Source of the DNA: Pseudanabaena yagii GIHE-NHR1
GTDB taxonomy: Bacteria; Cyanobacteriota; Cyanobacteriia; Pseudanabaenales; Pseudanabaenaceae
NCBI RefSeq assembly: GCF_012863495.1
Contig: NZ_JAAVJL010000001.1
Coordinates: 2,352,001-2,416,000, forward strand
Direction of reading: 5' to 3'
DNA length: 64,000 nucleotides
Shown: piece by piece, positions 1 through 64,000 of the stretch
Position numbering within the stretch: the first letter of the stretch is position 1
Layout: every line of letters begins with the position of its first letter
Made by a program: the position numbers and the translations under genes
The notes under the pieces: model-generated
Databases searched by the model: none
Seen by the model: the letters and a program-made list of their open reading frames with translations, nothing else
What the model was told of the DNA's origin: nothing

Positions 1-1
1 G

Positions 2-826
2 CTCAATGAGATGCAAAATGGAGCAGATTTAGTTGTTGCTAGTCGGCATGTTGAAGGTGGTGGAGTTAGTGATTGGGGATTTATCCGTCGGGTTCTTTCC
101 CGAGGAGCGCAGATGTTGGGATTAATCATTTTACCGAATGTGATCGGTCGGGTTTCTGATCCGATGAGTGGTTATTTTATGGTTAGGCGCAGTGCGATCG
201 CTAATTGCTTGATGAATCCATTGGGATACAAAATTTTGATTGAAGTCTTAGGACGTGGAAATGTCGGTAAGGTCGCAGAGGTAGGTTATATATTTCAGGA
301 GCGCCAAGAGGGAGAGAGTAAGGTTACTTGGCGGCAGTATGTAGATTACATTATGCATTTACTAAGACTGCGATCGCGGGGCAGAATTAGTAGAATTCGC
401 GAAAGGCTGAGGGTTCCTATTAAGCGTTTTTTAAAATTTGGCATCGTTGGCTTTAGTGGAGTATGTGTAGATATGGCAATCTTATACTTGCTCAGCGATG
501 CCTCAACCTTACACTGGGGATTGACCCGCAGTAAAATCATTTCTTCGGAAGTTGCAGTGATCAACAATTTTTTATGGAATGATCTATGGACATTTAGTGA
601 TATTTCTAGTCATCAAAAGGGATGGCGCAAAAGGATTAAGCGGTTTTTGAAGTTCAACTTTATTTGCTTATTTGGAATGGGATTAAATTTGATCATTCTC
701 AATCTGCTCTACAACTATGCTCATATCAATCAATATCTTGCTAACTTAATTGCGATCGCGATTGTGACTATATGGAACTTCTGGTTTAATCTCAAACTGA
801 GCTGGCGAGTTACTCAAACTAAATAA
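2..826 (+). CDS. GT2 (DPM1-like) / GtrA fusion, 5' truncated
   Basis: The frame is open to the window edge, so the N-terminal catalytic part of the transferase lies outside. The visible first 120 residues match the C-terminal half of dolichyl-phosphate-mannose-synthase-like GT2 enzymes (DLVVASRHVEGG, SDPMSGYFMVRR, KILIEVLGRG). From about residue 140 a GtrA domain follows, with FLKFGIVGFSGVCVDM and four hydrophobic helices. Such fusions are known to make polyprenyl-phosphate sugars and help move them across the membrane for cell-envelope or protein glycosylation. That role is inferred from the family. The first internal ATG is at 11, but the homology runs straight through it, so it is not the real start. 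Confidence 0.85.
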   Translation, partial: LNEMQNGADLVVASRHVEGGGVSDWGFIRRVLSRGAQMLGLIILPNVIGRVSDPMSGYFMVRRSAIANCLMNPLGYKILIEVLGRGNVGKVAEVGYIFQERQEGESKVTWRQYVDYIMHLLRLRSRGRISRIRERLRVPIKRFLKFGIVGFSGVCVDMAILYLLSDASTLHWGLTRSKIISSEVAVINNFLWNDLWTFSDISSHQKGWRKRIKRFLKFNFICLFGMGLNLIILNLLYNYAHINQYLANLIAIAIVTIWNFWFNLKLSWRVTQTK

Positions 827-843
827 GGAACAGGCAAGAAATT

Positions 844-876
844 TTTTAAAAGTGTTGCTTCGCAACACTTTTAAAA
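844..876. terminator. perfect hairpin, triloop
   Basis: Perfect 15-bp inverted repeat (844-858 and 862-876) around a 3-nt loop, closed by GC pairs. It lies 18 bases after the stop of the GT2-GtrA gene and before pgsA, so it probably ends the upstream transcript. It belongs to the window-wide GC-NNN-GC hairpin series. Confidence 0.65.
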
Positions 877-940
877 GTTAGATCAAAGCACGCTAAAGTG
901 TTGCTATAAGCGCCATTTTATCTACTGAAGTTTAAGTTTT

Positions 941-1477
941 ATGACTTTCTCCACAATTACTTTACCAACTTGGGTCACGCTATCACGGCTGATTGCGATT
1001 CCGATCATCTTTGGACTGTTCATCTGGCAAGATAGTGAACTGACTCGTCTAATTGCACTCACTGTATTTTTGATTGCGGCGGTTACGGATTGGTTAGATG
1101 GATATTTAGCAAGAAAACTTAATCAAATTACTGAACTAGGAAAATTTCTCGATCCCCTTGTTGATAAAGTCCTGACGATCGCTTTGTTTCTTTTATTTAT
1201 TGAGTTGGGACAGGTTCCAGCATGGGCAGTGTTTGTGATTATCACCCGCGAGTTATTGATTACGGCGTGGCGTGGTGCTCCTAGCAGTGCCAGTGACACA
1301 GGCACATCACCAATTATTGCCGCAAATTTGTGGGGAAAAGCAAAAACGGTGATGCAAATTGTGGCGATCGCTGCGTTATTGGTCAAAATCCCCTATGCGA
1401 TCGCCTTTTTCTGGATTGCAGTAGCACTCACGTTGATTTCTGGCATTCTCTATGTTGTGCCAACCTCAAAGAGCTAG
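941..1477 (+). CDS. pgsA: CDP-diacylglycerol--glycerol-3-phosphate 3-phosphatidyltransferase
   Basis: Makes phosphatidylglycerophosphate from CDP-diacylglycerol and glycerol-3-phosphate, the committed step to phosphatidylglycerol, which thylakoids require. The CDP-alcohol phosphatidyltransferase signature DG-x2-AR-x8-G-x3-D-x3-D is intact (DWLDGYLARK, then GKFLDPLVDK), around residues 49-77. The 178-residue length and the several hydrophobic helices fit PgsA. The ATG at 941 follows a short leader, and no better start is visible. Related CDP-alcohol transferases such as cardiolipin synthase cannot be fully excluded from sequence alone, but PgsA is the best fit. Confidence 0.88.
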   Translation: MTFSTITLPTWVTLSRLIAIPIIFGLFIWQDSELTRLIALTVFLIAAVTDWLDGYLARKLNQITELGKFLDPLVDKVLTIALFLLFIELGQVPAWAVFVIITRELLITAWRGAPSSASDTGTSPIIAANLWGKAKTVMQIVAIAALLVKIPYAIAFFWIAVALTLISGILYVVPTSKS

Positions 1478-1564
1478 TTATAATTCATGAATAGTTTCTT
1501 ACGCTTAGTAAGAGAGCATTAGATTATAATTAAATACTAGAGTTGCGGTTGGAGTAAGGTTCTC

Positions 1565-3505
1565 ATGGCGACATCACAAACACTGGGCAAAGCGTTTGGC
1601 AATCTATTAGGTGGACGCTTTCGAGTTGTGCAGACGATCGCTGATGATACCTATACTCAGACCTACTTGGTTGAAGATACAGTTGCGGCAGAGATGCCCC
1701 GTTGGATTGCCAAAAGTTTCTGTCTCATTAATAAAACTAATTTACAATTAGATTGGGCGCGATCGCTATTTCGGAGTGAAGTTCCCAAATTGCAGCAACT
1801 TAGCGATCGCAGTAATGACTTTCCTAAAATCACAACCTATTTTGAGCAGGAGGAGGAATTTTATATCGTTGAAGAAGCTATTGATGGAACTCGACTCAGT
1901 GATGAAATAGCCAAAGGCAGACTATATAACGAGTCGGAAGTTATTAATTTTTTGCAGCAACTGCTCGCAAGTTTGCATATTGCCCATAGTGCCAATATGG
2001 TGCATGGCGATATTAATCCCCGCAATCTCATCCGCCGTAGACATGATGCGATCGGCAATCATCACTTTGTGCTGACTAACTTTGCTGTTCTTAAAGGTAT
2101 TTATGCAACGGCAGCACAAAAGGGCGTGGTATTGGGAACGCCTAGCTATATGCCCTTTGAACAAGCGCTTGGTCATTTTACCCCTAGTTGTGATATCTAT
2201 GCACTCGGATTAACTGCGATTCAATTGCTCACAGGCTTACATCCTAGTCAGCTAGTGCGGCGTGAAGACCTCAATCTCTTACATTGGCAAATAGGGTCGA
2301 TGATTCGTCCTGAGCTAGTCGCGATTCTCAATCGCATGGTTAAACATCATCCTGAAGATCGCTATCAATCTGCTCAAGAAGTTCTCTACGATCTCGATAA
2401 TTTACCCCTGAGCCAAGATTCCCAAGAGTTTCAGATGCCCAAATTAGTCCTTGGCGAAAATGCGGGACGTTGGGTGATCGCGCTTGTCTGCCTCGCAGGT
2501 GTAGCTTGGAGCGTAATCAATTTTCAAAATCTCCCCAAACTAGCAACAAATCCTATCGTCCCCACACCCACTACCAAACCGACGATAGCAACTCCTCAAC
2601 CCGTAGCAACGAACTATCAGTTACGACAAACCCTAAAGGGACATAATGGCTGGGTCAGAGCAGTAGCCTTTTTCCCCAATGGATTTAGTTTTGCCAGTGG
2701 CAGCTATGATCGCACCTTAAGGCTGTGGAATGTTCGCGATAATCAACCCTTTGAGACTTTATCTAAACACTTTGGTTCAATTTCGGGCATTAATGCGATC
2801 GCGGTGCATCCCAATGGTAATACTTTCGCTGCGGGCTGCATTGATAAATCGGTCAAGTTATGGAACTTCCGTAGCGGTCAGCCAATTAATAATCTCGATG
2901 GTCATGAGGGACAGGTCTACAGTGTTGCCTATAGTCCTAATGGTAAGACCTTAGTTAGTGCTAGTGCCGATAAAACGATCAAATTATGGAATTGGCGTAA
3001 AGCAGAAGTATTGCAGACCTTTGAAGGACATCAAGACAAGGTCGTTGCAGTGGTATTCCATCCTGATGGTAAAAAAATTGCGAGTGCCAGTTTTGATAAA
3101 ACCATCAAAATTTGGGATATCAGTACAGGTACAGAAATTCTCACTATTAACGGACATAATGCACCTGTAAATGCGATCGCCTTTAGTCCCGATGGCAATT
3201 TTCTCGCTAGTGGTAGTCAAGATCAAACCGTCAAAATTTGGAATGCCAATACGGGTAAGCTGTTGCAAACCCTCTCAGGTCATACGGGTAATGTCTTGGC
3301 AGTTGCCATTAATCGTGACGGCACAGCGATCGCTTCGGGTGGTGCAGATAAAACGATTCGCCTATGGGATGTCAAAACGGGACAGTTGTTACAAATCCTC
3401 GATAACCATGAAGCCCAGATTCTGTCCTTAAGTTTTAGTCCCAAGGATCAAACTCTCGTCAGTGGTAGTGCTGATCGCACGGTTAAGGTTTGGCAATTAC
3501 TATGA
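1565..3505 (+). CDS. WD40 protein with degenerate Ser/Thr kinase domain
   Basis: Residues about 15-280 have a Hanks-type kinase fold: HGDINPRN for the catalytic loop, YMPFEQ for APE, DIYALGLTAIQLLTG for the F helix. The glycine-rich loop is lost (IADDTYTQTYLV, where cyanobacterial kinases read LGEGGFGQTYLA), and the DFG position reads TNFA, losing the metal-binding Asp. A transmembrane helix follows at about 302-320 (WVIALVCLAGVAWSV), then a Pro/Thr linker, then seven WD40 repeats (about 350-646) that would close a full propeller. Cytoplasmic pseudokinase and extracytoplasmic propeller, or the reverse, are both possible. I infer a scaffold or sensor rather than an active kinase. The single gene stands between hairpins. 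Confidence 0.8.
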   Translation: MATSQTLGKAFGNLLGGRFRVVQTIADDTYTQTYLVEDTVAAEMPRWIAKSFCLINKTNLQLDWARSLFRSEVPKLQQLSDRSNDFPKITTYFEQEEEFYIVEEAIDGTRLSDEIAKGRLYNESEVINFLQQLLASLHIAHSANMVHGDINPRNLIRRRHDAIGNHHFVLTNFAVLKGIYATAAQKGVVLGTPSYMPFEQALGHFTPSCDIYALGLTAIQLLTGLHPSQLVRREDLNLLHWQIGSMIRPELVAILNRMVKHHPEDRYQSAQEVLYDLDNLPLSQDSQEFQMPKLVLGENAGRWVIALVCLAGVAWSVINFQNLPKLATNPIVPTPTTKPTIATPQPVATNYQLRQTLKGHNGWVRAVAFFPNGFSFASGSYDRTLRLWNVRDNQPFETLSKHFGSISGINAIAVHPNGNTFAAGCIDKSVKLWNFRSGQPINNLDGHEGQVYSVAYSPNGKTLVSASADKTIKLWNWRKAEVLQTFEGHQDKVVAVVFHPDGKKIASASFDKTIKIWDISTGTEILTINGHNAPVNAIAFSPDGNFLASGSQDQTVKIWNANTGKLLQTLSGHTGNVLAVAINRDGTAIASGGADKTIRLWDVKTGQLLQILDNHEAQILSLSFSPKDQTLVSGSADRTVKVWQLL

Positions 3506-3526
3506 GATTTTTGGTAGTGCTAAATA

Positions 3527-3565
3527 GGTAAGGATGAGCGGCGCGGAGCGCCGCCCATCCTTACC
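3527..3565. terminator. GC-rich hairpin after WD40 gene
   Basis: 18-bp arms (3527-3544 and 3548-3565) with one G:U-type mismatch and a GGA triloop closed by GC pairs. It starts 21 bases downstream of the WD40 gene stop, where a terminator is expected, although no pronounced T-tract follows. Confidence 0.6.
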
Positions 3566-3605
3566 AAAATAAATCCTTATTTTTCTGTTGAGGATAGATC
3601 CCAAA

Positions 3606-3953
3606 ATGCTTCTACTGCTGACTGCATTCCTTGGTACGACTATAGTAACTTTTGGGATCGTGAGGGCAGCAAATGTTTCTTACTCGAAACCACTTTTTGA
3701 AAAATGGGCTGCATTGCAATCCTATAATTTTGTTGCCTACGAGTATAGGATGATTCTAGTTGGGCCCTTTTTCTGGGGTAGTATGACGAGTGATATCGTT
3801 TTCCGAGCAAGTATTCTCGACGATTGCTATCAAGTTCGCAAATGCTGGATAAGATTCAGATTGAAGTCTTTATTCACCTTCTTACCCAACAAAGATCTAT
3901 CAAAATACGATGTGAAAATAGTTTGGGATCGAGGGGATCACAACCTGCTATAG
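3606..3953 (+). CDS. small exported or membrane protein, unknown
   Basis: Not recognised. The frame is open from a TTG at 3588, but the ATG at 3606 starts directly with a hydrophobic stretch (MLLLLTAFLGTTIVTF) and has a GAGG about 12 bases upstream, so I prefer it, giving 115 residues. The N-terminus looks like a signal peptide or anchor. The rest is a small aromatic-rich domain (WAALQSYNFVAYEYRMI) with two cysteines near DDCYQVRKC. The SYNFVAYEYR pattern faintly recalls small exported DUF6174-type proteins, but I cannot claim this. It stands alone between two hairpin repeats, with no operon partner. Confidence 0.5.
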   Translation: MLLLLTAFLGTTIVTFGIVRAANVSYSKPLFEKWAALQSYNFVAYEYRMILVGPFFWGSMTSDIVFRASILDDCYQVRKCWIRFRLKSLFTFLPNKDLSKYDVKIVWDRGDHNLL

Positions 3954-3980
3954 CAAAAAAAGAGTTAGCTATTACAAACC

Positions 3981-4033
3981 AAAACCAGAGGATGAGTTGC
4001 GGCGCTTTGCGCCGCAACTCATCCTCTGGTTTT
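3981..4033. repeat. 25-bp-arm perfect hairpin
   Basis: Perfect inverted repeat, 3981-4005 and 4009-4033, with TTT loop and GC closure. The flank after the right arm, read in reverse, matches the flank before the hairpin at 6852 (both give TTAGGACATAAAACC). The two sites are therefore opposite-orientation copies of one repeat family. Confidence 0.75.
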
Positions 4034-4191
4034 ATGTCCTAAGCAAAACTTGCTTTGCTCTACCATTCGATACACTCTTTGGAAAAACGAAAATCAATTT
4101 GCGATTCTCTGGATGATTTTGGGTACGATATTAAATATGAAGTACAAAGCCTTAACTTAGGTAATTTGTGCACATAATTTTGGAGAATTTC

Positions 4192-5403
4192 ATGAAATTA
4201 GCTGAATTTCTTATACAGGGACAGCAATTACGTCAACAAGACCGTACATCAGCGATCGCTTATTTTGAGCAATGTCTTCAAAATACAACTACTGACGCAA
4301 ATTCTGTGGGGGAGATGGGCACAAAGGCAAGGGTTTTACTGGATTTGGCAGTAGAACTAATTGCCACCAAGCAACCAGAGCAACTACAAAGAGCAAAGGT
4401 GCTAGTGCAACAGTCGGGGGATATATTAAATCAAAGCTTAGAAACCAGTAGAGAACAAACGGCGTATTTGCTATATGTTCGCGCAATTTTGGCAATGGAA
4501 TTGGGGGATTTGAGAGATGTTTTGCCAACTTTGCAAGCTGCCTATGAAGCATATGGCAATAATCAGGAGGGACAAGCCTTAACCGATGATGCGATAGGTC
4601 ATTACTACATCAAAATCAATGATTATTCCTCGGCATTAATTAGTTTTGAGCGATCGCTGTCCGTTCGCCTTGAGGCTAATGATGCATCAGCGATCGGCAA
4701 AAGCTATGCCCATTTAGGTCAATTGTATTTGTTGTCTGGTGAACTGAATCAGGCAAATAGCCTTTTTCAAAATGCCCTCGATCTTGCTATTGATCAATCA
4801 GATAATTTTTTGCGCTTACAAGCCCTTAAAGGTTTAGGTAAGATCGCTCTTGCTGAATCTCAATGGCAAAATGCGATCGCTTTAATTAAAGATACGATTA
4901 CTTTACTCAAAGAGCCTGTAGATAGCATTGAAATCGGTTATTTATATTGTGATCTCGCTGAAGCATTACTAGGCAATCGCCAGACTGAAGAAAGCCTGAT
5001 CTGCATTAGGATCAATGTCCTACCAAGGTTTCGGGATTTTCAATATGGTAGGGGCATTGCCATTGCTAAGCATTTGCGCGGACGCATTTATGTGCATCGG
5101 TTACTCGAAGGCTTAGATAGCTTAGATGAAGATGCGATCGAAACCGCAGAAGACTCTTTACTAGATGCTTCTATCGCTTTTGAGCAATTTGGCATGATGT
5201 ATGACTATGCAAAAACTCTGTATGACTTAGCTTGTCTTTATCAGTTATGCAGTAGTTCGCAGTTTCAATATCAATACCAAGGCAAATCATTGCGATCGCT
5301 CGAATTATCCCTAAGTGTCCTCGATCAACTGGGGCTAGGAAATAGTTATCTTGCCTCACAGGTTGAAGTCTTACTTAATCAAGCCATGCGAGGCAGTTTT
5401 TAA
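4192..5403 (+). CDS. TPR-repeat protein
   Basis: Helical-repeat protein of 403 residues. TPR-like units are clear in the middle (GHYYIKINDYSSALISFERS, GKSYAHLGQLYLLSGELNQA, ALKGLGKIALAESQWQNA), each about 34-40 residues. The frame extends to a GTG at 4168, but the ATG at 4192 has GGAG seven bases upstream and is chosen. There is no signal peptide or membrane segment, so it is probably a cytoplasmic scaffold. Function unknown. It converges with the aldose-epimerase-like gene, with a shared hairpin between the two stops. Confidence 0.75.
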   Translation: MKLAEFLIQGQQLRQQDRTSAIAYFEQCLQNTTTDANSVGEMGTKARVLLDLAVELIATKQPEQLQRAKVLVQQSGDILNQSLETSREQTAYLLYVRAILAMELGDLRDVLPTLQAAYEAYGNNQEGQALTDDAIGHYYIKINDYSSALISFERSLSVRLEANDASAIGKSYAHLGQLYLLSGELNQANSLFQNALDLAIDQSDNFLRLQALKGLGKIALAESQWQNAIALIKDTITLLKEPVDSIEIGYLYCDLAEALLGNRQTEESLICIRINVLPRFRDFQYGRGIAIAKHLRGRIYVHRLLEGLDSLDEDAIETAEDSLLDASIAFEQFGMMYDYAKTLYDLACLYQLCSSSQFQYQYQGKSLRSLELSLSVLDQLGLGNSYLASQVEVLLNQAMRGSF

Positions 5404-5436
5404 AGAAAAGGCGATGCTTTGCATCGCCTTTTCTTT
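5402..5436. terminator. bidirectional terminator
   Basis: 16-bp arms (5402-5417 and 5421-5436) with a TTT loop and A/T-rich outer parts that give a T-tract on both strands. It lies in the 36-bp gap between two convergent stops and even overlaps the TPR gene stop codon, so it should serve both genes. Confidence 0.8.
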
Positions 5437-5439
5437 TAA

Positions 5440-6309
5440 TTAGAAAAAGTTAGCTGTAATTTTCATGACTGCCTTACGGGTCACATTTGGTTCTAGTACA
5501 GTCAGATATTCCTTAGTATTCAGAGAATTACGAGTGGCACTCCAAGGCTCTAGGCAATAGAAGTCCTTGCCCTTGACTGTCCAAAATACAAGATAGGTAT
5601 AAAAGTCGTCATAATCAATTTCAATCTTGAGTTGGCGATCGCTATCAACCACAGAAGTCGAACGACGCGAAAGGTTGCCAAATACTGAATCAATCTCATC
5701 TTGATCAAAATTAAACTTGCCATCAAATGCAAAGTTTTCTTTTGTGCGATTGTCTTCGTAGCTAGTTGCAGGAATATCCACTTTAAGCTGATTTTTGTCA
5801 CCACAAAGGAAATAAGGGTGGAATCCAGAAGAAAAAGGCATAGGCGTGGAGGAGAGATTTTGGTATGTTTGATGAATCTCTAATGTATTACCACGCAACT
5901 CGTAGGTAAAAGCTAAATGGAAATCAAAGGGATACACAAGTTTCGTTTGGTCGTTGCTACCTAGCTCAACGGTGAGGCTAGCTTTACCATCATTACTTTG
6001 ATTGGTTGCTGTCCAAGGTAATTCACGGGCAAAACCATGCTGTTTAATTTTGTATTCCTTTCCATCAATACTGTAGGTCTCATTGGGCAAATTACCACAG
6101 AGTGGAAACAAAATAGGATTACCACCTCTAACGCTCAAATCAGGATGGGTGAAGCGCTCCGTATCAAGATAAAAAACTTCCTTCCCATTAATCTGCCAAC
6201 TGGTAATAATTCCACCGCGTTCTGGAACAACTTCTATGTGAGAGTTGGTGCTGCTGTCAGACAGAGTATAAGTATTGTATTGCTTTTGCTGAGAGGAAAC
6301 GTTATACAC
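5440..6309 (-). CDS. aldose 1-epimerase / galactose mutarotase-like protein
   Basis: 289 residues with the galactose-mutarotase-like beta-sandwich pattern: VVPERGGIITSWQINGKEV near the N-terminus, GNPILFPLCGNLPN, KQHGFARELPW with the conserved His, and FSSGFHPYF with the second His. The family interconverts anomers of aldoses or binds sugar phosphates. The substrate cannot be read from sequence. The start is a GTG at 6309 with AGGA about ten bases upstream, and no ATG fits better. Soluble, no signal peptide. It converges with the upstream TPR gene across a shared terminator. Confidence 0.82.
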   Translation of the reverse strand: MYNVSSQQKQYNTYTLSDSSTNSHIEVVPERGGIITSWQINGKEVFYLDTERFTHPDLSVRGGNPILFPLCGNLPNETYSIDGKEYKIKQHGFARELPWTATNQSNDGKASLTVELGSNDQTKLVYPFDFHLAFTYELRGNTLEIHQTYQNLSSTPMPFSSGFHPYFLCGDKNQLKVDIPATSYEDNRTKENFAFDGKFNFDQDEIDSVFGNLSRRSTSVVDSDRQLKIEIDYDDFYTYLVFWTVKGKDFYCLEPWSATRNSLNTKEYLTVLEPNVTRKAVMKITANFF

Positions 6310-6356
6310 AAATTTTATCCTGTAATGTTTTAGGAATATTTTTACAGCAGTTTACG

Positions 6357-6782
6357 TTAATTGTGGCACTGTGCGCTATTGTCTCTCGCTACACAACCGA
6401 CAGGATAAGCAGTGTGATAAGTGCGATCGCGTTTACCAAATAACTGATAACGATGGTCACGAATCTGGATATAAGCTGCATCTCCCATTGCTTTTAGAGG
6501 AAATAGCGATCGATAGGCAGCAATTAAAGATGCTCCCATTGGTAATCGTCGGACAATTTCTTCCGCAGCTTCACTACCCTGCCATCTGGACATAGGATTG
6601 TTGCGATCGACTAGGATCATCCCCATTTCACAGTCCTTTGACGAGATATTAAATATGTCTAATGTCTCTTGATCTTGCATGGGAACATAGAAAAACTGCC
6701 GCCCACGATCATACTTCTCTAAAATGCTGACAAAATTAGCGCAGAGATTGCAGTTACCATCATAAATTACCGCATAGGACAT
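6357..6782 (-). CDS. DCC (DUF393) family thiol-disulfide oxidoreductase-like protein
   Basis: A 141-residue protein opening with YDGNCNLCANFV, the D-x-x-C-x-x-C signature that names the DCC/DUF393 family. These small thioredoxin-fold-like proteins are predicted thiol-disulfide oxidoreductases, with substrates unknown. Later family blocks are recognisable (RQFFYVPMQD, WQGSEAAEEIVRRL, AYPVGC). The start ATG at 6782 leads straight into the domain. It lies on the minus strand, 47 bp upstream of the epimerase-like gene, so co-transcription is possible. Confidence 0.85.
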   Translation of the reverse strand: MSYAVIYDGNCNLCANFVSILEKYDRGRQFFYVPMQDQETLDIFNISSKDCEMGMILVDRNNPMSRWQGSEAAEEIVRRLPMGASLIAAYRSLFPLKAMGDAAYIQIRDHRYQLFGKRDRTYHTAYPVGCVARDNSAQCHN

Positions 6783-6792
6783 AGAGTTTCAG

Positions 6793-6818
6793 AATAGAGG
6801 AAGTAAACTTCCTCTATT
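6793..6818. repeat. short perfect hairpin upstream of DCC gene
   Basis: 12-bp arms (6793-6804, 6807-6818) around a 2-base centre, just upstream of the DCC protein start. It sits where a promoter or leader would be, so an effect on the leader mRNA is possible. Confidence 0.5.
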
Positions 6819-6851
6819 TTGCTATAGCTATGTAGGTTTTGGTTAGGACAT

Positions 6852-6906
6852 AAAACCCAAGAGATGAGTGGCGGCGCGAAGCGCCGCCACTCATCTCTTG
6901 GGTTTT
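6852..6906. repeat. 26-bp-arm perfect hairpin
   Basis: Perfect inverted repeat 6852-6877 / 6881-6906 with GAA loop. Its flanks resemble, in reverse orientation, those of the hairpin at 3981-4033. Further out, TATAGC-type ends at about 6823 and 6926 are loosely inverted, consistent with a small repeat element. Confidence 0.7.
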
Positions 6907-6938
6907 GATTTTCTTACGTTGCTATATAGGGGATTGAT

Positions 6939-6970
6939 GTTTGCAAATGAGCCTAGGCTCATTTGCAAAC
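6939..6970. terminator. loopless palindrome after giant pentapeptide gene
   Basis: Perfect 16+16 bp palindrome (6939-6954, 6955-6970) immediately 3' of the minus-strand stop at 6972. Position and symmetry suggest a terminator for the giant gene, although there is no spacer loop. Confidence 0.6.
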
Positions 6971-6971
6971 G

Positions 6972-9900
6972 TTAAAACTTACAAGGACCTTTCTGGTTAT
7001 TAGGGCAAATTGTCTCCTCATCAGTTTTAGGCAATTTGGTTGGATCAAAAGCCACATCTGTGAGATTAATACCTGTTAACTTCGCGCCACTCAAGTTTGC
7101 ACCATTGATTTGACTACCAGTCAAGTTGGCTCCACGTAAATCTGTACCTGTGAGATCTGTGTAATTAAGCTTCGCACTAGAGAGATTAGCGCGTTTGAGA
7201 CTGGCAAAGCTCAGGTTTAAACCAGATAGATCCTGTGATGCTAAATTACGCCCCTCGCGTGGTTCGTTGACAATTTGCCAAGCAAGGAGAACAGTAGCAG
7301 GAAACCTTGTCGCCTTTTCCGTTCCCTGAGCGCCAATTTTGGAGTCTTTTAAGTTAGCTCCTTCCATTTTGGCGCTAGCAAAATTAGAACGGGTTAAGTC
7401 TGCCCCCGCGAGATCAACTAGATTCATTTGAGCATTATTAAACTCTGCCCAAATCACACTAGCTTTAATTAATCTAGCCCGATTCAAGTTTGCCTTAGAG
7501 AAGTTCACGCCATCAAGATTTGCTTCTTGGAAATTTGCTCCAACTAGACTCGCATCTTGCATTTTTGCTCCAGTGAGGGTTGCCTTACTGAAATCAACAT
7601 TATCTAGCTTGGCTCCCTTAAAGTCAGCATTGGTAAAGTCCTTCCCACTAGCATCCTTGAAAATACCCCAGCGTAAACCAATATCAAAAATTGGTCGATT
7701 AAATACGGTATAGAGCAAGAAAACACCACCGATCGCGCCTAAACCGATCGCAGGAATTTTGAGGTAGTCCTGCCATAGGGATTCGAGACTGACGCTAGGT
7801 ATCTTTAACTTGGTCTGTTGTTTCGGCGATGCTGGCTGTGGTGCAGAGGGCGGTTCATAACCATAAGCTGCGTAGTTATCTTCGGTAAAGCGATTGAAAT
7901 CAACTTGATCTGGAGTCGCTGCCATCCGAGCTTGCGTAGCATCAAAACTGGCGACGGGCTTACGGCGATCGCGAGGGATTTCTCTAGTCTCGCTGATACC
8001 AGTCATTTCTGAACGAGGCGAGGCAAGGGGAGGAGTTCTGCCCCTAGAGGGGAGTTGTGCGCCGCTGATAGAAGTAATACTATCTGATAAATCACCACTA
8101 TCTAATAATCCTGACCAATCCGTATTATCGTCATGGATCTCTAGTCCGAGATCATTAAAATCTGGCAAACCTGTGTCTTTGCGTTTAGGAAGATTAGAAG
8201 CATTTCTATCTCTACTTTGAGATGACTGTCCTACACTAGAACCTGCACTAATTCCTGATCTAGGAGGATTGCTCGTACTTGGTTCTGAATATGGCGAGCC
8301 TGTTGGCGATCGCAATACGCCAGAAAGCACCGTATCCGCATCTAGCAGTTCTGACCACCCTTCATCAATTGGACTCACAGGCTTACGATCCCTACTTTGA
8401 TCTGACGGGCGTTGATATCCCGCATTGGGAACAGAGGGAGAGGGAGGTGCAGGCTTCGCTTGAGCAGGATTGCGTTTTGGTGGCAATGGTGGCAAAAATG
8501 GTGGTGGTGGTGGTGTCGGTGGATTACTAACAGATGGGAAGGTTATGTCTTGGTTAGTAGAGATCGATGGGACAGGTGTGATTGGCGGAGATGGTGGCGG
8601 TGGTGGCGGTGTGAGTCCAGTTGATATAGCAGCAGGCGCAAACCCAGAATCAAAATCATCACCAGTTAGCTGTGTGTCTATACTGTCTAAATCAAAATCA
8701 TCTAAAAAATCGCGATCGCTAGATTCCATATCAAAATTGTCAGGTGATGATAAGTTTTGGGGTGAAGTAGAAAGATTGGGTCTGTTTGAAGTAAGTTTAT
8801 CAATAGCGCTTTCATCAGATGTATATCCATTCAGCAAATCATTGGCTAAGGCTTCTTCACGGAGATCTACGGCTAAATCGTAATCATTATTGAGAAGTTC
8901 ATTACTTAAGGCTTCTTCAAAGGGGTCGCTGATTAGATTAGGTGGAACTGAGTTTGTGCTAACCGATAGTGGTGAAACTTCTATCTTTGATGTATCAGGA
9001 GGAGGAGGAACTGAGACTGGTCGATTAGGTGTCAAGGTTGTGGAAATGCCAGTACTCACGTTAGCTGGCGGCATTTCTGGAAATACATCTTCATCAAAAG
9101 CTGCCAGATCAAAATTTTCATCGATCATACTATCGAGATCTTGGAACTCGCCAATACTTTCCTCAGGTGCACTGATACTCGGCTGCTCAGAAACATTTTT
9201 TGCTTCTACAGGCTTCACTACATAACTAGAAAAGTCATCGTCGAAATTAGAATCTGTAATTTGACCAGCAAAAGCTTCGCTAAATTTTTCCCATTCTGCG
9301 TCTGGATCTAGAGATTCCTCAGTTGATGAACCCGCTTGGAAATCTGGGGTAGGCTGATTACTAGAGAAACTAGATTGTTGCTCAATTTCCTCAAGTTCAT
9401 TAAATTGATATTGTTCTAAATCTTGTTCAAAATTATCAACATCTGCATAAGCTTGCTCGTCTTGAACAGATTCAAAATTACCAAGTGCAACCTCATCTAT
9501 CACATCATCAATGGGGCTGTTATCAATTAAGTAGTTTGAGTCATTGGCGATCGCAAAATCATCTTCTAGACTCTCGCCAAAGTCGAAGTCATCATTAAGC
9601 CCATCTTCAGTGAAAGCTTCAGCCAAATTGTTATCAGCGACATCGGCAAAATCATGCTCTTGTTCACTTGCTAATGCTTCCAACGACTCTTCTGATAGAG
9701 CATTATGTTCATTCCACGCAATATCATTAGCAATTTCTGCTTCTAGATCTGCGCTCCAAGCTAAGTCATCGTCAATTACATCACTAGCTATATTGTCACT
9801 AATTACATCGTCAATTACATCACTGACAGCATCATTGACTACATCGCTACCTGCATCATGATCAACATCATCACCAATCAGTGCCTCGGCTGCTGCAAAA

Positions 9901-11546
9901 TCAGAATCGCTAAATGTATCAACAGCCTCTACTGCTGCGTCTAAATTCCAATCATCATTACTGATACCACCACTAATTTCAGCTTCTAGTTCATCACTCC
10001 AAGCCAAATCATCATTGATGACAACATTTTCCGCATTATCCGTATCGCTAATTTCTCCTGCGAAATCTGCGATCGCAAATGACTCTGCTGATGGCGCGAT
10101 CGCTAGATCGTCAAATGTCCCAAAAGCATTATCAATAGATGTAGCAGAGAGATCTTCTGATGCAATATTAGCAGAGCTATCCCAAATAGCATCATCTAGG
10201 GCATCTCCAGAACTAACATCGCTCTGCTCCCAATCACTTGCGAATACATTATCTACATCTACTTCATTACTGCTAATATTGCTGGCATTACTTGATTCAG
10301 CATCTAGATTAGGAACATCACCCCAAAATTCATCATTATCTATACCCTGCAAATCTGAAGACTCAGAAATTTGCATCTCGCCAAACCCATCATCTAATGG
10401 ATCAGCTACATTTTCTACTAATCCATTAATTTCTTCATCAATTAATGGATTTTGAGGATCTTCGAGGAAATCTTCAAATCCATTACTAGTAATAGATTCA
10501 ATAAATTGATCATCTAGTGAATTATCAGCTAGTTCCAAATTATGATCGAAAGATTCAACATTAGAATCTGTAAATAAATCGACTTCTTGTAAATTATCTT
10601 CTTCTAAATCTGCTAGTGCTAAATCATGGTTGAAGGTTTCTGCGACAATATCTTCTTGAGAAATTGAGTCAGATAGTTGATCGGCAAATAGACCTAAATT
10701 TTCGTCAATATCTTCATTACTAGCAACACCTGTAATTTGAGTAGGGATTTCAAAGTTATCCTCAATAATATCCAAAGAAGAAGGGGTTGGCTGATTGCTA
10801 TAGGCACTTTCCGATTCCTCTAAAATTCCATCCCAATCATCACCTATGACATCATCTGAACTTGGATTATCATCAAAAAGATTGGATAACTCTAAAATTT
10901 TACCTTCAGTAATATCGATCTCATCCTGTAACTCATTGCCAGTTATGCTATCTGCATTATCAAACCCAAAAGCATCCAATGAATCTAGCTCAGAGAAATC
11001 AGCATCCCCCATAAATTCGAGACTATCTAAACCAAGATCATCATCAATAATGCTGTCTAAACTATCAGTACTTGTAGATGATTGAGGCACTATGTTCGAT
11101 ACAGGAGTATTTTGATCCAGAGAATCTACAAAATCCTCCTCTGAACTATCCATTCTCGTTTTGAAATCACTAACAATTAACCAATCAATATCAGTAACAG
11201 GATTACTATTTTGGCTACTGGTTTGCCTACCTGATGTCGTATTTTTTTGATCAGAAGATCGCTCAATTGGCTCATCTAAACCTAGCGATCGCAACCATTC
11301 TAAATCCGCTAGATCATCGTCAAGACTTTGATTAGAAGCTGACTTAGGTGCAGAATTTGATGATGTATTTTGGGCTTGTTGTTCTTGTTTTGCTTGAGAA
11401 GATCCGCCAATTCGCGTACTAAGATCAGACATGATCATCCAATCAACATTAGCAGCATCAGCACTTGCTGATTGCTGATTGGGTTGTTTTTTATCTGGTT
11501 CATTAGCGCCCTGACCTTTTTGGGGGATATTTCTATTAGAAGCCAT
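6972..11546 (-). CDS. giant acidic disordered protein with TM anchor and pentapeptide repeats
   Basis: 1524 residues. Residues 1-1000 are low-complexity and extremely Asp/Glu/Ser/Asn rich, so almost certainly disordered. Trp-centred short motifs recur within acidic stretches: DWMIMSDLSTR (W36), DLEWLRSLG (W84), DWLIVSDFKTR (W122), DWDGILEE (near 235), two DDLAWS-x-LEAEI copies (near 510 and 590), GWSELLD (near 1061) and DWSGLLD (near 1141). A Pro-rich segment (PPPPPPSPP) follows the acidic part. One membrane helix lies near 1265-1285 (GLGAIGGVFLLYTVF). The last 230 residues are A(D/N)LxxA pentapeptide repeats forming a beta-helix. I infer a membrane-tethered scaffold with many short binding motifs. 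Function unknown. Confidence 0.75.
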   Translation of the reverse strand: MASNRNIPQKGQGANEPDKKQPNQQSASADAANVDWMIMSDLSTRIGGSSQAKQEQQAQNTSSNSAPKSASNQSLDDDLADLEWLRSLGLDEPIERSSDQKNTTSGRQTSSQNSNPVTDIDWLIVSDFKTRMDSSEEDFVDSLDQNTPVSNIVPQSSTSTDSLDSIIDDDLGLDSLEFMGDADFSELDSLDAFGFDNADSITGNELQDEIDITEGKILELSNLFDDNPSSDDVIGDDWDGILEESESAYSNQPTPSSLDIIEDNFEIPTQITGVASNEDIDENLGLFADQLSDSISQEDIVAETFNHDLALADLEEDNLQEVDLFTDSNVESFDHNLELADNSLDDQFIESITSNGFEDFLEDPQNPLIDEEINGLVENVADPLDDGFGEMQISESSDLQGIDNDEFWGDVPNLDAESSNASNISSNEVDVDNVFASDWEQSDVSSGDALDDAIWDSSANIASEDLSATSIDNAFGTFDDLAIAPSAESFAIADFAGEISDTDNAENVVINDDLAWSDELEAEISGGISNDDWNLDAAVEAVDTFSDSDFAAAEALIGDDVDHDAGSDVVNDAVSDVIDDVISDNIASDVIDDDLAWSADLEAEIANDIAWNEHNALSEESLEALASEQEHDFADVADNNLAEAFTEDGLNDDFDFGESLEDDFAIANDSNYLIDNSPIDDVIDEVALGNFESVQDEQAYADVDNFEQDLEQYQFNELEEIEQQSSFSSNQPTPDFQAGSSTEESLDPDAEWEKFSEAFAGQITDSNFDDDFSSYVVKPVEAKNVSEQPSISAPEESIGEFQDLDSMIDENFDLAAFDEDVFPEMPPANVSTGISTTLTPNRPVSVPPPPDTSKIEVSPLSVSTNSVPPNLISDPFEEALSNELLNNDYDLAVDLREEALANDLLNGYTSDESAIDKLTSNRPNLSTSPQNLSSPDNFDMESSDRDFLDDFDLDSIDTQLTGDDFDSGFAPAAISTGLTPPPPPPSPPITPVPSISTNQDITFPSVSNPPTPPPPPFLPPLPPKRNPAQAKPAPPSPSVPNAGYQRPSDQSRDRKPVSPIDEGWSELLDADTVLSGVLRSPTGSPYSEPSTSNPPRSGISAGSSVGQSSQSRDRNASNLPKRKDTGLPDFNDLGLEIHDDNTDWSGLLDSGDLSDSITSISGAQLPSRGRTPPLASPRSEMTGISETREIPRDRRKPVASFDATQARMAATPDQVDFNRFTEDNYAAYGYEPPSAPQPASPKQQTKLKIPSVSLESLWQDYLKIPAIGLGAIGGVFLLYTVFNRPIFDIGLRWGIFKDASGKDFTNADFKGAKLDNVDFSKATLTGAKMQDASLVGANFQEANLDGVNFSKANLNRARLIKASVIWAEFNNAQMNLVDLAGADLTRSNFASAKMEGANLKDSKIGAQGTEKATRFPATVLLAWQIVNEPREGRNLASQDLSGLNLSFASLKRANLSSAKLNYTDLTGTDLRGANLTGSQINGANLSGAKLTGINLTDVAFDPTKLPKTDEETICPNNQKGPCKF

Positions 11547-11855
11547 GAATCGATCCTCAGCATTATTTTCGGATTTGCACCGTTAGGCGCTTTTTGTTTT
11601 TGCTTTAGCTCACAAGTTTTAGCCCACAAATTGCTAGCTACGCTTATTGCATCAAACTATAGCTTATCAACAACATTAATAGGATTTCAAGAAACTTAAT
11701 ATGTTTGGCGTATCAAAATAGTTACAGCTTCTTGATGGATTAAGTATCACAGTAGCAGCACTTAGTACACCAATTTTTGAAGAAAGAATTTTACAACACA
11801 AAAGGGAAAATAAGAACACGCGATATCAATTAAATTAGCAATTCCCCGATTAGTT

Positions 11856-12002
11856 GACACGAGTTCGGGATAATTTAAAACAGGCTTTGAGAGAGGGTTT
11901 GCGTAGCAAACCCTCTCTCAAAGCCTAGAATCAGAAGTCTTGCTTAGCAAGACTTCTGATTCTAGGCTTATAAAATTTGCACGCTTAACCCGAATTGACG
12001 TT
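11856..12002 (-). repeat. TIR double-hairpin element, copy A
   Basis: 147 bp, bounded by related 18-bp terminal inverted repeats (11856-11873 and 11985-12002, core AGTTCGGG / CCCGAA). Inside are two long hairpins, 11882-11926 and 11921-11969, which share the six bases 11921-11926. It is the reverse-orientation relative of the elements at 19309 and 60279. The ends are conserved, while the stem of one hairpin has an unrelated sequence that remains fully paired. Confidence 0.7.
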
Positions 12003-12042
12003 AGGCTCTTGCGGATAAAAAATGTCCAACCAAAGTTATCTA

Positions 12043-12086
12043 GCTTCGACTTCGCTCAGCTAACGTTAGCTAAGCGGAGTCGAAGC
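12043..12086. repeat. 22-bp-arm palindrome
   Basis: Loopless inverted repeat 12043-12064 / 12065-12086 with two transition mismatches. It lies 40 bp beyond the end of repeat element A and is of a different sequence type (GCTTCGACTTCGCTCAGC). Confidence 0.6.
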
Positions 12087-12214
12087 CACAGGTGCTTTAA
12101 TTAATAGCAAGTCCCTTAGTTAATTCTGAATGAATCGGAATAATTGTCGTACCGTTACCCTGAGACAAGAGAATAGACATGTTGAGCAGAGCTATTGTCT
12201 GAAATTGTCTGAAG

Positions 12215-12889
12215 CTATAAATACTTTGCCCAGATGTCAACTACTTCTTGAGAGCCATACCATTTCCCCGATCGCGGTGAATGATAAACACCATCGATCG
12301 CCATATTCTTAGCTCCATCCAAATAAGCAGCTTCAATGGGAATTATCCCATCACCCCAGACATCACCTTGCCCAATGGTGAGTTCATAACTACTATAGGC
12401 AAGCCATTTTTTGGGCGTGGATTTTTTTCCCTGTACCGCATTTCCCGCTACACAGATATATTCAATATCATCATAAAAAGCATCAGGATAATTGTCATTG
12501 ACAAAGCCTAAATTTGGCAGTGACCAAGGTTCAAGGCTACGTTGGGGTGTTCCTAGACAAACTAGTTTGGCAACTTTAGAACGCGCATCCCAAACTTTGT
12601 CGTAATATGGGCGATCGCCTAGATAAATCCGTGAGAGCCATCCCCCTGCGGAATGGGCAATGATATTTACTTTCGATGCACCAGTTTTTGCTAATTCTTG
12701 ATTTACGGTTTGGTCGAGCTTTTCTAAGATCGGCGCGATCGATCGCCCGCCCAAGGTTGGAACCCAGTCCCACCATTTCAAGGGCACGACTATAGCAGTT
12801 AAATTTTTTTCTTCTAATTTCTTAGCGATCGGTATGTAATCAGATGCACCCGCAAGATATCCCGCCAGAATAATATTGGTAGTAGTCAT
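12215..12889 (-). CDS. alpha/beta hydrolase, lipase-like
   Basis: 224 residues. The nucleophile elbow reads IIAHSAGGWLSR (Ser near residue 81), in the AHSxGG form used by PGAP1-like and triacylglycerol-lipase-like hydrolases. The N-terminus IILAGYLAGASDY supplies the oxyanion strand, and VYHSPRSGKWYG near the C-terminus probably holds the catalytic His, with an Asp in GDGIIPIEAAYLDGA. It likely cleaves an ester or lipid, substrate unknown. The ATG start at 12889 is clear. No signal peptide. Monocistronic as far as seen. Confidence 0.75.
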   Translation of the reverse strand: MTTTNIILAGYLAGASDYIPIAKKLEEKNLTAIVVPLKWWDWVPTLGGRSIAPILEKLDQTVNQELAKTGASKVNIIAHSAGGWLSRIYLGDRPYYDKVWDARSKVAKLVCLGTPQRSLEPWSLPNLGFVNDNYPDAFYDDIEYICVAGNAVQGKKSTPKKWLAYSSYELTIGQGDVWGDGIIPIEAAYLDGAKNMAIDGVYHSPRSGKWYGSQEVVDIWAKYL

Positions 12890-12912
12890 ATAAATCCCAG
12901 AATGTATACCCG

Positions 12913-12947
12913 AATATATAAAAAGTGCAAAGCACTTTTTATATATT
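12913..12947. terminator. AT-rich hairpin terminator
   Basis: Perfect 16-bp arms (12913-12928, 12932-12947), AAA loop closed by GC pairs, T/A-rich outer stem. It lies just after, and overlaps by two bases, the stop codon of the minus-strand zinc-ribbon gene, so it ends that operon. Confidence 0.75.
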
Positions 12948-13149
12948 ACTTTTCGTCAGGGCGTTGGCTCAGGCAACTACCACCACGAGCTGCATTGCGA
13001 AAGGTTTGCACAACTTCGACAATATTTACGTGACCACAATAGGGGCAATAAACCTGTTCCCCAATTTGCGGCTCGATGTCGGCACGGCTCCACCATTTAC
13101 GACAGCGATCGCAATGAAAGTGATACAGAAATTCAAGGGAAACTTTCAT
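12946..13149 (-). CDS. small zinc-ribbon protein
   Basis: A 67-residue protein with CDRC near residue 13 and CPYC near residue 35, two CxxC knuckles that should bind one zinc, in the spacing of a rubredoxin-like or FYDLN-like ribbon. The N-terminus MKVSLEFLYHFHCDRC goes straight into the domain. It is last in a minus-strand operon after the DUF1186 and Uma2 genes (17-bp gap). Function unknown; nucleic-acid or protein binding is typical of such ribbons. Confidence 0.75.
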   Translation of the reverse strand: MKVSLEFLYHFHCDRCRKWWSRADIEPQIGEQVYCPYCGHVNIVEVVQTFRNAARGGSCLSQRPDEK

Positions 13150-13166
13150 AGGCTTTAGCGAAATGG

Positions 13167-13751
13167 CTAGAGAAATGTTTGGCGAAATGTCTTCAAGGCT
13201 TCAAGGGGTGATGCACTTAGAATACAGCGCTGTAATGTTGCTATATCGAGATCTGGCAAAAATTTGCTAGTTGCAGATTTACAGTATTGGCGATCACTCT
13301 GAATGTCTAGGTGATAAATATCAAGAACACCGTCTTCCCATAGCCAAACTTCAGGGACTCCGAGTAAATAATATTTCTTTAATTTTTCTGTATTGCCACT
13401 GGTCAAAATTACCTCTATGGCGAGATCGGGAATCTTTTTGGGGCTACCAAAGCTATAGGATTCATCAGGCTGCAAAGAGACTTGTTCTACTTTTTCTTGA
13501 GTGGCTTGCCCCATCGGGAAAAACTCAATTTCCAATTCTAAAAAATATAGTTCCAGTAATGCTCCAATAATCGTTTTAATTAGCTCATGATCGACTGAGG
13601 GGGACACAATCTCTAAAATTCCCTCGTAATAGGCTAGCCGAATACCCTTTGCTTCCGCAAAACCGCGTTGAATCAGCTTAAACTGCTCCCATGAGATTAA
13701 GGGCTGTTCAATTCTAATTTCAGGCTTGGGTTTGGTTTGAGTTAATAACAT
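13167..13751 (-). CDS. Uma2 (DUF820) family putative nuclease
   Basis: 194 residues matching the Uma2/DUF820 family, a PD-(D/E)xK-fold group greatly expanded in cyanobacteria. Visible blocks: ISWEQFKLI, RLAYYEGILEIVSPSVDHE, KIPDLAIEVILTSGN (the core Asp and Glu), KKYYLLGVPEVWLWEDG. Nuclease activity is a family prediction only. It sits four bases downstream of the DUF1186 gene and 17 upstream of the zinc ribbon, in one operon. A second Uma2 gene is at 26503. Confidence 0.85.
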   Translation of the reverse strand: MLLTQTKPKPEIRIEQPLISWEQFKLIQRGFAEAKGIRLAYYEGILEIVSPSVDHELIKTIIGALLELYFLELEIEFFPMGQATQEKVEQVSLQPDESYSFGSPKKIPDLAIEVILTSGNTEKLKKYYLLGVPEVWLWEDGVLDIYHLDIQSDRQYCKSATSKFLPDLDIATLQRCILSASPLEALKTFRQTFL

Positions 13752-13755
13752 ATTG

Positions 13756-14601
13756 CTATAGCTCCCAAAATGCTTTTTTCTTTTTAGTCTTTTTGGGTGC
13801 TGGTTTATCCCAAAACTCTAAGATGGGTTGTTTTGGTACAAATGGCTTATTACTTTCATGATTAAAACAAGCCCACCATTCCATACTCTTGTGGATGTCT
13901 TCTAGGGAATGATGAGACAACTGTTTACTGAGATCAGCAAGGCATTTTTCCTTGCCGTCTTTTAAAGCTTCTTGAAACTCTTCAATCCCAACGAAAACCT
14001 TATCAATTAGCCCTTGATCATAAGCTGCATGAATTTTATCCATCAACTCTTCAGGATAAAGATCACATATTGAGCAGGCTAGCTGACTATAAAAGCTGGA
14101 ATCTTCACTAGCCTGATCTTTTGTAAGTAATCCGTCTAAGAAAGATAATGCGTCTTCCCTAGTAATTATGCCTTCGATCACTGCATAGGTAATCGCCGTA
14201 ATCGCTGCCCCACGACTAAACTCATAGGCATTCTTGTTGGTAGCAAGTCCTTTGATTTTTTCAAGAGACCCGCCTGAGGTGCGTAATAGGATGGTGGGTA
14301 AATCTTCAGTCAGGACATCTTCTAAAAGATCATGTGGTAGAGGTTCAGGGAGGCTGACTACATCAATGATTACCTGATGAGCCCTAGTTTCTCGCCAATG
14401 TCCTAATAACATCAGGGCATAGATATGAGCTTGATAATCAGAATCTTCTATGTAATTCTGCGGCTCATCCCTAACTTTTTCCAAAATCGCAATCAGATGC
14501 GGAATAATTTCTTCTTTTTGTTTTAGGGCAGCGTCGATATGTGCACGCTTATATTTGCCATCGTAAATCTCAAGCCCAGCTAAAATTTCTTCTACATTCA
14601 T
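13756..14601 (-). CDS. DUF1186 family protein
   Basis: 281 residues, mostly helical, with the DUF1186 opening (EILAGLEIYDGKYKRAHIDA) and HEAT-like stretches (IPHLIAILEKV, HIYALMLLGHWRE, AAITAITYAVIEG). The C-terminal tail is Lys-rich (KKTKKKK) and ends in AFWEL. Relatives are often annotated as SEC-C-associated, but no zinc-binding SEC-C cluster is present here. Function unknown. First gene of the three-gene minus-strand operon, with ATG start at 14601. Confidence 0.75.
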   Translation of the reverse strand: MNVEEILAGLEIYDGKYKRAHIDAALKQKEEIIPHLIAILEKVRDEPQNYIEDSDYQAHIYALMLLGHWRETRAHQVIIDVVSLPEPLPHDLLEDVLTEDLPTILLRTSGGSLEKIKGLATNKNAYEFSRGAAITAITYAVIEGIITREDALSFLDGLLTKDQASEDSSFYSQLACSICDLYPEELMDKIHAAYDQGLIDKVFVGIEEFQEALKDGKEKCLADLSKQLSHHSLEDIHKSMEWWACFNHESNKPFVPKQPILEFWDKPAPKKTKKKKAFWEL

Positions 14602-14752
14602 TGTTTCTTACTAAAAACATTAGTGATCTAGATTGTAGGATGGGCGGCATATAAGCCCTTCATGTTGTAACAATTTAGGAAAATTCTAGCGATTTTTACG
14701 GCTGGTTAAGGTTTGTAGCGATCGCTTATTTATTTATGGGCGCAGCGATCGC

Positions 14753-15703
14753 TCAAGCTTCTTGGGGTTGAATCACCAACACACGCACTTTGGAATCAGT
14801 TGTGGCAATATCTGAATCTACAGGATCATTTTGATTTTGTTTTAAATCAAGTTTTAATCCCAGAAACTCTAAGGATTGACAGACAAGCTCACGGACTATC
14901 TCTGAATTATCACTTAATTCGGACGTAAATACGATCGCATCCATACCACCTAAACTCATCAGCATAGAACCAAGGCACGATCGCAAGCGGTGAAGATAAA
15001 TATCCAAGGCTTGTTTTGCCCTAGAGTTATCTGTATCAATAGCTGATCCTACGGATCTCGGCTCTGATGAAACCTCAGAAATATTCACTAAACTTGATTT
15101 TTGATCAGCCTCTACCCCAGAATCTGGTTCATTGTCCTTTCGCATCATTTCATTTAAGACGTTGGAATCAACGGAGCCAGAACTATAGTCAATCATCAAT
15201 CCTTCTAAAGGCGTGAATCCAGTAGCCGTATCAATTATTTGACCATTATGAATGGCGGCAAGAGAACAACCATTGTCTAAATTGCAAGTAATCAATCTCA
15301 ACACTTTGATATTACACTCTAAAACTTCAGCAGATTTTTGAGCGCAATAATAATGGCTACTTTCATTCAGTCCATAATGTCTTTTATCAGATTCTACGGG
15401 AAGGCTAGAGAGAGTGGAAGCAGTAGCAAGCTCAGAAATATTTTCTAGCTTATTGTTATCAATCTCGGCACTTTTTAGGGAAGGCTTGTAAGCAATTTCT
15501 TGCCAGTCTAAATCTAACCTTGCACAAATTTCAAAAAATGTATATCGCTCAATTGGTTTGCCAGCAAAAAATCGCCAGATTGGTTGCCGCGTTTTAACAC
15601 CCACTTCAGTGGCTAAATATTCTTGAGTCCAGCCATTGGAATCAAACCGCTTTTTAGCTTTTCTGATCCCTTCTGGTGATGCTTTTAACGATCGCTTAGA
15701 AAT
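14753..15703 (-). CDS. HTH domain fused to degenerate C-terminal half of acetate kinase
   Basis: 316 residues if started at an ATT at 15703. That codon is eight bases after AAGGAG and has no in-frame ATG, GTG or TTG before the homologous region. A start at GTG 15604 would cut the HTH in half. Residues 6-70 match the cyanobacterial HTH found at the N-terminus of NACHT/WD40-type proteins (SLKASPEGIRKAKKRF, GWTQEYLATEVGV, FEICARLDLDWQEI). Residues about 107-316 align with acetate kinase from its middle onward: SSHYYCAQKSAE, NGCSLAAIHNG, TGFTPLEGLM, ALDIYLHRLRS, GGMDAIVFT, EFLGLKLD, SKVRVLVI. Catalytic positions are lost: FHGTSH reads LNESSH, CHLGNG reads CNLDNG, TRSG reads YSSG, GGIGEN reads SELSDN. 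The N-terminal half of the kinase is absent. Inferred to be a regulator built from a dead enzyme. Confidence 0.72.
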   Translation of the reverse strand: MSKRSLKASPEGIRKAKKRFDSNGWTQEYLATEVGVKTRQPIWRFFAGKPIERYTFFEICARLDLDWQEIAYKPSLKSAEIDNNKLENISELATASTLSSLPVESDKRHYGLNESSHYYCAQKSAEVLECNIKVLRLITCNLDNGCSLAAIHNGQIIDTATGFTPLEGLMIDYSSGSVDSNVLNEMMRKDNEPDSGVEADQKSSLVNISEVSSEPRSVGSAIDTDNSRAKQALDIYLHRLRSCLGSMLMSLGGMDAIVFTSELSDNSEIVRELVCQSLEFLGLKLDLKQNQNDPVDSDIATTDSKVRVLVIQPQEA

Positions 15704-15733
15704 AGCAAAAACTCCTTTTCATAATTTAAAAAC

Positions 15734-15784
15734 CAGAGAGATTTTTGAAAGTGTGGCTTCGCCACACTTTCAAAAATCTCTCTG
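15734..15784. repeat. 24-bp-arm perfect hairpin
   Basis: Perfect inverted repeat 15734-15757 / 15761-15784, TTC loop, GC closure. It lies 31 bases upstream of the AckA-like gene start, in its promoter or leader region. Confidence 0.7.
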
Positions 15785-16006
15785 TAATACTTCAAGCTTC
15801 AACAGGCTGTAGTAATACTTTATTGATTCTAGACAAAAGATATTAGCTCTAACGTATATATTTGTAATGAAATCAAACATCTAATACAAATCAAACATTT
15901 GCTAATTAAAATGTATAACTTAAAGAGAAGTGTTTGATTTTAAATCAATATAACCGTCTTAAAATCATCACTTTATAGGCTTGTTTTACATGTCTTTAAT
16001 CTTTAT

Positions 16007-16093
16007 AAATCCCAAAAGGAAAAGCATTGCCTAGCAATGCTTTTCCTTTTGGGATTTGAGAGAGGGTTGGCTACGCCAACCCTCTCTCAAATC
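16007..16093. repeat. tandem pair of hairpins sharing bases
   Basis: Hairpin 1: 16007-16030 / 16034-16057 (24-bp arms). Hairpin 2: 16053-16071 / 16075-16093 (19-bp arms). They share 16053-16057, so only one can form completely. The layout and the GAGAGGG core copy the interior of the elements at 11856 and 60279, but the outer TIRs are missing. Probably a decayed or partial copy. Confidence 0.7.
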
Positions 16094-16111
16094 TCGTTTC
16101 AAAGAACTAAC

Positions 16112-16166
16112 AAACAAGAAACTTATGAAAGCGCGGCGAAGCCGCGCTTTCATAAGTTTCTTGTTT
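16112..16166. terminator. 26-bp-arm perfect hairpin
   Basis: 16112-16137 / 16141-16166 with GAA loop closed by GC. It lies 42 bp downstream of the minus-strand GT2 gene stop and ends in a T-run on that strand side, so it may terminate it. The remaining part of the 505-bp gap 15704-16208 shows no gene. Confidence 0.6.
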
Positions 16167-16208
16167 AAGATCCAACAGGCTGTAGGCACATCCTACATTT
16201 AATTAATC

Positions 16209-17120
16209 CTATTGCCCTTTGATTAAAACCGCTTCACGATAGGCAGCGTATACACCCTTGACGTTATACCAATTTAAGAAAATTCTGGCGACCTCGAGGG
16301 CGAGTTGAGGCTTACCTTGATTGATTAGCCATGAGAGTAATGGACGTAGCGATCGCTCATTGAGCAAACCGCCAAGCGACAATACACCCCATAACACCAC
16401 ATGAATCCATGTCATCTGGATCATCATCTTCACTTCCCATGTGGGATGCTTTTGATAAAAGACTACGCCCATGCGTCCACGCTGAGCCTCGACATCGACA
16501 AGGCGAGGTAATTGCTCAATCGTAAATGCTGGATGCCAATGATAGCCGACGGCATCGGGACATTTAATCAGTTTTAATCCTAAATTTTTCAGGCGCACAC
16601 CCAGTTCCAAATCTTCCCAGCCGTATTGACGAAAACTAGTATCAAACTTGCCTGCCTCAATTAACCAATGCTTGGCGATCGCCACATTCCCCGTCGCAAA
16701 AAAAGCATTGGATAGATCGGTAATCTTGATTGGCTCCGAGGTGGGATTTTCAAAATTGCTGGTATTGATCACTCGCCCATAGGTAAAGGCGCGATCGCTA
16801 CCTGCTAGAGCTTTCGCATGGGACGATAAAAATACAGGTGTAACGACGAGATCGCTATCGATAAATACAATCGTTTCGCCTTGAGATACATCTATCCCAG
16901 TATTTCTAGCGATCGCTGCACCTTCATGATTTTGCTGAAACAAGCGCACATGGGGAAACTCAGTTGTATGGCTCTGCAAAAATTCTACCGTGCCATCGGT
17001 AGAGCCATCATCAACGACCACGATTTCGTAAGGCTCTGTAAAATCTTGCGCTTCCATAGCCTGCAAACACTTTTGCAGGATCGGTAAGCGGTTATAAGTT
17101 GGAATAATAATTGACCACAT
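16209..17120 (-). CDS. GT2 glycosyltransferase
   Basis: 303 residues. The GT-A fold of family 2 is clear: SIIIPTYNR at the N-terminus, VVDDGSTDGT with the nucleotide-binding Asp, IVFIDSDLVV with the DxD-like motif, and YGWEDLELGVRLKNLG with the ED catalytic region. A weak hydrophobic patch near 240-260 (WIHVVLWGVLSLGGLL) may associate with membrane. The acceptor is unknown; chromosomal context with another GT2 gene upstream suggests envelope polysaccharide or lipid glycosylation. ATG start at 17120. Confidence 0.85.
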   Translation of the reverse strand: MWSIIIPTYNRLPILQKCLQAMEAQDFTEPYEIVVVDDGSTDGTVEFLQSHTTEFPHVRLFQQNHEGAAIARNTGIDVSQGETIVFIDSDLVVTPVFLSSHAKALAGSDRAFTYGRVINTSNFENPTSEPIKITDLSNAFFATGNVAIAKHWLIEAGKFDTSFRQYGWEDLELGVRLKNLGLKLIKCPDAVGYHWHPAFTIEQLPRLVDVEAQRGRMGVVFYQKHPTWEVKMMIQMTWIHVVLWGVLSLGGLLNERSLRPLLSWLINQGKPQLALEVARIFLNWYNVKGVYAAYREAVLIKGQ

Positions 17121-17180
17121 ATTGACCAGTATATCGCGGTTGTTAATCCTAAATGGGTGAGAGAGTTCATCCCATTTAAA

Positions 17181-17213
17181 GAAAAAAGGGGGCGCTTAGC
17201 GCCCCCTTTTTTC
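17181..17213. terminator. intrinsic terminator between two GT2 genes
   Basis: 15-bp arms (17181-17195, 17199-17213), GGGGGCGC core, TTA loop, flanked by T-runs on either strand. Located directly after the stop of the minus-strand processive GT2 gene at 17218 and before the next GT2 start. Confidence 0.8.
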
Positions 17214-17217
17214 TTTT

Positions 17218-18897
17218 TTAATTTCGTGATTGTTGCCAAGATTGCCAGAGGGTCAAACCACCGACGTAGCCATAACTCAACGCATACAGCACCATAAATG
17301 GCAGAGTCATGTATAGACCCTTGTTTAGAGCAATCACACAGGCGATCGCACTATAAGCACATAATCCCAGCTCGATCCATGCGGTTGCATCAAGGGGGAT
17401 CTTGTACGCCTTGTTTTCCCAGCGATCACTCTTGTGTTTAATGTCAAACTTAGGAGTGCGTCGAAAATTTGCGCCCGTATTCGACAAACCTGCAAATACG
17501 GCTCGGCTATTGCTCCAAGAAATGCCAGTACCCAAAATTGCTAAGAGGAAAATCCGACCAATACGGCGATACCAAGATTTTGGGTATAGATCCTTTTGAG
17601 CATGGAAATATAAGAATGGGGGGCCAAAGATTCCGGGTAACACAATGATTGACCAAGCACCCTCAATGGAATTTCTCAAGGAGACTGTCTCTGGTGTTGT
17701 TACCAACATCAGAGGAATTGAGATCAAAATCAAGATCAACATCAAGGGATGCGCTGAGTATCCTGTTAAATGCATTGTCGCTTGGAATTTCACCACAGGA
17801 CTAAGATCAGCTTTCCAGATTTGACCAATTAATTTTTTGGCGCATTGGATACTGCCCTTAGCCCAACGAAATTGCTGCAACTTGAAGGCTAGCATCGCCA
17901 CAGGCAATTCCGCAGGAGCAACAATATTGTTGTCGTAAACAACTTTCCATCCCTTGAGTTGAGCACGATAGCTCAAGTCCATATCTTCGGCGAGGGTGTC
18001 GGCATGCCAGCCACCCGCATCAATAATCGCTTGGCGGTTCCAAATACCCGCAGTACCATTAAAATTCAAGAAATAGTCGTTATTGCAACGCGCCTGTTGC
18101 TCGATCGCAAAGTGACCATCAATGCCTGTTGATTGCAACTTCGTCAGCAATGAATACTCGGAGTTGACATGTCCCCAACGGGTTTGGACAACGGCAACCT
18201 TGGCATCAGGATTATTCACATAATGACGGATTGTATCCTTGAGCCAATTTGTCGAGGGGATAAAATCTGCATCAAAAATCGCAATGTAATTTCCCTGCAC
18301 CAAAGGCATCGCATCTTGCAAAGCACCAGCTTTAAAGCCAGAACGGTTGACACGATGGATATATTCAATCCAAAAACCTTTATTTTGATACTCTTGGACA
18401 GTTTCACTAAGAAGGGTCTGAGTGTCGTCAGTGGAGTCATCCAGTACTTGAATTTGCATCCGATCGCGTGGATAGTCCAGCTTGCAAACTGCATCTACTA
18501 ATCGGCGCGAAACATAGCGCTCATTAAAAATTGGTAGCTGTACTGTGACAACAGGCAAGGCTTCTGTCGCAACTGCGTAATGTTCAGAGGGATCGACTGC
18601 CAACACGTAATTGGAAAAGTTGCTGGCAAAGCTTTTGTCGAGGCGAAATTGATCAAAGTTATCGAAATTATCGAAGTTATTGACAGCGATCGCCCCTGAA
18701 CTCGATGACGGCGACGCTGTAACTTGGGCTGTTTGGTATTCTCTGGCAGGGCTGAGCTTCGGCAAAACAAGCTGTTTCCGCAGAGAACGTCTAGGCTTAT
18801 GGACAGCAGTGAGCCAATAAGCATTTAGCCCATAAAGTAGTAGCCACACTGCTGCCACAGTGTTCAGGACGGCTAGGATCGCTATTAGTATCAGAAT
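17218..18897 (-). CDS. membrane GT2, cellulose-synthase-like glycosyltransferase
   Basis: The D, D, D, QxxRW set of processive GT2 enzymes is present: VLDDSTDDT, IFDADFIPS, LAEDMDLSY and QQFRWAKGS. Flanking hydrophobic helices lie at the N-terminus and after QxxRW (LMLILILISIPLMLV and more near the C-terminus). It likely builds or extends a glycan, or glycosylates a lipid, at the cytoplasmic membrane. The first conventional start is GTG at 18858, but it lies inside the first membrane helix and has no ribosome site. The frame continues upstream through ILILIAILAVLNTV to an ATT at 18897, nine bases after AAGGAG, with no ATG/GTG/TTG between it and the stop. I prefer 18897, giving 559 residues. 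Confidence 0.78.
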   Translation of the reverse strand: MLILIAILAVLNTVAAVWLLLYGLNAYWLTAVHKPRRSLRKQLVLPKLSPAREYQTAQVTASPSSSSGAIAVNNFDNFDNFDQFRLDKSFASNFSNYVLAVDPSEHYAVATEALPVVTVQLPIFNERYVSRRLVDAVCKLDYPRDRMQIQVLDDSTDDTQTLLSETVQEYQNKGFWIEYIHRVNRSGFKAGALQDAMPLVQGNYIAIFDADFIPSTNWLKDTIRHYVNNPDAKVAVVQTRWGHVNSEYSLLTKLQSTGIDGHFAIEQQARCNNDYFLNFNGTAGIWNRQAIIDAGGWHADTLAEDMDLSYRAQLKGWKVVYDNNIVAPAELPVAMLAFKLQQFRWAKGSIQCAKKLIGQIWKADLSPVVKFQATMHLTGYSAHPLMLILILISIPLMLVTTPETVSLRNSIEGAWSIIVLPGIFGPPFLYFHAQKDLYPKSWYRRIGRIFLLAILGTGISWSNSRAVFAGLSNTGANFRRTPKFDIKHKSDRWENKAYKIPLDATAWIELGLCAYSAIACVIALNKGLYMTLPFMVLYALSYGYVGGLTLWQSWQQSRN

Positions 18898-19432
18898 GAC
18901 TCTTGACTCCTTCTTACCACACGAAGCACCAATCTTAAGGATTGATTAAACAAATTAAAGTAGCACACTAAGAAATATTACGATGCTTACTCTGTATTTG
19001 TAGAAAAATTTACGATTTGGCACTAAGTATTTATACACCTACCTATGAATCTTAATAAATAGTTTGGGAATTTACCAAATATCCGAAGAGAGAAAAATAA
19101 AAAATGAAGCTTTGCGCCACTTCTTAATTTTTAACTGATGTTACGTGGAAGGAATTCCTGCGATGTTGAAGGATTGGGGCTGGCACGGGGGCTCAGCCCC
19201 TACCAAAATTTAAATTATTCAGGTACGGGCAATCCCCCTTGGTTGCCCCGCTGTGCTAGCAGCAAAAAATTTATATCCTGAGTTCCACGTAACACCAGTT
19301 TTTTAAGTAACGTCAGTTCGGGTTAATCTGGCAAATTTTAAAAGCCCAAAAGTAAAAGCCTTGCATATCAAGGCTTTTACTTTTGGGCTTTGAGAGATCT
19401 CAAAGCCCGTTTCAAATTATCCCGAATTCGCG
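18898..19432. other. 535-bp gap filled by two mobile-type repeats
   Basis: Between the GT2 start and the rnc stop, both on minus. Contains a MITE-like element (19134-19299) and a TIR double-hairpin element (19309-19434) back to back. The leftmost 230 bp are AT-rich, with no feature other than the likely GT2 promoter. Confidence 0.6.
19134..19299. mobile_element. MITE-like element with TIRs and target duplication
   Basis: 166 bp with 17-bp terminal inverted repeats: 19134-19150 ACTGATGTTACGTGGAA, and the reverse complement of 19283-19299, identical except one base. TTTTTA flanks both sides directly (19128-19133, 19300-19305), a possible 6-bp target duplication, though low in complexity. The interior has no reading frame and includes a GGGGCT/AGCCCC palindrome. 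It is non-autonomous; no matching transposase is seen in the window. Confidence 0.65.
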
Positions 19433-19434
19433 TT
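19309..19434 (+). repeat. TIR double-hairpin element, copy B
   Basis: 126 bp with 18-bp terminal inverted repeats (19309-19326, 19417-19434). Hairpin 1 at 19341-19391 has 23-bp arms identical in sequence to those of copy C (60311-60361). Hairpin 2 is shortened (19385-19408, 10-bp arms). The right end runs into the stop codon of RNase III, whose TAA (19433-19435) shares two bases with the element. Confidence 0.72.
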
Positions 19435-20161
19435 AAATTTCTAGTTTAGACATCTCTTGGAGAGCGATCGCGGCGGCTTCCTGTTGTGCGGCTTTAATAC
19501 TTTTGCCCTGTCCCTTGCCCCAACAGCGCTCATCAAACCATACTTCCACAGAAAACAAATTACTGCCCTCTGATGGCACATTACGATATTCAGGCAAGCG
19601 TTTCCAGCGTCCCTGTGTTAACTCCTGTAACGCAACTTTGTAATTACCCAATGCAGGAATAGAAAGTAACGCTTCCGAAAACCTCTGCATATGAGGATCA
19701 AGCCATTTACGAATAAAGGCTAAATCTTGGGTGTTGATATATAGCGATGCCATTAAAGCTTCAAGGGCATCGGCAAGTAGAGATCGCAAAGCCTGCGAAT
19801 CATTCCTTGCGGCATTAGACACTACGACATACTTTTGTAATTCATAGCTACTGGCGATTTCTGCTAAAGTCTTGTCACTGACTAGATGCGATCGCAAAGC
19901 TGCTAAATCCCCCACAGAGCGATCGCCATAACGTTCTTGCAAAAATAAACTCACCGATAGACGCAAGACACTATCACCGACAAATTCCAATTGATCGTTG
20001 TTATAGGCAGTCGAAAAGCTGGGATGTACCAAAGCGCGATCGATTAATAACCAATCAAAACCATGAGGTTTGACCTGTTCTAATTTTGCTTGCTCTAACC
20101 CCATTTGTGCTAATAAACGGACTAATTCCCTTTGGCGGCGTGGATCAATGGTGGATGACAT
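19433..20161 (-). CDS. rnc: ribonuclease III
   Basis: Endonuclease cutting double-stranded RNA, for rRNA and mRNA processing. The RNase III signature reads DQLEFVGDSVLRL, followed by LADALEALMASLY with the second acidic pair. A C-terminal double-stranded-RNA-binding domain (YKVALQELTQGRWKR, KSIKAAQQEAAAIAL) ends the protein. The open frame extends to 20275, but that would overlap the divergent gene at 20220. The ATG at 20161 (MSSTIDPRRQRE) gives 242 residues, the usual family length, and is chosen. The C-terminus abuts repeat element B, which provides part of the stop codon. Confidence 0.85.
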   Translation of the reverse strand: MSSTIDPRRQRELVRLLAQMGLEQAKLEQVKPHGFDWLLIDRALVHPSFSTAYNNDQLEFVGDSVLRLSVSLFLQERYGDRSVGDLAALRSHLVSDKTLAEIASSYELQKYVVVSNAARNDSQALRSLLADALEALMASLYINTQDLAFIRKWLDPHMQRFSEALLSIPALGNYKVALQELTQGRWKRLPEYRNVPSEGSNLFSVEVWFDERCWGKGQGKSIKAAQQEAAAIALQEMSKLEI

Positions 20162-20219
20162 GAGCTTTGCAGATACAATTACAGCAACTTTATCAACATG
20201 ATCGTAGTTCATCGTAACC

Positions 20220-21557
20220 ATGACTAAAAGGTTTTTCTCAACACTTTGTCTGGCTCTACTCGCTACCGTAACCACGATTTGGATCGTAGCCTGTCAGCCT
20301 AACACCCCACCAACTTCAAATAGCTCCAGTCCAACTAGTTCGACCAAATCCACAGCCCCAACTACCACAGGTTCGGGTGGTGGCGGCGTAAAAGACACCC
20401 TGCGTTTAGGAGCCGTACTACCCGCTACAGGAGATCTCTCGTCGATTGGCGCACCGATGATCAAATCCATAGATTTCCTTGTCGATACAGTAAATAAATG
20501 TGGTGGTGTCCTTGGTAAGCCGATCGCTTATTTTAAGGAAGATGATCGCACCGATCCCCCCGCAGGTGCAGAAGCAACTACCAAATTAGTGAAGGTCGAT
20601 AACGTTGGCGGTATCGTTGGTGCATTTGCTAGTAGTGTATCAACCGCAGCCTTAGCGATCGCTGTCCCCAATAAAGTCGTCATGGTTTCCCCCGGTAGCA
20701 CCAGCCCTGTATTTACCGAACGAGCCAAGAAAGGCGAATTTAATGGCTATTGGTATCGCACTGCCCCACCTGACACCTATCAAGCTCTTGCCCTTGCTAA
20801 TCTTGCTTACAAAAAAGGTGCCCGCAAAGTCGCCACCCTCGTAATTAACAATGACTATGGCGTAGGTTTTGAGAAATCCTTCGTGGCAGCCTTTGAAAAG
20901 CTCGGTGGCACAATCGTGAACAAAAATAAGCCCACTCGCTACGATCCTAAGGCAACCACCTTTGAATCTGAAGCGAAGGGTGCATTTGGTAGCAAACCCG
21001 ATGCAGTTGCTGCAATTCTCTATCCCGATTCTGGTGGTGCAGTAATTAAGGCAGCCTTTGAGCAAGGTTTAACTAAAGATGTCAAAATCTTGTTGACAGA
21101 TGGCGTAAAAACTGAAGACTTTCCTAAACTTATTGGCAACACACCTGAAGGCAAGCTCATCCTCGCGGGCGCACTTGGGACTGTTCCTGGAGCCGATGGC
21201 AAGTCCCTTGACACCTTTACTAAAGCCTTCAAAGAAAAGACTGGTCAAGACCTTGGCGCATTTGTGCCCCATTCCTATGATGCGGCGGCACTGATTGCGA
21301 TCGCTGCCGAGGCTGCTAAAGATGGTACTGGCGAAGGCATCAAGAGCAAGATTCGTGAAGTGGCTAATGCCCCTGGACAAGAAGTCAGTGATGTTTGTGA
21401 AGCCATCAAGTTAGTCAAAGATGGCAAAGACATTGACTATCAAGGTGCAAGCGGCAATGTTGATCTCGATGAATATGGCGATGTCAAAGGTAGTTATGAC
21501 GTATGGGAAGTACAACCCGACGGCAAAATTAAAGTAATTGATCGCGTTTCCCCATAA
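20220..21557 (+). CDS. ABC transporter substrate-binding lipoprotein, LivK/urea-type
   Basis: 445 residues. The N-terminal signal ends in a lipobox (WIVAC, Cys near residue 25), followed by a Ser/Thr/Pro/Gly linker, so it is a lipoprotein in the periplasm. The periplasmic-binding-protein type 1 fold follows: LRLGAVLPATGDLSSIG, GAVLPATG, GGIVGAFASS, VMVSPGSTSP, VATLVINNDYGVGF, PHSYDAAALIAIAAEAA. This is the branched-chain amino acid / urea / amide group. No permease or ATPase genes are adjacent, so the ligand and partner are open. A strong terminator follows the gene. Confidence 0.85.
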   Translation: MTKRFFSTLCLALLATVTTIWIVACQPNTPPTSNSSSPTSSTKSTAPTTTGSGGGGVKDTLRLGAVLPATGDLSSIGAPMIKSIDFLVDTVNKCGGVLGKPIAYFKEDDRTDPPAGAEATTKLVKVDNVGGIVGAFASSVSTAALAIAVPNKVVMVSPGSTSPVFTERAKKGEFNGYWYRTAPPDTYQALALANLAYKKGARKVATLVINNDYGVGFEKSFVAAFEKLGGTIVNKNKPTRYDPKATTFESEAKGAFGSKPDAVAAILYPDSGGAVIKAAFEQGLTKDVKILLTDGVKTEDFPKLIGNTPEGKLILAGALGTVPGADGKSLDTFTKAFKEKTGQDLGAFVPHSYDAAALIAIAAEAAKDGTGEGIKSKIREVANAPGQEVSDVCEAIKLVKDGKDIDYQGASGNVDLDEYGDVKGSYDVWEVQPDGKIKVIDRVSP

Positions 21558-21599
21558 TTAATTGTTTAACCCGCTTTAAGCGGGTTAAACAATTAATTA
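21555..21599. terminator. 22-bp-arm terminator
   Basis: Perfect arms 21555-21576 and 21578-21599 around one base, starting at the stop codon of the binding-protein gene. AT-rich outer stem and CCCGCTT core, placed exactly at the 3' end. Confidence 0.75.
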
Positions 21600-21662
21600 A
21601 TTAAAATCTGCTACTCTTTGTTGTAAAAATTTAGGCATACCTCATATAGAGACTCCACATCT

Positions 21663-22052
21663 ATGGCGATCGAACTCAAAGCTGCTCCTCCGCAAGAAGT
21701 TTCCATCTACATGCCCTATTACCGAGAGCCCAATAAGCGTCAAGCTCTCCCCTATGCAATTTCTTTATATAAGCAAGGTGAAATCACGGGCGAACGTCAT
21801 GTTGAGGGTAGTCCCGCAATTTCTTTTATGGCAGTGTGGCGTGTGGCAAATTTACCCGCCGACATCACACTATGTCGAGTCACCTTTGAAGGTGATGCTG
21901 ACATGAGCTATGAAATGACCTTAGAAAATACAGAATTTGTCGGCTATTTAATTGATGTTGTTTCTAGTATTCGAGACAAAGGCTATGTCGATTTTCCCCA
22001 AATCTTTTATAGCAAGCTGTTTAGGATTAAATTAGCTGGTGCTGAAGGCTAA
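21663..22052 (+). CDS. EbsA-like cyanobacterial protein
   Basis: A 129-residue soluble protein with the block YMPYYREPNKRQALPYAISL near the N-terminus, then GERHVEGSPAISFMAVW and ENTEFVGYLIDVV. This resembles EbsA, a cyanobacterial protein reported as a component of the type IV pilus assembly apparatus. The match is from memory and moderate, so no symbol is given. If right, it fits the pilin genes 6 kb downstream. ATG start at 21663, with no strong ribosome site visible. It may be monocistronic. Confidence 0.5.
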   Translation: MAIELKAAPPQEVSIYMPYYREPNKRQALPYAISLYKQGEITGERHVEGSPAISFMAVWRVANLPADITLCRVTFEGDADMSYEMTLENTEFVGYLIDVVSSIRDKGYVDFPQIFYSKLFRIKLAGAEG

Positions 22053-22221
22053 TTTGTGGGTCAATTAAATTTTGCCAATTTTTAAATAAATGGCAGATCA
22101 AAAAATATCAATTAATGTATAATCCTAAGCTCAAATCTTGCCAAAAAAAACAAAGTCAGCTACAGTCCTGATGCAGCTTTTCCAAAGGCAAAAGAACAGT
22201 CAATTTTAAGGGGACTACATT

Positions 22222-22485
22222 GTGACATATGCCGCCCAACGCCTTGAGCAACCTGAGCGCCAGCCCGAAACTGTCGCTAAAAAGGTCGATCCGATGATTG
22301 TCAGAGCCGCCAAACAAATTTATCGCTATTATGCTGATTCCTATGCTGCACAACTGCCGCGACCTATGGGAATTGCCATTAACCGCATAGATATGAGTGG
22401 TAAGCTCATTTACTCACAATTAATTTTGCTACCACAGGAAAGTTTTGTGCCGATGGAATTAATTGAGTTATCTGATTATCATTAA
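22222..22485 (+). CDS. small conserved-looking hypothetical protein
   Basis: 87 residues, not recognised. The GTG start at 22222 has AAGGGG nine bases upstream, which supports it. Contents: a charged N-terminal helix, then KQIYRYYADSYAAQLPRP and a compact beta section (MGIAINRIDMSGKLIYSQLI, LLPQESFVPMELIEL). No signal peptide or membrane helix. Its tidy start site and regular composition argue for a real gene. It lies between the EbsA-like gene and a run of unknown genes, with 170-200 bp gaps on both sides. Confidence 0.55.
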   Translation: MTYAAQRLEQPERQPETVAKKVDPMIVRAAKQIYRYYADSYAAQLPRPMGIAINRIDMSGKLIYSQLILLPQESFVPMELIELSDYH

Positions 22486-22682
22486 AAATTACTTAAAGAT
22501 TACTTAAATCCACCCAATTATATTTAATTGATAGAAAATTAATTTATAAGTTTTTGATTGTGAGTTTTGTATTGTGAGCAATTGCACTACTAGGCGATTA
22601 AAGGAAAATTAAATCTATGGCTTAGTCTGTTTAACTGGCTTAAGCTTTAGCTATCTTCACCAATATATATCGGTTATCAATT

Positions 22683-23123
22683 ATGACATATGCCAATTCT
22701 TCAGTAACGGTTACAGCAACTGCAACTGCATCAGTACGTTTTCAAAGCAAACTCAAGGAATCTAAAAACTTTGGCGATGCTTTGATGGAAGTTTTCTCAG
22801 ATTTGGTGGAATTAGAAATTGTGACTTGGGTTGCCCATGAAGGAGATACCACCCATAAGCCCGGTAATCGTTTAAAAACAACGATTAATTTAATTGATGG
22901 TGACATCGAGAATGAAATTGGCGCAGATTTTTTACAGGGTTCTCCCTATGCTGAGTTACGCGGATTTCATGAAACCCAAGTCGAGAAGGGCGCAGAGACG
23001 ATCGCTAATAATCTCAAAACCTTAGTAGATATTGGTCAGAAAGTTACAGGGCTACTAGCAGGTGAACATGAATCTGCAAACTCTGCCAGTTTGAGTAGCG
23101 ATCGCTTACCCAGTTACGTCTAG
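22683..23123 (+). CDS. hypothetical protein
   Basis: 146 residues, not recognised. The N-terminus is Thr/Ala/Val rich (SVTVTATATASVRF), the middle acidic (IVTWVAHEGDTTHKP, INLIDGDIENEIG), and the end a possible amphipathic helix (AETIANNLKTLVDIGQKV). It starts at ATG 22683 and is followed after 30 bp by the next gene, suggesting a two-gene or longer transcript with the genes at 23154, 24208 and 25201. Confidence 0.55.
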   Translation: MTYANSSVTVTATATASVRFQSKLKESKNFGDALMEVFSDLVELEIVTWVAHEGDTTHKPGNRLKTTINLIDGDIENEIGADFLQGSPYAELRGFHETQVEKGAETIANNLKTLVDIGQKVTGLLAGEHESANSASLSSDRLPSYV

Positions 23124-23153
23124 TTTGGCGCGTAGGAGCGCTTAGGAATCTGT

Positions 23154-24092
23154 ATGCAAGTTGATAGGGCTACAAGCAATTCAAGGAATGCCGAAGATGC
23201 TGCGAATCAGATAAAGTCTAGGCGTGACAAGCCGACTAATAAGTCAGCATCGGATTTGACGATTGTTGGTAAAGACAATAAAGCGACAACAGCACCATCC
23301 AAAGACGGTGAGGGACAAAGTACATCCCTGAACAACTTTCGTGAAACCCTGAAGGATGTTCTAGAAGAAATTACTTCCCTAGAAGTGAATACAATGATCG
23401 TCGGTAATATTCCGATGAAAAAGTTTGATGCTAATGAGTTTTATCGTCAGTTAACCGACAATATTAAGTACAAAACTGAGGAGGGACTACAAGATGTAAA
23501 GGAATCCCTCCTTGATCGCAGTACCCAACTTAAGCAAAAAGGTTTTTCTCTGCCTCAGCAAACATCAACACCTCTACTACCTAAAGAGGCTGCAATTATA
23601 GAAGAGTATCGAGCAGAGCTAACTCACTATAACCAAGACCTAGAGATCTACAAAGAGGCTGAGTTTATTTTTAATGAGCGAAAAAATTCCCTAGATCAAA
23701 GCGAAAAAGAAAAATTTCTTTTAGAAGAATCTTGCTATATCGAATTGTCTAGGCAGTTGAGAAAATTGGAACTCAAAACAGATGCTAAGGGCAATGTCAT
23801 TATTGACGGTCAAGCAATTCGTTATTTCCGAAAGATGTGGGAATTTGAACAGTCAGTTTTGAATGGCGATCGCATTTATGCCCAGACAAGGTTTGCTCTT
23901 GATGGAGATTTGACTAATCGCTTTGTTGATGATTTGTTCATGCCTAGTAAAAGCAAAATCGATCCCAAGATGACCCAGCTTATTTTTGATCTGCATCGCC
24001 AAGGTGTAGAAAATGCTCAAAAACAATGGTCAGGCTTGATTGAAACCTGTGTAAATCTAGTAAAAAGTTTGATGCCATTTAGATCCAAATAG
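23154..24092 (+). CDS. hypothetical coiled-coil protein
   Basis: 312 residues, unrecognised. Residues 1-60 are polar and disordered, Lys/Asn/Ser rich. From about 60 the protein is strongly helical (LNNFRETLKDVLEEITSLE, EEYRAELTHYNQDLEIYKEAE, FLLEESCYIELSRQLRKLE), with charge patterns typical of coiled coils. No membrane segment. DLTNRFVDDLFMPSKSK near the end may be a small folded part. Same direction as, and 30 bp after, the preceding unknown gene. It may form a complex with the membrane protein encoded at 24208. Confidence 0.5.
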   Translation: MQVDRATSNSRNAEDAANQIKSRRDKPTNKSASDLTIVGKDNKATTAPSKDGEGQSTSLNNFRETLKDVLEEITSLEVNTMIVGNIPMKKFDANEFYRQLTDNIKYKTEEGLQDVKESLLDRSTQLKQKGFSLPQQTSTPLLPKEAAIIEEYRAELTHYNQDLEIYKEAEFIFNERKNSLDQSEKEKFLLEESCYIELSRQLRKLELKTDAKGNVIIDGQAIRYFRKMWEFEQSVLNGDRIYAQTRFALDGDLTNRFVDDLFMPSKSKIDPKMTQLIFDLHRQGVENAQKQWSGLIETCVNLVKSLMPFRSK

Positions 24093-24132
24093 AGATCCAA
24101 ATAGAGTGAACGTACTTTGCGCTCTCAATTCT

Positions 24133-24187
24133 AAAAAATCCTAGTAAACTTGAGCGTGCAAAGCACGCTCAAGTTTAAAAAATCCTA
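24133..24187. repeat. hairpin flanked by 11-bp direct repeats
   Basis: A perfect hairpin (24146-24159 / 24163-24176, AAA loop) flanked by two copies of AAAAAATCCTA at 24133-24143 and 24177-24187. The direct repeats look like a target duplication around an inserted hairpin of about 33 bp. Confidence 0.6.
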
Positions 24188-24207
24188 TATAGCAATATGG
24201 AGTTAAG

Positions 24208-25152
24208 GTGGCTGCGCCTGAGTGGTTGGCTATTGTCGAAGAAGAAATTATTGTGCGTCTTAACCCAAAAGTTTTGGCTCAAATTGAGGAGGATACTTCA
24301 GGGTTTAGCGATCGCCATAATCGTGATGGGGACATTATCTATAAATTCAATAATCAGGAATTATTGCAAGTCTTAGCTTCGAGTGTTGGCATTACCCCCT
24401 CAAGTCAGGGCGCGATTACTATTTGGACTTATTACAACGATTTACCTGATAAGTCTAGGAATGCAGGTGCGACTCAATTGTCAGAGACAAAGCAAGCGCC
24501 AATCCTAAGGACATTAATGAATGTCGATGGTGATCTCAGTCAAAAGGTTTGTCAAGATATTTTGCAGCACCCCCTCAGCGATCGCATTTTAAAAGCCCAT
24601 AGTTTTATCGTTGGACAAATTTCTCGCCAATTTATTACAGCGATTGAGGATTATGTTGAGGCAAAATTGCGCCCTTTTGCGATCGCCACTATTTCAATGG
24701 TGACTGTTTTGACATGGTGTGAGCCATTACGACAACATTTCCACTTGTCAGATGCTCTCATCGGTAATTGTTGGAGCATTATCATTGTCGCTCCAATTAC
24801 AGTGTTGATCATTTGGTGGCTGATCTCTAAGTTGCCCTTTCAATTACCTGATGTACCAAAGTCATTACTGGATATCGGTAAGTGGTTAGTTGCGATTTTA
24901 GAAAGCCGTTTTCTCCAAATTGTGGCGATCGTGTTTATTGCCGCTTTAATTTTGAGTTGGCTAGCTGTTAATTTTGCCTTACCCGCCAACGCACCGTTGA
25001 AGCTCAGCATAGACAGCATCCAAAATTTTGCTGAACCATATCTACCAATTGCGATCATCAGTTTACGCAAGGTGATTGTGAGTGCTCTTGGCAAAATCTT
25101 CTTCCGTTATTCTTTCTTCGTAAAATTGATTTTTGGGCGTTTCATTAAATAA
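24208..25152 (+). CDS. hypothetical membrane protein
   Basis: 314 residues, not recognised. The N-terminal 150 residues are soluble (EWLAIVEEEIIVRLNP, ELLQVLASSVGITPSSQGA). Hydrophobic segments follow at about 162-180 (FAIATISMVTVLTW), 190-210 (SIIIVAPITVLIIWWLI) and 236-258 (IVAIVFIAALILSWLAV), plus a weaker C-terminal one. The start is GTG at 24208, with GGAG five bases upstream. It is followed after 48 bp by the GH19 lytic-type gene. Pairing of a membrane protein with a wall hydrolase recalls holin-endolysin layouts, but that is only a thought, since this protein is far larger than a holin. Confidence 0.5.
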   Translation: MAAPEWLAIVEEEIIVRLNPKVLAQIEEDTSGFSDRHNRDGDIIYKFNNQELLQVLASSVGITPSSQGAITIWTYYNDLPDKSRNAGATQLSETKQAPILRTLMNVDGDLSQKVCQDILQHPLSDRILKAHSFIVGQISRQFITAIEDYVEAKLRPFAIATISMVTVLTWCEPLRQHFHLSDALIGNCWSIIIVAPITVLIIWWLISKLPFQLPDVPKSLLDIGKWLVAILESRFLQIVAIVFIAALILSWLAVNFALPANAPLKLSIDSIQNFAEPYLPIAIISLRKVIVSALGKIFFRYSFFVKLIFGRFIK

Positions 25153-25200
25153 TGATGTAATAGAGACTGATGTAGATCTCTATTACATCCCCCTAAGACG

Positions 25201-26451
25201 ATGAAACAAATTGAGATTTGGCGATTGCAAGCTGCGGCAACCCTTGCCTTTCTTGTTCCGAAAATAGCAGGCAATGCTCCCACTGCTAATGATGGTTTAG
25301 TCGATGATCTGGTAAGAACGCTGAATAATTTACCTGCTCGTCCCGAGGCGCGACAGCCCTATGCAGGTATTTTTCCTGCGGCAGATCTCCCAACTTGGCG
25401 CAATCGTGCCGCCTTGACCCTCCAAACTTTAGTGCCCAAAATTCAGAATATTGAAGGTAGCGTCTATGATGGCGCGATCGATGACTTGATTCGTTTTATT
25501 CGCCAATTGCCATCACGCCCCACAGGTCGCGCTCCCTATTCAGGACTATTTGCACCCGCAGATCTTGCGACATGGCGCAAGCAAGCATCCCAAACGTTAG
25601 TTGCCGCGATCACTAAGATTACCGATCCCAAGTACACCGATGCTGATAGCAAAATTGATGACTTAGTTCGTGCTATGAGCGGATTGCCACTGCGTCCTAT
25701 CCTTCGCAAACCCTATGAAGGTCTTTATCCAGCCCCCAATCTTGTCGCATCCCGTCAATTAGTTGCCAAGCGTTTACAACAGTTAATTGATGTTTTGAAG
25801 GATGATTTCAATCCCAAAGATGTACTAGTCGATAGTACGATTCGGATCTTAAATAATTTGCCCCCTCGTGCTGCTGATCAAGAACCCTATGCAGGTTTAT
25901 ATCCCAAAGCTGAAGTTAATGCCCCTGTAATTACCCAAGATCAATTAAGAGCGATCGCTCCCTATTCCAATTCCAATCGCCTAAACCAATTGCTCCCTAA
26001 CTTGAATACAACCATGCAGCGCTATGGTATTACTACGCCATTACGCAAGTCGCATTTCATTGCCCAGATCGCCCATGAAAGTGATGCCTTTAATACCAAT
26101 GAAGAATATGCCTCTGGTGCAGATTATGAAGGACGCAGAGATCTAGGTAATACCAAAGCAGGCGATGGGGTGAGATTTAAAGGTCGTGGCTTAATCCAAG
26201 TGACAGGACGTTCTAACTATGCTGCGTGCGGTCAAGCCCTCGGTGTGGACTTGATCAATAATCCTCAACGTTTAGCTGATTTTGACCTTGCTTGTCTCAG
26301 TGCAGGTTGGTATTGGGATACGCGATCACTCAATGACTATGCCGATAATGATGATGTCCTCCAAATTACCCGCATTATCAACGGCGGGCTGAATGGTCTA
26401 GACGATCGCCAAGCCTATCTTGCCAGAGCCAAACAAGTATTCGGGATTTAG
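25201..26451 (+). CDS. GH19 chitinase/lysozyme-like enzyme with four N-terminal repeats
   Basis: 416 residues. Residues about 1-240 are four tandem units of roughly 58-60 residues, each with W/R-x6-L near the start, DDLVR-type helix, LP-x-RP and PY-x-GL(F/Y)P at the end (PYAGIFPAADL, PYSGLFAPADL, PYEGLYPAPNL, PYAGLYPKAEV). The C-terminal part is a glycoside hydrolase family 19 domain: SHFIAQIAHESDAF with the catalytic Glu, NEEYASGADYEGR, RFKGRGLIQVTGRSNY, and ITRIINGGLNG. Family members cut chitin or peptidoglycan. There is no signal peptide, so delivery needs a partner or lysis. The repeats are probably a binding or oligomerisation module. Confidence 0.8.
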   Translation: MKQIEIWRLQAAATLAFLVPKIAGNAPTANDGLVDDLVRTLNNLPARPEARQPYAGIFPAADLPTWRNRAALTLQTLVPKIQNIEGSVYDGAIDDLIRFIRQLPSRPTGRAPYSGLFAPADLATWRKQASQTLVAAITKITDPKYTDADSKIDDLVRAMSGLPLRPILRKPYEGLYPAPNLVASRQLVAKRLQQLIDVLKDDFNPKDVLVDSTIRILNNLPPRAADQEPYAGLYPKAEVNAPVITQDQLRAIAPYSNSNRLNQLLPNLNTTMQRYGITTPLRKSHFIAQIAHESDAFNTNEEYASGADYEGRRDLGNTKAGDGVRFKGRGLIQVTGRSNYAACGQALGVDLINNPQRLADFDLACLSAGWYWDTRSLNDYADNDDVLQITRIINGGLNGLDDRQAYLARAKQVFGI

Positions 26452-26502
26452 AGTGGTTGTAGAATAGATTGCATATTTACAGGTTTTGGCGAGGGCAAAT
26501 CT

Positions 26503-27297
26503 ATGACTCTGCAACCTTTAACCCCTGAAGCAGCGATCACGTCAAATACACTTCCAGAGATCGACTATCCCGACAGTGATGGCAATCCCATGTCTGACAA
26601 CACCGAACAGTATCGCTGGATCGTAATTATTAAAGAAAATCTAGAGATCATGTTTGCTGATGATCCAAATGTGTTTATTGCAGGGGATTTGCTCTGGTAT
26701 CCCGTCCGCCATACCCAAAAACGATTTGCCCCAAATGTAATGGTGGCAATTGGTAGACCCAAGGGGCGGCGAGGCTCCTATAAGCAATGGTTAGAAGATA
26801 ATATTGCTCCCCAAATCGTATTTGAGATTTTATCGCCTAGCAATAAAGATCGCCGAGGGATTGATTCCCTTGAAGAAAAATTTGATTTTTATGAAACTTA
26901 TGGCGTTAAAGAATATTACATTTACGATCCAGACGAGATGATCCTAGAAGGTTGGCAAAGGGTGGGCGATCGCCTAGTCAAAATACCATCAATGATGGAT
27001 TGGGTTAGCCCACTTTTGGGTATTAGATTTGACTGGACAACTGGACAAGAACTAGTGTTATCTCGCCCTGATGGTCAGAGATTCTTATCTTCGATCGAGT
27101 TGGATCGTCGTTTACAACAATCAAAAATCCAAGTTTGGCAAGAACAACAACGCGCTGAGCAAGAACGAAAACGCGCCGAAATTCAGCGTCAACGTGCCGA
27201 ACAAGAAAGTCAACGTGCCGAACAAGAAAGCCAACGTGCAAATCGTCTTGCTGCTCGTTTACGAGAATTAGGTATAGACCCTGACGATGAACTTTAA
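26503..27297 (+). CDS. Uma2 family putative nuclease with coiled-coil tail
   Basis: 264 residues. The Uma2/DUF820 core lies in residues 20-195: FIAGDLLWYPV, APNVMVAIGRPKGRRGSYK, PQIVFEILSPSNK with the core acidic residue, FYETYGVKEYYIYDPD. After about 205 the tail is a repetitive charged coiled coil built on heptad-like QRAEQE and RAEQESQ units, ending in LAARLRELGIDPDDE. This tail is usual in cyanobacterial Uma2 proteins and varies in length. The gene overlaps the next by 11 bases, so the two are translationally coupled. Confidence 0.82.
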   Translation: MTLQPLTPEAAITSNTLPEIDYPDSDGNPMSDNTEQYRWIVIIKENLEIMFADDPNVFIAGDLLWYPVRHTQKRFAPNVMVAIGRPKGRRGSYKQWLEDNIAPQIVFEILSPSNKDRRGIDSLEEKFDFYETYGVKEYYIYDPDEMILEGWQRVGDRLVKIPSMMDWVSPLLGIRFDWTTGQELVLSRPDGQRFLSSIELDRRLQQSKIQVWQEQQRAEQERKRAEIQRQRAEQESQRAEQESQRANRLAARLRELGIDPDDEL

Positions 27298-27865
27298 GCT
27301 TAATGGTAATCTCGGTCTGTGTGGGGCGCATCGCACTGGAAAAACCACATTAGCGATCGCCCTAGCAGATCGCCTCAATATTCCCTTTATCCGTACCACC
27401 ACTAGCCAAGTTTTTGCCCATCTAGGTTTAGATCCTGCGGAACCAATGGATTTTAAAACGCGGCTATTTGTCCAAAATCATGTCCTAGATGCTGCCGAAC
27501 AAATCTGGCAAAATTCTGCAACACCTTTTATTAGCGATCGCACCCCCATCGATATGATCGCCTATACCCTCGGTGATATCCAAGGCAAAACCGAGGTAGA
27601 CTTTGACTTACTCAATCAATATATAGATCGGTGCTTTGCCAGTACTAATCAATTTTTTCAAAATCTTGCAATCATTCAACCTGGAATCCCCCTTGTCTAC
27701 GAAGAAGGCAAAGCAGCGCTAAATGCTGCCTATATTGAGCATATTAATGTGTTGGTAATTGGGTTATGTGGCGATCGCCGCCTCACCGCCGATGTATTTT
27801 GTAACGATAGAGAAGCGATCGACCTCGAAATAAGAATACTTAATATTTGGGATCGCTTTAAATGA
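27287..27865 (+). CDS. P-loop kinase-like ATPase
   Basis: 192 residues. Walker A is GLCGAHRTGKTT near residue 12. A downstream FISDRTPIDMIAYTLGD has the look of the DRxxxD/substrate region of nucleoside or deoxynucleotide kinases and of AAA_28/NadR-like proteins. No transmembrane segment. It probably phosphorylates a small molecule or acts as an NTPase; the substrate cannot be told. ATG at 27287 lies inside the end of the Uma2 gene (11-base overlap), which implies coupled translation. Confidence 0.65.
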   Translation: MNFKLNGNLGLCGAHRTGKTTLAIALADRLNIPFIRTTTSQVFAHLGLDPAEPMDFKTRLFVQNHVLDAAEQIWQNSATPFISDRTPIDMIAYTLGDIQGKTEVDFDLLNQYIDRCFASTNQFFQNLAIIQPGIPLVYEEGKAALNAAYIEHINVLVIGLCGDRRLTADVFCNDREAIDLEIRILNIWDRFK

Positions 27866-27927
27866 CGAAAAAATGGGTAAATTGATCATTAGGACAAGGG
27901 GTCAAAGTTCGTCGCAGGTATGGGAAA

Positions 27928-28497
27928 GTGGTATTCAATACGTTGGAATATATCGTTGGTTTAGGGCTTCGCAATCGCCGATTCCGCAATGCTCAAAACC
28001 TCAATGCGTGGGGATTTACGTTAATTGAGTTGCTCGTCACAATGATTATTATCGGCATTCTGGCTGCGATCGCCCTGCCATCATTTCTCAATCAAGCTAA
28101 CAAAGCCCGATATGCTGAAGCTAAATCCTATATTGGGACAATGAGTCGGTTACAACAGGCATATTACCTAGAAAAGCAGATATTTGCGGGCACTATGTCT
28201 CAATTAAGTTTAGGCGCAAATACATCATCTTCCAATTTTACTTATGGCATTGTTACAGGCGATATAAATGGTAATACTAGCCCAATCCAATTGGATCAAA
28301 TTGTGACAAATGTGGCAACGCCATCTGCTGCGAATACTATTAAGTCTTATGTTGGCGTTGTTGGTATACCTGGAGTCGTCAGAATCGATACAGTTTTTTG
28401 TGTTGCGAATTCTCCAAGTTTTATTCCTGCGCCTGGATCTCTGAATATTACCAGTCAAACAATGGTCTGTCCTGTTAACTTCACCATTGACCAGTAA
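27928..28497 (+). CDS. type IV pilin-like protein
   Basis: 189 residues. Prepilin signal: 29-residue basic leader ending in WG, cleavage before FTLIELL, Glu at +5, then the conserved hydrophobic helix. The mature region has SYIGTMSRLQQAYYLEKQ, as in cyanobacterial PilA, then a divergent beta domain with a VFCVAN...MVCPVN cysteine pair able to form the C-terminal disulfide loop. The start is GTG at 27928. It differs from the two tandem pilins downstream, which lack cysteines. It would be processed by PilD and built into a pilus as a minor or alternative pilin. Confidence 0.85.
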   Translation: MVFNTLEYIVGLGLRNRRFRNAQNLNAWGFTLIELLVTMIIIGILAAIALPSFLNQANKARYAEAKSYIGTMSRLQQAYYLEKQIFAGTMSQLSLGANTSSSNFTYGIVTGDINGNTSPIQLDQIVTNVATPSAANTIKSYVGVVGIPGVVRIDTVFCVANSPSFIPAPGSLNITSQTMVCPVNFTIDQ

Positions 28498-28512
28498 TAG
28501 AATCCATTAGAT

Positions 28513-28545
28513 AAAGAAGAAGAGATAGTGAGTCTCTTCTTCTTT
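28513..28545. terminator. terminator after first pilin gene
   Basis: 13-bp arms (28513-28525, 28533-28545), purine/pyrimidine-rich stem, ending in TTT-rich sequence. Sits 15 bases after the pilin stop. Confidence 0.75.
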
Positions 28546-28692
28546 ATTTCGTTCTGCGAAATTTAAGTAAGCCCAGCAGAAAACTTTCCCAAAAATATTT
28601 TTTCTCTCAGTGATATCATCCTGTTTTTTTGTGGGTAAGTTATTTTCACAACCAAACAGTTAACGTTCTTGACGTACACGGGATAAAGAATT

Positions 28693-29277
28693 ATGAAATC
28701 TGAATTCAAGACCAAGCTCATTCAACACATCCTCAACAAGAAGAATGATGAAAAAGGCTTCACCCTGATCGAACTTCTCGTTGTTATCATCATCATCGGT
28801 ATTCTTGCAGCGATCGCACTTCCTTCATTCCTAAACCAAGCATCGAAAGCTCGTCAATCTGAAGCTAAGTCTTATGTTGGTTCCGCAAACCGTTCTCAAC
28901 AAGCTTACTACCTAGAAAAGCAGCAGTTTGCCACTGACCTTCCTACATTGGCTCTAGGTATTGCTTCTAGTACCTCTAACTACGCTTATGCTACAACTGG
29001 TTCTACCAAAGGTGCAGTCGGCACAAACGCAAATGCTTTTAGTACTGGTCTACCTTCTGCAACTAACTTGAAAACTTACGTTGGTGCTGTTAGTGTATCC
29101 ACTCCTGCTGGTAGTAATGAAGCTACAACTTTGGCTACCCTTGGAGAAGGCACTCTCGCTAACGTTAACGGTGGTATCGCGACTGGTAGTGTAACTTTAG
29201 CTAACTCTTTTGTAATTGCAACCAATGCGGCTCCAGCAGTTGTTACTGGTAACAGTGGATTTGTTGCAGTTAACTAA
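28693..29277 (+). CDS. pilA: type IV major pilin, tandem copy 1
   Basis: 194 residues. The 22-residue leader ends KG, cleavage precedes FTLIELLVV, and Glu is at +5. The hydrophobic alpha-helix is followed by SYVGSANRSQQAYYLEKQQF. The mature domain is very Ser/Thr/Ala/Gly/Asn rich (GIASSTSNYAYATTGSTKG, STPAGSNEATTLATLGEG) and has no Cys. The many Ser/Thr suit O-glycosylation, and a large OGT-like gene follows 1.4 kb later. The gene has its own leader and terminator. Tandem copy 2 differs from it by one synonymous base and one two-base codon change (Thr to Arg, ACT to AGA). Confidence 0.92.
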   Translation: MKSEFKTKLIQHILNKKNDEKGFTLIELLVVIIIIGILAAIALPSFLNQASKARQSEAKSYVGSANRSQQAYYLEKQQFATDLPTLALGIASSTSNYAYATTGSTKGAVGTNANAFSTGLPSATNLKTYVGAVSVSTPAGSNEATTLATLGEGTLANVNGGIATGSVTLANSFVIATNAAPAVVTGNSGFVAVN

Positions 29278-29360
29278 TCAAATTAGATGTATCCATTGTA
29301 ATGTTTGCTAATTTGGACTCTCTCCATAATCTGTTACTCATTACATACAATATTGAATAG

Positions 29361-29410
29361 TTACACTAATAGAGAGGGTGGGGTATTACCCACCCTCTCT
29401 ATTAGTGTAA
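29361..29410. terminator. 22-bp-arm terminator after pilin copy 1
   Basis: Perfect arms 29361-29382 and 29389-29410 around GTATTA. Strong GGGTGGG core. It separates the two pilin genes, so each is probably transcribed on its own. Confidence 0.8.
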
Positions 29411-29548
29411 CTGTGGAATGGAAAAACACATCTGAATCTTATGAGAAAAGATTCTTCTTCCATTGCCTTAATTAATCCAAATAATTAAGGCAAGCTTACA
29501 ATCGTTGCCTTGATTGACATCCTTAGACATACACGGGATTAAAGAATC

Positions 29549-30133
29549 ATGAAATCTGAATTCAAGACCAAGCTCATTCAACATATCCTCAACAAGAAGA
29601 ATGATGAAAAAGGCTTCACCCTGATCGAACTTCTCGTTGTTATCATCATCATCGGTATTCTTGCAGCGATCGCACTTCCTTCATTCCTAAACCAAGCATC
29701 GAAAGCTCGTCAATCTGAAGCTAAGTCTTATGTTGGTTCCGCAAACCGTTCTCAACAAGCTTACTACCTAGAAAAGCAGCAGTTTGCCACTGACCTTCCT
29801 ACATTGGCTCTAGGTATTGCTTCTAGTACCTCTAACTACGCTTATGCTACAACTGGTTCTACCAAAGGTGCAGTCGGCACAAACGCAAATGCTTTTAGTA
29901 GAGGTCTACCTTCTGCAACTAACTTGAAAACTTACGTTGGTGCTGTTAGTGTATCCACTCCTGCTGGTAGTAATGAAGCTACAACTTTGGCTACCCTTGG
30001 AGAAGGCACTCTCGCTAACGTTAACGGTGGTATCGCGACTGGTAGTGTAACTTTAGCTAACTCTTTTGTAATTGCAACCAATGCGGCTCCAGCAGTTGTT
30101 ACTGGTAACAGTGGATTTGTTGCAGTTAACTAA
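29549..30133 (+). CDS. pilA: type IV major pilin, tandem copy 2
   Basis: Near-perfect duplicate of the pilin gene at 28693. Only a C to T synonymous change early in the gene and ACT to AGA (Thr to Arg, in AFS-T/R-GLPS, near residue 117) are seen over 585 bases. Identity extends roughly from the ACACGGGAT before the start to about 20 bases after the stop, then stops abruptly. Either the duplication is recent or gene conversion keeps the copies alike. The Arg adds a positive charge at a surface-type loop. Processing features are the same as in copy 1. Confidence 0.92.
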   Translation: MKSEFKTKLIQHILNKKNDEKGFTLIELLVVIIIIGILAAIALPSFLNQASKARQSEAKSYVGSANRSQQAYYLEKQQFATDLPTLALGIASSTSNYAYATTGSTKGAVGTNANAFSRGLPSATNLKTYVGAVSVSTPAGSNEATTLATLGEGTLANVNGGIATGSVTLANSFVIATNAAPAVVTGNSGFVAVN

Positions 30134-30336
30134 TCAAATTAGATGTGTCCATTGATTATTTGGTCGAGCATCAAGAAAGTGCTACTGAATTAACTACCCT
30201 GTCGCAAGCGAACGGGTTTTAGAAAATATTTTGTTTGCACACATTGTTTAGTATGGCAACTTCTATCTTTCGCTGCAAAGCGTTGGAGAATTTATCATTA
30301 AATACAATACAGTGCTTTGTGCTGGATTGAAACCCA

Positions 30337-30380
30337 GAGAAATTGTTGAAAGCGAGTTTTCGCGCTTTCAACAATTTCTC
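30337..30380. terminator. 18-bp-arm hairpin
   Basis: Perfect arms 30337-30354 and 30363-30380 with an 8-base loop, followed by CCCTTTTAATC. Candidate terminator of pilin copy 2, 200 bp after its stop. Confidence 0.55.
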
Positions 30381-30406
30381 CCTTTTAATCCTCAAAAGGC
30401 TTAAAC

Positions 30407-30443
30407 TAAGCAGAGGGTGAGTAATTAACCCACCTTCTGCTTA
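30407..30443. repeat. 13-bp-arm hairpin, decayed terminator-like
   Basis: Arms 30407-30419 and 30431-30443 with one mismatch. Its loop (AGTAATTAACC) and GGGTG core parallel the pilin copy 1 terminator, suggesting common origin. Confidence 0.45.
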
Positions 30444-30637
30444 CTATTGATTTAGGCTAGCTATTATCAACTTATCCTATCTACCATTAGTATAATAGCG
30501 ATGTTTATTTTGTCTAAGACAGAATAAACTTTCCTAAGACATTGCCGAAAGTGCTTTTTTGTTTACAAATGAACATATGCTTATTTGTAAACTGATATAC
30601 AATAATCGTGTTTTTAGTTCTAACGTATATAGATTTT

Positions 30638-33600
30638 ATGAACATCGAAATGTCTTTTTCTCCTGAATCTATCCATCCATCTGAACTAGCCAAGGAAGCT
30701 CATAATTATTACCTTGAAGGTAAATATGATGTTGCAGAAAATATTTACGAGACATTACTGACCTTAGACAATATAAGCAAAACAAACTATTGGTATCTTG
30801 GTCTGTGCCAGTTATTACAGGGCAAGGAAAACGATGCTCAAATGACTTGGTTATTGGCTATAGATAATGATGACATAGACCAAATTAGTCAATGGACAGA
30901 AGAGCTATGTCAAATTTTAGATAATGAAGCGGATAGATTAGTATCTCTAGACTGCGCTCAAGAAGCACTAGCTATTCGGTATAGCCACCAAGTAGTGAAT
31001 CCAAATAGTCTCGCTAATCTTGTTTCTATTATCTTAATCTATATTAAACTTCAAACATTTACACCTGAAGAGCTAGTCAATGTAGGAGTTATCGATTTAC
31101 TTGATTCAGGAGAATTCTTCCCAATTGAATCACATCTGTTAAAAGAGATAATAGGAAAAATTATCTCTTTTAAATTGCCAGATCAAGTAGTTGTTGGATT
31201 TTTAAAAAGCATTTGTCTCGCTCATATAGATTATAAAGAAGAAATTATCGAGCAACTATTAAGAGCTAGTGGTAATTTAATTAATTATCCGAACGTTGCT
31301 ATAGAAATATTAGAAATAGGATTACTTGTAGACCCAGATAATCCCGAAATACTTCTATACTTAATAGATTTTAACTATCAAGGCAACAATGAGGAATCCA
31401 TAAGAATTGCTAAATATTTTCATTCTTTAGTCTTATCCAACAATAGCAAAGCAATCTATAAAGTACTCGCAAGCCAATGGCTTATCAAAGCTTTAATATA
31501 CAATTGTGATTACTGGGAAGAAGCTGCTAAAGTCCATCAAGAATGCGATCAATATTTCTGGGAACTAGTTAATGAAGGTTCAAATAGTCTATCTCTTAAG
31601 GAAGCGAGTTACTATTTGCAGGTTACAGGTTATTATGCCCCTTACTTTAGCGATAATCCTAGAGAGGCTCATGCCATCAGGCAAGCTGTAAGACAATTAG
31701 CATACGATAGAATCTATGCTAGTGAGAAAGAAAACATTGAGAATTATAAAAAACGGCTATCTATTAGAAAGAGAAGCCATCAACCTAATCGACCAATACG
31801 AATTGGATATCTATCTAATTACCTAAGAAGACACTCAGTTGGCTTCTTAGCAAGGTGGTTAATTCAATATCATGATCGCGATCGCTTCGAGATTTATGGG
31901 TACTTAGGAAATTTCCAAGAAAATGATGTTCTACAGTTATGGTACGAGAAGCAATTCCATAAGACTTATCGAGAGAAATCCTATAATCCAGTAGATCTAG
32001 CCAATCAAATTCAGCAAGATGGCATTGATATCCTTATCGATCTAGACAGTATTACCACGGCTCTTACCTCTGGAGTGCTTGCCCTTAAACCAGCCCCTAT
32101 ACAGATAACATGGTTAGGTTGGGATGCTGTTGGACAACCATCTGTTGACTATTTTATTGCCGATCCCTATGTTTTACCAGAATCAGCTGAAGACTACTAC
32201 ATTGAAAAAATCTGGCGGTTGCCACATACTTATCTAGCTGTTGATGGGTTTGAAGTGTCAGCTCCAACTATCCGCCGAGACTTACTAAATATTCCTAAGG
32301 ACGCAGTAGTTTATTACAGCTCACAAGCTGCTATGAAACGCCATCCACATACAATTCGCTTACAAATGCGTATTATCAAACTTGTTCCCAATAGCTACTT
32401 ATTACTTAAAGGATTTGGGAATACAGTCTCTCTACAAGAATTCTTCTATCGCATAGCAGAATCAGAAGGTGTTAGTACGGATAGATTAGTATTCTTGCCA
32501 TACACAAATGGAGAACGTGAACATCGTGCCAATATGGGTATTGCTGATATTGTTTTAGATACCTATCCCTATAATGGTGCAACACACACTATGGAAACTC
32601 TGTGGATGGGAATCCCAATTGTAACAAGGGTCGGTGAACAGTTTGTCGCTCGCAATAGCTATACCATGATGATTAATGCTGGCATAACAGAAGGAATAGC
32701 TTGGACAGATGAGGAATATGTAGAATGGGGGGTAAGATTAGGAATTGATACAGAACTTCGTCAGCAAGTTGTGTGGAAACTGAGGCAAGGTAGACAAACA
32801 GAGCCTCTGTGGGATTCTAGACAGTTCACAAAAGATCTGGAAAATGCCTATGAGCAGATGTGGTTAAAATATTTGGAATCAGACGATCAACAGGTAGAGG
32901 TAGATACCGAAAGCGATCGCGCATTATTTATTGCAGAATCAGAAATTCAAAATACTCAAGGAATTGTATTTGCCCAAAAAGATAAATTACAAGATGCAAT
33001 TCTATCTTTCCAAACAGCTATTTCATTAAATCCTGCATATGCTGATGCTTATTATAATTTGGGTATAGCTTTTAGTAATGTAGGAGATTTAGAGCAAGCA
33101 ATAGTCAATTTTTTGGCAACTATTGCTTTGAAGCCGCATCATGCGAATGCTCTTTACAATTTGGGTATGACTTGTAGTCGCCAAGGTAAACCAGAAGAAG
33201 CTATTGCTTATTTGTCTCAAGCTCTTACATTGACACCTGAAGATATCGAGACGCACCTTGCTTTGGGTAATGTTTTCTTTGAGCAAAACAAATGGGATGA
33301 AGCACTTAAATGTTACCAAGCCGCGCTGGAGGTTGATCCCAATAGTTCATTAGCACTTTGCTCTATTGGTGCAACTTTAGGAGAGCAAGGAAACTACCAA
33401 GAAGCCATTGCAACTTTACAAGCAGCGATCAAGCTTGATCCTGATAATGCTCAAGCCTATTGTAATCTTGGTTATACATTTAGTAAGACTAAACAATTGC
33501 AAGAAGCGAGTGATTGTTATAGGCAAGCCATACAAATTAAGCCTGATTTTGGTAGCGCTTTTTGGAACTTTAATAATGATATTCTATCTAATTCTGATAG

Positions 33601-35125
33601 CAATTTATATCACAACTATAATCTGCGTCGGGAAATAGCCGATCAGTTTCTCGATGCTTGTCAAAAGAATGACAAGATAAGGTCTTTAGTTAACTATATT
33701 AATAGCTACACTCAATCAGGTCTAAGTGATCTTGTAAAGACCAAACTTAATGAGATAGAAACTTATATATTAGACCATGGCGAGATCTTAACCAATATTG
33801 AAGTAGAAGTTCTTTATAATAATTTCTTGTTTATTGTTTCAAGTATTAGGGATGATGTTACTCTTAATACAAACCTATACAAGTTTATTGGAGGAATTTA
33901 TAAAGAAAAAATAATCCAAGCAAAGCAGAATTCTCATCCTATCAAAAATTATACCTATCAACAAAGATATACTATCCGAGAGGAGCATCCACTGAAAATT
34001 GGATTTATATCTCCCCATTTTACGCGACACCCCGTTGGTTGGTGTAGCTTTGATGTTATTAGTGAGTTATCTCGTCTTACACCACATGTATATCTCTACA
34101 ATACTGGCAAAATAGAACCTGATGATCGAACTCATCTGTTTGAAGAGATTGCAGAAAAGTATTATTGGTATGATAACAAACAATTACCCATAAAAGATGG
34201 AGGAACTTTTTCCAATAGACTAGAGAGAGTAGTTGGCGACATTTTACAAGACAGTCTAGATATATTGGTAGATTTAGATTCAATAACAATTCCGCTAAAT
34301 ACTCATATTCTATACCGTAAGCTTGCGCCAGTTTGTATTTCGTGGTTAGGATTTGACGCACCTTTTATTTCTGCTGATAACTATATTCTCTGTGACCAAT
34401 ATACGCATCCATCGTCATTCGATCAATATTACCTAGAAAAGCTTGTCAGACTGCCTGACTCACATATGGCGATCGCAGGCTTTGAACATACGCCTATAGA
34501 TAGAGAGCATCAGAGATCAGTTCTAGGCATATCCCCTGAACAAGTTGCTTATCTGTTTGCTGCTCCTGGTCGTAAATTCAACCATGAAGGAGCAATCGCT
34601 TGTATTAGCATTCTCAATCACGTCCCTAATGCAGTACTAATGCATAAAGGCTCAGGAGATAACGAAGCTATTCGTTCTATCTATTATCAAGAATGTAGCA
34701 ATCAAGGTGTAGATTACGATAGAGTCAAGTTTTTGCGTAGTTACAAAACTGAAGAAGAACATAGATCTACTTATTTACTGGCAGATATATATCTTGATTC
34801 TTATCCCTATAATGGTGGTAGTCATAATCTTGAAGCCCTTTGGTTAGGACTACCAGTAGTAACTAGAGTCGGAAGCCAATCGTTTGCTAGAATGGGTCAC
34901 TCATTTCTCCGATCAGTTGGTATAGATGAGGGCATTGCCAGTAGCTGGGAAGAATATATTAAATGGGGAGTTAAGTTAGGGACGGATACCTATTTAAGAA
35001 ACTCAATCCGCGAGAGATTAATTCAATCTAAACATCCTGATACATTAGCTCCTCTCTGGAATCCCCAAAAGCTCGCTAAGGATATGTATGAGATATTCAA
35101 AACATTGTTGAATGATAGAAAGTAA
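30638..35125 (+). CDS. giant TPR protein with two OGT-like (GT41) domains
   Basis: 1495 residues from ATG 30638; the frame also offers GTG 30608, but the first 10 residues add nothing. Order: helical TPR-like region (1-380); first GT41/SPINDLY-type catalytic domain (about 385-750: RIGYLSNYLRRHSVGF, LKPAPIQITWLGWD, LDTYPYNGATHTMETLWMG, IVTRVGEQFVARNS); six or so canonical TPRs (about 775-975: AYADAYYNLGIAFSNVGD); second GT41 domain (about 1118-1480: KIGFISPHFTRHPVGW, APVCISWLGFDA, LDSYPYNGGSHNLEALWLG, PVVTRVGSQSFARMG). The family adds sugars such as GlcNAc to protein Ser/Thr. Both domains keep the His before the first GT helix and the YPYNG-x-(T/S)H motif. The likely target is the adjacent Ser/Thr-rich pilin (inference). 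Confidence 0.85.
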   Translation: MNIEMSFSPESIHPSELAKEAHNYYLEGKYDVAENIYETLLTLDNISKTNYWYLGLCQLLQGKENDAQMTWLLAIDNDDIDQISQWTEELCQILDNEADRLVSLDCAQEALAIRYSHQVVNPNSLANLVSIILIYIKLQTFTPEELVNVGVIDLLDSGEFFPIESHLLKEIIGKIISFKLPDQVVVGFLKSICLAHIDYKEEIIEQLLRASGNLINYPNVAIEILEIGLLVDPDNPEILLYLIDFNYQGNNEESIRIAKYFHSLVLSNNSKAIYKVLASQWLIKALIYNCDYWEEAAKVHQECDQYFWELVNEGSNSLSLKEASYYLQVTGYYAPYFSDNPREAHAIRQAVRQLAYDRIYASEKENIENYKKRLSIRKRSHQPNRPIRIGYLSNYLRRHSVGFLARWLIQYHDRDRFEIYGYLGNFQENDVLQLWYEKQFHKTYREKSYNPVDLANQIQQDGIDILIDLDSITTALTSGVLALKPAPIQITWLGWDAVGQPSVDYFIADPYVLPESAEDYYIEKIWRLPHTYLAVDGFEVSAPTIRRDLLNIPKDAVVYYSSQAAMKRHPHTIRLQMRIIKLVPNSYLLLKGFGNTVSLQEFFYRIAESEGVSTDRLVFLPYTNGEREHRANMGIADIVLDTYPYNGATHTMETLWMGIPIVTRVGEQFVARNSYTMMINAGITEGIAWTDEEYVEWGVRLGIDTELRQQVVWKLRQGRQTEPLWDSRQFTKDLENAYEQMWLKYLESDDQQVEVDTESDRALFIAESEIQNTQGIVFAQKDKLQDAILSFQTAISLNPAYADAYYNLGIAFSNVGDLEQAIVNFLATIALKPHHANALYNLGMTCSRQGKPEEAIAYLSQALTLTPEDIETHLALGNVFFEQNKWDEALKCYQAALEVDPNSSLALCSIGATLGEQGNYQEAIATLQAAIKLDPDNAQAYCNLGYTFSKTKQLQEASDCYRQAIQIKPDFGSAFWNFNNDILSNSDSNLYHNYNLRREIADQFLDACQKNDKIRSLVNYINSYTQSGLSDLVKTKLNEIETYILDHGEILTNIEVEVLYNNFLFIVSSIRDDVTLNTNLYKFIGGIYKEKIIQAKQNSHPIKNYTYQQRYTIREEHPLKIGFISPHFTRHPVGWCSFDVISELSRLTPHVYLYNTGKIEPDDRTHLFEEIAEKYYWYDNKQLPIKDGGTFSNRLERVVGDILQDSLDILVDLDSITIPLNTHILYRKLAPVCISWLGFDAPFISADNYILCDQYTHPSSFDQYYLEKLVRLPDSHMAIAGFEHTPIDREHQRSVLGISPEQVAYLFAAPGRKFNHEGAIACISILNHVPNAVLMHKGSGDNEAIRSIYYQECSNQGVDYDRVKFLRSYKTEEEHRSTYLLADIYLDSYPYNGGSHNLEALWLGLPVVTRVGSQSFARMGHSFLRSVGIDEGIASSWEEYIKWGVKLGTDTYLRNSIRERLIQSKHPDTLAPLWNPQKLAKDMYEIFKTLLNDRK

Positions 35126-35167
35126 AAACAAAGATCAATCAATACTCAATTATATAACTGCAAACTA

Positions 35168-36319
35168 ATGACACACTCACTAACAGTTGAAGGATGGCGT
35201 TTTTTACCGCATTCCTATTCTATTATCAATCAATTCCAATGCCTTGAAATTCTAAAAATAGAAAGAATTGAACTCTTTCATAAAGATCTACCTTACCACA
35301 AAGACACTTGGGTTCCTCATGAGAAATTGTTTAGTCCAATTGAAGAATTAGAATTATCAAAAATCAATTCTCCTGCAATAGATCAATTTTCTGACGTAAC
35401 ATTAAGAATGTCTTATCCTTTTTGCTTTGATTTGGCTAATTCAAAGCAAACCTATGTTTTCATAACTTCCGAACAAAGCTATATTGGTAATGATGCCCTA
35501 TGGTCTAATTATTCACTTGAAGAAGCTCATAAGAAGTTTGATGTTATTTTAATTACGCCCTCAAATTGGTCTAAGAATGGTCTCATTAATAGTGGTGCAG
35601 ACCCAAAACGTATCGTAGTTGTTCCACATGGGATTGCCCCAAACATATATAAACCAGCATTAGAGACAGAAAGATTATTTTTAAGAAAACAGTTTGGATT
35701 TGAAGATGAATTTGTATTTTTAAACATAGGATCTATGTCTCACAATAAACGCGTAGATCTCGTTATAAAATCTTTTTCTAAAGTTTTAGAAAAATATCCA
35801 AATTCTAGATTAATTTTAAAGGGTCTAGATAGTATATATACAAGTAGAGAGTCTTTAATCAACTCTTTAAAAAATTTTTTGACTGATAAAGAAGCCGCTC
35901 TTGTCATTGACCGATTAACCTATATAGGCATTCCATTGCCATTTAATGAGATGGCTAAGTTATATCAAATAGCAGATGTTTATGTATCTCCCTACGGAGC
36001 AGAAGGATTTAATCTACCTGTATTAGAAGCTGCGGCTTGTGGATTACCTGTAATCTGTACAAATGGAGGTTCAACTGATGATTTTACAACCTCCGATTTT
36101 GCTTTACATATTGAAAGTGAGCTAGTAAAACCTGATTGGAATGATGAAGCAATTTGGCTGAATCCCAGCTTGGAGCATTTGATTGAACTAATGCATTTTG
36201 TCATAGAGAATGATAATTTTAGGGAGTCCGCTCGAATTAATGGCTCATCTTTTATTCATCAAAACTTTGCTTGGAGTCATATAGTAGACAAATTATTAAA
36301 TGTATTCAAATTAGAGTGA
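35168..36319 (+). CDS. GT4-family glycosyltransferase
   Basis: 383 residues, GT-B fold. The C-terminal UDP-sugar-binding half is clear: FLNIGSMSHNKRVDLVIKSF, RLILKGLDSIYTSRESLI, VSPYGAEGFNLPVLEAAACG with the E-x7-E motif, and PVICTNGGSTDDF. The N-terminal half is divergent and binds the acceptor. Starts 42 bp after the OGT-like gene on the same strand, so it is probably co-transcribed. It likely extends a glycan or decorates the same substrate. AT-rich and sparse in HIP1 sites, like its neighbours. Confidence 0.82.
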   Translation: MTHSLTVEGWRFLPHSYSIINQFQCLEILKIERIELFHKDLPYHKDTWVPHEKLFSPIEELELSKINSPAIDQFSDVTLRMSYPFCFDLANSKQTYVFITSEQSYIGNDALWSNYSLEEAHKKFDVILITPSNWSKNGLINSGADPKRIVVVPHGIAPNIYKPALETERLFLRKQFGFEDEFVFLNIGSMSHNKRVDLVIKSFSKVLEKYPNSRLILKGLDSIYTSRESLINSLKNFLTDKEAALVIDRLTYIGIPLPFNEMAKLYQIADVYVSPYGAEGFNLPVLEAAACGLPVICTNGGSTDDFTTSDFALHIESELVKPDWNDEAIWLNPSLEHLIELMHFVIENDNFRESARINGSSFIHQNFAWSHIVDKLLNVFKLE

Positions 36320-36331
36320 TTTTTTCATTGA

Positions 36332-36913
36332 TCATGGATTTCTAATTAAGAAAACCACATCAAATTCATATTCCCAATTAAAGTGACGATAACAAGTGAA
36401 CTTGTTAAAAATATTGAAAATATCTTGTAGATTGAAGTCATACAAGTGATATGGGTTATAGTGAGTAGTTTTTTTAGAAGGGTAGGTTAATATGACATGG
36501 TTAATATTGTTGCGATCGCAAAAATTTGGTAGTATGTCTTGATCTTCTATATGTTCAATTGTTTCTACAGAAAATAACATATCTATTTCTTTATCAGTAA
36601 TCCATTCATTGATATTGACGTTAAAAAACTGCGTCTTATCACCTCTATATTCTTTATTTGCAAAATCAATAATATCTGAATTCGAGTCTAAGCCAATTAC
36701 AGAAGTAACATCAGGGTTAGTAGAGAGTAAATAACTACCATATCCACAACCACAAGCGGCATCACAAACCACACCTTTAGCAAACTGCCGTAACAAAGCA
36801 TATCGTTCAACATGCCTCTGTATACGAATTTTCTGCTCTATTTCTAGTAGCTGATTCTTATCTAGATAAATGTGTTGGTCGGCAATTTTATTGTTTTTAG
36901 ATAAAGATGACAT
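36332..36913 (-). CDS. class I SAM-dependent methyltransferase
   Basis: 193 residues. Motif I reads VVCDAACGCGYGSYLL near residue 48, followed by VIGLDSNSDIIDFA for the acidic ribose-binding residue and MLFSVETIEHIEDQD for motif post-I. This is the methyltransferase_11-like group often found in sugar biosynthesis clusters, so O-methylation of a sugar or glycan is plausible. Convergent with the GT4 gene, stop to stop 12 bp apart, with no hairpin between them. Same strand as the GT at 36934, 20 bp downstream of it, so one operon. Confidence 0.8.
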   Translation of the reverse strand: MSSLSKNNKIADQHIYLDKNQLLEIEQKIRIQRHVERYALLRQFAKGVVCDAACGCGYGSYLLSTNPDVTSVIGLDSNSDIIDFANKEYRGDKTQFFNVNINEWITDKEIDMLFSVETIEHIEDQDILPNFCDRNNINHVILTYPSKKTTHYNPYHLYDFNLQDIFNIFNKFTCYRHFNWEYEFDVVFLIRNP

Positions 36914-36933
36914 TGTATTTCAATTAGTATTAT

Positions 36934-38016
36934 TTACGATTGAGATTTAATTTTGCGAGATTCAATATCTTCGGTGATTACGTCCCAAATTTTACCGAAG
37001 ATGCTTTCCCAGTTATGCTCTTTAACAATTTGTTCTCTCAATAATTCACTTCGCTTTAGTAAGTCTTCTTCTGGTAAGTTTAAAGCCCATTCTATAATCT
37101 TGTGATTCTCATGGGGATCGTGAGTCAAATAGATCGCATGAGGACTAGAAAAACCACTTTCAGGAGTAATGAGCGGAATCAATCCTCTGGCACAGTTTTC
37201 TAGAATAGTTGTAGCTTGTGCATCCATAGTTGCAGTATGGATATAAAAATCGCAGTTATCTACAATCCAAGAATTGATTTCAGGATCATTGTTGTTAATT
37301 GTACCAAGGAACTTAAAGACAAATTTATCATTATTCCCTAAATCTACCTGAACTTTACCAACAGGTGCATTAAATGAAGAACTTGCTACATGCAAAAGTG
37401 TTTCAACATTGACTAAGCTTTTACAAGTGATATCAAATCCTTTATAAGTACCTAAATTGCTAACATGAAGTAGCTGTCTATTTCCAATTTTATTAAAAGT
37501 CTTTTTGTGGATAGGGAAATTCTGAGATGCAATGCCCATATTACAGTGTACTAATTTATCTCTTACACCATATTGCAAGGAATCATCTTGTTTCTCAAAC
37601 GTGCGATCTATCCAGATATTGCCACACAAAGCAAATATTTTCTGCGCATTTAGTAATTGATAATCTATGCAAGGCATTATCCATTCTTTAGGAAAATGTG
37701 GAACCCAAGGCATAAGTATATATGTATTTGGATGAGCTAAATCTTTTGTACTGATTGCATTGTCTTTTACCCAGTTTCGTATTGATTTCCCTTTTGTTGG
37801 ATCGTCTACGCCATTGCTACCATGCCAAGTCGGATGGCCTATCAATATATCATTAGGATTATCAGTTAATTTACCAAACAAGCAACTAGTTTGATGAAAG
37901 TTGGTTTTTTGACCAAGATAATACTCTGCCCATTTACCAATTTCTAAGTTGGAAAACTCATATATCGAGTAGCTATTCTCGTATAATACATAACCAGCCC
38001 ACAAGAAGTGTAACAT
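36934..38016 (-). CDS. glycosyltransferase-like protein (GT-B type)
   Basis: 360 residues. The pattern LLHVSNLGTYKGFDITCKSL in the middle, then FYIHTATMDAQATTILENCARGLIPLITPESGFSS, matches the GT-B fold's sugar-nucleotide half with an E-x7-type motif. The N-terminal half (DILIGHPTWHGSNG, THPNTYILMPW-like aromatic stretches) is divergent. No membrane segment. Donor and acceptor unknown. First gene of the two-gene minus operon with the methyltransferase. Part of the putative pilin glycosylation block. Confidence 0.7.
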   Translation of the reverse strand: MLHFLWAGYVLYENSYSIYEFSNLEIGKWAEYYLGQKTNFHQTSCLFGKLTDNPNDILIGHPTWHGSNGVDDPTKGKSIRNWVKDNAISTKDLAHPNTYILMPWVPHFPKEWIMPCIDYQLLNAQKIFALCGNIWIDRTFEKQDDSLQYGVRDKLVHCNMGIASQNFPIHKKTFNKIGNRQLLHVSNLGTYKGFDITCKSLVNVETLLHVASSSFNAPVGKVQVDLGNNDKFVFKFLGTINNNDPEINSWIVDNCDFYIHTATMDAQATTILENCARGLIPLITPESGFSSPHAIYLTHDPHENHKIIEWALNLPEEDLLKRSELLREQIVKEHNWESIFGKIWDVITEDIESRKIKSQS

Positions 38017-38286
38017 TATTGTAATTACATATGTTTTTGCGATTTTATCATGATATGTTGACCGCTAAATTTTGTAACTATATTCTAAATCAATACTGCG
38101 GACAAAATTTGTAATTAATCAGCACTATAATAACAAACGAAAGGAAGATGAGAATGAGATTTAATCGGAGTAGGATCCAAGTCTAAGAGATAAATAAAGC
38201 GCTCCAGCTTAGTGGTGCAGAAAAGTCTTGAAAGGGTTGATAATAGAGTCTCATAATGAGATTAAGAGAAATAAAAGGAGCAAAGG

Positions 38287-38560
38287 ATGGATACTCAAGT
38301 TCCTCAACAAAAGTTCTTATACAAATGCCCTACTTATATCTTCAGCTACAACAACAAATGAGTCAATGGATTTAGCCAAAAGATAAACGCCATTTACAAG
38401 GATTTGCCGAATACGTAGCCGCAATATTACAAGCAGGCAGTGATAGTTTGAGTAATTAGTTTCCCTATTTGAACCATCGGAAGTTCAAGCAAAGAGTCAG
38501 ATGGAAAGACTCAGTAATTCCTTTTATCCATCTATATTCACCGCCAAGGCAAAGTAAAGT
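38287..38560 (+). pseudogene. decayed DDE transposase fragment
   Basis: Translation in the frame containing 38325 gives YLQLQQQMSQWI-stop-PKDKRHLQGFAEYVAAILQAGSDSLSN-stop-FPYLNHR (stops as marked), then after a frameshift QAKSQMERLS. This is the N-terminal region of a common cyanobacterial transposase (LQ-F-EYVAA-L, YLNHR, SHMERLSYFLHNP). Stop codons, a frameshift and lack of the catalytic DDE region show it is dead. Confidence 0.6.
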
Positions 38561-38880
38561 GATTTATTGATCACGTCTCGGACTTTGATCCCTAGACAGT
38601 CCAGAAATACAATCGGGTAAACCTCACTGATTGGCTCCGAGAAGCACCACTTATCTGTAAAAAACTATTTCTTATCTAATCCTGATTCAAAATGGGTAAT
38701 TCTCTCAATAGTTTTTGATGAGACAGTGACATGGCTCCGAGTCAAGATCTCAATTCGTGATTCCATTGTTTAGGTGTGACTTGTGTTCCCTAGCGATCAC
38801 CTATTTAGGATGACTATGACGTAGCTAAAGCCAAACTTTGAAACAGAGGGAGATTTCGATTTATTTGGCGATCTCGTTGC
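38530..38880 (-). pseudogene. decayed IS256-type transposase fragment
   Basis: On the minus strand 38545-38650 reads SEPISEVYPIVFLDCLGIKVRDVINKSLY followed by FALAVNIDG, a stop, then KELLSLSI. This equals the IS256 block VYPIVFLDAIHVKIRDEG-xVxNKAVYLALGVN-xGxKELLG. Upstream, VTVSSKTIERITHF recalls the S-xI-S-IT-KV block. Multiple stops; no ends visible. It abuts or overlaps the other fragment, so one element probably inserted in the other before both decayed. Confidence 0.6.
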
Positions 38881-39187
38881 AAATTAGAGAATAGGCAATA
38901 ACCTGTCAAGCGTAAAAAGTTCCTACTATACAGACAAACCAAGTAACCGTAAATTTATCTCTACCTTTTGAAGTGATCGTTGACATGATGCGATCGCAAA
39001 TCTACTTTGTACAATCTCAAGACCGCTAGCAGAGAGTAAAGTAAGTTAACATTATTTTCTATTTCACGATTTGGGGTAGTCCTAAAGGAAGGATTTATAT
39101 GATGAGGATAGATGGGGTGAAGCACTATCCATCTAGACAATACTAGTATGGAATCATTGAAAAACACTTTATTAGGAAAACTTAGAT

Positions 39188-40111
39188 ATGGATTTTAGTG
39201 CAGCTTTACCAATTTTCGCGATTACCCTACGGGAGGGAGTTGAAGCTGCCCTTGTGGTAGGAATTGTGATGGCATATCTGAAAAAGGTCGATCGCAGTTC
39301 GCTCAATCCTTGGGTATTTGGCGGTATTGGTACAGGAATATTAGCGAGTTTTATCGTAGGTCTGCTCCTCAATTGGTTTGTGAAACAGGTGGAAAATACT
39401 GAACCAATGCAGGCGGCTCTTTATGGGCAATTGTGGCAGGGAGTTTTAGGCATCACCGCGATCGCCATGTTGAGTTGGATGTTAGTCTGGATGACCGAAA
39501 ATGCCAAAGCTCTCAAGGGAGAAATCGAAGGGCAAATTGGTAAGGCGATCGCTAATGAAAAAAGTGCAGGTTGGGCAGTGTTTATGCTGATTTTAATTGC
39601 CGTATTGCGTGAAGGCTTTGAAGTCGTAATTTTCATTTCGGCAAAGCTGCAAGGGGGGATTGTGCCAGTTATCGGCGCGATCGCAGGTTTAGTCGGTGCA
39701 GTAGCGATCGGGATTGCCCTCTTTCAATTTGGAATTCGCATTAATCTCCGAGTATTTTTTCAAGCAATGGGGATTTTTCTCCTACTCATCGTTGCAGGCT
39801 TAGTAGTCAGTGCGATCGGGCATCTCGATAAAGCTGTGGCTGCCTATGGAGAACTAACACAAACTGCTATTTGTTTACCTGCGGCTTCGGCTACAGAAAT
39901 GAGTTCTTGTTTGCTTGGGGGATTAGTTTGGGATGTCCATGATATTTTCCCTGATACTAAATTCCCAGCCATTCTACTCAAAGCGATGTTTGGCTTTCGC
40001 GATCGCCTATTTCTAGGACAAGCGATCGGTTATTTCACGTTCCTAATCTCTGCGGGTGTCCTTTATTTCCATAGCCTCACAGGGAAGTCTATTATCAAAC
40101 AGCAAGGTTAA
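39188..40111 (+). CDS. FTR1-family high-affinity iron permease
   Basis: 307 residues with seven predicted membrane helices. Both R-E-x-x-E iron-passage motifs are present: TLREGVEAALVVGI near residue 14 and VLREGFEVVIFI near residue 143. The family moves ferric iron coupled to oxidation by a copper oxidase (yeast) or acts in the EfeUOB system (bacteria). No efeO or efeB is adjacent. ATG 39188. Terminated by the hairpin at 40141. A fur-type operator is not evident by eye. Confidence 0.87.
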   Translation: MDFSAALPIFAITLREGVEAALVVGIVMAYLKKVDRSSLNPWVFGGIGTGILASFIVGLLLNWFVKQVENTEPMQAALYGQLWQGVLGITAIAMLSWMLVWMTENAKALKGEIEGQIGKAIANEKSAGWAVFMLILIAVLREGFEVVIFISAKLQGGIVPVIGAIAGLVGAVAIGIALFQFGIRINLRVFFQAMGIFLLLIVAGLVVSAIGHLDKAVAAYGELTQTAICLPAASATEMSSCLLGGLVWDVHDIFPDTKFPAILLKAMFGFRDRLFLGQAIGYFTFLISAGVLYFHSLTGKSIIKQQG

Positions 40112-40140
40112 TCACATCGCTTTGTAGCCCATAGCGAACC

Positions 40141-40189
40141 CAGAAATTTTTTGAAGGGTTTACGAAGTCAACCTTTCAAAAAATTTCTG
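40141..40189. terminator. convergent terminator
   Basis: 20-bp arms 40141-40160 and 40170-40189 with one G:U pair and a 9-base loop, A/T-rich outer stem. Lies between the FTR1 gene and the stop of the minus-strand phnE-like gene at 40192, serving both. Confidence 0.7.
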
Positions 40190-40191
40190 AT

Positions 40192-41007
40192 TCAATCTAC
40201 TTTAAATTTATTTCGCAATTGACTGCTGAGCGCATCGATCGCAGTTACAACAACTAATAAAACCAACATCATTGTTGTGGCTTTGTTATATTCAAACCCA
40301 CGAATATAACTGACTAGCTCAAAGCCGATTCCCCCTGCGCCAACCACTCCTAAAACAGAGGCAGCGCGAATATTGTACTCAAACATATAAAGCGTATAGC
40401 CAAGGCAGAGGGGCAAAACTTGAGGCATCACCCCATATTGGGCAATTTGCCACCATGAAGCACGGCTGACTTGCAAAGATTCAAGCGATCGCTGATCTAC
40501 AGATTCGATTGCCTCTTGATAGAACTTCGCCAAATAGCCAATCGTATAAATTCCTAAGGCCAAAGTTCCTGCGGGTGCGCCTAAGCCTGTCGCTGCTACA
40601 AAAAATAGTCCCAAAATAATCGATGGAACAGAACGGACGGCATTTTGGACAAGACTAGCTAACCAGCGTAACCAGATAGGGGATAGATTCCGAGCCGATA
40701 ATAGTGCTAAAGGAATGGAGAGAATTGCGCCAATTGTCGTTCCCCAGAGAGACATTTGCACAGTCTCAATTAGCGCCTTAATTGCTACATCTAAAATGCT
40801 GAGATCGGGTGGTAACAGTCGTGACAGAAAATCTGTCATGTAGGGAAGACTGGTTTTGATTAATTCGGGATTAACTTTTAGCCCTTGCAATGACCAGATA
40901 TAAGCCCATCCTAAACCAATAATTACCAAAACTCTAACCAACCAGACATTGTATTGGTTTGAGGTGATTTTAGAAATAGTGGGGTGAATCCGATCGGTAA
41001 ATTTCAT
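40192..41007 (-). CDS. phnE: phosphonate/phosphite-type ABC transporter permease
   Basis: 271 residues with the EAA-loop pattern of binding-protein-dependent permeases (YQEAIESVDQRSLESLQVSRASWWQIAQYGVMPQVLPL), and six hydrophobic helices. It resembles PhnE (NAVRSVPSIILGLFFVAATGLGAPAGTLALG; GAGGIGFELVSYIRGFEYNKA). It pairs with the ATPase gene upstream, whose stop overlaps its start by one base (TAATG), so they are translationally coupled. Transported substrate: phosphonate, phosphite or phosphate; no C-P lyase or ptxD genes are in the window, so this cannot be resolved. Confidence 0.85.
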   Translation of the reverse strand: MKFTDRIHPTISKITSNQYNVWLVRVLVIIGLGWAYIWSLQGLKVNPELIKTSLPYMTDFLSRLLPPDLSILDVAIKALIETVQMSLWGTTIGAILSIPLALLSARNLSPIWLRWLASLVQNAVRSVPSIILGLFFVAATGLGAPAGTLALGIYTIGYLAKFYQEAIESVDQRSLESLQVSRASWWQIAQYGVMPQVLPLCLGYTLYMFEYNIRAASVLGVVGAGGIGFELVSYIRGFEYNKATTMMLVLLVVVTAIDALSSQLRNKFKVD

Positions 41008-41786
41008 TAGGCGGCGTTAGCGGACTGAAATTGTGACAGACTTTGCAATCTCGCAAACTGTCTTTCAATATTTTGACAGTCCCCATCATACCAGACCTTC
41101 CCTGCGTCAAGAATGATCGCTCTTTGAGCGTACTGAGTGGCAAGGGCGAGATCATGCAACACCACTACCACCGTCAATCCTCGGCTGTGCATTTCGGCAA
41201 GAGAATCCATCACTTGATTAATGCCTGAGATATCTAAACCAGTAGTGGGTTCATCAGCTAGCAGAATATGGGGTGATTGAATTAAGGTGCGGGCGATCGC
41301 TACCCTTTGGCGTTGACCACCGCTTAGTTGTCTTGCTTTTTGATAGATTTGCTCTTGTAACCCCATTTTCTGTAATAGCTGCATAGCAACGCGGCGATCG
41401 CTTTTGGGAAATCCCCATAGACTCTGCCATGTAGTTAGTTCTCCTAAACAGCCACAGAGTACATTATCTAAACAAGAAAGCTGATCGACTAAAGCGCCAC
41501 CTTGAAAGAGGAAGCCAATATTTTTACGAACTTCGCCAATATGTCTTTGCTCAACCGATGTTCCGCATATTTGAATTTCTCCTTGCTGAATTGGCACTAA
41601 ACCAACTAGCGATCGCAATAGAGTTGATTTGCCAGCACCATTCATTCCCAATAAAGCGACAAATTCCCCATGATTGATTTGCACATCAATTCCATTGAGG
41701 ATTGGGCGCTGCAAGGTAGATTGATATTCCGTGCGGATATTATGGCAAGCGATCGCAGGCAAGTTTCTATCTGATAATGGTTCCAT
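41007..41786 (-). CDS. phnC: phosphonate-type ABC transporter ATP-binding protein
   Basis: Walker A GMNGAGKSTLL, Q-loop FLFQGGALVDQ, signature LSGGQRQRVAIART, Walker B HILLADEPTTGLD and an H-loop VVVLHDLALA are all present. The open frame runs to 41852, but the ATG at 41786 (MEPLSDRNLPAIAC) is the better start: the extra 22 residues lie in the leader next to a hairpin. 259 residues. Powers the PhnE permease; gene order phnD-phnC-phnE on the minus strand. Confidence 0.87.
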   Translation of the reverse strand: MEPLSDRNLPAIACHNIRTEYQSTLQRPILNGIDVQINHGEFVALLGMNGAGKSTLLRSLVGLVPIQQGEIQICGTSVEQRHIGEVRKNIGFLFQGGALVDQLSCLDNVLCGCLGELTTWQSLWGFPKSDRRVAMQLLQKMGLQEQIYQKARQLSGGQRQRVAIARTLIQSPHILLADEPTTGLDISGINQVMDSLAEMHSRGLTVVVVLHDLALATQYAQRAIILDAGKVWYDGDCQNIERQFARLQSLSQFQSANAA

Positions 41787-41820
41787 ATATTTAAAGTCAC
41801 ATTTAAACTTATTGATGAGT

Positions 41821-41875
41821 AATGAAGTGTCTCGCTCTGCGAGACACTTCATTAGTAAATTTGGGTTTACTAATG
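41821..41875. terminator. two overlapping hairpins between phnD and phnC
   Basis: Hairpin 1: 41821-41835 / 41839-41853. Hairpin 2: 41850-41859 / 41866-41875. They share bases 41850-41853, so they are mutually exclusive. Located just after the phnD stop and before phnC, where partial termination or mRNA stabilisation would make more binding protein than transporter (inference). Confidence 0.6.
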
Positions 41876-41880
41876 ATGAA

Positions 41881-42936
41881 TTAGGGTTTTAGTCCCGCCC
41901 GTTGAATTGCAGTCCGCATTGGCGCTAAGTGGGTTTCATGATCAACCTTCACGAGTTGCGTAGAATTGTACATACTGCGGAATAGCTCATTATTTGCAGG
42001 TTCATTCAGCTTTAAAAAGGCAGTAATCAACTTCTCACGAACATCCGTAGGCACACTATCATCAATGGAAATTCCATGGGCAGGCACATTAGAAACAGCG
42101 TGGAGAACTCTGAGCTTCTTGCCTTCTTCCGCCGTAATCCAAGGTGGCAGCAAAGCATATTCGGAAACTACAGCGACATCGGCTTGGTCACGTAATACGG
42201 CTTGCAAAGCGCTACTGTAGCCATCTCCGTAGGTCACTTTCCCAAAGAACTGCTCTAAGCGATCGGGACCATCAACAAACTTCAAGCCCACTAATTCACT
42301 CACAGGAAAAATAAATCCTGAGCCAGAGGAACGAGAAGTGAAAGCCATCCGCTTACCACGCAATTGTTCCAGATTTTTCTGTGGATCTGGCAAGGTTTTT
42401 AAGGAACTATCTTCGGGAACGACAAATACAGATTTGTAGGTTTTACCCCCTGAATAGTCTTCACGCACTTCCGCAAGGTACATCTTTGCCCCCGCTAAAT
42501 CTTCCGCTTTGAGGGCAGCACGACCACTGACAAAAGCAACATTGGCACGATTGGCTCTGAGTGCTTCCACTGATGCAGTTTCGTCACCAATTACTCCCTT
42601 GACAGGTATGCCAATTTCCTTCGATAGGATGCTAGACACTTGGTCAACCTTGCTTTGCAGATCCTTGGTATCACGACGAGTAGCAAAAGCGATCGTGATT
42701 TCTTTAAGTGGGGCTTGGCTTGCTGCCGTTGACTTAGGCTGACTATCTTTAGTAGGCTCCTTATCCGCAGTCTTTGTGACTGCTTGATTTGATGGAGTGG
42801 ATTGAGATGTACTTGGTTGGTTGTTGTCGCTACAGGCAGTTAAGCTGACAGTAGCAACACAACCTAAGGCTATAAATAAATTAGCAGGTGTAAATAGAGC
42901 TTTGATCATTAATTTTTGAGGCAACAATCGACGCAT
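41881..42936 (-). CDS. phnD: phosphate/phosphite/phosphonate ABC transporter substrate-binding lipoprotein
   Basis: 351 residues. The N-terminal signal ends in lipobox SLTAC (Cys near residue 35), followed by a Ser/Thr/Gln/Pro linker, so it is an exported lipoprotein. The PhnD-type fold follows: ITIAFATRRDTKDLQSKVDQ-like start, IGIPVKGVIGDETASVEALRANRANVAFVSGRAAL, GKRMAFTSRSSGSGFIFPVSELVG, TYGDGYSSALQAVLRDQADVAVVSEYAL. First gene of the operon phnD-phnC-phnE. Substrate specificity is not determined. Confidence 0.85.
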   Translation of the reverse strand: MRRLLPQKLMIKALFTPANLFIALGCVATVSLTACSDNNQPSTSQSTPSNQAVTKTADKEPTKDSQPKSTAASQAPLKEITIAFATRRDTKDLQSKVDQVSSILSKEIGIPVKGVIGDETASVEALRANRANVAFVSGRAALKAEDLAGAKMYLAEVREDYSGGKTYKSVFVVPEDSSLKTLPDPQKNLEQLRGKRMAFTSRSSGSGFIFPVSELVGLKFVDGPDRLEQFFGKVTYGDGYSSALQAVLRDQADVAVVSEYALLPPWITAEEGKKLRVLHAVSNVPAHGISIDDSVPTDVREKLITAFLKLNEPANNELFRSMYNSTQLVKVDHETHLAPMRTAIQRAGLKP

Positions 42937-43242
42937 TAAAAAGAATCACTCGCAATAACTATTGAAATTAGCTTAAACCTATTTGAGAATTAAAGTCAAT
43001 AATTTAGGGCTAGATTTTCATAATAGTAACTATCTACATATTCGTAAACCCTTGTATATCAAAGATAATAGCGAGTATCATCCAAGCAATAATTATATTT
43101 TAGTAAGAAATATTTTATATAAAGGATAATATCTACTCTTTAAATTTTTAGTTTTACTTGCTTGCGATAAAATAAAAATCACTGCTACAACCCAATGCTG
43201 TAACACAGTTAAACTCAATCCACAAAATCCCCAAAAACTGCC
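42937..43242. other. 306-bp divergent intergenic region
   Basis: Between the phnD and the ECF-like gene starts, which are divergent, so it holds both promoters. Very AT-rich. I see no hairpin or clear operator. A single CTTAAACCT near 42971 resembles one half of a cyanobacterial Pho-box unit, but no tandem copies follow. Confidence 0.4.
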
Positions 43243-44034
43243 ATGTCCGATACCCATATTCCTGAAGGTAAAGAGCGCGAAGTTAGAGCTATAGGCGGTG
43301 CAGCAATCGATGGCACACCGATCGCTTATATTATTGTCCTTGCGGCTGTCACCACCGTTTTAGCCTTTATTCCCTTTTCCATTACCCTTGGCTCTGGGAA
43401 AGGTATCCCCCTCAGCCAAAGTATTTATCCACTTTTAGGTTGGGTACTCGGTCCTTTGGCAGGTGCTTTAGCTAGTGGTATTGGTACTTTTATTGGTATC
43501 TTCCTTGCCCCTCATACAGCAGGTAGCGTCCCAGCGATCGCTATTTGGGGGGCTGTGATTGCTAGTTTTGCCGCAGGCTCTATGGGAACAAATCGCAGTC
43601 GGCAGTTTTGGTTTTTAGCCTTAACAGCTTTATTTGGATTAGAGTTAACTGCCTATGCCTATTTAGCGATCGCTCGTAATGGTATTCCGATCAATACATT
43701 CATTTTCGGCGCTTTCATCGATTGGTCAGCCATACTATTATTTTTGCTGCCAACGCGGAATTTATTTACTAATCTCATTAGTAGCAATAGTTTGATTAAA
43801 GTTGCGATCGGTATATTTGGCGGTACTTGGACAATATGTGGACTTGCACACCTCAGTCAAGTTCCATTTACCTATTATCTCTTTAACTGGCCAGAACCAA
43901 TTTGGAATGCACTCATCCCCATTATTCCTGTAGAGAATGCGATGCGTGGCTTGTCAGGAGCGGTAATTGGTACGGGAGTGATTTCAGGATTGAGAGCAAT
44001 CAATTTAGTGAAACCGAAGGAAGCTATTTATTAG
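43243..44034 (+). CDS. ECF transporter S-component-like membrane protein
   Basis: 263 residues with about seven hydrophobic helices. The N-terminal part (TPIAYIIVLAAVTTVLAFIPFS, SQSIYPLLGWVLGPLAGALASGIGTFIG) follows the pattern of ECF-type substrate-binding membrane proteins, with the conserved small-residue helix and the charged cytoplasmic N-terminus. A TIFGGTW-like segment lies later in the protein. No ECF A/A'/T genes are nearby, so it would use shared, unlinked energising modules. Ligand unknown. ATG at 43243. Confidence 0.6.
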   Translation: MSDTHIPEGKEREVRAIGGAAIDGTPIAYIIVLAAVTTVLAFIPFSITLGSGKGIPLSQSIYPLLGWVLGPLAGALASGIGTFIGIFLAPHTAGSVPAIAIWGAVIASFAAGSMGTNRSRQFWFLALTALFGLELTAYAYLAIARNGIPINTFIFGAFIDWSAILLFLLPTRNLFTNLISSNSLIKVAIGIFGGTWTICGLAHLSQVPFTYYLFNWPEPIWNALIPIIPVENAMRGLSGAVIGTGVISGLRAINLVKPKEAIY

Positions 44035-44153
44035 AATGTTTATGAATAAATTTGACTTACGCAATGCCAGCGAATTTACTGGGTTTTAAGTGGATTTGAT
44101 ACTTAATTCCTAATAAGTATGGAAGATTCAGCCCTGTCCCTATTTAACTGTTC

Positions 44154-44244
44154 TATAGCAGTCCTAAATCATTTGTAGATTTTTTGGTTTGTGGAAGCGC
44201 ACCCCTTCGGGGTGCGCTTCCACAAACCATTTAGGATTGCTATA
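44154..44244. repeat. 91-bp MITE-like element
   Basis: Bounded by 16-bp inverted ends TATAGCAGTCCTAAAT (44154-44169) and, reversed, 44229-44244, with one mismatch. Inside is a perfect 20-bp-arm hairpin (44186-44205 / 44209-44228). The gap 44035-44389 contains no gene otherwise. Confidence 0.65.
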
Positions 44245-44389
44245 TGCCTAGAATTTTTATCCTTGAATTTATGGGAAATGCGATCGCATTTCTTCCTCTC
44301 ACCAATTGTTAAACATTCCTTAATGCCATAACTGCACCAATGCAAGACAAAGCAATCTATGATTTAGTCAACCTGTAGACTGACTTGTT

Positions 44390-45037
44390 ATGAAAACAGA
44401 TCATCCGACTTATACACAAGCGCAGATTTCAGCTTGGTTGCGGGGACTCATGAGCGTGGCTCTCGCAGACAATGATTACAGTGATCAAGAGCGTACCCTT
44501 TTTGATCAGATCAGCCATAGTGATGAATGGGGCGAGGAAATTCCCATTTCAAGTTTTGAACCGATTAGCGCTCAAGAACTGGCTGATGCATTGGGTAGCG
44601 ATCGCAGGGTGGGGCAGAATTTTTTGCGGATGGCAGTGATGATGGCACTCGCCGACGGTAAATATACAGATACAGAAGATCGCATTATTCAAGAATTTTG
44701 CACGGCACTTGATCAAGAAATAACTCCAATCAATGAATTGCGGATCAAACTAGAATCCGCCTCACACCATGAAGAGCATCATCCTGATCTGTTAGAGCCT
44801 GTTAAGGAATGGCTCGATCACATGGATATCCATGATTCCCGACTGGCGAACCTAATTTGTAAGGTTGTACCCGCTCAATGTCCTTTCGAGCGCGATATCG
44901 TCTTGTTTGGACGCAAAATCATGCACATTCCCGCCATGTGCGAAATTAATCCTCTATACGATCAGCTCGTGGGGTTACGTTTTCGATCGCTTAGTTATCT
45001 CGCTGATAAAGGCGAAGATGTTTCAAAATATTGTTAA
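44390..45037 (+). CDS. TerB-like domain fused to Mo-dependent nitrogenase C-terminal domain
   Basis: 215 residues. Residues 10-125 are a TerB-like helical domain (WLRGLMSVALADNDYSDQE, RMAVMMALADGKYTDTED, each with an acidic metal-binding pattern). Residues 135-215 match the domain first named from Mo-dependent nitrogenase C-termini in cyanobacteria (IHDSRLANLICKVVPAQCPFER, FGRKIMHIPAMCEINPLYDQ, GLRFRSLSYLADKGEDVSKYC). Despite its name this domain is spread in non-fixing species, and no nif genes are visible here. Soluble, function unknown. Stands alone between a repeat and a terminator. Confidence 0.72.
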   Translation: MKTDHPTYTQAQISAWLRGLMSVALADNDYSDQERTLFDQISHSDEWGEEIPISSFEPISAQELADALGSDRRVGQNFLRMAVMMALADGKYTDTEDRIIQEFCTALDQEITPINELRIKLESASHHEEHHPDLLEPVKEWLDHMDIHDSRLANLICKVVPAQCPFERDIVLFGRKIMHIPAMCEINPLYDQLVGLRFRSLSYLADKGEDVSKYC

Positions 45038-45051
45038 TCAAATTGTTAACT

Positions 45052-45074
45052 AAAGGGGCGCAGAGCGCCCTTTT
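45052..45074. terminator. short terminator
   Basis: 10-bp arms (45052-45061, 45065-45074), AGA loop closed by GC and a following T-rich tract. Fifteen bases after the stop of the TerB/Mo-nitro gene. Confidence 0.7.
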
Positions 45075-45139
45075 ACTTTTGGGATGAAAGCGCAAAGCGC
45101 TATAGTATTTACAGTTTTTACTAGCCAGACTAGCCCAAT

Positions 45140-45748
45140 ATGCCCAGAGAACTAAAAAGCGCTAAAAAAGAAGAAGATAACAGCGATGTGTCCCCAAATG
45201 TGTTGCGTGTCGTTTTAGCCTTTCGGCGCTGGGGGTGGGTATCTTTTTGGACACAGGTTGTTTTATGCGTAGTTTCTGCGCTAGTCTTGCTGCAACTTGT
45301 TTTATTAAAAGCACCAACGACAAATACGCCCACAGGCGCAGATAGCAACCCTGCCACACTGCCTGGATTGAGTTTTGCATGGGCAGGTATCGCCGTACTC
45401 GGTGCAAGTATTTTCTGGAATTTTCGCTATACGCAAATGGCGAAAAAGTTGCGATCGCCCGATCGCCCTACCAAAAGCCAAACCGTATTTCAAATCAAAA
45501 TTGGTATCATCATCAATCTATTAGGGATGTTGATTACTTTGATCGGAGCTGCTTCGATTGTGGGTGCATTAACCTTGCGATCGCAACAGGGGGTATTTGC
45601 TGGTGCTGGCAACTTTAATCTCACAATTCAGCCCCTCGACTTTCAGATTATTCAAGCCAGTTTCAATATTATCTTTGCCCACTTTGTCGGCTTAGTCACC
45701 TCACTATGGTTGCTAAATCGTGCCACCGACAAGCCTAATCGCGAATAA
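45140..45748 (+). CDS. DUF3611 / TIC21-like membrane protein
   Basis: 202 residues with four membrane helices. It begins SAKKEEDNSDVSPNVLRVV, then AFRRWGWVSFWTQVVLCVVSALVLL, as in the DUF3611 family whose chloroplast members include TIC21/PIC1 (protein import or iron transport). Later blocks: SFAWAGIAVLGASIFWNFRYT, KAQTVFQIKIG-like, FNIIFAHFVGLVTSLWLLNRA. In cyanobacteria the role is unclear; ion transport has been proposed for relatives. ATG 45140. Confidence 0.78.
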   Translation: MPRELKSAKKEEDNSDVSPNVLRVVLAFRRWGWVSFWTQVVLCVVSALVLLQLVLLKAPTTNTPTGADSNPATLPGLSFAWAGIAVLGASIFWNFRYTQMAKKLRSPDRPTKSQTVFQIKIGIIINLLGMLITLIGAASIVGALTLRSQQGVFAGAGNFNLTIQPLDFQIIQASFNIIFAHFVGLVTSLWLLNRATDKPNRE

Positions 45749-45755
45749 AACACAA

Positions 45756-45790
45756 ATAAAAAAGAGATGGCGTAGCCATCTCTTTTTTAT
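45756..45790. terminator. bidirectional terminator overlapping a stop codon
   Basis: 16-bp arms (45756-45771, 45775-45790), GTA loop with GC closure, A6 and T6 ends. Between convergent genes; the TAA of the minus-strand BASS gene (45787-45789) lies inside the right arm, so stop and terminator share bases. Confidence 0.8.
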
Positions 45791-46650
45791 GCTTCAGCTA
45801 ACTTACGACCATAGCTGATCGCTAAACAGCCCGTCACATACATCAGCAAGCTATAAACTGCCGCAGGAACCGCCATATCTGGATTATTGAGCAATCCTGC
45901 GGTAATCGCGATCGCGAGAGTTCCATTTTGCAAACCCACCTCAATACTGATACAGATTTGTTGCTTAGGGTTAAGCTGAAAAAATTTACTCAAATAGAAT
46001 CCTGCCGCCATCGAAAGGATATTTAACAGCAACACCCCAACCCCAACTTGGACAATAAAATCTGGCAACCGACTCCATTCTTTGACGATCAGCAACAAAA
46101 TAATTACTGCCAATAGTACGGCAGCCGAGATGCTGGTTACTTTTTCTAACTTTGCCGATAGGTTCGGCGCAAACTGACGAATACTCATCCCGATCGCGAT
46201 CGGTAAAAAAGTAATCACAAAAATTTGTCCAATTGTTGTCCCAATCGGCAACTCAACCGCCGCACCCTGCCCAAAGAAATGTTGGCTAGCCAGATTCGCA
46301 AAAACAGGAATCGTAAATATCGTAATCAGGCTACTTAAAGCCGTTAAGGTCACGCTCAGGGCTACATCACCTTTCGCTAAAAATGTGACCAAGTTTGAGG
46401 AAACTCCCCCCGGACATAACGCCAAGATCATCAAACCCGTAGCGATCGCAGGTTGCATCGGCACAAGCTTAGCGATCGCCAACCCAATCAGTGGCAGCAC
46501 CACCAACTGACTGATTAACCCAATTGCGACCGCTTTTGGATATTTTCCCACTCGCTGAAAGTCCTCTGGCACAAGCGATAAACCCATACCAAGCATCATC
46601 GTTCCTAGCGCGATCGGCAAGATCAGCGATGTAAAAATATTTGATTCCAT
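45787..46650 (-). CDS. bile acid:sodium symporter family (BASS) transporter
   Basis: 287 residues from ATG 46650 (MESNIFTSLILPIALGTMML). The frame is open to 46779, but that would overlap the divergent gene at 46714. About nine hydrophobic helices are predicted. BASS hallmarks: LMILALCPGGVSSNLVTFLAKGDVALS, the unwound-helix sodium site, and ISIEVGLQNGTLAIAITAG. Known family cargo ranges from bile acids to pyruvate and bicarbonate (SbtA is a different family). Substrate unknown. Confidence 0.82.
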   Translation of the reverse strand: MESNIFTSLILPIALGTMMLGMGLSLVPEDFQRVGKYPKAVAIGLISQLVVLPLIGLAIAKLVPMQPAIATGLMILALCPGGVSSNLVTFLAKGDVALSVTLTALSSLITIFTIPVFANLASQHFFGQGAAVELPIGTTIGQIFVITFLPIAIGMSIRQFAPNLSAKLEKVTSISAAVLLAVIILLLIVKEWSRLPDFIVQVGVGVLLLNILSMAAGFYLSKFFQLNPKQQICISIEVGLQNGTLAIAITAGLLNNPDMAVPAAVYSLLMYVTGCLAISYGRKLAEA

Positions 46651-46713
46651 GGGTGAATTGATTAAGATAGGAGAGATGTAAAGAAGTGTAAAACACAAAT
46701 AGTAGCTAAGCCA

Positions 46714-47475
46714 ATGCAATGGAAGCAGGTTGAAGAAAATTGGGTTTTGACTCCAGCCAAACCCAAAGGTGTAATTCACTTTCTCGGCGGCGCATTTTTT
46801 GCAGCCGCCCCACAGGTTGCCTATAGCCGTGTGCTAGAGCAACTTGCTCAAAATAACTATGCGATCGTGGCTACCCCCTTTCTCAATAACACCTTTGACC
46901 ATCGCCAAATTGCCCGCGATGTCCATACGTCCTTTCGCAAGGCACGCAGCAAACTATTTCTCGACTATTTCCCTGTGTTTGGTATGGGACATAGCATGGG
47001 CTGCAAAATCCATCTATTAATTAATAGTCTGTATAAACCCACCCGTGCAGGCAATATTTACATTGCCTACAACAACTACAGCGCCGATCGCTCAATTCCT
47101 TTTTTTAAAGAACTCTCCAACACTATCCCTGAAATGTCATCAATGGAGTTCACCCCTACCCCCAAGGAAACTGAGCAGCTAGTTAGCGCCAATTACCAAA
47201 CCACCCATAATTTACTTATTAAATTTATTGACGATGATATTGACGAGATTTTCAGCCTTGCCGATCTCCTCAAGCAGAAATTCCCCAAAACCGTAAGCCT
47301 GCAAACCCTCGAAGGCACTCACCTCACCTCTATGGGCATTGATGTCAAATGGAAGGCAGGCGAAAGTTTCTCCGCTATTGACGCGATCGCTCAATGGGTC
47401 AAACAGGAAATGCACAAAAATAATCACACCCTAGAGCAAGTGCTATTGTCATGGCTGAATCAGCAAATCCGCTAA
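46714..47475 (+). CDS. DUF1350 alpha/beta hydrolase-like protein
   Basis: 253 residues, cyanobacterial/plastid family DUF1350. It begins KPKGVIHFLGGAFFAAAPQVAYS, then YAIVATPFLNNTFDHRQIA, FGMGHSMGCKIHLLINSL with the nucleophile elbow GHSMG, and LETLEGTHLTSMG with a possible His. Fold and elbow say serine hydrolase; substrate unknown. ATG 46714 lies 63 bp from the divergent BASS gene start. Confidence 0.8.
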   Translation: MQWKQVEENWVLTPAKPKGVIHFLGGAFFAAAPQVAYSRVLEQLAQNNYAIVATPFLNNTFDHRQIARDVHTSFRKARSKLFLDYFPVFGMGHSMGCKIHLLINSLYKPTRAGNIYIAYNNYSADRSIPFFKELSNTIPEMSSMEFTPTPKETEQLVSANYQTTHNLLIKFIDDDIDEIFSLADLLKQKFPKTVSLQTLEGTHLTSMGIDVKWKAGESFSAIDAIAQWVKQEMHKNNHTLEQVLLSWLNQQIR

Positions 47476-48333
47476 ACGCTAAGGAGTCACTCCGCCCACT
47501 TCTGAGTTTGGCAATAATAGCAATGAGTAGAAATACTCTATTTAAATCGACAGCTAACTTGATAACAAAGCCCAATCAAAATTGATTGATTTTCTATTTA
47601 TATATCTGCTATTAGGATTTCTAATATTGTTTTAATACTGTTAAAATTGCCGTCTATTCATAACATTTTTAGGCTAACAGTGTGCCAGTTGATCCCCAAA
47701 ATCAAAGAATAGATACTTAGTTTTATTAATATAAATTGACTGGCATATTGTTGCCCAAGTATTTTGCTGGCAAGAGTTTGAGCAACTAGATCTAACTAAA
47801 ACAATTGCAAACAAGTACTAGAGGATATATCTAGCTTATTAGAGTGATATAAATTTTTTATATGAATTTATAACCAAAAAAGGTGCTTTTCAAAAAATTT
47901 TTTTCAAAAAAAAGTAAATGTAGATACGCACTTTATGTTTAAATTAAAGACATCACTCAAGGGCTTCACACGAAGAATTCCTGATAGGATTAACTTATAT
48001 AAAGCAAAAAATGTTCCACCAAGGAGCCAGCGCCAAAAAGCCAAATAAAGAGATATCTGATTTGACTCTTGGACTCTGCCTCTTAAGTTTTTTTGCAGCG
48101 CCCCGTGCAGTTTGCGGGCAACCCAGTTTTAAGACTCAGTGACGCATAGAACCAAAAATTTTTTTCATTTTTTCAGTTCCAAAGCTTGCCTTTCAGTCTT
48201 GATTACTGTCAATCATCGTTTTGAGTCTTGAGGCATGATTTTTGCCTTACGCACTCTCACGGGAGCAAACTGCCATAGGACGAATGGTGGAAATTTAAAC
48301 GATTCTCAATTTAACTCTAGTAAGGAGATATTA
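47476..48333. promoter_or_regulatory. 858-bp rbcL upstream region
   Basis: Long non-coding region ahead of rbcL. It is AT-rich, with a tandem TTTTCAAAAAA repeat near 47887-47910 and a long A/T stretch. It ends in a ribosome site AAGGAG (48322-48327) six bases before the ATG. The frame upstream of the ATG is open for 33 codons (48235-48333), but lacks RuBisCO homology. Promoter and regulator sites of the operon must be here; I cannot place the -10 or an RbcR site with confidence. Confidence 0.55.
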
Positions 48334-49764
48334 ATGTCTTACTCAAAAACACAGTCTAAAGCCAAGGCTGGGTACGACGCTGGTGTTCAGGACTATAAAC
48401 TAAAGTACTATACCCCCGATTACACACCCAGAGATACTGACCTTCTCGCAGCTTTCCGCTTCGTGCCTCAACCAGGCGTACCTCCCGAAGAAGCAGCAGC
48501 AGCAGTTGCCGCAGAATCTTCTACTGGTACATGGACTACTGTATGGACAGACTTGTTGACCGACCTCGATCGCTACAAAGGTCGCTGCTATGATGTCGAG
48601 CCAGTACCTAACGAAGACAATCAATATATTGCTTACATCGCATATCCTCTAGATTTGTTTGAAGAAGGCTCTGTAACCAACTTGCTAACCTCATTGGTTG
48701 GTAACGTATTCGGTTTCAAAGCTCTCCGCGCACTTCGTCTAGAAGACATCCGCGTACCCATCGCATACCTCAAGACTTTCCAAGGACCTCCTCACGGTAT
48801 CCAAGTTGAGCGCGACAAGTTGAACAAGTACGGTCGTCCTCTTCTCGGTTGTACCATTAAGCCTAAATTAGGTCTTTCTGCGAAGAACTACGGTCGTGCA
48901 GTATATGAGTGCTTACGCGGCGGTCTAGACTTCACAAAAGACGACGAAAACATTAACTCTCAGCCTTTCATGCGCTGGCGCGATCGCTTCCTGTTTGTAC
49001 AAGAAGCTATCGAAAAAGCACAAGCTGAAACTGGCGAAATCAAGGGTCACTACCTCAACGTCACTGCTCCTACATCTGAGCAAATGATGGAACGTGCAGC
49101 TTTCGCTAAGGAAATCGGCACTCCGATCATCATGCATGACTTCTTGACTGGTGGTTTCACAGCTAACACCTCTCTTGCTAAGTACTGTCGTGAAAATGGC
49201 TTGCTATTGCACATTCACCGCGCTATGCACGCTGTTATCGACCGTCAAAAGACTCACGGGATTCACTTCCGCGTTTTGGCTAAGTGTCTTCGTATGTCTG
49301 GTGGTGACCACCTCCACTCTGGAACCGTTGTTGGTAAGCTCGAAGGCGAAAAAGAAATCACCATGGGCTTTGTTGACCTCATGCGTGAAGACCACATTGA
49401 GCAAGATCGCTCTCGTGGTATCTACTTCACCCAAGATTGGGCTTCTATGCCTGGCGTACTCCCTGTAGCTTCAGGTGGTATCCACGTATGGCACATGCCT
49501 GCTCTCGTTGAAATCTTCGGTGATGACTCTTGCTTACAGTTCGGTGGTGGTACTTTGGGTCACCCATGGGGTGCTGCTCCTGGTGCAGCCGCTAACCGTG
49601 TTGCTCTTGAAGCTTGTATCCAAGCTCGTAACGAAGGTCGCAACCTGTGGCGTGAAGGCGGCGACGTTCTTCGTGAAGCTGGTCGTTGGTCTCCTGAATT
49701 GAATGCTGCTCTTGAACTTTGGAAGGAAATCAAGTTCGAGTTTGAAGCAATGGATACTCTCTAA
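48334..49764 (+). CDS. rbcL: RuBisCO large subunit, form IB
   Basis: 476 residues. Fixes CO2 onto ribulose 1,5-bisphosphate in the carboxysome. The active-site regions are intact: [21 protein letters not shown] (catalytic Lys), [20 protein letters not shown] (carbamylated Lys, Asp and Glu for Mg), [13 protein letters not shown], and TLGHPWG with loop-6-adjacent residues. The C-terminus is [16 protein letters not shown]. The true ATG at 48334 has AAGGAG six bases upstream. First gene of rbcL-rbcX-rbcS. The coding sequence uses highly expressed-type codons. Confidence 0.97.
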
Positions 49765-49776
49765 TCGATTAGCTCC

Positions 49777-49813
49777 TTACTATATTGTTTCGTGTTACGA
49801 AACAATATAGTAA
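49777..49813. terminator. 17-bp hairpin between rbcL and rbcX
   Basis: Perfect arms 49777-49793 and 49797-49813 around GTT. Placed just after the rbcL stop within the operon, where it could attenuate transcription or protect the rbcL mRNA end, favouring rbcL over rbcX. Confidence 0.65.
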
Positions 49814-49834
49814 AACTCTTGGTGAATTCAGCCT

Positions 49835-50323
49835 ATGGATATTAAGCGCAGTACTAAGTCCACAGCCAATATGTTGATCAATTTTTTGACCTTCGAGGCT
49901 GTTAAGACGATTGCCGAGCAGTTGGAAGAAACGGATAAGTTAAAAGCGCTCTGGTTTAACCAATTCTCGACACGCGAAAGACTCCAAAATGGTGAGCTTT
50001 ACATTAAAGACCTCTTTGAGGTTCACCAAGAGATGGCTTTTCGAGTGATGACTGTGCGGGAGCATCTAGCAAATGAGATTTTAGATTTTTTGCCTGAAAT
50101 GACTCGTACAGGTATTCAACAATCAAATATGCAGCTTCGTCGTCGGCATTTTGAGCGCATCATGAGTGTTCAGGCTTCTGAAGGATATGCAGAATGCGAG
50201 AATCTAGATGCTGATATAGAAACTAAAGAACCTATTGCAGAATCTAGTCTCGGTAGTTCTCTCGAAGCAGTTGCTGACTCAGATGTTGATGGCGATCGCG
50301 CTTCTACTGAAGCAAATCAATAG
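49835..50323 (+). CDS. rbcX: RuBisCO chaperone RbcX
   Basis: 162 residues. The four-helix RbcX fold is clear in the first 110: TKSTANMLINFLTFEAVKTI, WFNQFSTRERLQNGELYI, LFEVHQEMAFRVMTVREHLA. It clamps the C-terminal tail of RbcL during assembly. The C-terminal 50 residues are acidic, low-complexity and longer than usual (ECENLDADIETKEP, VADSDVDGDRAS). It lies between rbcL and rbcS, as in many beta-cyanobacteria. ATG 49835. Confidence 0.93.
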   Translation: MDIKRSTKSTANMLINFLTFEAVKTIAEQLEETDKLKALWFNQFSTRERLQNGELYIKDLFEVHQEMAFRVMTVREHLANEILDFLPEMTRTGIQQSNMQLRRRHFERIMSVQASEGYAECENLDADIETKEPIAESSLGSSLEAVADSDVDGDRASTEANQ

Positions 50324-50363
50324 CCCAAATCAATAGCAATTTAATTTCAATCGCGAGGAAATA

Positions 50364-50699
50364 ATGCAAACTTTACCAAAAGAGCGTCGTTACGAAACTC
50401 TTTCTTATCTTCCCCCTTTGAGCGATGCTCAAATCACTCGTCAAATCGAGTACACCCTTCAACAAGGTTTCTACGCAGCGATCGAATTTAACGAAGATTC
50501 CGATCCTGCTATTCACTACTGGACATTGTGGAAGTTGCCCTTGTTCAACGCTAAGACTCCTCAAGAAGTTTTGAGCGAAGTTCAAGCTTGCCGTTCTAGC
50601 TACCCTGGTTCTTTCATCCGCGTTGTAGCTTTCGACAACATCAAACAGTGCCAAGTCCAAAGCTTCATCGTACACAAGCCTAACAGCGCTCGTTACTAA
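50364..50699 (+). CDS. rbcS: RuBisCO small subunit
   Basis: 111 residues. Signature: [47 protein letters not shown], and [28 protein letters not shown]. Form IB small subunit; caps the L8 core to give L8S8. Last gene of the operon; the ATG at 50364 follows GAGGAAATA. A strong terminator follows within nine bases. Confidence 0.97.
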
Positions 50700-50707
50700 G
50701 CTCTAAC

Positions 50708-50744
50708 AAACAAAAAAGCCCCGCATTGCGGGGCTTTTTTGTTT
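50708..50744. terminator. rbc operon intrinsic terminator
   Basis: 17-bp arms (50708-50724, 50728-50744), GCCCCGC core, ATT loop, T6GTTT tail. Textbook intrinsic terminator; the mirrored A-run also allows it to serve the minus-strand gene ending at 50756. Confidence 0.88.
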
Positions 50745-50876
50745 TTAATGATCTGCTACCTAAATGCTTCGATACGATCTAAATACACATTAACAAGTTT
50801 GTGCTCAACGGATAGGCTTTCAATCTGCTCCCAAACTTTAGCCAGAAATAAATGAAAATCACGCTTTCTCATATTA

Positions 50877-52369
50877 CTGGAGTTTAGACTAAAAAAGGTA
50901 AAAAAGGCAGAGTAAAAGAGATACAAACTGCCTAAAGTAGATGAAAAGTAAAGAGACATCTACAGCCATGATTATTGATAAACTACAAGACTTTCGTCAA
51001 CAGGTATATAGATTTTTAGGGAACGGACGGGATGCAATATTTGACTTGATGGATGCAGTATTGACCAGTCCGAGAGTGAAATCATTTGTAGAATTATCGT
51101 TATCCGCAGTGTATCGAAGAAAATGGTCAAGTCTGTATGAATCATTAAAAGACAGTCGCCCCAACCGAGGCAGGATAAGACGGTTATGTGTGGAACAAAT
51201 ACCCAAAGACATCCGCCCTTTGCTAGCAGGAGACCATACAGGATGGGGAAGACCCCATGCCAAAACGCTAAAAGACAGGAGTTTTGTGCATCAACCGAAT
51301 TTGGTAGAAGGGAACAAACCGATCGTGTTAGGGCATGACTACAGCACCTTGGCATGGATACCAGAGATGACAGGGAGTTGGGCAATCCCGTTATGTCACG
51401 AGCGGATCAGTAGTTTTGAGACAGCAGGGCAAAGAGCCGCATTCCAACTGAGTCAAGTATGTCGAGATTTAACGGTAAGACCAATCGCTACTTACGACAG
51501 TGAATATGGCAGTGCCGTCTTTATGAATTTGACTGAGGATATCCCTGCCGATTTACTAATACGTCTACGTCCTAACCGATGCTTATACAAAGCCCCTGCG
51601 CCCTACAGTGGTTATGGTCGTCCTCGTAAGCATGGGGATAAATTCCAACTTGCCAATGCTGATAGTTGGGGAGAGCCATCGGCAACTTTTAGCTTAGAAG
51701 ATGAGACGGTTGGACAGGTGCAAATCCAGCAATGGTCTAACTTACACTTTCGGCAAGCAGCCCAACGACATATTCAAGTTATTCGAGTTACACATTCTCA
51801 TTGCTCTGGTTTGTGGTTAGCTTGGGTGGGTGAACAGATGCCGACTTTAGACTCCCTTTGGCGCTTGTACTTACGTCGTTTTGCCATCGACCATTGGTAT
51901 CGTTTTGCCAAACAAAGATTACATTGGACTCTTCCCATTTGTTGACTCCTCAGCAAGCTTTGCGTTGGAGTGACCTTATGCCTTTACTCTCTTGGCAATT
52001 GTGGTTGGCTCGTCAACTGGTTATTGATACTCCTTTGCCTTGGCAGAAACCTCAAACCAATCTTAATTTTGGTCGAGTCGCTCAGGGCTTTGCCGCACTT
52101 TTGGTCAGGATTGGCTCTCCTGCTTGTTCTCCCAACCTCGTGGTAAGTCTCTCGGTTGGAAATCTGGACGCAAGCGTTCTCCTTTTTCTCGCTTTCCTGT
52201 CGTCAAAAAACGAGCTTCTCGCTCGAAAAAGGTCAATCAAGACTACCTTAATTCCTAACTTTCAATATTCTCTTTTTCTCTCTCTTGCTTTTACTCAGTT
52301 CTCCGTTTTCTGGGTCACTTTTTCCTGCTCTTTTTCTGATTCTCTTAATCAACTTAGTCTAAATTCCAG
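50877..52369 (+). mobile_element. 1493-bp insertion sequence with TIRs and 8-bp target duplication
   Basis: Ends CTGGAGTTTAGACTAA (50877-50892) and TTAGTCTAAATTCCAG (52354-52369), 16-bp inverted repeats with one mismatch. Direct repeats TCATATTA flank it (50869-50876 and 52370-52377). It contains one transposase gene with two frame breaks. It sits inside a toxin gene, 133 bp after the rbcS terminator end. Confidence 0.87.
50968..52258 (+). pseudogene. IS transposase, two single-base frameshifts
   Basis: DDE-type transposase of the cyanobacterial group with GDHTGWGRPHAKTLKDR, YSTLAWIPEMTGSWAIPL, TYDSEYGSAVF, RLRPNRCLYKAPAPYSGYG, RFAIDHWYRFAKQRLHWTLP. Frame 1 stops at 51945. A missing C in a CCC run (about 51938) restores LLTPQQALRWSDLMPLLSWQ; a missing A in an AA run (about 52131) restores PRGKSLGWKSGRKRSPFSRF to the stop at 52258. 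In-frame ATGs exist at 50941 and 50968; MIIDKLQDF is the likelier start. Either inactive or affected by homopolymer sequencing errors. Confidence 0.78.
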
Positions 52370-52594
52370 TCATATTACCAATGCGTAGATGCACTACTTT
52401 AGGTGGTACTAAATCCAGCATTAGCCGATCCGAAAAATCTACATCTTTGGAAACAATGACTAATCCATTTTCCTTTGCATATTGCCAAATTTTCGTGTCA
52501 CTGGGACTTTCTCCTAAAACTGAAACATGGGTAATGGGCAAAGATGGCGTAAACTGAATTTTAATTGGCAAATTTTCATCAAATAAAAAGCCAT

Positions 52595-52819
52595 TCATGC
52601 AACTTGTCTCACTTCATAGTGATTCGCCATTAATTTTGCTGCAAACTGCATACAGGCATAAATATCTTCCCTTGTCAGAGACGGATATTCTTCAAGAACT
52701 TCTTCAATAGAATCACCTGCGCCCAAAAATTCCATTATCGTCTGCACTGTAATTCGAGTATTAGCAATTACTGGTCGCCCATTGCAAATATCTGGATGAA
52801 TAGTTACTCTATTTTTCAT
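52595..52819 (-). CDS. DUF433 antitoxin
   Basis: 74 residues of DUF433: VTIHPDICNGRPVIANTRITVQTIMEFLGAGDS, EEVLEEYPSLTREDIYACMQFA. A small winged-helix-like antitoxin of the DUF433/DUF5615 toxin-antitoxin pair, which represses its own operon and binds the toxin. Its stop overlaps the toxin start by four bases, the usual coupling. It remains intact while the toxin is split, so it is an orphan. ATG 52819. Confidence 0.85.
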   Translation of the reverse strand: MKNRVTIHPDICNGRPVIANTRITVQTIMEFLGAGDSIEEVLEEYPSLTREDIYACMQFAAKLMANHYEVRQVA

Positions 52820-52869
52820 AGATAAAAATTAACCTTTCCTTTAGTAGTTAACCTGTTGCACGTTAATAT

Positions 52870-54693
52870 TTAATTTTTTAAAGCAGGATCAATTCCAAAT
52901 TTAGATTGGAGTTGAGTCATATAGGTGTTTAACTTTTTTAAAACATAATCTGCAAGGTATCCTGGGGTATTGTCATTGGTGTAGCACATTTCAACACATA
53001 TAATTTTTTCTTCCATTTCTATCAATATATCGGGTTTAATATTGTTCAAGTATGGATGAAATTGCTCTGAGTCAAGAGAAATATTGTCATATTCTTCTAG
53101 TAAATCCTTTAAAGCTAAACAAAGGGACTTATTTAATGAATTGTCACTTATTCTCTGAGAATTTTTTGCAGATATTCTTTCATTAAACTTTTCAAAGGCT
53201 TTTGTGGCATTTTTAAGACCTTCTACAACTTTACCGCTTTTTCTCTTACCTGCTGTAAACTTAGGCTTACCCAATGAAGTTGGATTAGCAGATGTTTGAA
53301 GTTCTAAAATCTGTAAATATAACGGTGTACTTTTCAGTGCCTTCTTAGCTGCATATTTATTAAACCAAGCTTCTGGAATATTGAATTTATCTTTATCAAG
53401 TAACTCATCTTTATTGATTTTTAGATTTGCATCCCTTCCATATGAGGCAATACAGGATATTAGAGCATTTGTAGGTAAGTACATAATTTTAGTTGTTAAC
53501 ATGGTGCTGGTAAGAGCAAAAGTAAGTCTTTCGCTATTCCATGTAGCTTTCCTTTGATTATTATCATTAATATAAGCATTAAGAGATCTATAATCTGCAT
53601 TCCACATCTCGTTGGGAATATCTGGAGTTTTCTTAGCAAATCCTGCAACAACTCCTTCCGCATGAGGATAAGAGAATATAAACCATACCTCCATTGGTTT
53701 TGGAATATTACTCACAACCTTAGCAAGATAATTTGTTCTACGTTGCCACAGTTTTTTTACATCCCGTAGATAATCTCTAATTAAATGCTTTTCTTTAGGT
53801 TTTTTGAGATAATCTTGCTTTAACTTTTCAAGTTCATCATCATTTAATTGAAATTCATAGCAACTTTTTCCACCATTGAAAAACATGATGGTTTTTTTAG
53901 CAATAGTCGGATAATCGTCAATGGAAGGTCCTGTAAAATCAATGGATGGTGTTCTATCATGAAAAATTGTACTAGAAAAACTTTTGGCATAGTTTTGCAT
54001 TTTTTCTAAATAAGATCTTTCTGTTACTGGCCAAATAATTAAAACACCGTATTTACGCAAAAATTGATTGAGATCTCTAAAAAAAGCTATAACTTTATTC
54101 TGATCTTCATCTTCTAAATTTTCTAAATATTCAATAACTATACATAACTTATCGTTACTAGCTTGCTCATCATGATCTTTAAAAAAACTTTCAGATTCTA
54201 AGCGGATAGTTTCTAACAACAACTTTAATTTAGGTTGGTCAGTATTTCTATCTAATGTAGTAGCATCAATTGATACAATCTTTTGAACTGGTATGTATTT
54301 TTGAAACTTTAAAGAACCTGTAAAAGTAGACTTCCCTACGCCTGATACACCATATAAGAATACTAAGTATCCAGCAGTACTAATGTCAGCAAGTATTTGA
54401 ATAATTTCTTTCTCAAACTGAGTTACAGGAATAACAAAGTTAGCTAATTCAGCATTATCTCTTCCTATTTTTTTTACAATTGACTCATATGTTTCAGGCA
54501 AGAATAATACTGAATCTTCGATAATTTCAAGATTATTTTTATCTGCTTGAGTATTTAAAAGCGAATTCGTAAGACTCGATTGAGATAAATCATCTTTACT
54601 TCTCTCAATTAGAGTGCTATTTCCCTCAGTCGCTATGTCAAATAGAGAGAGTTGGTTTTTGTCTTCACCTTTTTTGGAACTTTTATTAGCCAC
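52870..54693 (-). CDS. AAA-type ATPase with clamp-binding-like motif and nuclease-like tail
   Basis: 607 residues, family not recognised. Residues 14-18 are QLSLF, the canonical bacterial beta-clamp-binding pentapeptide, in an otherwise disordered N-terminus. P-loop Walker A is GVSGVGKST (115-123), and the Walker B-like strand is LCIVIEYLE (183-191), with IIWPVTERSY after it as a sensor-1-like strand. A long helical middle follows. The C-terminus has KPDILIEMEEKIICVEMCYTND, with the shape of a PD-(D/E)xK nuclease core (Asp, then E-x-C where E-x-K is expected). No HIP1 site over 2.6 kb and strong AT bias point to transfer. Looks like a mobile defence or maintenance gene (inference). Confidence 0.6.
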   Translation of the reverse strand: MANKSSKKGEDKNQLSLFDIATEGNSTLIERSKDDLSQSSLTNSLLNTQADKNNLEIIEDSVLFLPETYESIVKKIGRDNAELANFVIPVTQFEKEIIQILADISTAGYLVFLYGVSGVGKSTFTGSLKFQKYIPVQKIVSIDATTLDRNTDQPKLKLLLETIRLESESFFKDHDEQASNDKLCIVIEYLENLEDEDQNKVIAFFRDLNQFLRKYGVLIIWPVTERSYLEKMQNYAKSFSSTIFHDRTPSIDFTGPSIDDYPTIAKKTIMFFNGGKSCYEFQLNDDELEKLKQDYLKKPKEKHLIRDYLRDVKKLWQRRTNYLAKVVSNIPKPMEVWFIFSYPHAEGVVAGFAKKTPDIPNEMWNADYRSLNAYINDNNQRKATWNSERLTFALTSTMLTTKIMYLPTNALISCIASYGRDANLKINKDELLDKDKFNIPEAWFNKYAAKKALKSTPLYLQILELQTSANPTSLGKPKFTAGKRKSGKVVEGLKNATKAFEKFNERISAKNSQRISDNSLNKSLCLALKDLLEEYDNISLDSEQFHPYLNNIKPDILIEMEEKIICVEMCYTNDNTPGYLADYVLKKLNTYMTQLQSKFGIDPALKN

Positions 54694-54975
54694 AAGTAAA
54701 CCTCTCTCAATTATTAGGATTTACAAATTTATAGTTATACTAACACTCTTATTAAGTTTTGTATTAGCGATTTGATTGTCCGCCATCATTTTGTTTTTAT
54801 AAGAAAGTTGGAGATTGCTAGTTACTGATATTTGCTTGTGATCACTTTATTCCGAGGAGATAAACGGGTGATCGCTGGTTGTTGATATTGATTAGGTTTG
54901 ATCGCTTTGTGGTGGGGAGATGAAGGGGTGATCGTAGGTTAGAATACTCAGCACATTAGTCAAAATCTGATTTCC
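54694..54975. other. 282-bp repeat-bearing region upstream of two divergent genes
   Basis: Divergent gap. It contains two tandem related units (around 54838-54888 and 54898-54940; shared GAGAT-AACGGGTGATCG core) and the left copy of a 28-bp direct repeat (54868-54895) whose partner is at 55578-55605. No hairpin typical of the rest of the window. Confidence 0.55.
54868..54895 (+). repeat. 28-bp direct repeat, left copy
   Basis: Ends in TTGTTGATATTGATTAG, matching 55578-55605 with few changes over 28 bases. The two copies bracket the GIY-YIG and small-protein genes. Candidate cassette boundary or recombination site. Confidence 0.5.
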
Positions 54976-55350
54976 ATGCCAACGAGCGCCTCTGAAATAC
55001 AAGAACAAGCCAAAAGTATCTTAGATGCGATCGCTTTTACTCTTTTTGAAGAATGCCAACCATTAAATCGTGATTTTAGTAATATTCCTGATCGTCCTGG
55101 TATTTATGCAATCAGACATAAATATGAAGGATTGCTTTACATCGGTAAAACTAAAAGTTTAAGGAGTCGGTTTAAAGGTGGGCATAAAGCCTTTCTGTGG
55201 GCATGGCTTGATAAATACAACGATAAAGATGTGCGTATTGCTGTACAAATAATCCCATACTCAAGAAATCCTGCGTTACTATTGGAGCTAGAGGCAATTA
55301 TTCTTCGAGCTACTGAGCCTCCATACAACGTCCAAATCCCAATGGAATAG
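54976..55350 (+). CDS. GIY-YIG nuclease-like protein
   Basis: 124 residues. GIYAI near residue 44 and LLYIGKT near 54, followed by LRSRFKGGH (the Arg/His of the family) and LLELEAIILRATEPPYN with the catalytic Glu. Short GIY-YIG proteins act as endonucleases in homing, repair or restriction; the target is unknown. Followed 7 bp later by a small gene that may be its partner. ATG 54976. Confidence 0.75.
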   Translation: MPTSASEIQEQAKSILDAIAFTLFEECQPLNRDFSNIPDRPGIYAIRHKYEGLLYIGKTKSLRSRFKGGHKAFLWAWLDKYNDKDVRIAVQIIPYSRNPALLLELEAIILRATEPPYNVQIPME

Positions 55351-55357
55351 TAAATTT

Positions 55358-55564
55358 ATGCAAGTAGAAATGTTAGAGCAAATCTCTTCCAAAGATGCAG
55401 AAGCTATTTTAAAACTTCTTCCTGAGAGAATTAGGATAGCAATTATTGCTCGTGCTAAAGAAATAGATTATCCAATTGAAGCAACCCTTGAAATGGCGAT
55501 CGCTAGTTTTTTGGATACAGAAGCAATAAGTTTTACAGACTGCAAACCAAATCGTGGATATTAA
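55358..55564 (+). CDS. small helical protein next to GIY-YIG gene
   Basis: 68 residues, unrecognised. Helical: LEQISSKDAEAILKLLPERI, IAIIARAKEIDYPIEATLEMAIASFLD. It begins 7 bp after the nuclease stop, so it is co-transcribed. Could be a partner or antidote protein, unproven. Ends near the right copy of the 28-bp direct repeat. Confidence 0.5.
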   Translation: MQVEMLEQISSKDAEAILKLLPERIRIAIIARAKEIDYPIEATLEMAIASFLDTEAISFTDCKPNRGY

Positions 55565-55577
55565 AAGAGAAACATAG

Positions 55578-55605
55578 GCGATCGCAGTTTGTTGATATTG
55601 ATTAG
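55578..55605 (+). repeat. 28-bp direct repeat, right copy
   Basis: Matches 54868-54895. It begins with HIP1-like GCGATCGC, then AGTTTGTTGATATTGATTAG. It sits just after the small gene and before the minus-strand GT4 gene. Confidence 0.5.
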
Positions 55606-55618
55606 TGGCGATTGCATT

Positions 55619-56782
55619 CTATGGAATGCGGCGTGACACTTCCTTGGAGTAATTTTCCCAAGCCTGTTTTACAAAATTGTAAAACTCTGTTAGAAATCTC
55701 TCGGTAGAAAATTGCATCGCATTATCTCTACATACTTTTGGCTCAATCAGATGTTGATATTTCTCAAATTTGAGAACTGCCTCACAAATGCTATCCACGG
55801 ACTGCTCTGCAAAAAATACACCCGTAGGGCGATCGCCTTCCAAACCAATTACAGACTCCGTTACACCGCCGCGACTAAAGGCAATAACTGGTGTGCCACA
55901 GGCTTGAGCTTCTACAGGAGTAATCCCAAAATCCTCCTCTGAAGCAAAAACAAAAGCTTTCGCATTTTGCATATATGCTTTTAATTCTGCGGGTTCACGA
56001 TAACCGAGGAACTGAACATTTTTACCTGCTTTAGCACGAATTTTAGGCATTTGTTCACCATCACCAATCACGATCAATTGGCGATCGCTCATCTGTGAAA
56101 AAGCTTCTACAATTAAATCAACTCTTTTGTAGGGAACTAATCTTGAAGCTGTGAGATAGAAATCTTGCTTCTGTTCACACAAGACATAATTTTGGAGATC
56201 AACGGGGGGATAAATCACCTGTGCATCGCGCCGATAGACCTTCTGAATCCGCCGAGCGATGAATTGAGAATTGGCGACAAAGCGATCCACACCGTTAGCA
56301 GTGCGAGTGTCCCAGAGTCTAATTTGATGCAAAATCCATCGAGCAATCCAGCTTTTAATTCCCTTTTCTAAATTTGATTCTCGTAGATATTGATGTTGCA
56401 AGTCCCATGCATAGCGAATCGGTGAATGCACATAGGAAATATGTAATTGATGGGGAGAAGTTAGCACCCCTTTGGCAACAGCATGGGAACTGGAAATAAT
56501 TAAATCGTATGCCGATAGATCGAGCTGCTCGATCGCTAAGGGCATCAACGGCAAATATTGCCGAAATTTAGTTTTTGCAAAGGGTAATTTTTGGATAAAG
56601 GTAGTCGTAACTTGTTTATGTTGAATATATCCCCGTTGCGAATCCTCTAGAAAATCGACTACTGCAAATAAATCGGCATGGGGGAACAAATTTAAAATTT
56701 GCTCAACAACCCGTTCTGACCCCGAATAATTAACAAACCATTCATGAACGATCGCAATTCGTAAACTTTCTAATTTTGACAT
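55619..56782 (-). CDS. GT4-family glycosyltransferase
   Basis: 387 residues, complete GT-B fold: IAIVHEWFVNYSGSERVVEQI at the N-terminus (acceptor side), FYLTASRLVPYKRVDLIVEAF, QLIVIGDGEQMPKIRAKAG, FVFASEEDFGITPVEAQACGTPVIAFSRGG with the E-x7-E sugar-nucleotide motif. Resembles WbaZ-like mannosyl/rhamnosyl transferases of polysaccharide synthesis. Soluble or membrane-associated. ATG 56782. Confidence 0.85.
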   Translation of the reverse strand: MSKLESLRIAIVHEWFVNYSGSERVVEQILNLFPHADLFAVVDFLEDSQRGYIQHKQVTTTFIQKLPFAKTKFRQYLPLMPLAIEQLDLSAYDLIISSSHAVAKGVLTSPHQLHISYVHSPIRYAWDLQHQYLRESNLEKGIKSWIARWILHQIRLWDTRTANGVDRFVANSQFIARRIQKVYRRDAQVIYPPVDLQNYVLCEQKQDFYLTASRLVPYKRVDLIVEAFSQMSDRQLIVIGDGEQMPKIRAKAGKNVQFLGYREPAELKAYMQNAKAFVFASEEDFGITPVEAQACGTPVIAFSRGGVTESVIGLEGDRPTGVFFAEQSVDSICEAVLKFEKYQHLIEPKVCRDNAMQFSTERFLTEFYNFVKQAWENYSKEVSRRIP

Positions 56783-56898
56783 ACAGCATTGAACAGAGTT
56801 GCTAGAACCAAAATTTATAAGAGATGTCTAGCATCACGCAAACAGCATTAGAAATTTTGGAATATATTTACAATAGCAATTTTGCAACTGTGTACCCT

Positions 56899-57336
56899 AT
56901 GAAGTTTCACTATGCCTCTTCGACCTTAGCAGCCTTTGGTATGGCGATCGCTAGCGTTACAAGTATTTCTGCCGTAGCATTCACACCCTTGATCACCAGT
57001 CCAGCGATCGCTCAAGAAACAGGTGAACCCGTCACCACCACATCAACGCCTCAAGCGATCGCCTTATCCAAATATCTCAAAAAAATTGGAGCAAAGGTAT
57101 ATACAGCCTATTGGTGTCCCCACTGCCATAATCAGAAAGAACGCTTTGGGAAGGAAGCCGTAAAGAATCTACAGGTGATTGAATGCGATCGACGTGGTGT
57201 TAATCCGCAAACCCAACTTTGTATCGACAAAAAAATTCGCGGATTTCCCACATGGGAGATTAATGGTAGGTTTTATGAAGGCGATCGAACGTTAGAAAAT
57301 TTAGCAAATTTATCAAGATATCGTAATGGTATTTAG
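56899..57336 (+). CDS. exported thioredoxin-like protein (VKOR-domain type)
   Basis: From the ATG at 56899 (MKFHYASSTLAAFGM) the protein has a signal peptide ending near AIAQETGEP, then a thioredoxin-fold domain with redox centre WCPHC near residue 75 and IRGFPTWEINGRFY (cis-Pro). The spacing and the C-terminal CxxxxxxxxC (VIECDRRGVNPQTQLC) resemble the thioredoxin half of cyanobacterial VKOR fusions. Periplasmic or lumenal oxidase of protein thiols is the likely role. The frame also opens at ATG 56824; that version adds 25 residues before the signal and is less likely. Confidence 0.72.
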   Translation: MKFHYASSTLAAFGMAIASVTSISAVAFTPLITSPAIAQETGEPVTTTSTPQAIALSKYLKKIGAKVYTAYWCPHCHNQKERFGKEAVKNLQVIECDRRGVNPQTQLCIDKKIRGFPTWEINGRFYEGDRTLENLANLSRYRNGI

Positions 57337-57527
57337 ACGATAAGCACTAATATGTTCAAGATAAATCTATAAATTTGTGTGGTTTAGACTTTAGTCTAGA
57401 GTAATTACCGTCTAACTAAAAATAGCAATTTTCTGCATAAACATTGTATATAGGTTAAGAAGGCATTTCATCAGCCTTTAATTTTGCTCGTTTGTTTTTT
57501 TGATTACCGCGAACCTTGCAGGCTAAT

Positions 57528-60239
57528 ATGTCTACTCTTGTCATTGTCGAATCGCCCACTAAGGCACGCACCATTCGTAACTTTTTGCCCTCAGAGTACC
57601 GAGTTGAGGCATCAATGGGTCATGTGCGCGATTTGCCACAGTCAGCCAGTGACATCCCTGCGGAGTTAAAATCCTCTGAGTGGGCAAAACTAGGCGTAAA
57701 TGTTGATGCTGACTTTGAGCCACTGTATATCGTGCCTGACGATAAGAAAAAGATCGTCCGTGAACTTAAAGCTGCTCTCAAAGGCGCAAAAGAATTAATC
57801 CTTGCGACTGACGAAGACCGCGAAGGTGAAAGTATTTCTTGGCACTTGTTGCAAATCCTGCAACCCAAAGTACCGATCAAGCGCATGGTTTTCCATGAGA
57901 TCACCTCTGAGGCAATCAAAGGGGCTTTAAAAAATTGTCGCCAGATCGACGATCGCCTTGTCCATGCCCAAGAAACCCGCCGCATTCTCGATCGCCTTGT
58001 CGGTTATACCCTCTCGCCTTTGCTCTGGAAAAAAATTGCTTGGGGGCTATCCGCAGGAAGGGTGCAGTCGGTGGCTGTCCGTCTCATTGTGAACCGTGAA
58101 CGGGAGCGCCGTGCCTTTAAATCAGGTAGCTATTGGGATTTGAAGGCAAATCTCTATGCACCTAAGCAAGAATTTCCTGTGCAGCTAGTCTCCGTTGGTG
58201 GGACGAATGTAGCTACTGGTAAAGACTTTGATGAGGCAACAGGGAAAATTGCCAATGGGCGTAAGGTTTTATTGCTTGATGAATCAGGGGCGATTGCACT
58301 CAAGGAGAGACTTAATGGCAAAGTCTGGTCAGTTAGTAATCTCGAAGAACGTCCCACCACCCGTAAGCCCTCACCCCCCTTCACCACCTCGACCATGCAG
58401 CAGGAGGCAAACCGTAAATTGCGCCTGTCGGCAAGGGATTCGATGCGGGTAGCTCAAGCTTTGTATGAGCAGGGCTACATCACCTATATGCGGACTGACT
58501 CCGTGCATTTGTCGCAACAGGCGATCGCGGCGGCGCGTCAGTGCGTGACCAAGATGTATGGCAACAACTTCCTCAGCAAAGAACCTCGCCAGTATGTCAC
58601 CAAATCTAAGGGCGCACAGGAAGCCCACGAAGCGATCCGCCCTGCGGGAGAAACTTTCCGCACACCCCAAGAGACAGGTTTGTCTGGTCGTGAGTTGGCA
58701 CTTTATGACCTGATCTGGAAGCGCACCGTTGCCTCACAGATGGCAGATGCCCAGTTAACCATGCTCAGCGTCCAGTTAACCGTTGAGGATGCCATCTTCC
58801 GAGCTTCGGGCAAGCGGATTGATTTCGCAGGATTTTTCCGCGCCTACGTCGAAGGCTCCGACGATCCCGATGCGGCTTTAGAAGAAAAGGAAATCACCTT
58901 GCCACCGCTCAAAATGGGCGATCATCCTGTCTGTCGGGAATTAAATACGGTCGGACATGAAACCCAACCACCAGCGAGATATACCGAAGCTGCCCTTGTG
59001 AAAATGTTGGAAAGTGAAGGCATCGGTCGTCCTAGCACCTATGCCAGCATTATCGGCACGATCTGCGATCGCGGTTATGTGCAACTGGTCAATAATGCTC
59101 TCATTCCCAGCTTTACCGCCTTTGCTGTCACCAGTTTGCTAGAGGAGCATTTCCCCAATCTCGTTGATCCCAGCTTTACCTCCAAAATGGAGCAGACCCT
59201 TGATGATATTTCTACAGGCAGTGTGGAATGGTTGCCCTATCTCAAGAAATTCTATTCGGGTGAGCAAGGGCTAAGTGGACAGGTCAAGTCTCGCGATAGT
59301 CTCATCGATGGTGAAGCCGCAAGGACAGTCCATCTCGAAGGTTTAGACGATGATGTCAAGGTGAAGATTGGTAAATTTGGAGCCTATATCCAAGTGGGAG
59401 AAGGCGATCGCACCGTCAATTCCTCCATCCCTCAAAACTTGACTCCTTCCGATCTCGTCCCTGACAAAATCGAAATGCTGCTCAAGCAAAAACTAGAAGG
59501 TCCTGATCAAGTTGGTATCCATCCAGAGACCAATGAGCCAATCTTTATGATGGTCGGTCAGTATGGACCTTACGTGCAGTTAGGACAAGCTACAGACGCA
59601 GTTCCCAAACCAAAACGAGCTTCTTTGCCCAAGGGAATGCAGCCTGAACAGGTGACTCTCGATGTTGCCGTGAAGTTGCTTGCTTTGCCACGTACTTTAG
59701 GGGCACATCCTGATACTGGCAATCGCGTGTTTGTAAATACAGGGCGCTTTGGTCCCTATGTTTGCCATGCCAAGGGCAATGTCGATAAGGATGATAACCG
59801 ATCGCTCAAATCCACTGACGATCCCTACACAATCACCTTTGAACGCGCCTTAGAACTCCTTGCTCAGCCCAAGACCCTACGCGGTGCATCTGCTGCCAAA
59901 GTTTTAAAATCCCTTGGCAAACACCCCGATGACGATGATGCGATCGAAATTCTTGATGGTAAATATGGCGCGTATGTGAAGCATGGCAAGATAAATGTAT
60001 CGCTGACCAAGGAGCAATCCGTCGATACGCTTACCCTAGATGAAGCGCTGTCTATGTTAGCTACTAAATCGAAGTCGAGCAAAAGTACTAGCAAGCGCAC
60101 TAAAACAGTTGCCAGCGAAACCAAGAAAGCTACAACAAAAAAGACCACAACCAAATCTACAGCCAAGGCAACCACAACAAAAACTGCTACAAAAACCACG
60201 AAGAAAAACACAACCAAAAAGACAGCAGCAACTAAGTAG
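57528..60239 (+). CDS. topA: DNA topoisomerase I
   Basis: 903 residues. TLVIVESPTKARTIRNFL begins the TOPRIM domain, with DEDREGESISWHL its acidic motif. The catalytic region YITYMRTDSVHLS carries Tyr near residue 318. The middle has NRTVASQMADAQL-like topoisomerase core. Three or four topoisomerase C-terminal (DUF) repeats follow (KIGKFGAYIQVGEGD, GQYGPYVQLG, NTGRFGPYVCH, LDGKYGAYVKHG). The last 45 residues are a Lys/Thr-rich DNA-binding tail. ATG 57528 is preferred over a TTG at 57516. Relaxes negative supercoils. Confidence 0.93.
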   Translation: MSTLVIVESPTKARTIRNFLPSEYRVEASMGHVRDLPQSASDIPAELKSSEWAKLGVNVDADFEPLYIVPDDKKKIVRELKAALKGAKELILATDEDREGESISWHLLQILQPKVPIKRMVFHEITSEAIKGALKNCRQIDDRLVHAQETRRILDRLVGYTLSPLLWKKIAWGLSAGRVQSVAVRLIVNRERERRAFKSGSYWDLKANLYAPKQEFPVQLVSVGGTNVATGKDFDEATGKIANGRKVLLLDESGAIALKERLNGKVWSVSNLEERPTTRKPSPPFTTSTMQQEANRKLRLSARDSMRVAQALYEQGYITYMRTDSVHLSQQAIAAARQCVTKMYGNNFLSKEPRQYVTKSKGAQEAHEAIRPAGETFRTPQETGLSGRELALYDLIWKRTVASQMADAQLTMLSVQLTVEDAIFRASGKRIDFAGFFRAYVEGSDDPDAALEEKEITLPPLKMGDHPVCRELNTVGHETQPPARYTEAALVKMLESEGIGRPSTYASIIGTICDRGYVQLVNNALIPSFTAFAVTSLLEEHFPNLVDPSFTSKMEQTLDDISTGSVEWLPYLKKFYSGEQGLSGQVKSRDSLIDGEAARTVHLEGLDDDVKVKIGKFGAYIQVGEGDRTVNSSIPQNLTPSDLVPDKIEMLLKQKLEGPDQVGIHPETNEPIFMMVGQYGPYVQLGQATDAVPKPKRASLPKGMQPEQVTLDVAVKLLALPRTLGAHPDTGNRVFVNTGRFGPYVCHAKGNVDKDDNRSLKSTDDPYTITFERALELLAQPKTLRGASAAKVLKSLGKHPDDDDAIEILDGKYGAYVKHGKINVSLTKEQSVDTLTLDEALSMLATKSKSSKSTSKRTKTVASETKKATTKKTTTKSTAKATTTKTATKTTKKNTTKKTAATK

Positions 60240-60251
60240 GATAAAAGCCAT

Positions 60252-60278
60252 AAAAAAACACGCGAAGCGTGTTTTTTT
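60252..60278. terminator. topA terminator
   Basis: 12-bp arms (60252-60263, 60267-60278), GAA loop with GC closure, A7 on the left and T7 on the right. Thirteen bases after the topA stop and touching the left end of repeat element C. Confidence 0.82.
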
Positions 60279-60425
60279 AACGTCAGTTCGGGTTAAGCTG
60301 GCAAATTTTAAAAGCCCAAAAGTAAAAGCCTTGCTACGCAAGGCTTTTACTTTTGGGCTTTGAGAGAGGGTTTGCTACGCAAACCCTCTCTCAAAGCCAA
60401 TTTCAAATTATCCCGAACTCGCGTT
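60279..60425 (+). repeat. TIR double-hairpin element, copy C
   Basis: 147 bp, ends AACGTCAGTTCGGGTTAA (60279-60296) and its near inverse (60408-60425), 15 of 18 matching. Hairpin 1: 60311-60334 / 60338-60361. Hairpin 2: 60356-60375 / 60379-60398. They share 60356-60361. Best-preserved member; same orientation as copy B. Confidence 0.78.
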
Positions 60426-60517
60426 TTTTTATGGCTTTAGGATCTAAAAACAGCACAAATGTCTGACGACCAATCTAGGCATTAACTGCAATAATCTTAT
60501 TAAAAATTGCAAACTTT

Positions 60518-62512
60518 ATGAGTGCTGGCAAATTCCCCATCCCAAAGTTTCGACTCCGTACAACTATAGTAATTCCCTTTGTATTAGAAATTATTGTAGC
60601 CGTTGGCATAGTCGGGTATTTGTCATTTAGGAATGGGCAACAAGCAATCAACACTCTAGCGGATAAGTTAAATGGAGAAATTAGCGCTCGTATCGAACAA
60701 CATGTAATTGACTATCTCAATCAATCTCAAGACACTCTATGGTTGAGCAATGCCAATATCTTAAGTGGAAACTTAAATCTTAAGGACTTTGATGGACTGC
60801 GGCGTTACTTTTGGCAAATCGTCCATAAAGGAAATTTTGAGGGATATTTAGCCTATGGTAACGAGCAAGGGGAATTTGTCGGAGTTGAATATCAAGATGA
60901 TGGAACTTCTCAACTCAAAATCGTCACTAGTGCAACTATCCCCAAGCGTGAAACCTACTTATTAGATGCTCAAGGCGAACGCCAACAACTCCTGCAAACC
61001 GCTAAGTATGACCCACGTACACGTCCTTGGTACAAAGCGGCAAAACAACTTGGCAAAACAACTTGGAGTGAGATCTATCCGTTTTTTTCTAGCAAAAATA
61101 CAGTGTTAGGCATCTCTCCCGTCTCTCCTATTTTTGATAGCCAAAACAATTTAATCGGTGTTCTATCCATCAATGTGCGCCTGACTCGAATTACAGACTT
61201 TATCAATCATTTGAGTATCAGTACTAATGGTCAAAGTTTTATCATCGAGCGATCGGGCAATTTAGTCGCTAGTTCAACTATTCCTCAACCATTTAGAGTC
61301 ATTGGCGAAGGGGACAACCGCACAGTAGAAAGAATTGCAGCAGCTCAGAGCGATAATCCGATTGTCAAGGCAACAACGCAACATCTACTCAAACAATTTA
61401 ATGATTTTAAATCAATTCAAAATGGGCAGAATCTAAAATTCCAAACCAGTGATGGTTCTTGGTATTATGCCCAAGTTCTACCCATGAAAGATGGTCGCGG
61501 TATTGATTGGCTCACTGTCGTTGTCGTCCCTGAAAACGACTTCATGGATCAGATCAATCAAAATAATCGCAACACGATAGTCTTATGTTTGATAGCTCTG
61601 AGTATTGCCGTTGTACTAGGCATTCGCACTGCCTATTGGATTTCTCGCCCTTTATTACAACTTGCCCAAGTCTCGGAACAAATTGCTCAAGGTAATCTAG
61701 ACCAGCAGGTAAATACTAGTTCCATTGTCGAAATTGACACTTTAGGTCATTCTTTCAATCACATGACTGCTCAATTAAAGTCATCATTTGCAGCTCTATA
61801 CCAGAGTCAAGAATCTCTCCGCATTGCGAATGAAGAATTAGAAGAAAGAGTTGAACTACGTACAGCAGAGCTAAGACAAGAAAAGGAACGTTCTGAAAAA
61901 CTATTACTCAATGTTTTACCCGCTTCGATCGCTGATCGCCTGAAACAAACAAACGAATCACCCGCTGAGTACTTTGAGAATGCCACCATTCTGTTTGCAG
62001 ATATTGTCGGATTTACGAGTCTATCGTCACGCATGGAACCAATGGAGCTAGTTACGGGACTCAATCAGATTTTTTCGGCTTTTGATAAGTTAACCGAGAA
62101 GTATGGTCTAGAAAAAATCAAAACCATCGGTGATGCCTATATGGTTGTGGGCGGTTTACCGATTGCTCGTCCCGATCATGCACAGGCGATCGCCAATATG
62201 GCTCTAGATATGCAAGCCTATATGCGAAATTCCCACAGCATTTTAAGCGAATCAATAGAGTTGCGTATAGGCATTAACACAGGTTCCGTTATTGCTGGTG
62301 TAATTGGCATTAAGAAATTTATTTATGACCTATGGGGTGATGCGGTTAACATTGCTTCACGCATGGAATCTCATGGTCAAGCGGGTTATATACAGGTGAC
62401 AAGCTCTACTTATGAGTGTCTGAAACAAGATTATGTACTAGAGGCAAGGGGAAATATTGAGGTGAAAGGACGTGGCGAAATGATGACCTATTGGTTATTG
62501 AGCAAACGATAA
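60518..62512 (+). CDS. membrane-bound adenylate cyclase with Cache and HAMP domains
   Basis: 664 residues. First helix about 18-38 (TIVIPFVLEIIVAVGIVGYL), dCache-type sensor outside the cell to about 340 (YDPRTRPWYKAAKQ, SISTNGQSFIIERSGNLV), second helix about 348-365, HAMP (SRPLLQLAQVSEQIAQGNLDQ), a coiled-coil linker, then a class III cyclase domain (about 480-664): TILFADIVGFTSLSSRM with metal-binding Asp, GLEKIKTIGDAYM with the Lys, and YDLWGDAVNIASRME with the Asp, together favouring ATP over GTP. It should couple a periplasmic small-molecule or light/ion signal to cAMP. ATG 60518. Confidence 0.87.
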   Translation: MSAGKFPIPKFRLRTTIVIPFVLEIIVAVGIVGYLSFRNGQQAINTLADKLNGEISARIEQHVIDYLNQSQDTLWLSNANILSGNLNLKDFDGLRRYFWQIVHKGNFEGYLAYGNEQGEFVGVEYQDDGTSQLKIVTSATIPKRETYLLDAQGERQQLLQTAKYDPRTRPWYKAAKQLGKTTWSEIYPFFSSKNTVLGISPVSPIFDSQNNLIGVLSINVRLTRITDFINHLSISTNGQSFIIERSGNLVASSTIPQPFRVIGEGDNRTVERIAAAQSDNPIVKATTQHLLKQFNDFKSIQNGQNLKFQTSDGSWYYAQVLPMKDGRGIDWLTVVVVPENDFMDQINQNNRNTIVLCLIALSIAVVLGIRTAYWISRPLLQLAQVSEQIAQGNLDQQVNTSSIVEIDTLGHSFNHMTAQLKSSFAALYQSQESLRIANEELEERVELRTAELRQEKERSEKLLLNVLPASIADRLKQTNESPAEYFENATILFADIVGFTSLSSRMEPMELVTGLNQIFSAFDKLTEKYGLEKIKTIGDAYMVVGGLPIARPDHAQAIANMALDMQAYMRNSHSILSESIELRIGINTGSVIAGVIGIKKFIYDLWGDAVNIASRMESHGQAGYIQVTSSTYECLKQDYVLEARGNIEVKGRGEMMTYWLLSKR

Positions 62513-62519
62513 AATATTT

Positions 62520-62579
62520 AAGGTCAAGTAAAAGTTTGTTTCTCCACTTCAGTGGAGAAACAAACTTTTACTTGACCTT
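62520..62579. terminator. 29-bp-arm convergent terminator
   Basis: Perfect arms 62520-62548 and 62551-62579 around a TC dinucleotide, the longest hairpin of the window. Lies between the cyclase stop and the minus-strand aminotransferase stop at 62589, so serves both. Confidence 0.8.
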
Positions 62580-62588
62580 GAGATAGGG

Positions 62589-63767
62589 CTAATTTGACGA
62601 TGTTTGCAGAAATTGACCGATTTTCATAGCGGCTTTCCTTAATATTTCAGGCGGATATACTAGCGCAAACCTGACATATCCTTCACCATGCTTGCCAAAA
62701 CCTGCTCCTGGGGAGAGAGCAATTCCTGTCTCCGCAATTAAATCTAGACAAAATTTGACAGAATCATGGGCATAAACTTCAGGTAATTTTGCCCAAAGAT
62801 ACATCGTTGAAGCAGGGCGTGGAATCTGCCAACCAATTGCTTGCAGAGCATCAATCATCACATCACGTCGAGTCTTAAACGTGTCAACTACATGGTCAAT
62901 GGAGGTGCGATCGCCTGATAAAGCTTTAATTGCCCCGCGCATAATGCCTTGATATTGATTGAAATCTACTACAGCTTTAATCTGCCGCAAAGCTCTAATT
63001 AATTCGCGATTACCAACGGCAAAACCAACGCGAAAACCGCCCATATTATAGGATTTAGACATGGTAAAAAATTCAATGCTGACTTGGCGATCGCGATCAG
63101 CTTGTAGGAGCGAAGGCTGAATTGAGCCATCAAAGACTAGATCGACATAGGGAAAGTCATGCACTAATGCAAGATTATGATGTTGACAAAATTCCACCGC
63201 AGATTGGAAAAATTCTAAGGAAGCAGTTGCAGTGGTAGGGTTGTGAGGATAGCTCAACACCATCATTTTTGATTGGGCTAATACTGCGGATGGAATATCA
63301 GCAAATACTGGCAAAAAGTTATTCTCAGCAAGTAAGGGCATTCCATAAACTTGACCACTTGCCATGTGAATCCCGCCATAGTGGGAGGGATAGCCGGGGT
63401 CTTGCAAGAGGGCAAAATCATTGGGGTTTAGTAAGGCTAAGGGTAAATGGGCTGTCCCTTCCTGTGAGCCAATGAGCGGTAATACTTCCGTTTCAGGATC
63501 GACAATTACTCCAAATCGTTGTTTGATCCATTTTGCTGCGGCTTCTCGAAAGTCTAATGTACTCCCAAACAGAGAGTAGCCATGAGTACTAGTATCATTC
63601 AATGCTTCAGCGATCGCCTCTAAAATAAATTTATCAGTGGGCAAGTCCGATGAACCCAACGATAGATCAATTACTTGTTTACCTGATGCTTTGACCCGAC
63701 TTTTGGCGTTGTCCATATCGGCAAACACATTGGACTGGAGAGGCTGAAGGCGATCGGCAAATTGCAT
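62589..63767 (-). CDS. PLP-dependent aminotransferase, DapL-like
   Basis: 392 residues, class I/II aminotransferase. VIDLSLGSSDLPTDKFIL, GYSLFGSTLDFREAAAKWI, PLIGSQEGTAHLPLALL, DPGYPSHYGGI, VLSYPHNPTTATA (PLP contacts), FTMSKSYNMGGFRVGFAVG with the Schiff-base Lys. Organisation matches the LL-diaminopimelate aminotransferase / related cyanobacterial paralogue, but the substrate cannot be set from sequence. ATG 63767. Confidence 0.85.
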   Translation of the reverse strand: MQFADRLQPLQSNVFADMDNAKSRVKASGKQVIDLSLGSSDLPTDKFILEAIAEALNDTSTHGYSLFGSTLDFREAAAKWIKQRFGVIVDPETEVLPLIGSQEGTAHLPLALLNPNDFALLQDPGYPSHYGGIHMASGQVYGMPLLAENNFLPVFADIPSAVLAQSKMMVLSYPHNPTTATASLEFFQSAVEFCQHHNLALVHDFPYVDLVFDGSIQPSLLQADRDRQVSIEFFTMSKSYNMGGFRVGFAVGNRELIRALRQIKAVVDFNQYQGIMRGAIKALSGDRTSIDHVVDTFKTRRDVMIDALQAIGWQIPRPASTMYLWAKLPEVYAHDSVKFCLDLIAETGIALSPGAGFGKHGEGYVRFALVYPPEILRKAAMKIGQFLQTSSN

Positions 63768-63832
63768 AAGACAAGAAAAATCAAGATATAACCAATTTTA
63801 CGTCAACTCCCTCATTCTGGGGGCTATGGCTA

Positions 63833-63862
63833 TTTTCAAATGAGTGTGTACTCATTTGAAAA
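63833..63862. repeat. 13-bp-arm hairpin
   Basis: Arms 63833-63845 and 63850-63862, loop GTGT. Upstream of the aminotransferase start, in the leader region. Resembles the palindrome at 6939 (both have CAAATGAG). Confidence 0.6.
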
Positions 63863-63884
63863 CCAAAAACAATCATCATAAAGA

Positions 63885-63929
63885 TATTGCAGTTGTAATT
63901 TTGCCGTAGGCAAAATTACAACTGCAATA
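63885..63929. repeat. 21-bp-arm hairpin at window end
   Basis: Perfect arms 63885-63905 and 63909-63929, GTA loop. No gene is seen in the remaining 70 bases; the tail TCTGGAGAAAA suggests a ribosome site for a gene just outside. Confidence 0.6.
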
Positions 63930-64000
63930 AAGGCACACACCACACTTTCTAGATGATTGCGATAACATAGAGGCAGTTGTCGAAATTTTCTGGAGAAAAA

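Follow-up and report, generated by a model that had tools for sequence, protein, structure and literature searches.

A Pseudanabaena gene joining an XssQ-type helix-turn-helix to an apparently dead half of acetate kinase, with a conserved non-canonical start codon: a putative self-regulated DNA-binding protein

Background

What might a DNA-binding head do on half of a metabolic enzyme? The question is raised by a gene in a 64,000-nucleotide stretch of the Pseudanabaena yagii GIHE-NHR1 genome (the window), whose positions 14753-15703 hold, on the minus strand, 316 codons uninterrupted by a stop, followed by a stop codon at 14753-14755. A sequence-only reading had taken this gene to encode a helix-turn-helix (HTH) protein built on a catalytically dead half acetate kinase, as in a repurposed sensor. 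That reading gave the span of the open frame correctly, although the first codon is not a canonical start. It made no mention of the AUH class of that start, of operator-like boxes upstream, of the XssQ type of the HTH or of an AckA2 ancestor.

Results and discussion

Architecture of the fusion protein

The protein begins with an XssQ-type HTH (residues 1-72, 15488-15703 on the minus strand; predicted helices 10-22, 27-34, 40-46 and 53-62), continues through a linker predicted to be mostly disordered (residues 73-106, 15386-15487, minus strand) and ends with AckA domain II, which is probably catalytically dead (residues 107-316, 14756-15385, minus strand). The Pfam Acetate_kinase profile matches residues 92-315 (3.1e-55) and HTH_3 matches weakly; nothing else in Pfam was matched, so neither a NACHT/STAND ATPase module nor a ROK domain was found there, and PADLOC gave no match to the fusion protein. 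In a PDB profile search with the family profile, residues 170-384 of Methanosarcina thermophila AckA (1g99) aligned to the fusion family. As AckA domain II comprises approximately residues 149-387 (PMC11717252), nearly all of it is retained, and the C-terminus of the fusion protein is the end of domain II. Domain I, with N7 and R91, is missing, and the HTH and linker stand in its place. The earlier claims that residues 107-316 follow the C-terminal half of AckA and that the N-terminal half of the kinase has been replaced by a cyanobacterial HTH are thus both borne out.

An AF2 model has the same HTH-like set of helices followed by AckA-like strands and helices, and its best PDB matches in Foldseek are AckA and propionate kinases (E 4e-13). 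This monomer model, made from a shallow alignment (mean pLDDT 64, with low-confidence stretches at 75-112 and 168-225), is supportive only, but it agrees with the profile alignment in giving the half-AckA fold that the sequence-only reading expected.

Origin of the two parts

The same genome encodes an HTH-NACHT protein whose HTH shares 61% identity with that of the fusion; for the HTH of a Synechocystis pSYSM NACHT protein the figure is 54%. The gene for the latter sits next to the response regulators in the xss cluster, which identifies it as XssQ. XssQ binds DNA in EMSA and is an activator of transcription (PMC8205485). The recognition segment KTRQPIWRFFAG is common to the fusion protein and the HTH-NACHT protein of the same genome. 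In the window's genome the HTH-NACHT gene (L128:7180-9495) is near a tyrosine-recombinase-like gene and its product matches PDC-S60, a candidate defence family, in PADLOC (3e-13).

In an ML tree the fusions from 16 genomes form one clade (100/100) on a stem of 0.59 changes per site, sister to AckA2 of genome G021 (100/94), with the AckA of G005 next. G021 encodes an intact AckA2, approximately 60% identical to the AckA half, that retains the AckA residues at positions changed in the fusions. By this computation the AckA half descends from a second acetate kinase, AckA2, with intact catalytic residues. A search of 38 family genomes revealed no AckA2 in the 16 that have the fusion, and the fusion may therefore have consumed it. 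In G021, AckA2 (L038:802-2187) also contains an EF-hand insert, and the neighbouring transaldolase-family gene (L038:11-790) ends in EF-hands that are almost identical to it, as if the insert had been copied from there.

Loss of the active site and retention of the core

Comparison of the 16 fusions with 49 AckA sequences (M. thermophila AckA numbering) revealed F179L, H180N, G181E, H208N, G210D, M238I, R241S and G331E in all 16 fusions and G239D in 15. Catalytic H180 and R241 are thus replaced throughout, and four active-site glycines (181, 210, 239 and 331) have become Asp or Glu in 15 or 16 of the fusions. In M. thermophila AckA, changes at G239 and G331 cut activity strongly (PMC4390882). 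The signature changes described from the letters of the window gene (FHGxSH to LNESSH, CHLGNG to CNLDNG, TRSG to YSSG and GGIGEN to SELSDN) are correct. The accompanying claim that the chemistry has been lost agrees with the replacement of H180 and R241, but the erosion is incomplete, as counterparts of G212, P232 and N335 are retained and those of N211, R285 and E384 partly so (E384 in 11/16).

The losses are concentrated at the active site, where 2/13 conserved positions are retained vs 49/76 conserved positions elsewhere (Fisher p 0.0015). In the central domain-II helix (segment 295-329) all 13 conserved positions are retained. Taken together, these comparisons support an AckA half that is probably catalytically dead with its fold retained. 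Since H180, H208 and R241 are lost, four glycines have become acidic and the opposite wall of the cleft went with domain I, phosphates are unlikely ligands. The changes from glycine to acid may seal a surface laid bare by loss of domain I.

Distribution and selection

One scan of genome contigs recovered eight full-length relatives, each in Pseudanabaena or close to that genus. Full-length fusions are present in 16/38 genomes of the Pseudanabaenaceae, a group of freshwater cyanobacteria, namely 15 of the 26 within the genus and one from a sister genus; in G012 only a truncated remnant is left, and another ten genus genomes have no fusion gene. None was found outside Pseudanabaenaceae in a 386-genome cyanobacterial sample. 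The open frame is intact in all 16 fusions. Median dN/dS is 0.145 for the HTH and 0.124 for the AckA half (0.12 over residues 104-316), compared with 0.49 for the linker (residues 77-103); canonical ackA in these genomes gives 0.065-0.098. The gene is under purifying selection and is not decaying. The view that selection has kept the fold therefore stands, and the signs of decay named with it (absence of homologues and a high non-synonymous rate) were looked for and not seen.

A conserved operon partner was sought, but neighbours are common to close relatives only and the fusion is best regarded as a stand-alone gene. Canonical ackA is also present in all 16 fusion genomes. In G025 only (L060), this gene and the fusion gene are approximately 3 kb apart on opposite strands. 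The canonical ackA genes of G000 (L002) and G030 (L088) are 97.5% identical while their fusion proteins are approximately 80% identical, which suggests exchange of ackA between species.

A conserved AUH start codon

The codon that aligns with the ATG of the paralogue is ATT (15701-15703, minus strand) in the window gene and ATT, ATC or ATA in 16/16 fusions; it is never ATG, GTG or TTG. In contrast, 18/18 HTH-NACHT genes and 18/18 canonical ackA genes have ATG, as do 8/8 infC genes at the expected place. A Shine-Dalgarno sequence, AAAGGAG (15712-15718, minus strand), precedes the ATT by 8 nt, and most homologues have GGAG 8-9 nt ahead of their start. In the window gene no canonical in-frame start occurs before a GTG at codon 34, inside the HTH, and four of the 16 genomes have no canonical start within 45 codons. 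Because ATT, ATC and ATA are very rare as starts, standard gene callers would truncate the HTH of the fusion.

A true start at the codon-34 GTG is disfavoured: this GTG is present in 12/16 genomes only, and starting there would remove the first HTH helices, although purifying selection acts on codons 2-33 (dN/dS 0.19). An upstream in-frame start was also considered. An internal isoleucine codon of a longer frame would likewise appear as ATT, ATC or ATA, but most genomes have in-frame stops a short way upstream and the spacing between Shine-Dalgarno and ATH varies by 1 nt, both of which disfavour this. Translation thus probably begins at the AUH codon. As independent third-base changes are few, selection against ATG is suggested only. 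In bacteria, IF3 discriminates against start codons that do not end in G, including AUU, AUC and AUA (PMC4611024), and in Streptomyces the GTC start of sigR, conserved in 32/34 species, is IF3-repressed (PMC5472188).

Paired boxes in the promoter

Upstream of the gene are two operator-like boxes, ATGTTTGATTT, as a direct pair 18 bp apart (distal 15888-15898, proximal 15870-15880, both minus strand), and an inverted copy that reads TGTTTGATTT on the plus strand (15931-15940). Within 400 nt upstream of the fusion genes of 16 genomes, 31 TGTTTGATTT boxes were found vs 1.96 expected (≤ 1 mismatch). HTH-NACHT promoters are not enriched (3 vs 2.2 expected). No box was found upstream of the fusion gene in G031, G025, G020 and G006, so autoregulation through it would not be universal. 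The direct pair was searched for in seven genomes. It is at the fusion promoter in six (exact in G000, G030, G022, G008 and G017, with one mismatch in G026) and was not found at that of G011; elsewhere in the seven there is one exact pair (L143, G008 C31:485-512, near a contig end) and a one-mismatch match in a repeat. The paired box is nearly unique to the fusion promoter in these genomes. By motif counts, the XssQ consensus AAGTTNNAC seems an unlikely operator of the fusion gene, as its exact form is not enriched upstream (2 vs 1.04 expected); upstream of HTH-NACHT genes the counts are 4 vs 1.0.

A conserved element, TTTGATTTnRTTRYAAATATATACATT (15851-15877, minus strand), is followed downstream by a putative -10 sequence, TAGAAT (15826-15831, minus strand), which is TANAAT in most relatives. 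G000 and G022 each have just two matches to the relaxed form of the element, GATTn(1-6)RTTRYAAATATNNA, one upstream of the fusion gene and one upstream of the HTH-NACHT gene. Such a pattern is in keeping with an HTH-NACHT promoter duplicated along with the HTH, or with shared control.

Near-perfect long hairpins with a GCGAAGC-type loop, which resemble dispersed palindromic repeats, are present at 15736-15782 and 16116-16162 of the window. The former belongs to the fusion gene's 5' leader (approximately 24 paired bases, z -6.4); as it is confined to the window's genome and not kept in relatives, it was rejected as a conserved element.

A model for the fusion protein and its alternatives

The model we favour, with slightly better than even confidence, is a dimeric, self-regulated DNA-binding protein in which domain II is a dimer scaffold and output is limited by the AUH start. 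An HTH-STAND (XssQ-like) regulator gene would have supplied the 5' part, probably together with its promoter, and AckA2 the domain II to which this was fused. Domain II would then have lost catalysis, kept its fold and probably become a homodimerisation module; in Salmonella AckA it is the main part holding the dimer together (PMC3475010), although the fusion keeps only around half of the dimer-pocket residues that have been published. The homodimer would set two HTH heads on the paired TGTTTGATTT boxes of its own promoter, and other target sites are probably bound too. Output would be kept low by an obligatory AUU, AUC or AUA start, the class against which IF3 discriminates. A more specific version, a clade-specific transcription factor that unites the dead scaffold, control of its own promoter through the paired boxes and obligatory IF3-class gating, is plausible, but we lean slightly against it.

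Domain II might alternatively still bind ATP, ADP or acetyl phosphate and signal to the HTH, as ROK proteins do with sugars. Strong selection on the fold, some retained nucleotide-contact residues (G212, N335 and, in 11/16, E384) and the precedent of ROK repressors, in which an HTH is joined to an ASKHA kinase fold (PMC12696579), are in keeping with this. We nevertheless think it improbable, as H180N, H208N and R241S are universal, acidic groups occupy the former phosphate places (G181E, G210D and G331E in 16/16, G239D in 15/16), two of these positions matter strongly in the real enzyme and domain I with PHOSPHATE1 is missing. Of the 'repurposed sensor' first proposed, a repurposed, dead and conserved domain remains, while the case for an acetyl phosphate or ATP sensor is weakened; dimerisation is the better supported, if putative, role. 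Just as improbable is heterodimerisation of domain II with canonical AckA, which would link acetate metabolism to gene control. AckA does dimerise through domain II, the central helix is retained and every fusion genome has an ackA gene, but such co-presence is expected of a widespread enzyme and at several positions the helix is closer to AckA2, not seen in fusion genomes, than to canonical AckA.

A role as decoy or antagonist, in which the fusion contests the operators of the HTH-NACHT (XssQ-like) regulator by a near-identical recognition helix, seems a little less improbable. The common KTRQPIWRFFAG and the promoter element restricted to the two genes in G000 and G022 favour it. However, HTH-NACHT promoters show no enrichment of TGTTTGATTT boxes, G008 has the fusion without an HTH-NACHT match and G030 has it without a close 775-aa HTH-NACHT, so that the fusion must be able to work alone. 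A functionless decaying gene, for which the non-canonical start, the G012 remnant and the ten genus genomes lacking the gene might speak, deserves almost no credence: open frames in 16/16, dN/dS of 0.12-0.15 and new residues fixed in all contradict decay. The self-regulated dimer accordingly remains our preferred working model.

Comparison with known systems

No paper on an HTH-acetate kinase fusion was found with the search terms used, nor any description of a regulator derived from acetate kinase or keeping a single ASKHA kinase lobe. As intact AckA2, the fusion and a decayed copy are all found in living relatives, the steps from enzyme to regulator are open to study. With its conserved AUH start, the gene offers a direct test of IF3 control in a cyanobacterial regulator and illustrates how assuming only ATG, GTG or TTG can hide or truncate conserved genes.

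The fusion shares the domain II fold with AckA (PF00871, cyanobacterial AckA2 branch) but differs in lacking domain I, in its replaced H180 and R241 and in its N-terminal HTH. It resembles XssQ and the HTH-NACHT STAND regulators in that HTH (54% identical for XssQ, up to approximately 70%) and, for the HTH-NACHT of the same genome, in a common promoter element, but has AckA domain II instead of the NACHT/STAND ATPase and starts with ATH rather than ATG. Regulators that combine an HTH with a kinase fold are already known in the ROK repressors (NagC, Mlc), which likewise join an HTH to a relative of an ASKHA-fold kinase; the fusion comes from another kinase family, keeps one of two lobes, has no Pfam ROK match and has an acidic former active site. 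In E. coli, infC starts with ATT. Like infC and the GTC-started sigR of Streptomyces, the fusion is a regulatory gene, here putatively so, with a clade-wide non-canonical start behind a Shine-Dalgarno sequence; unlike them, its AUH codon stands on a cyanobacterial HTH gene with putative IF3 dependence, in genomes whose own infC appears to start with ATG.
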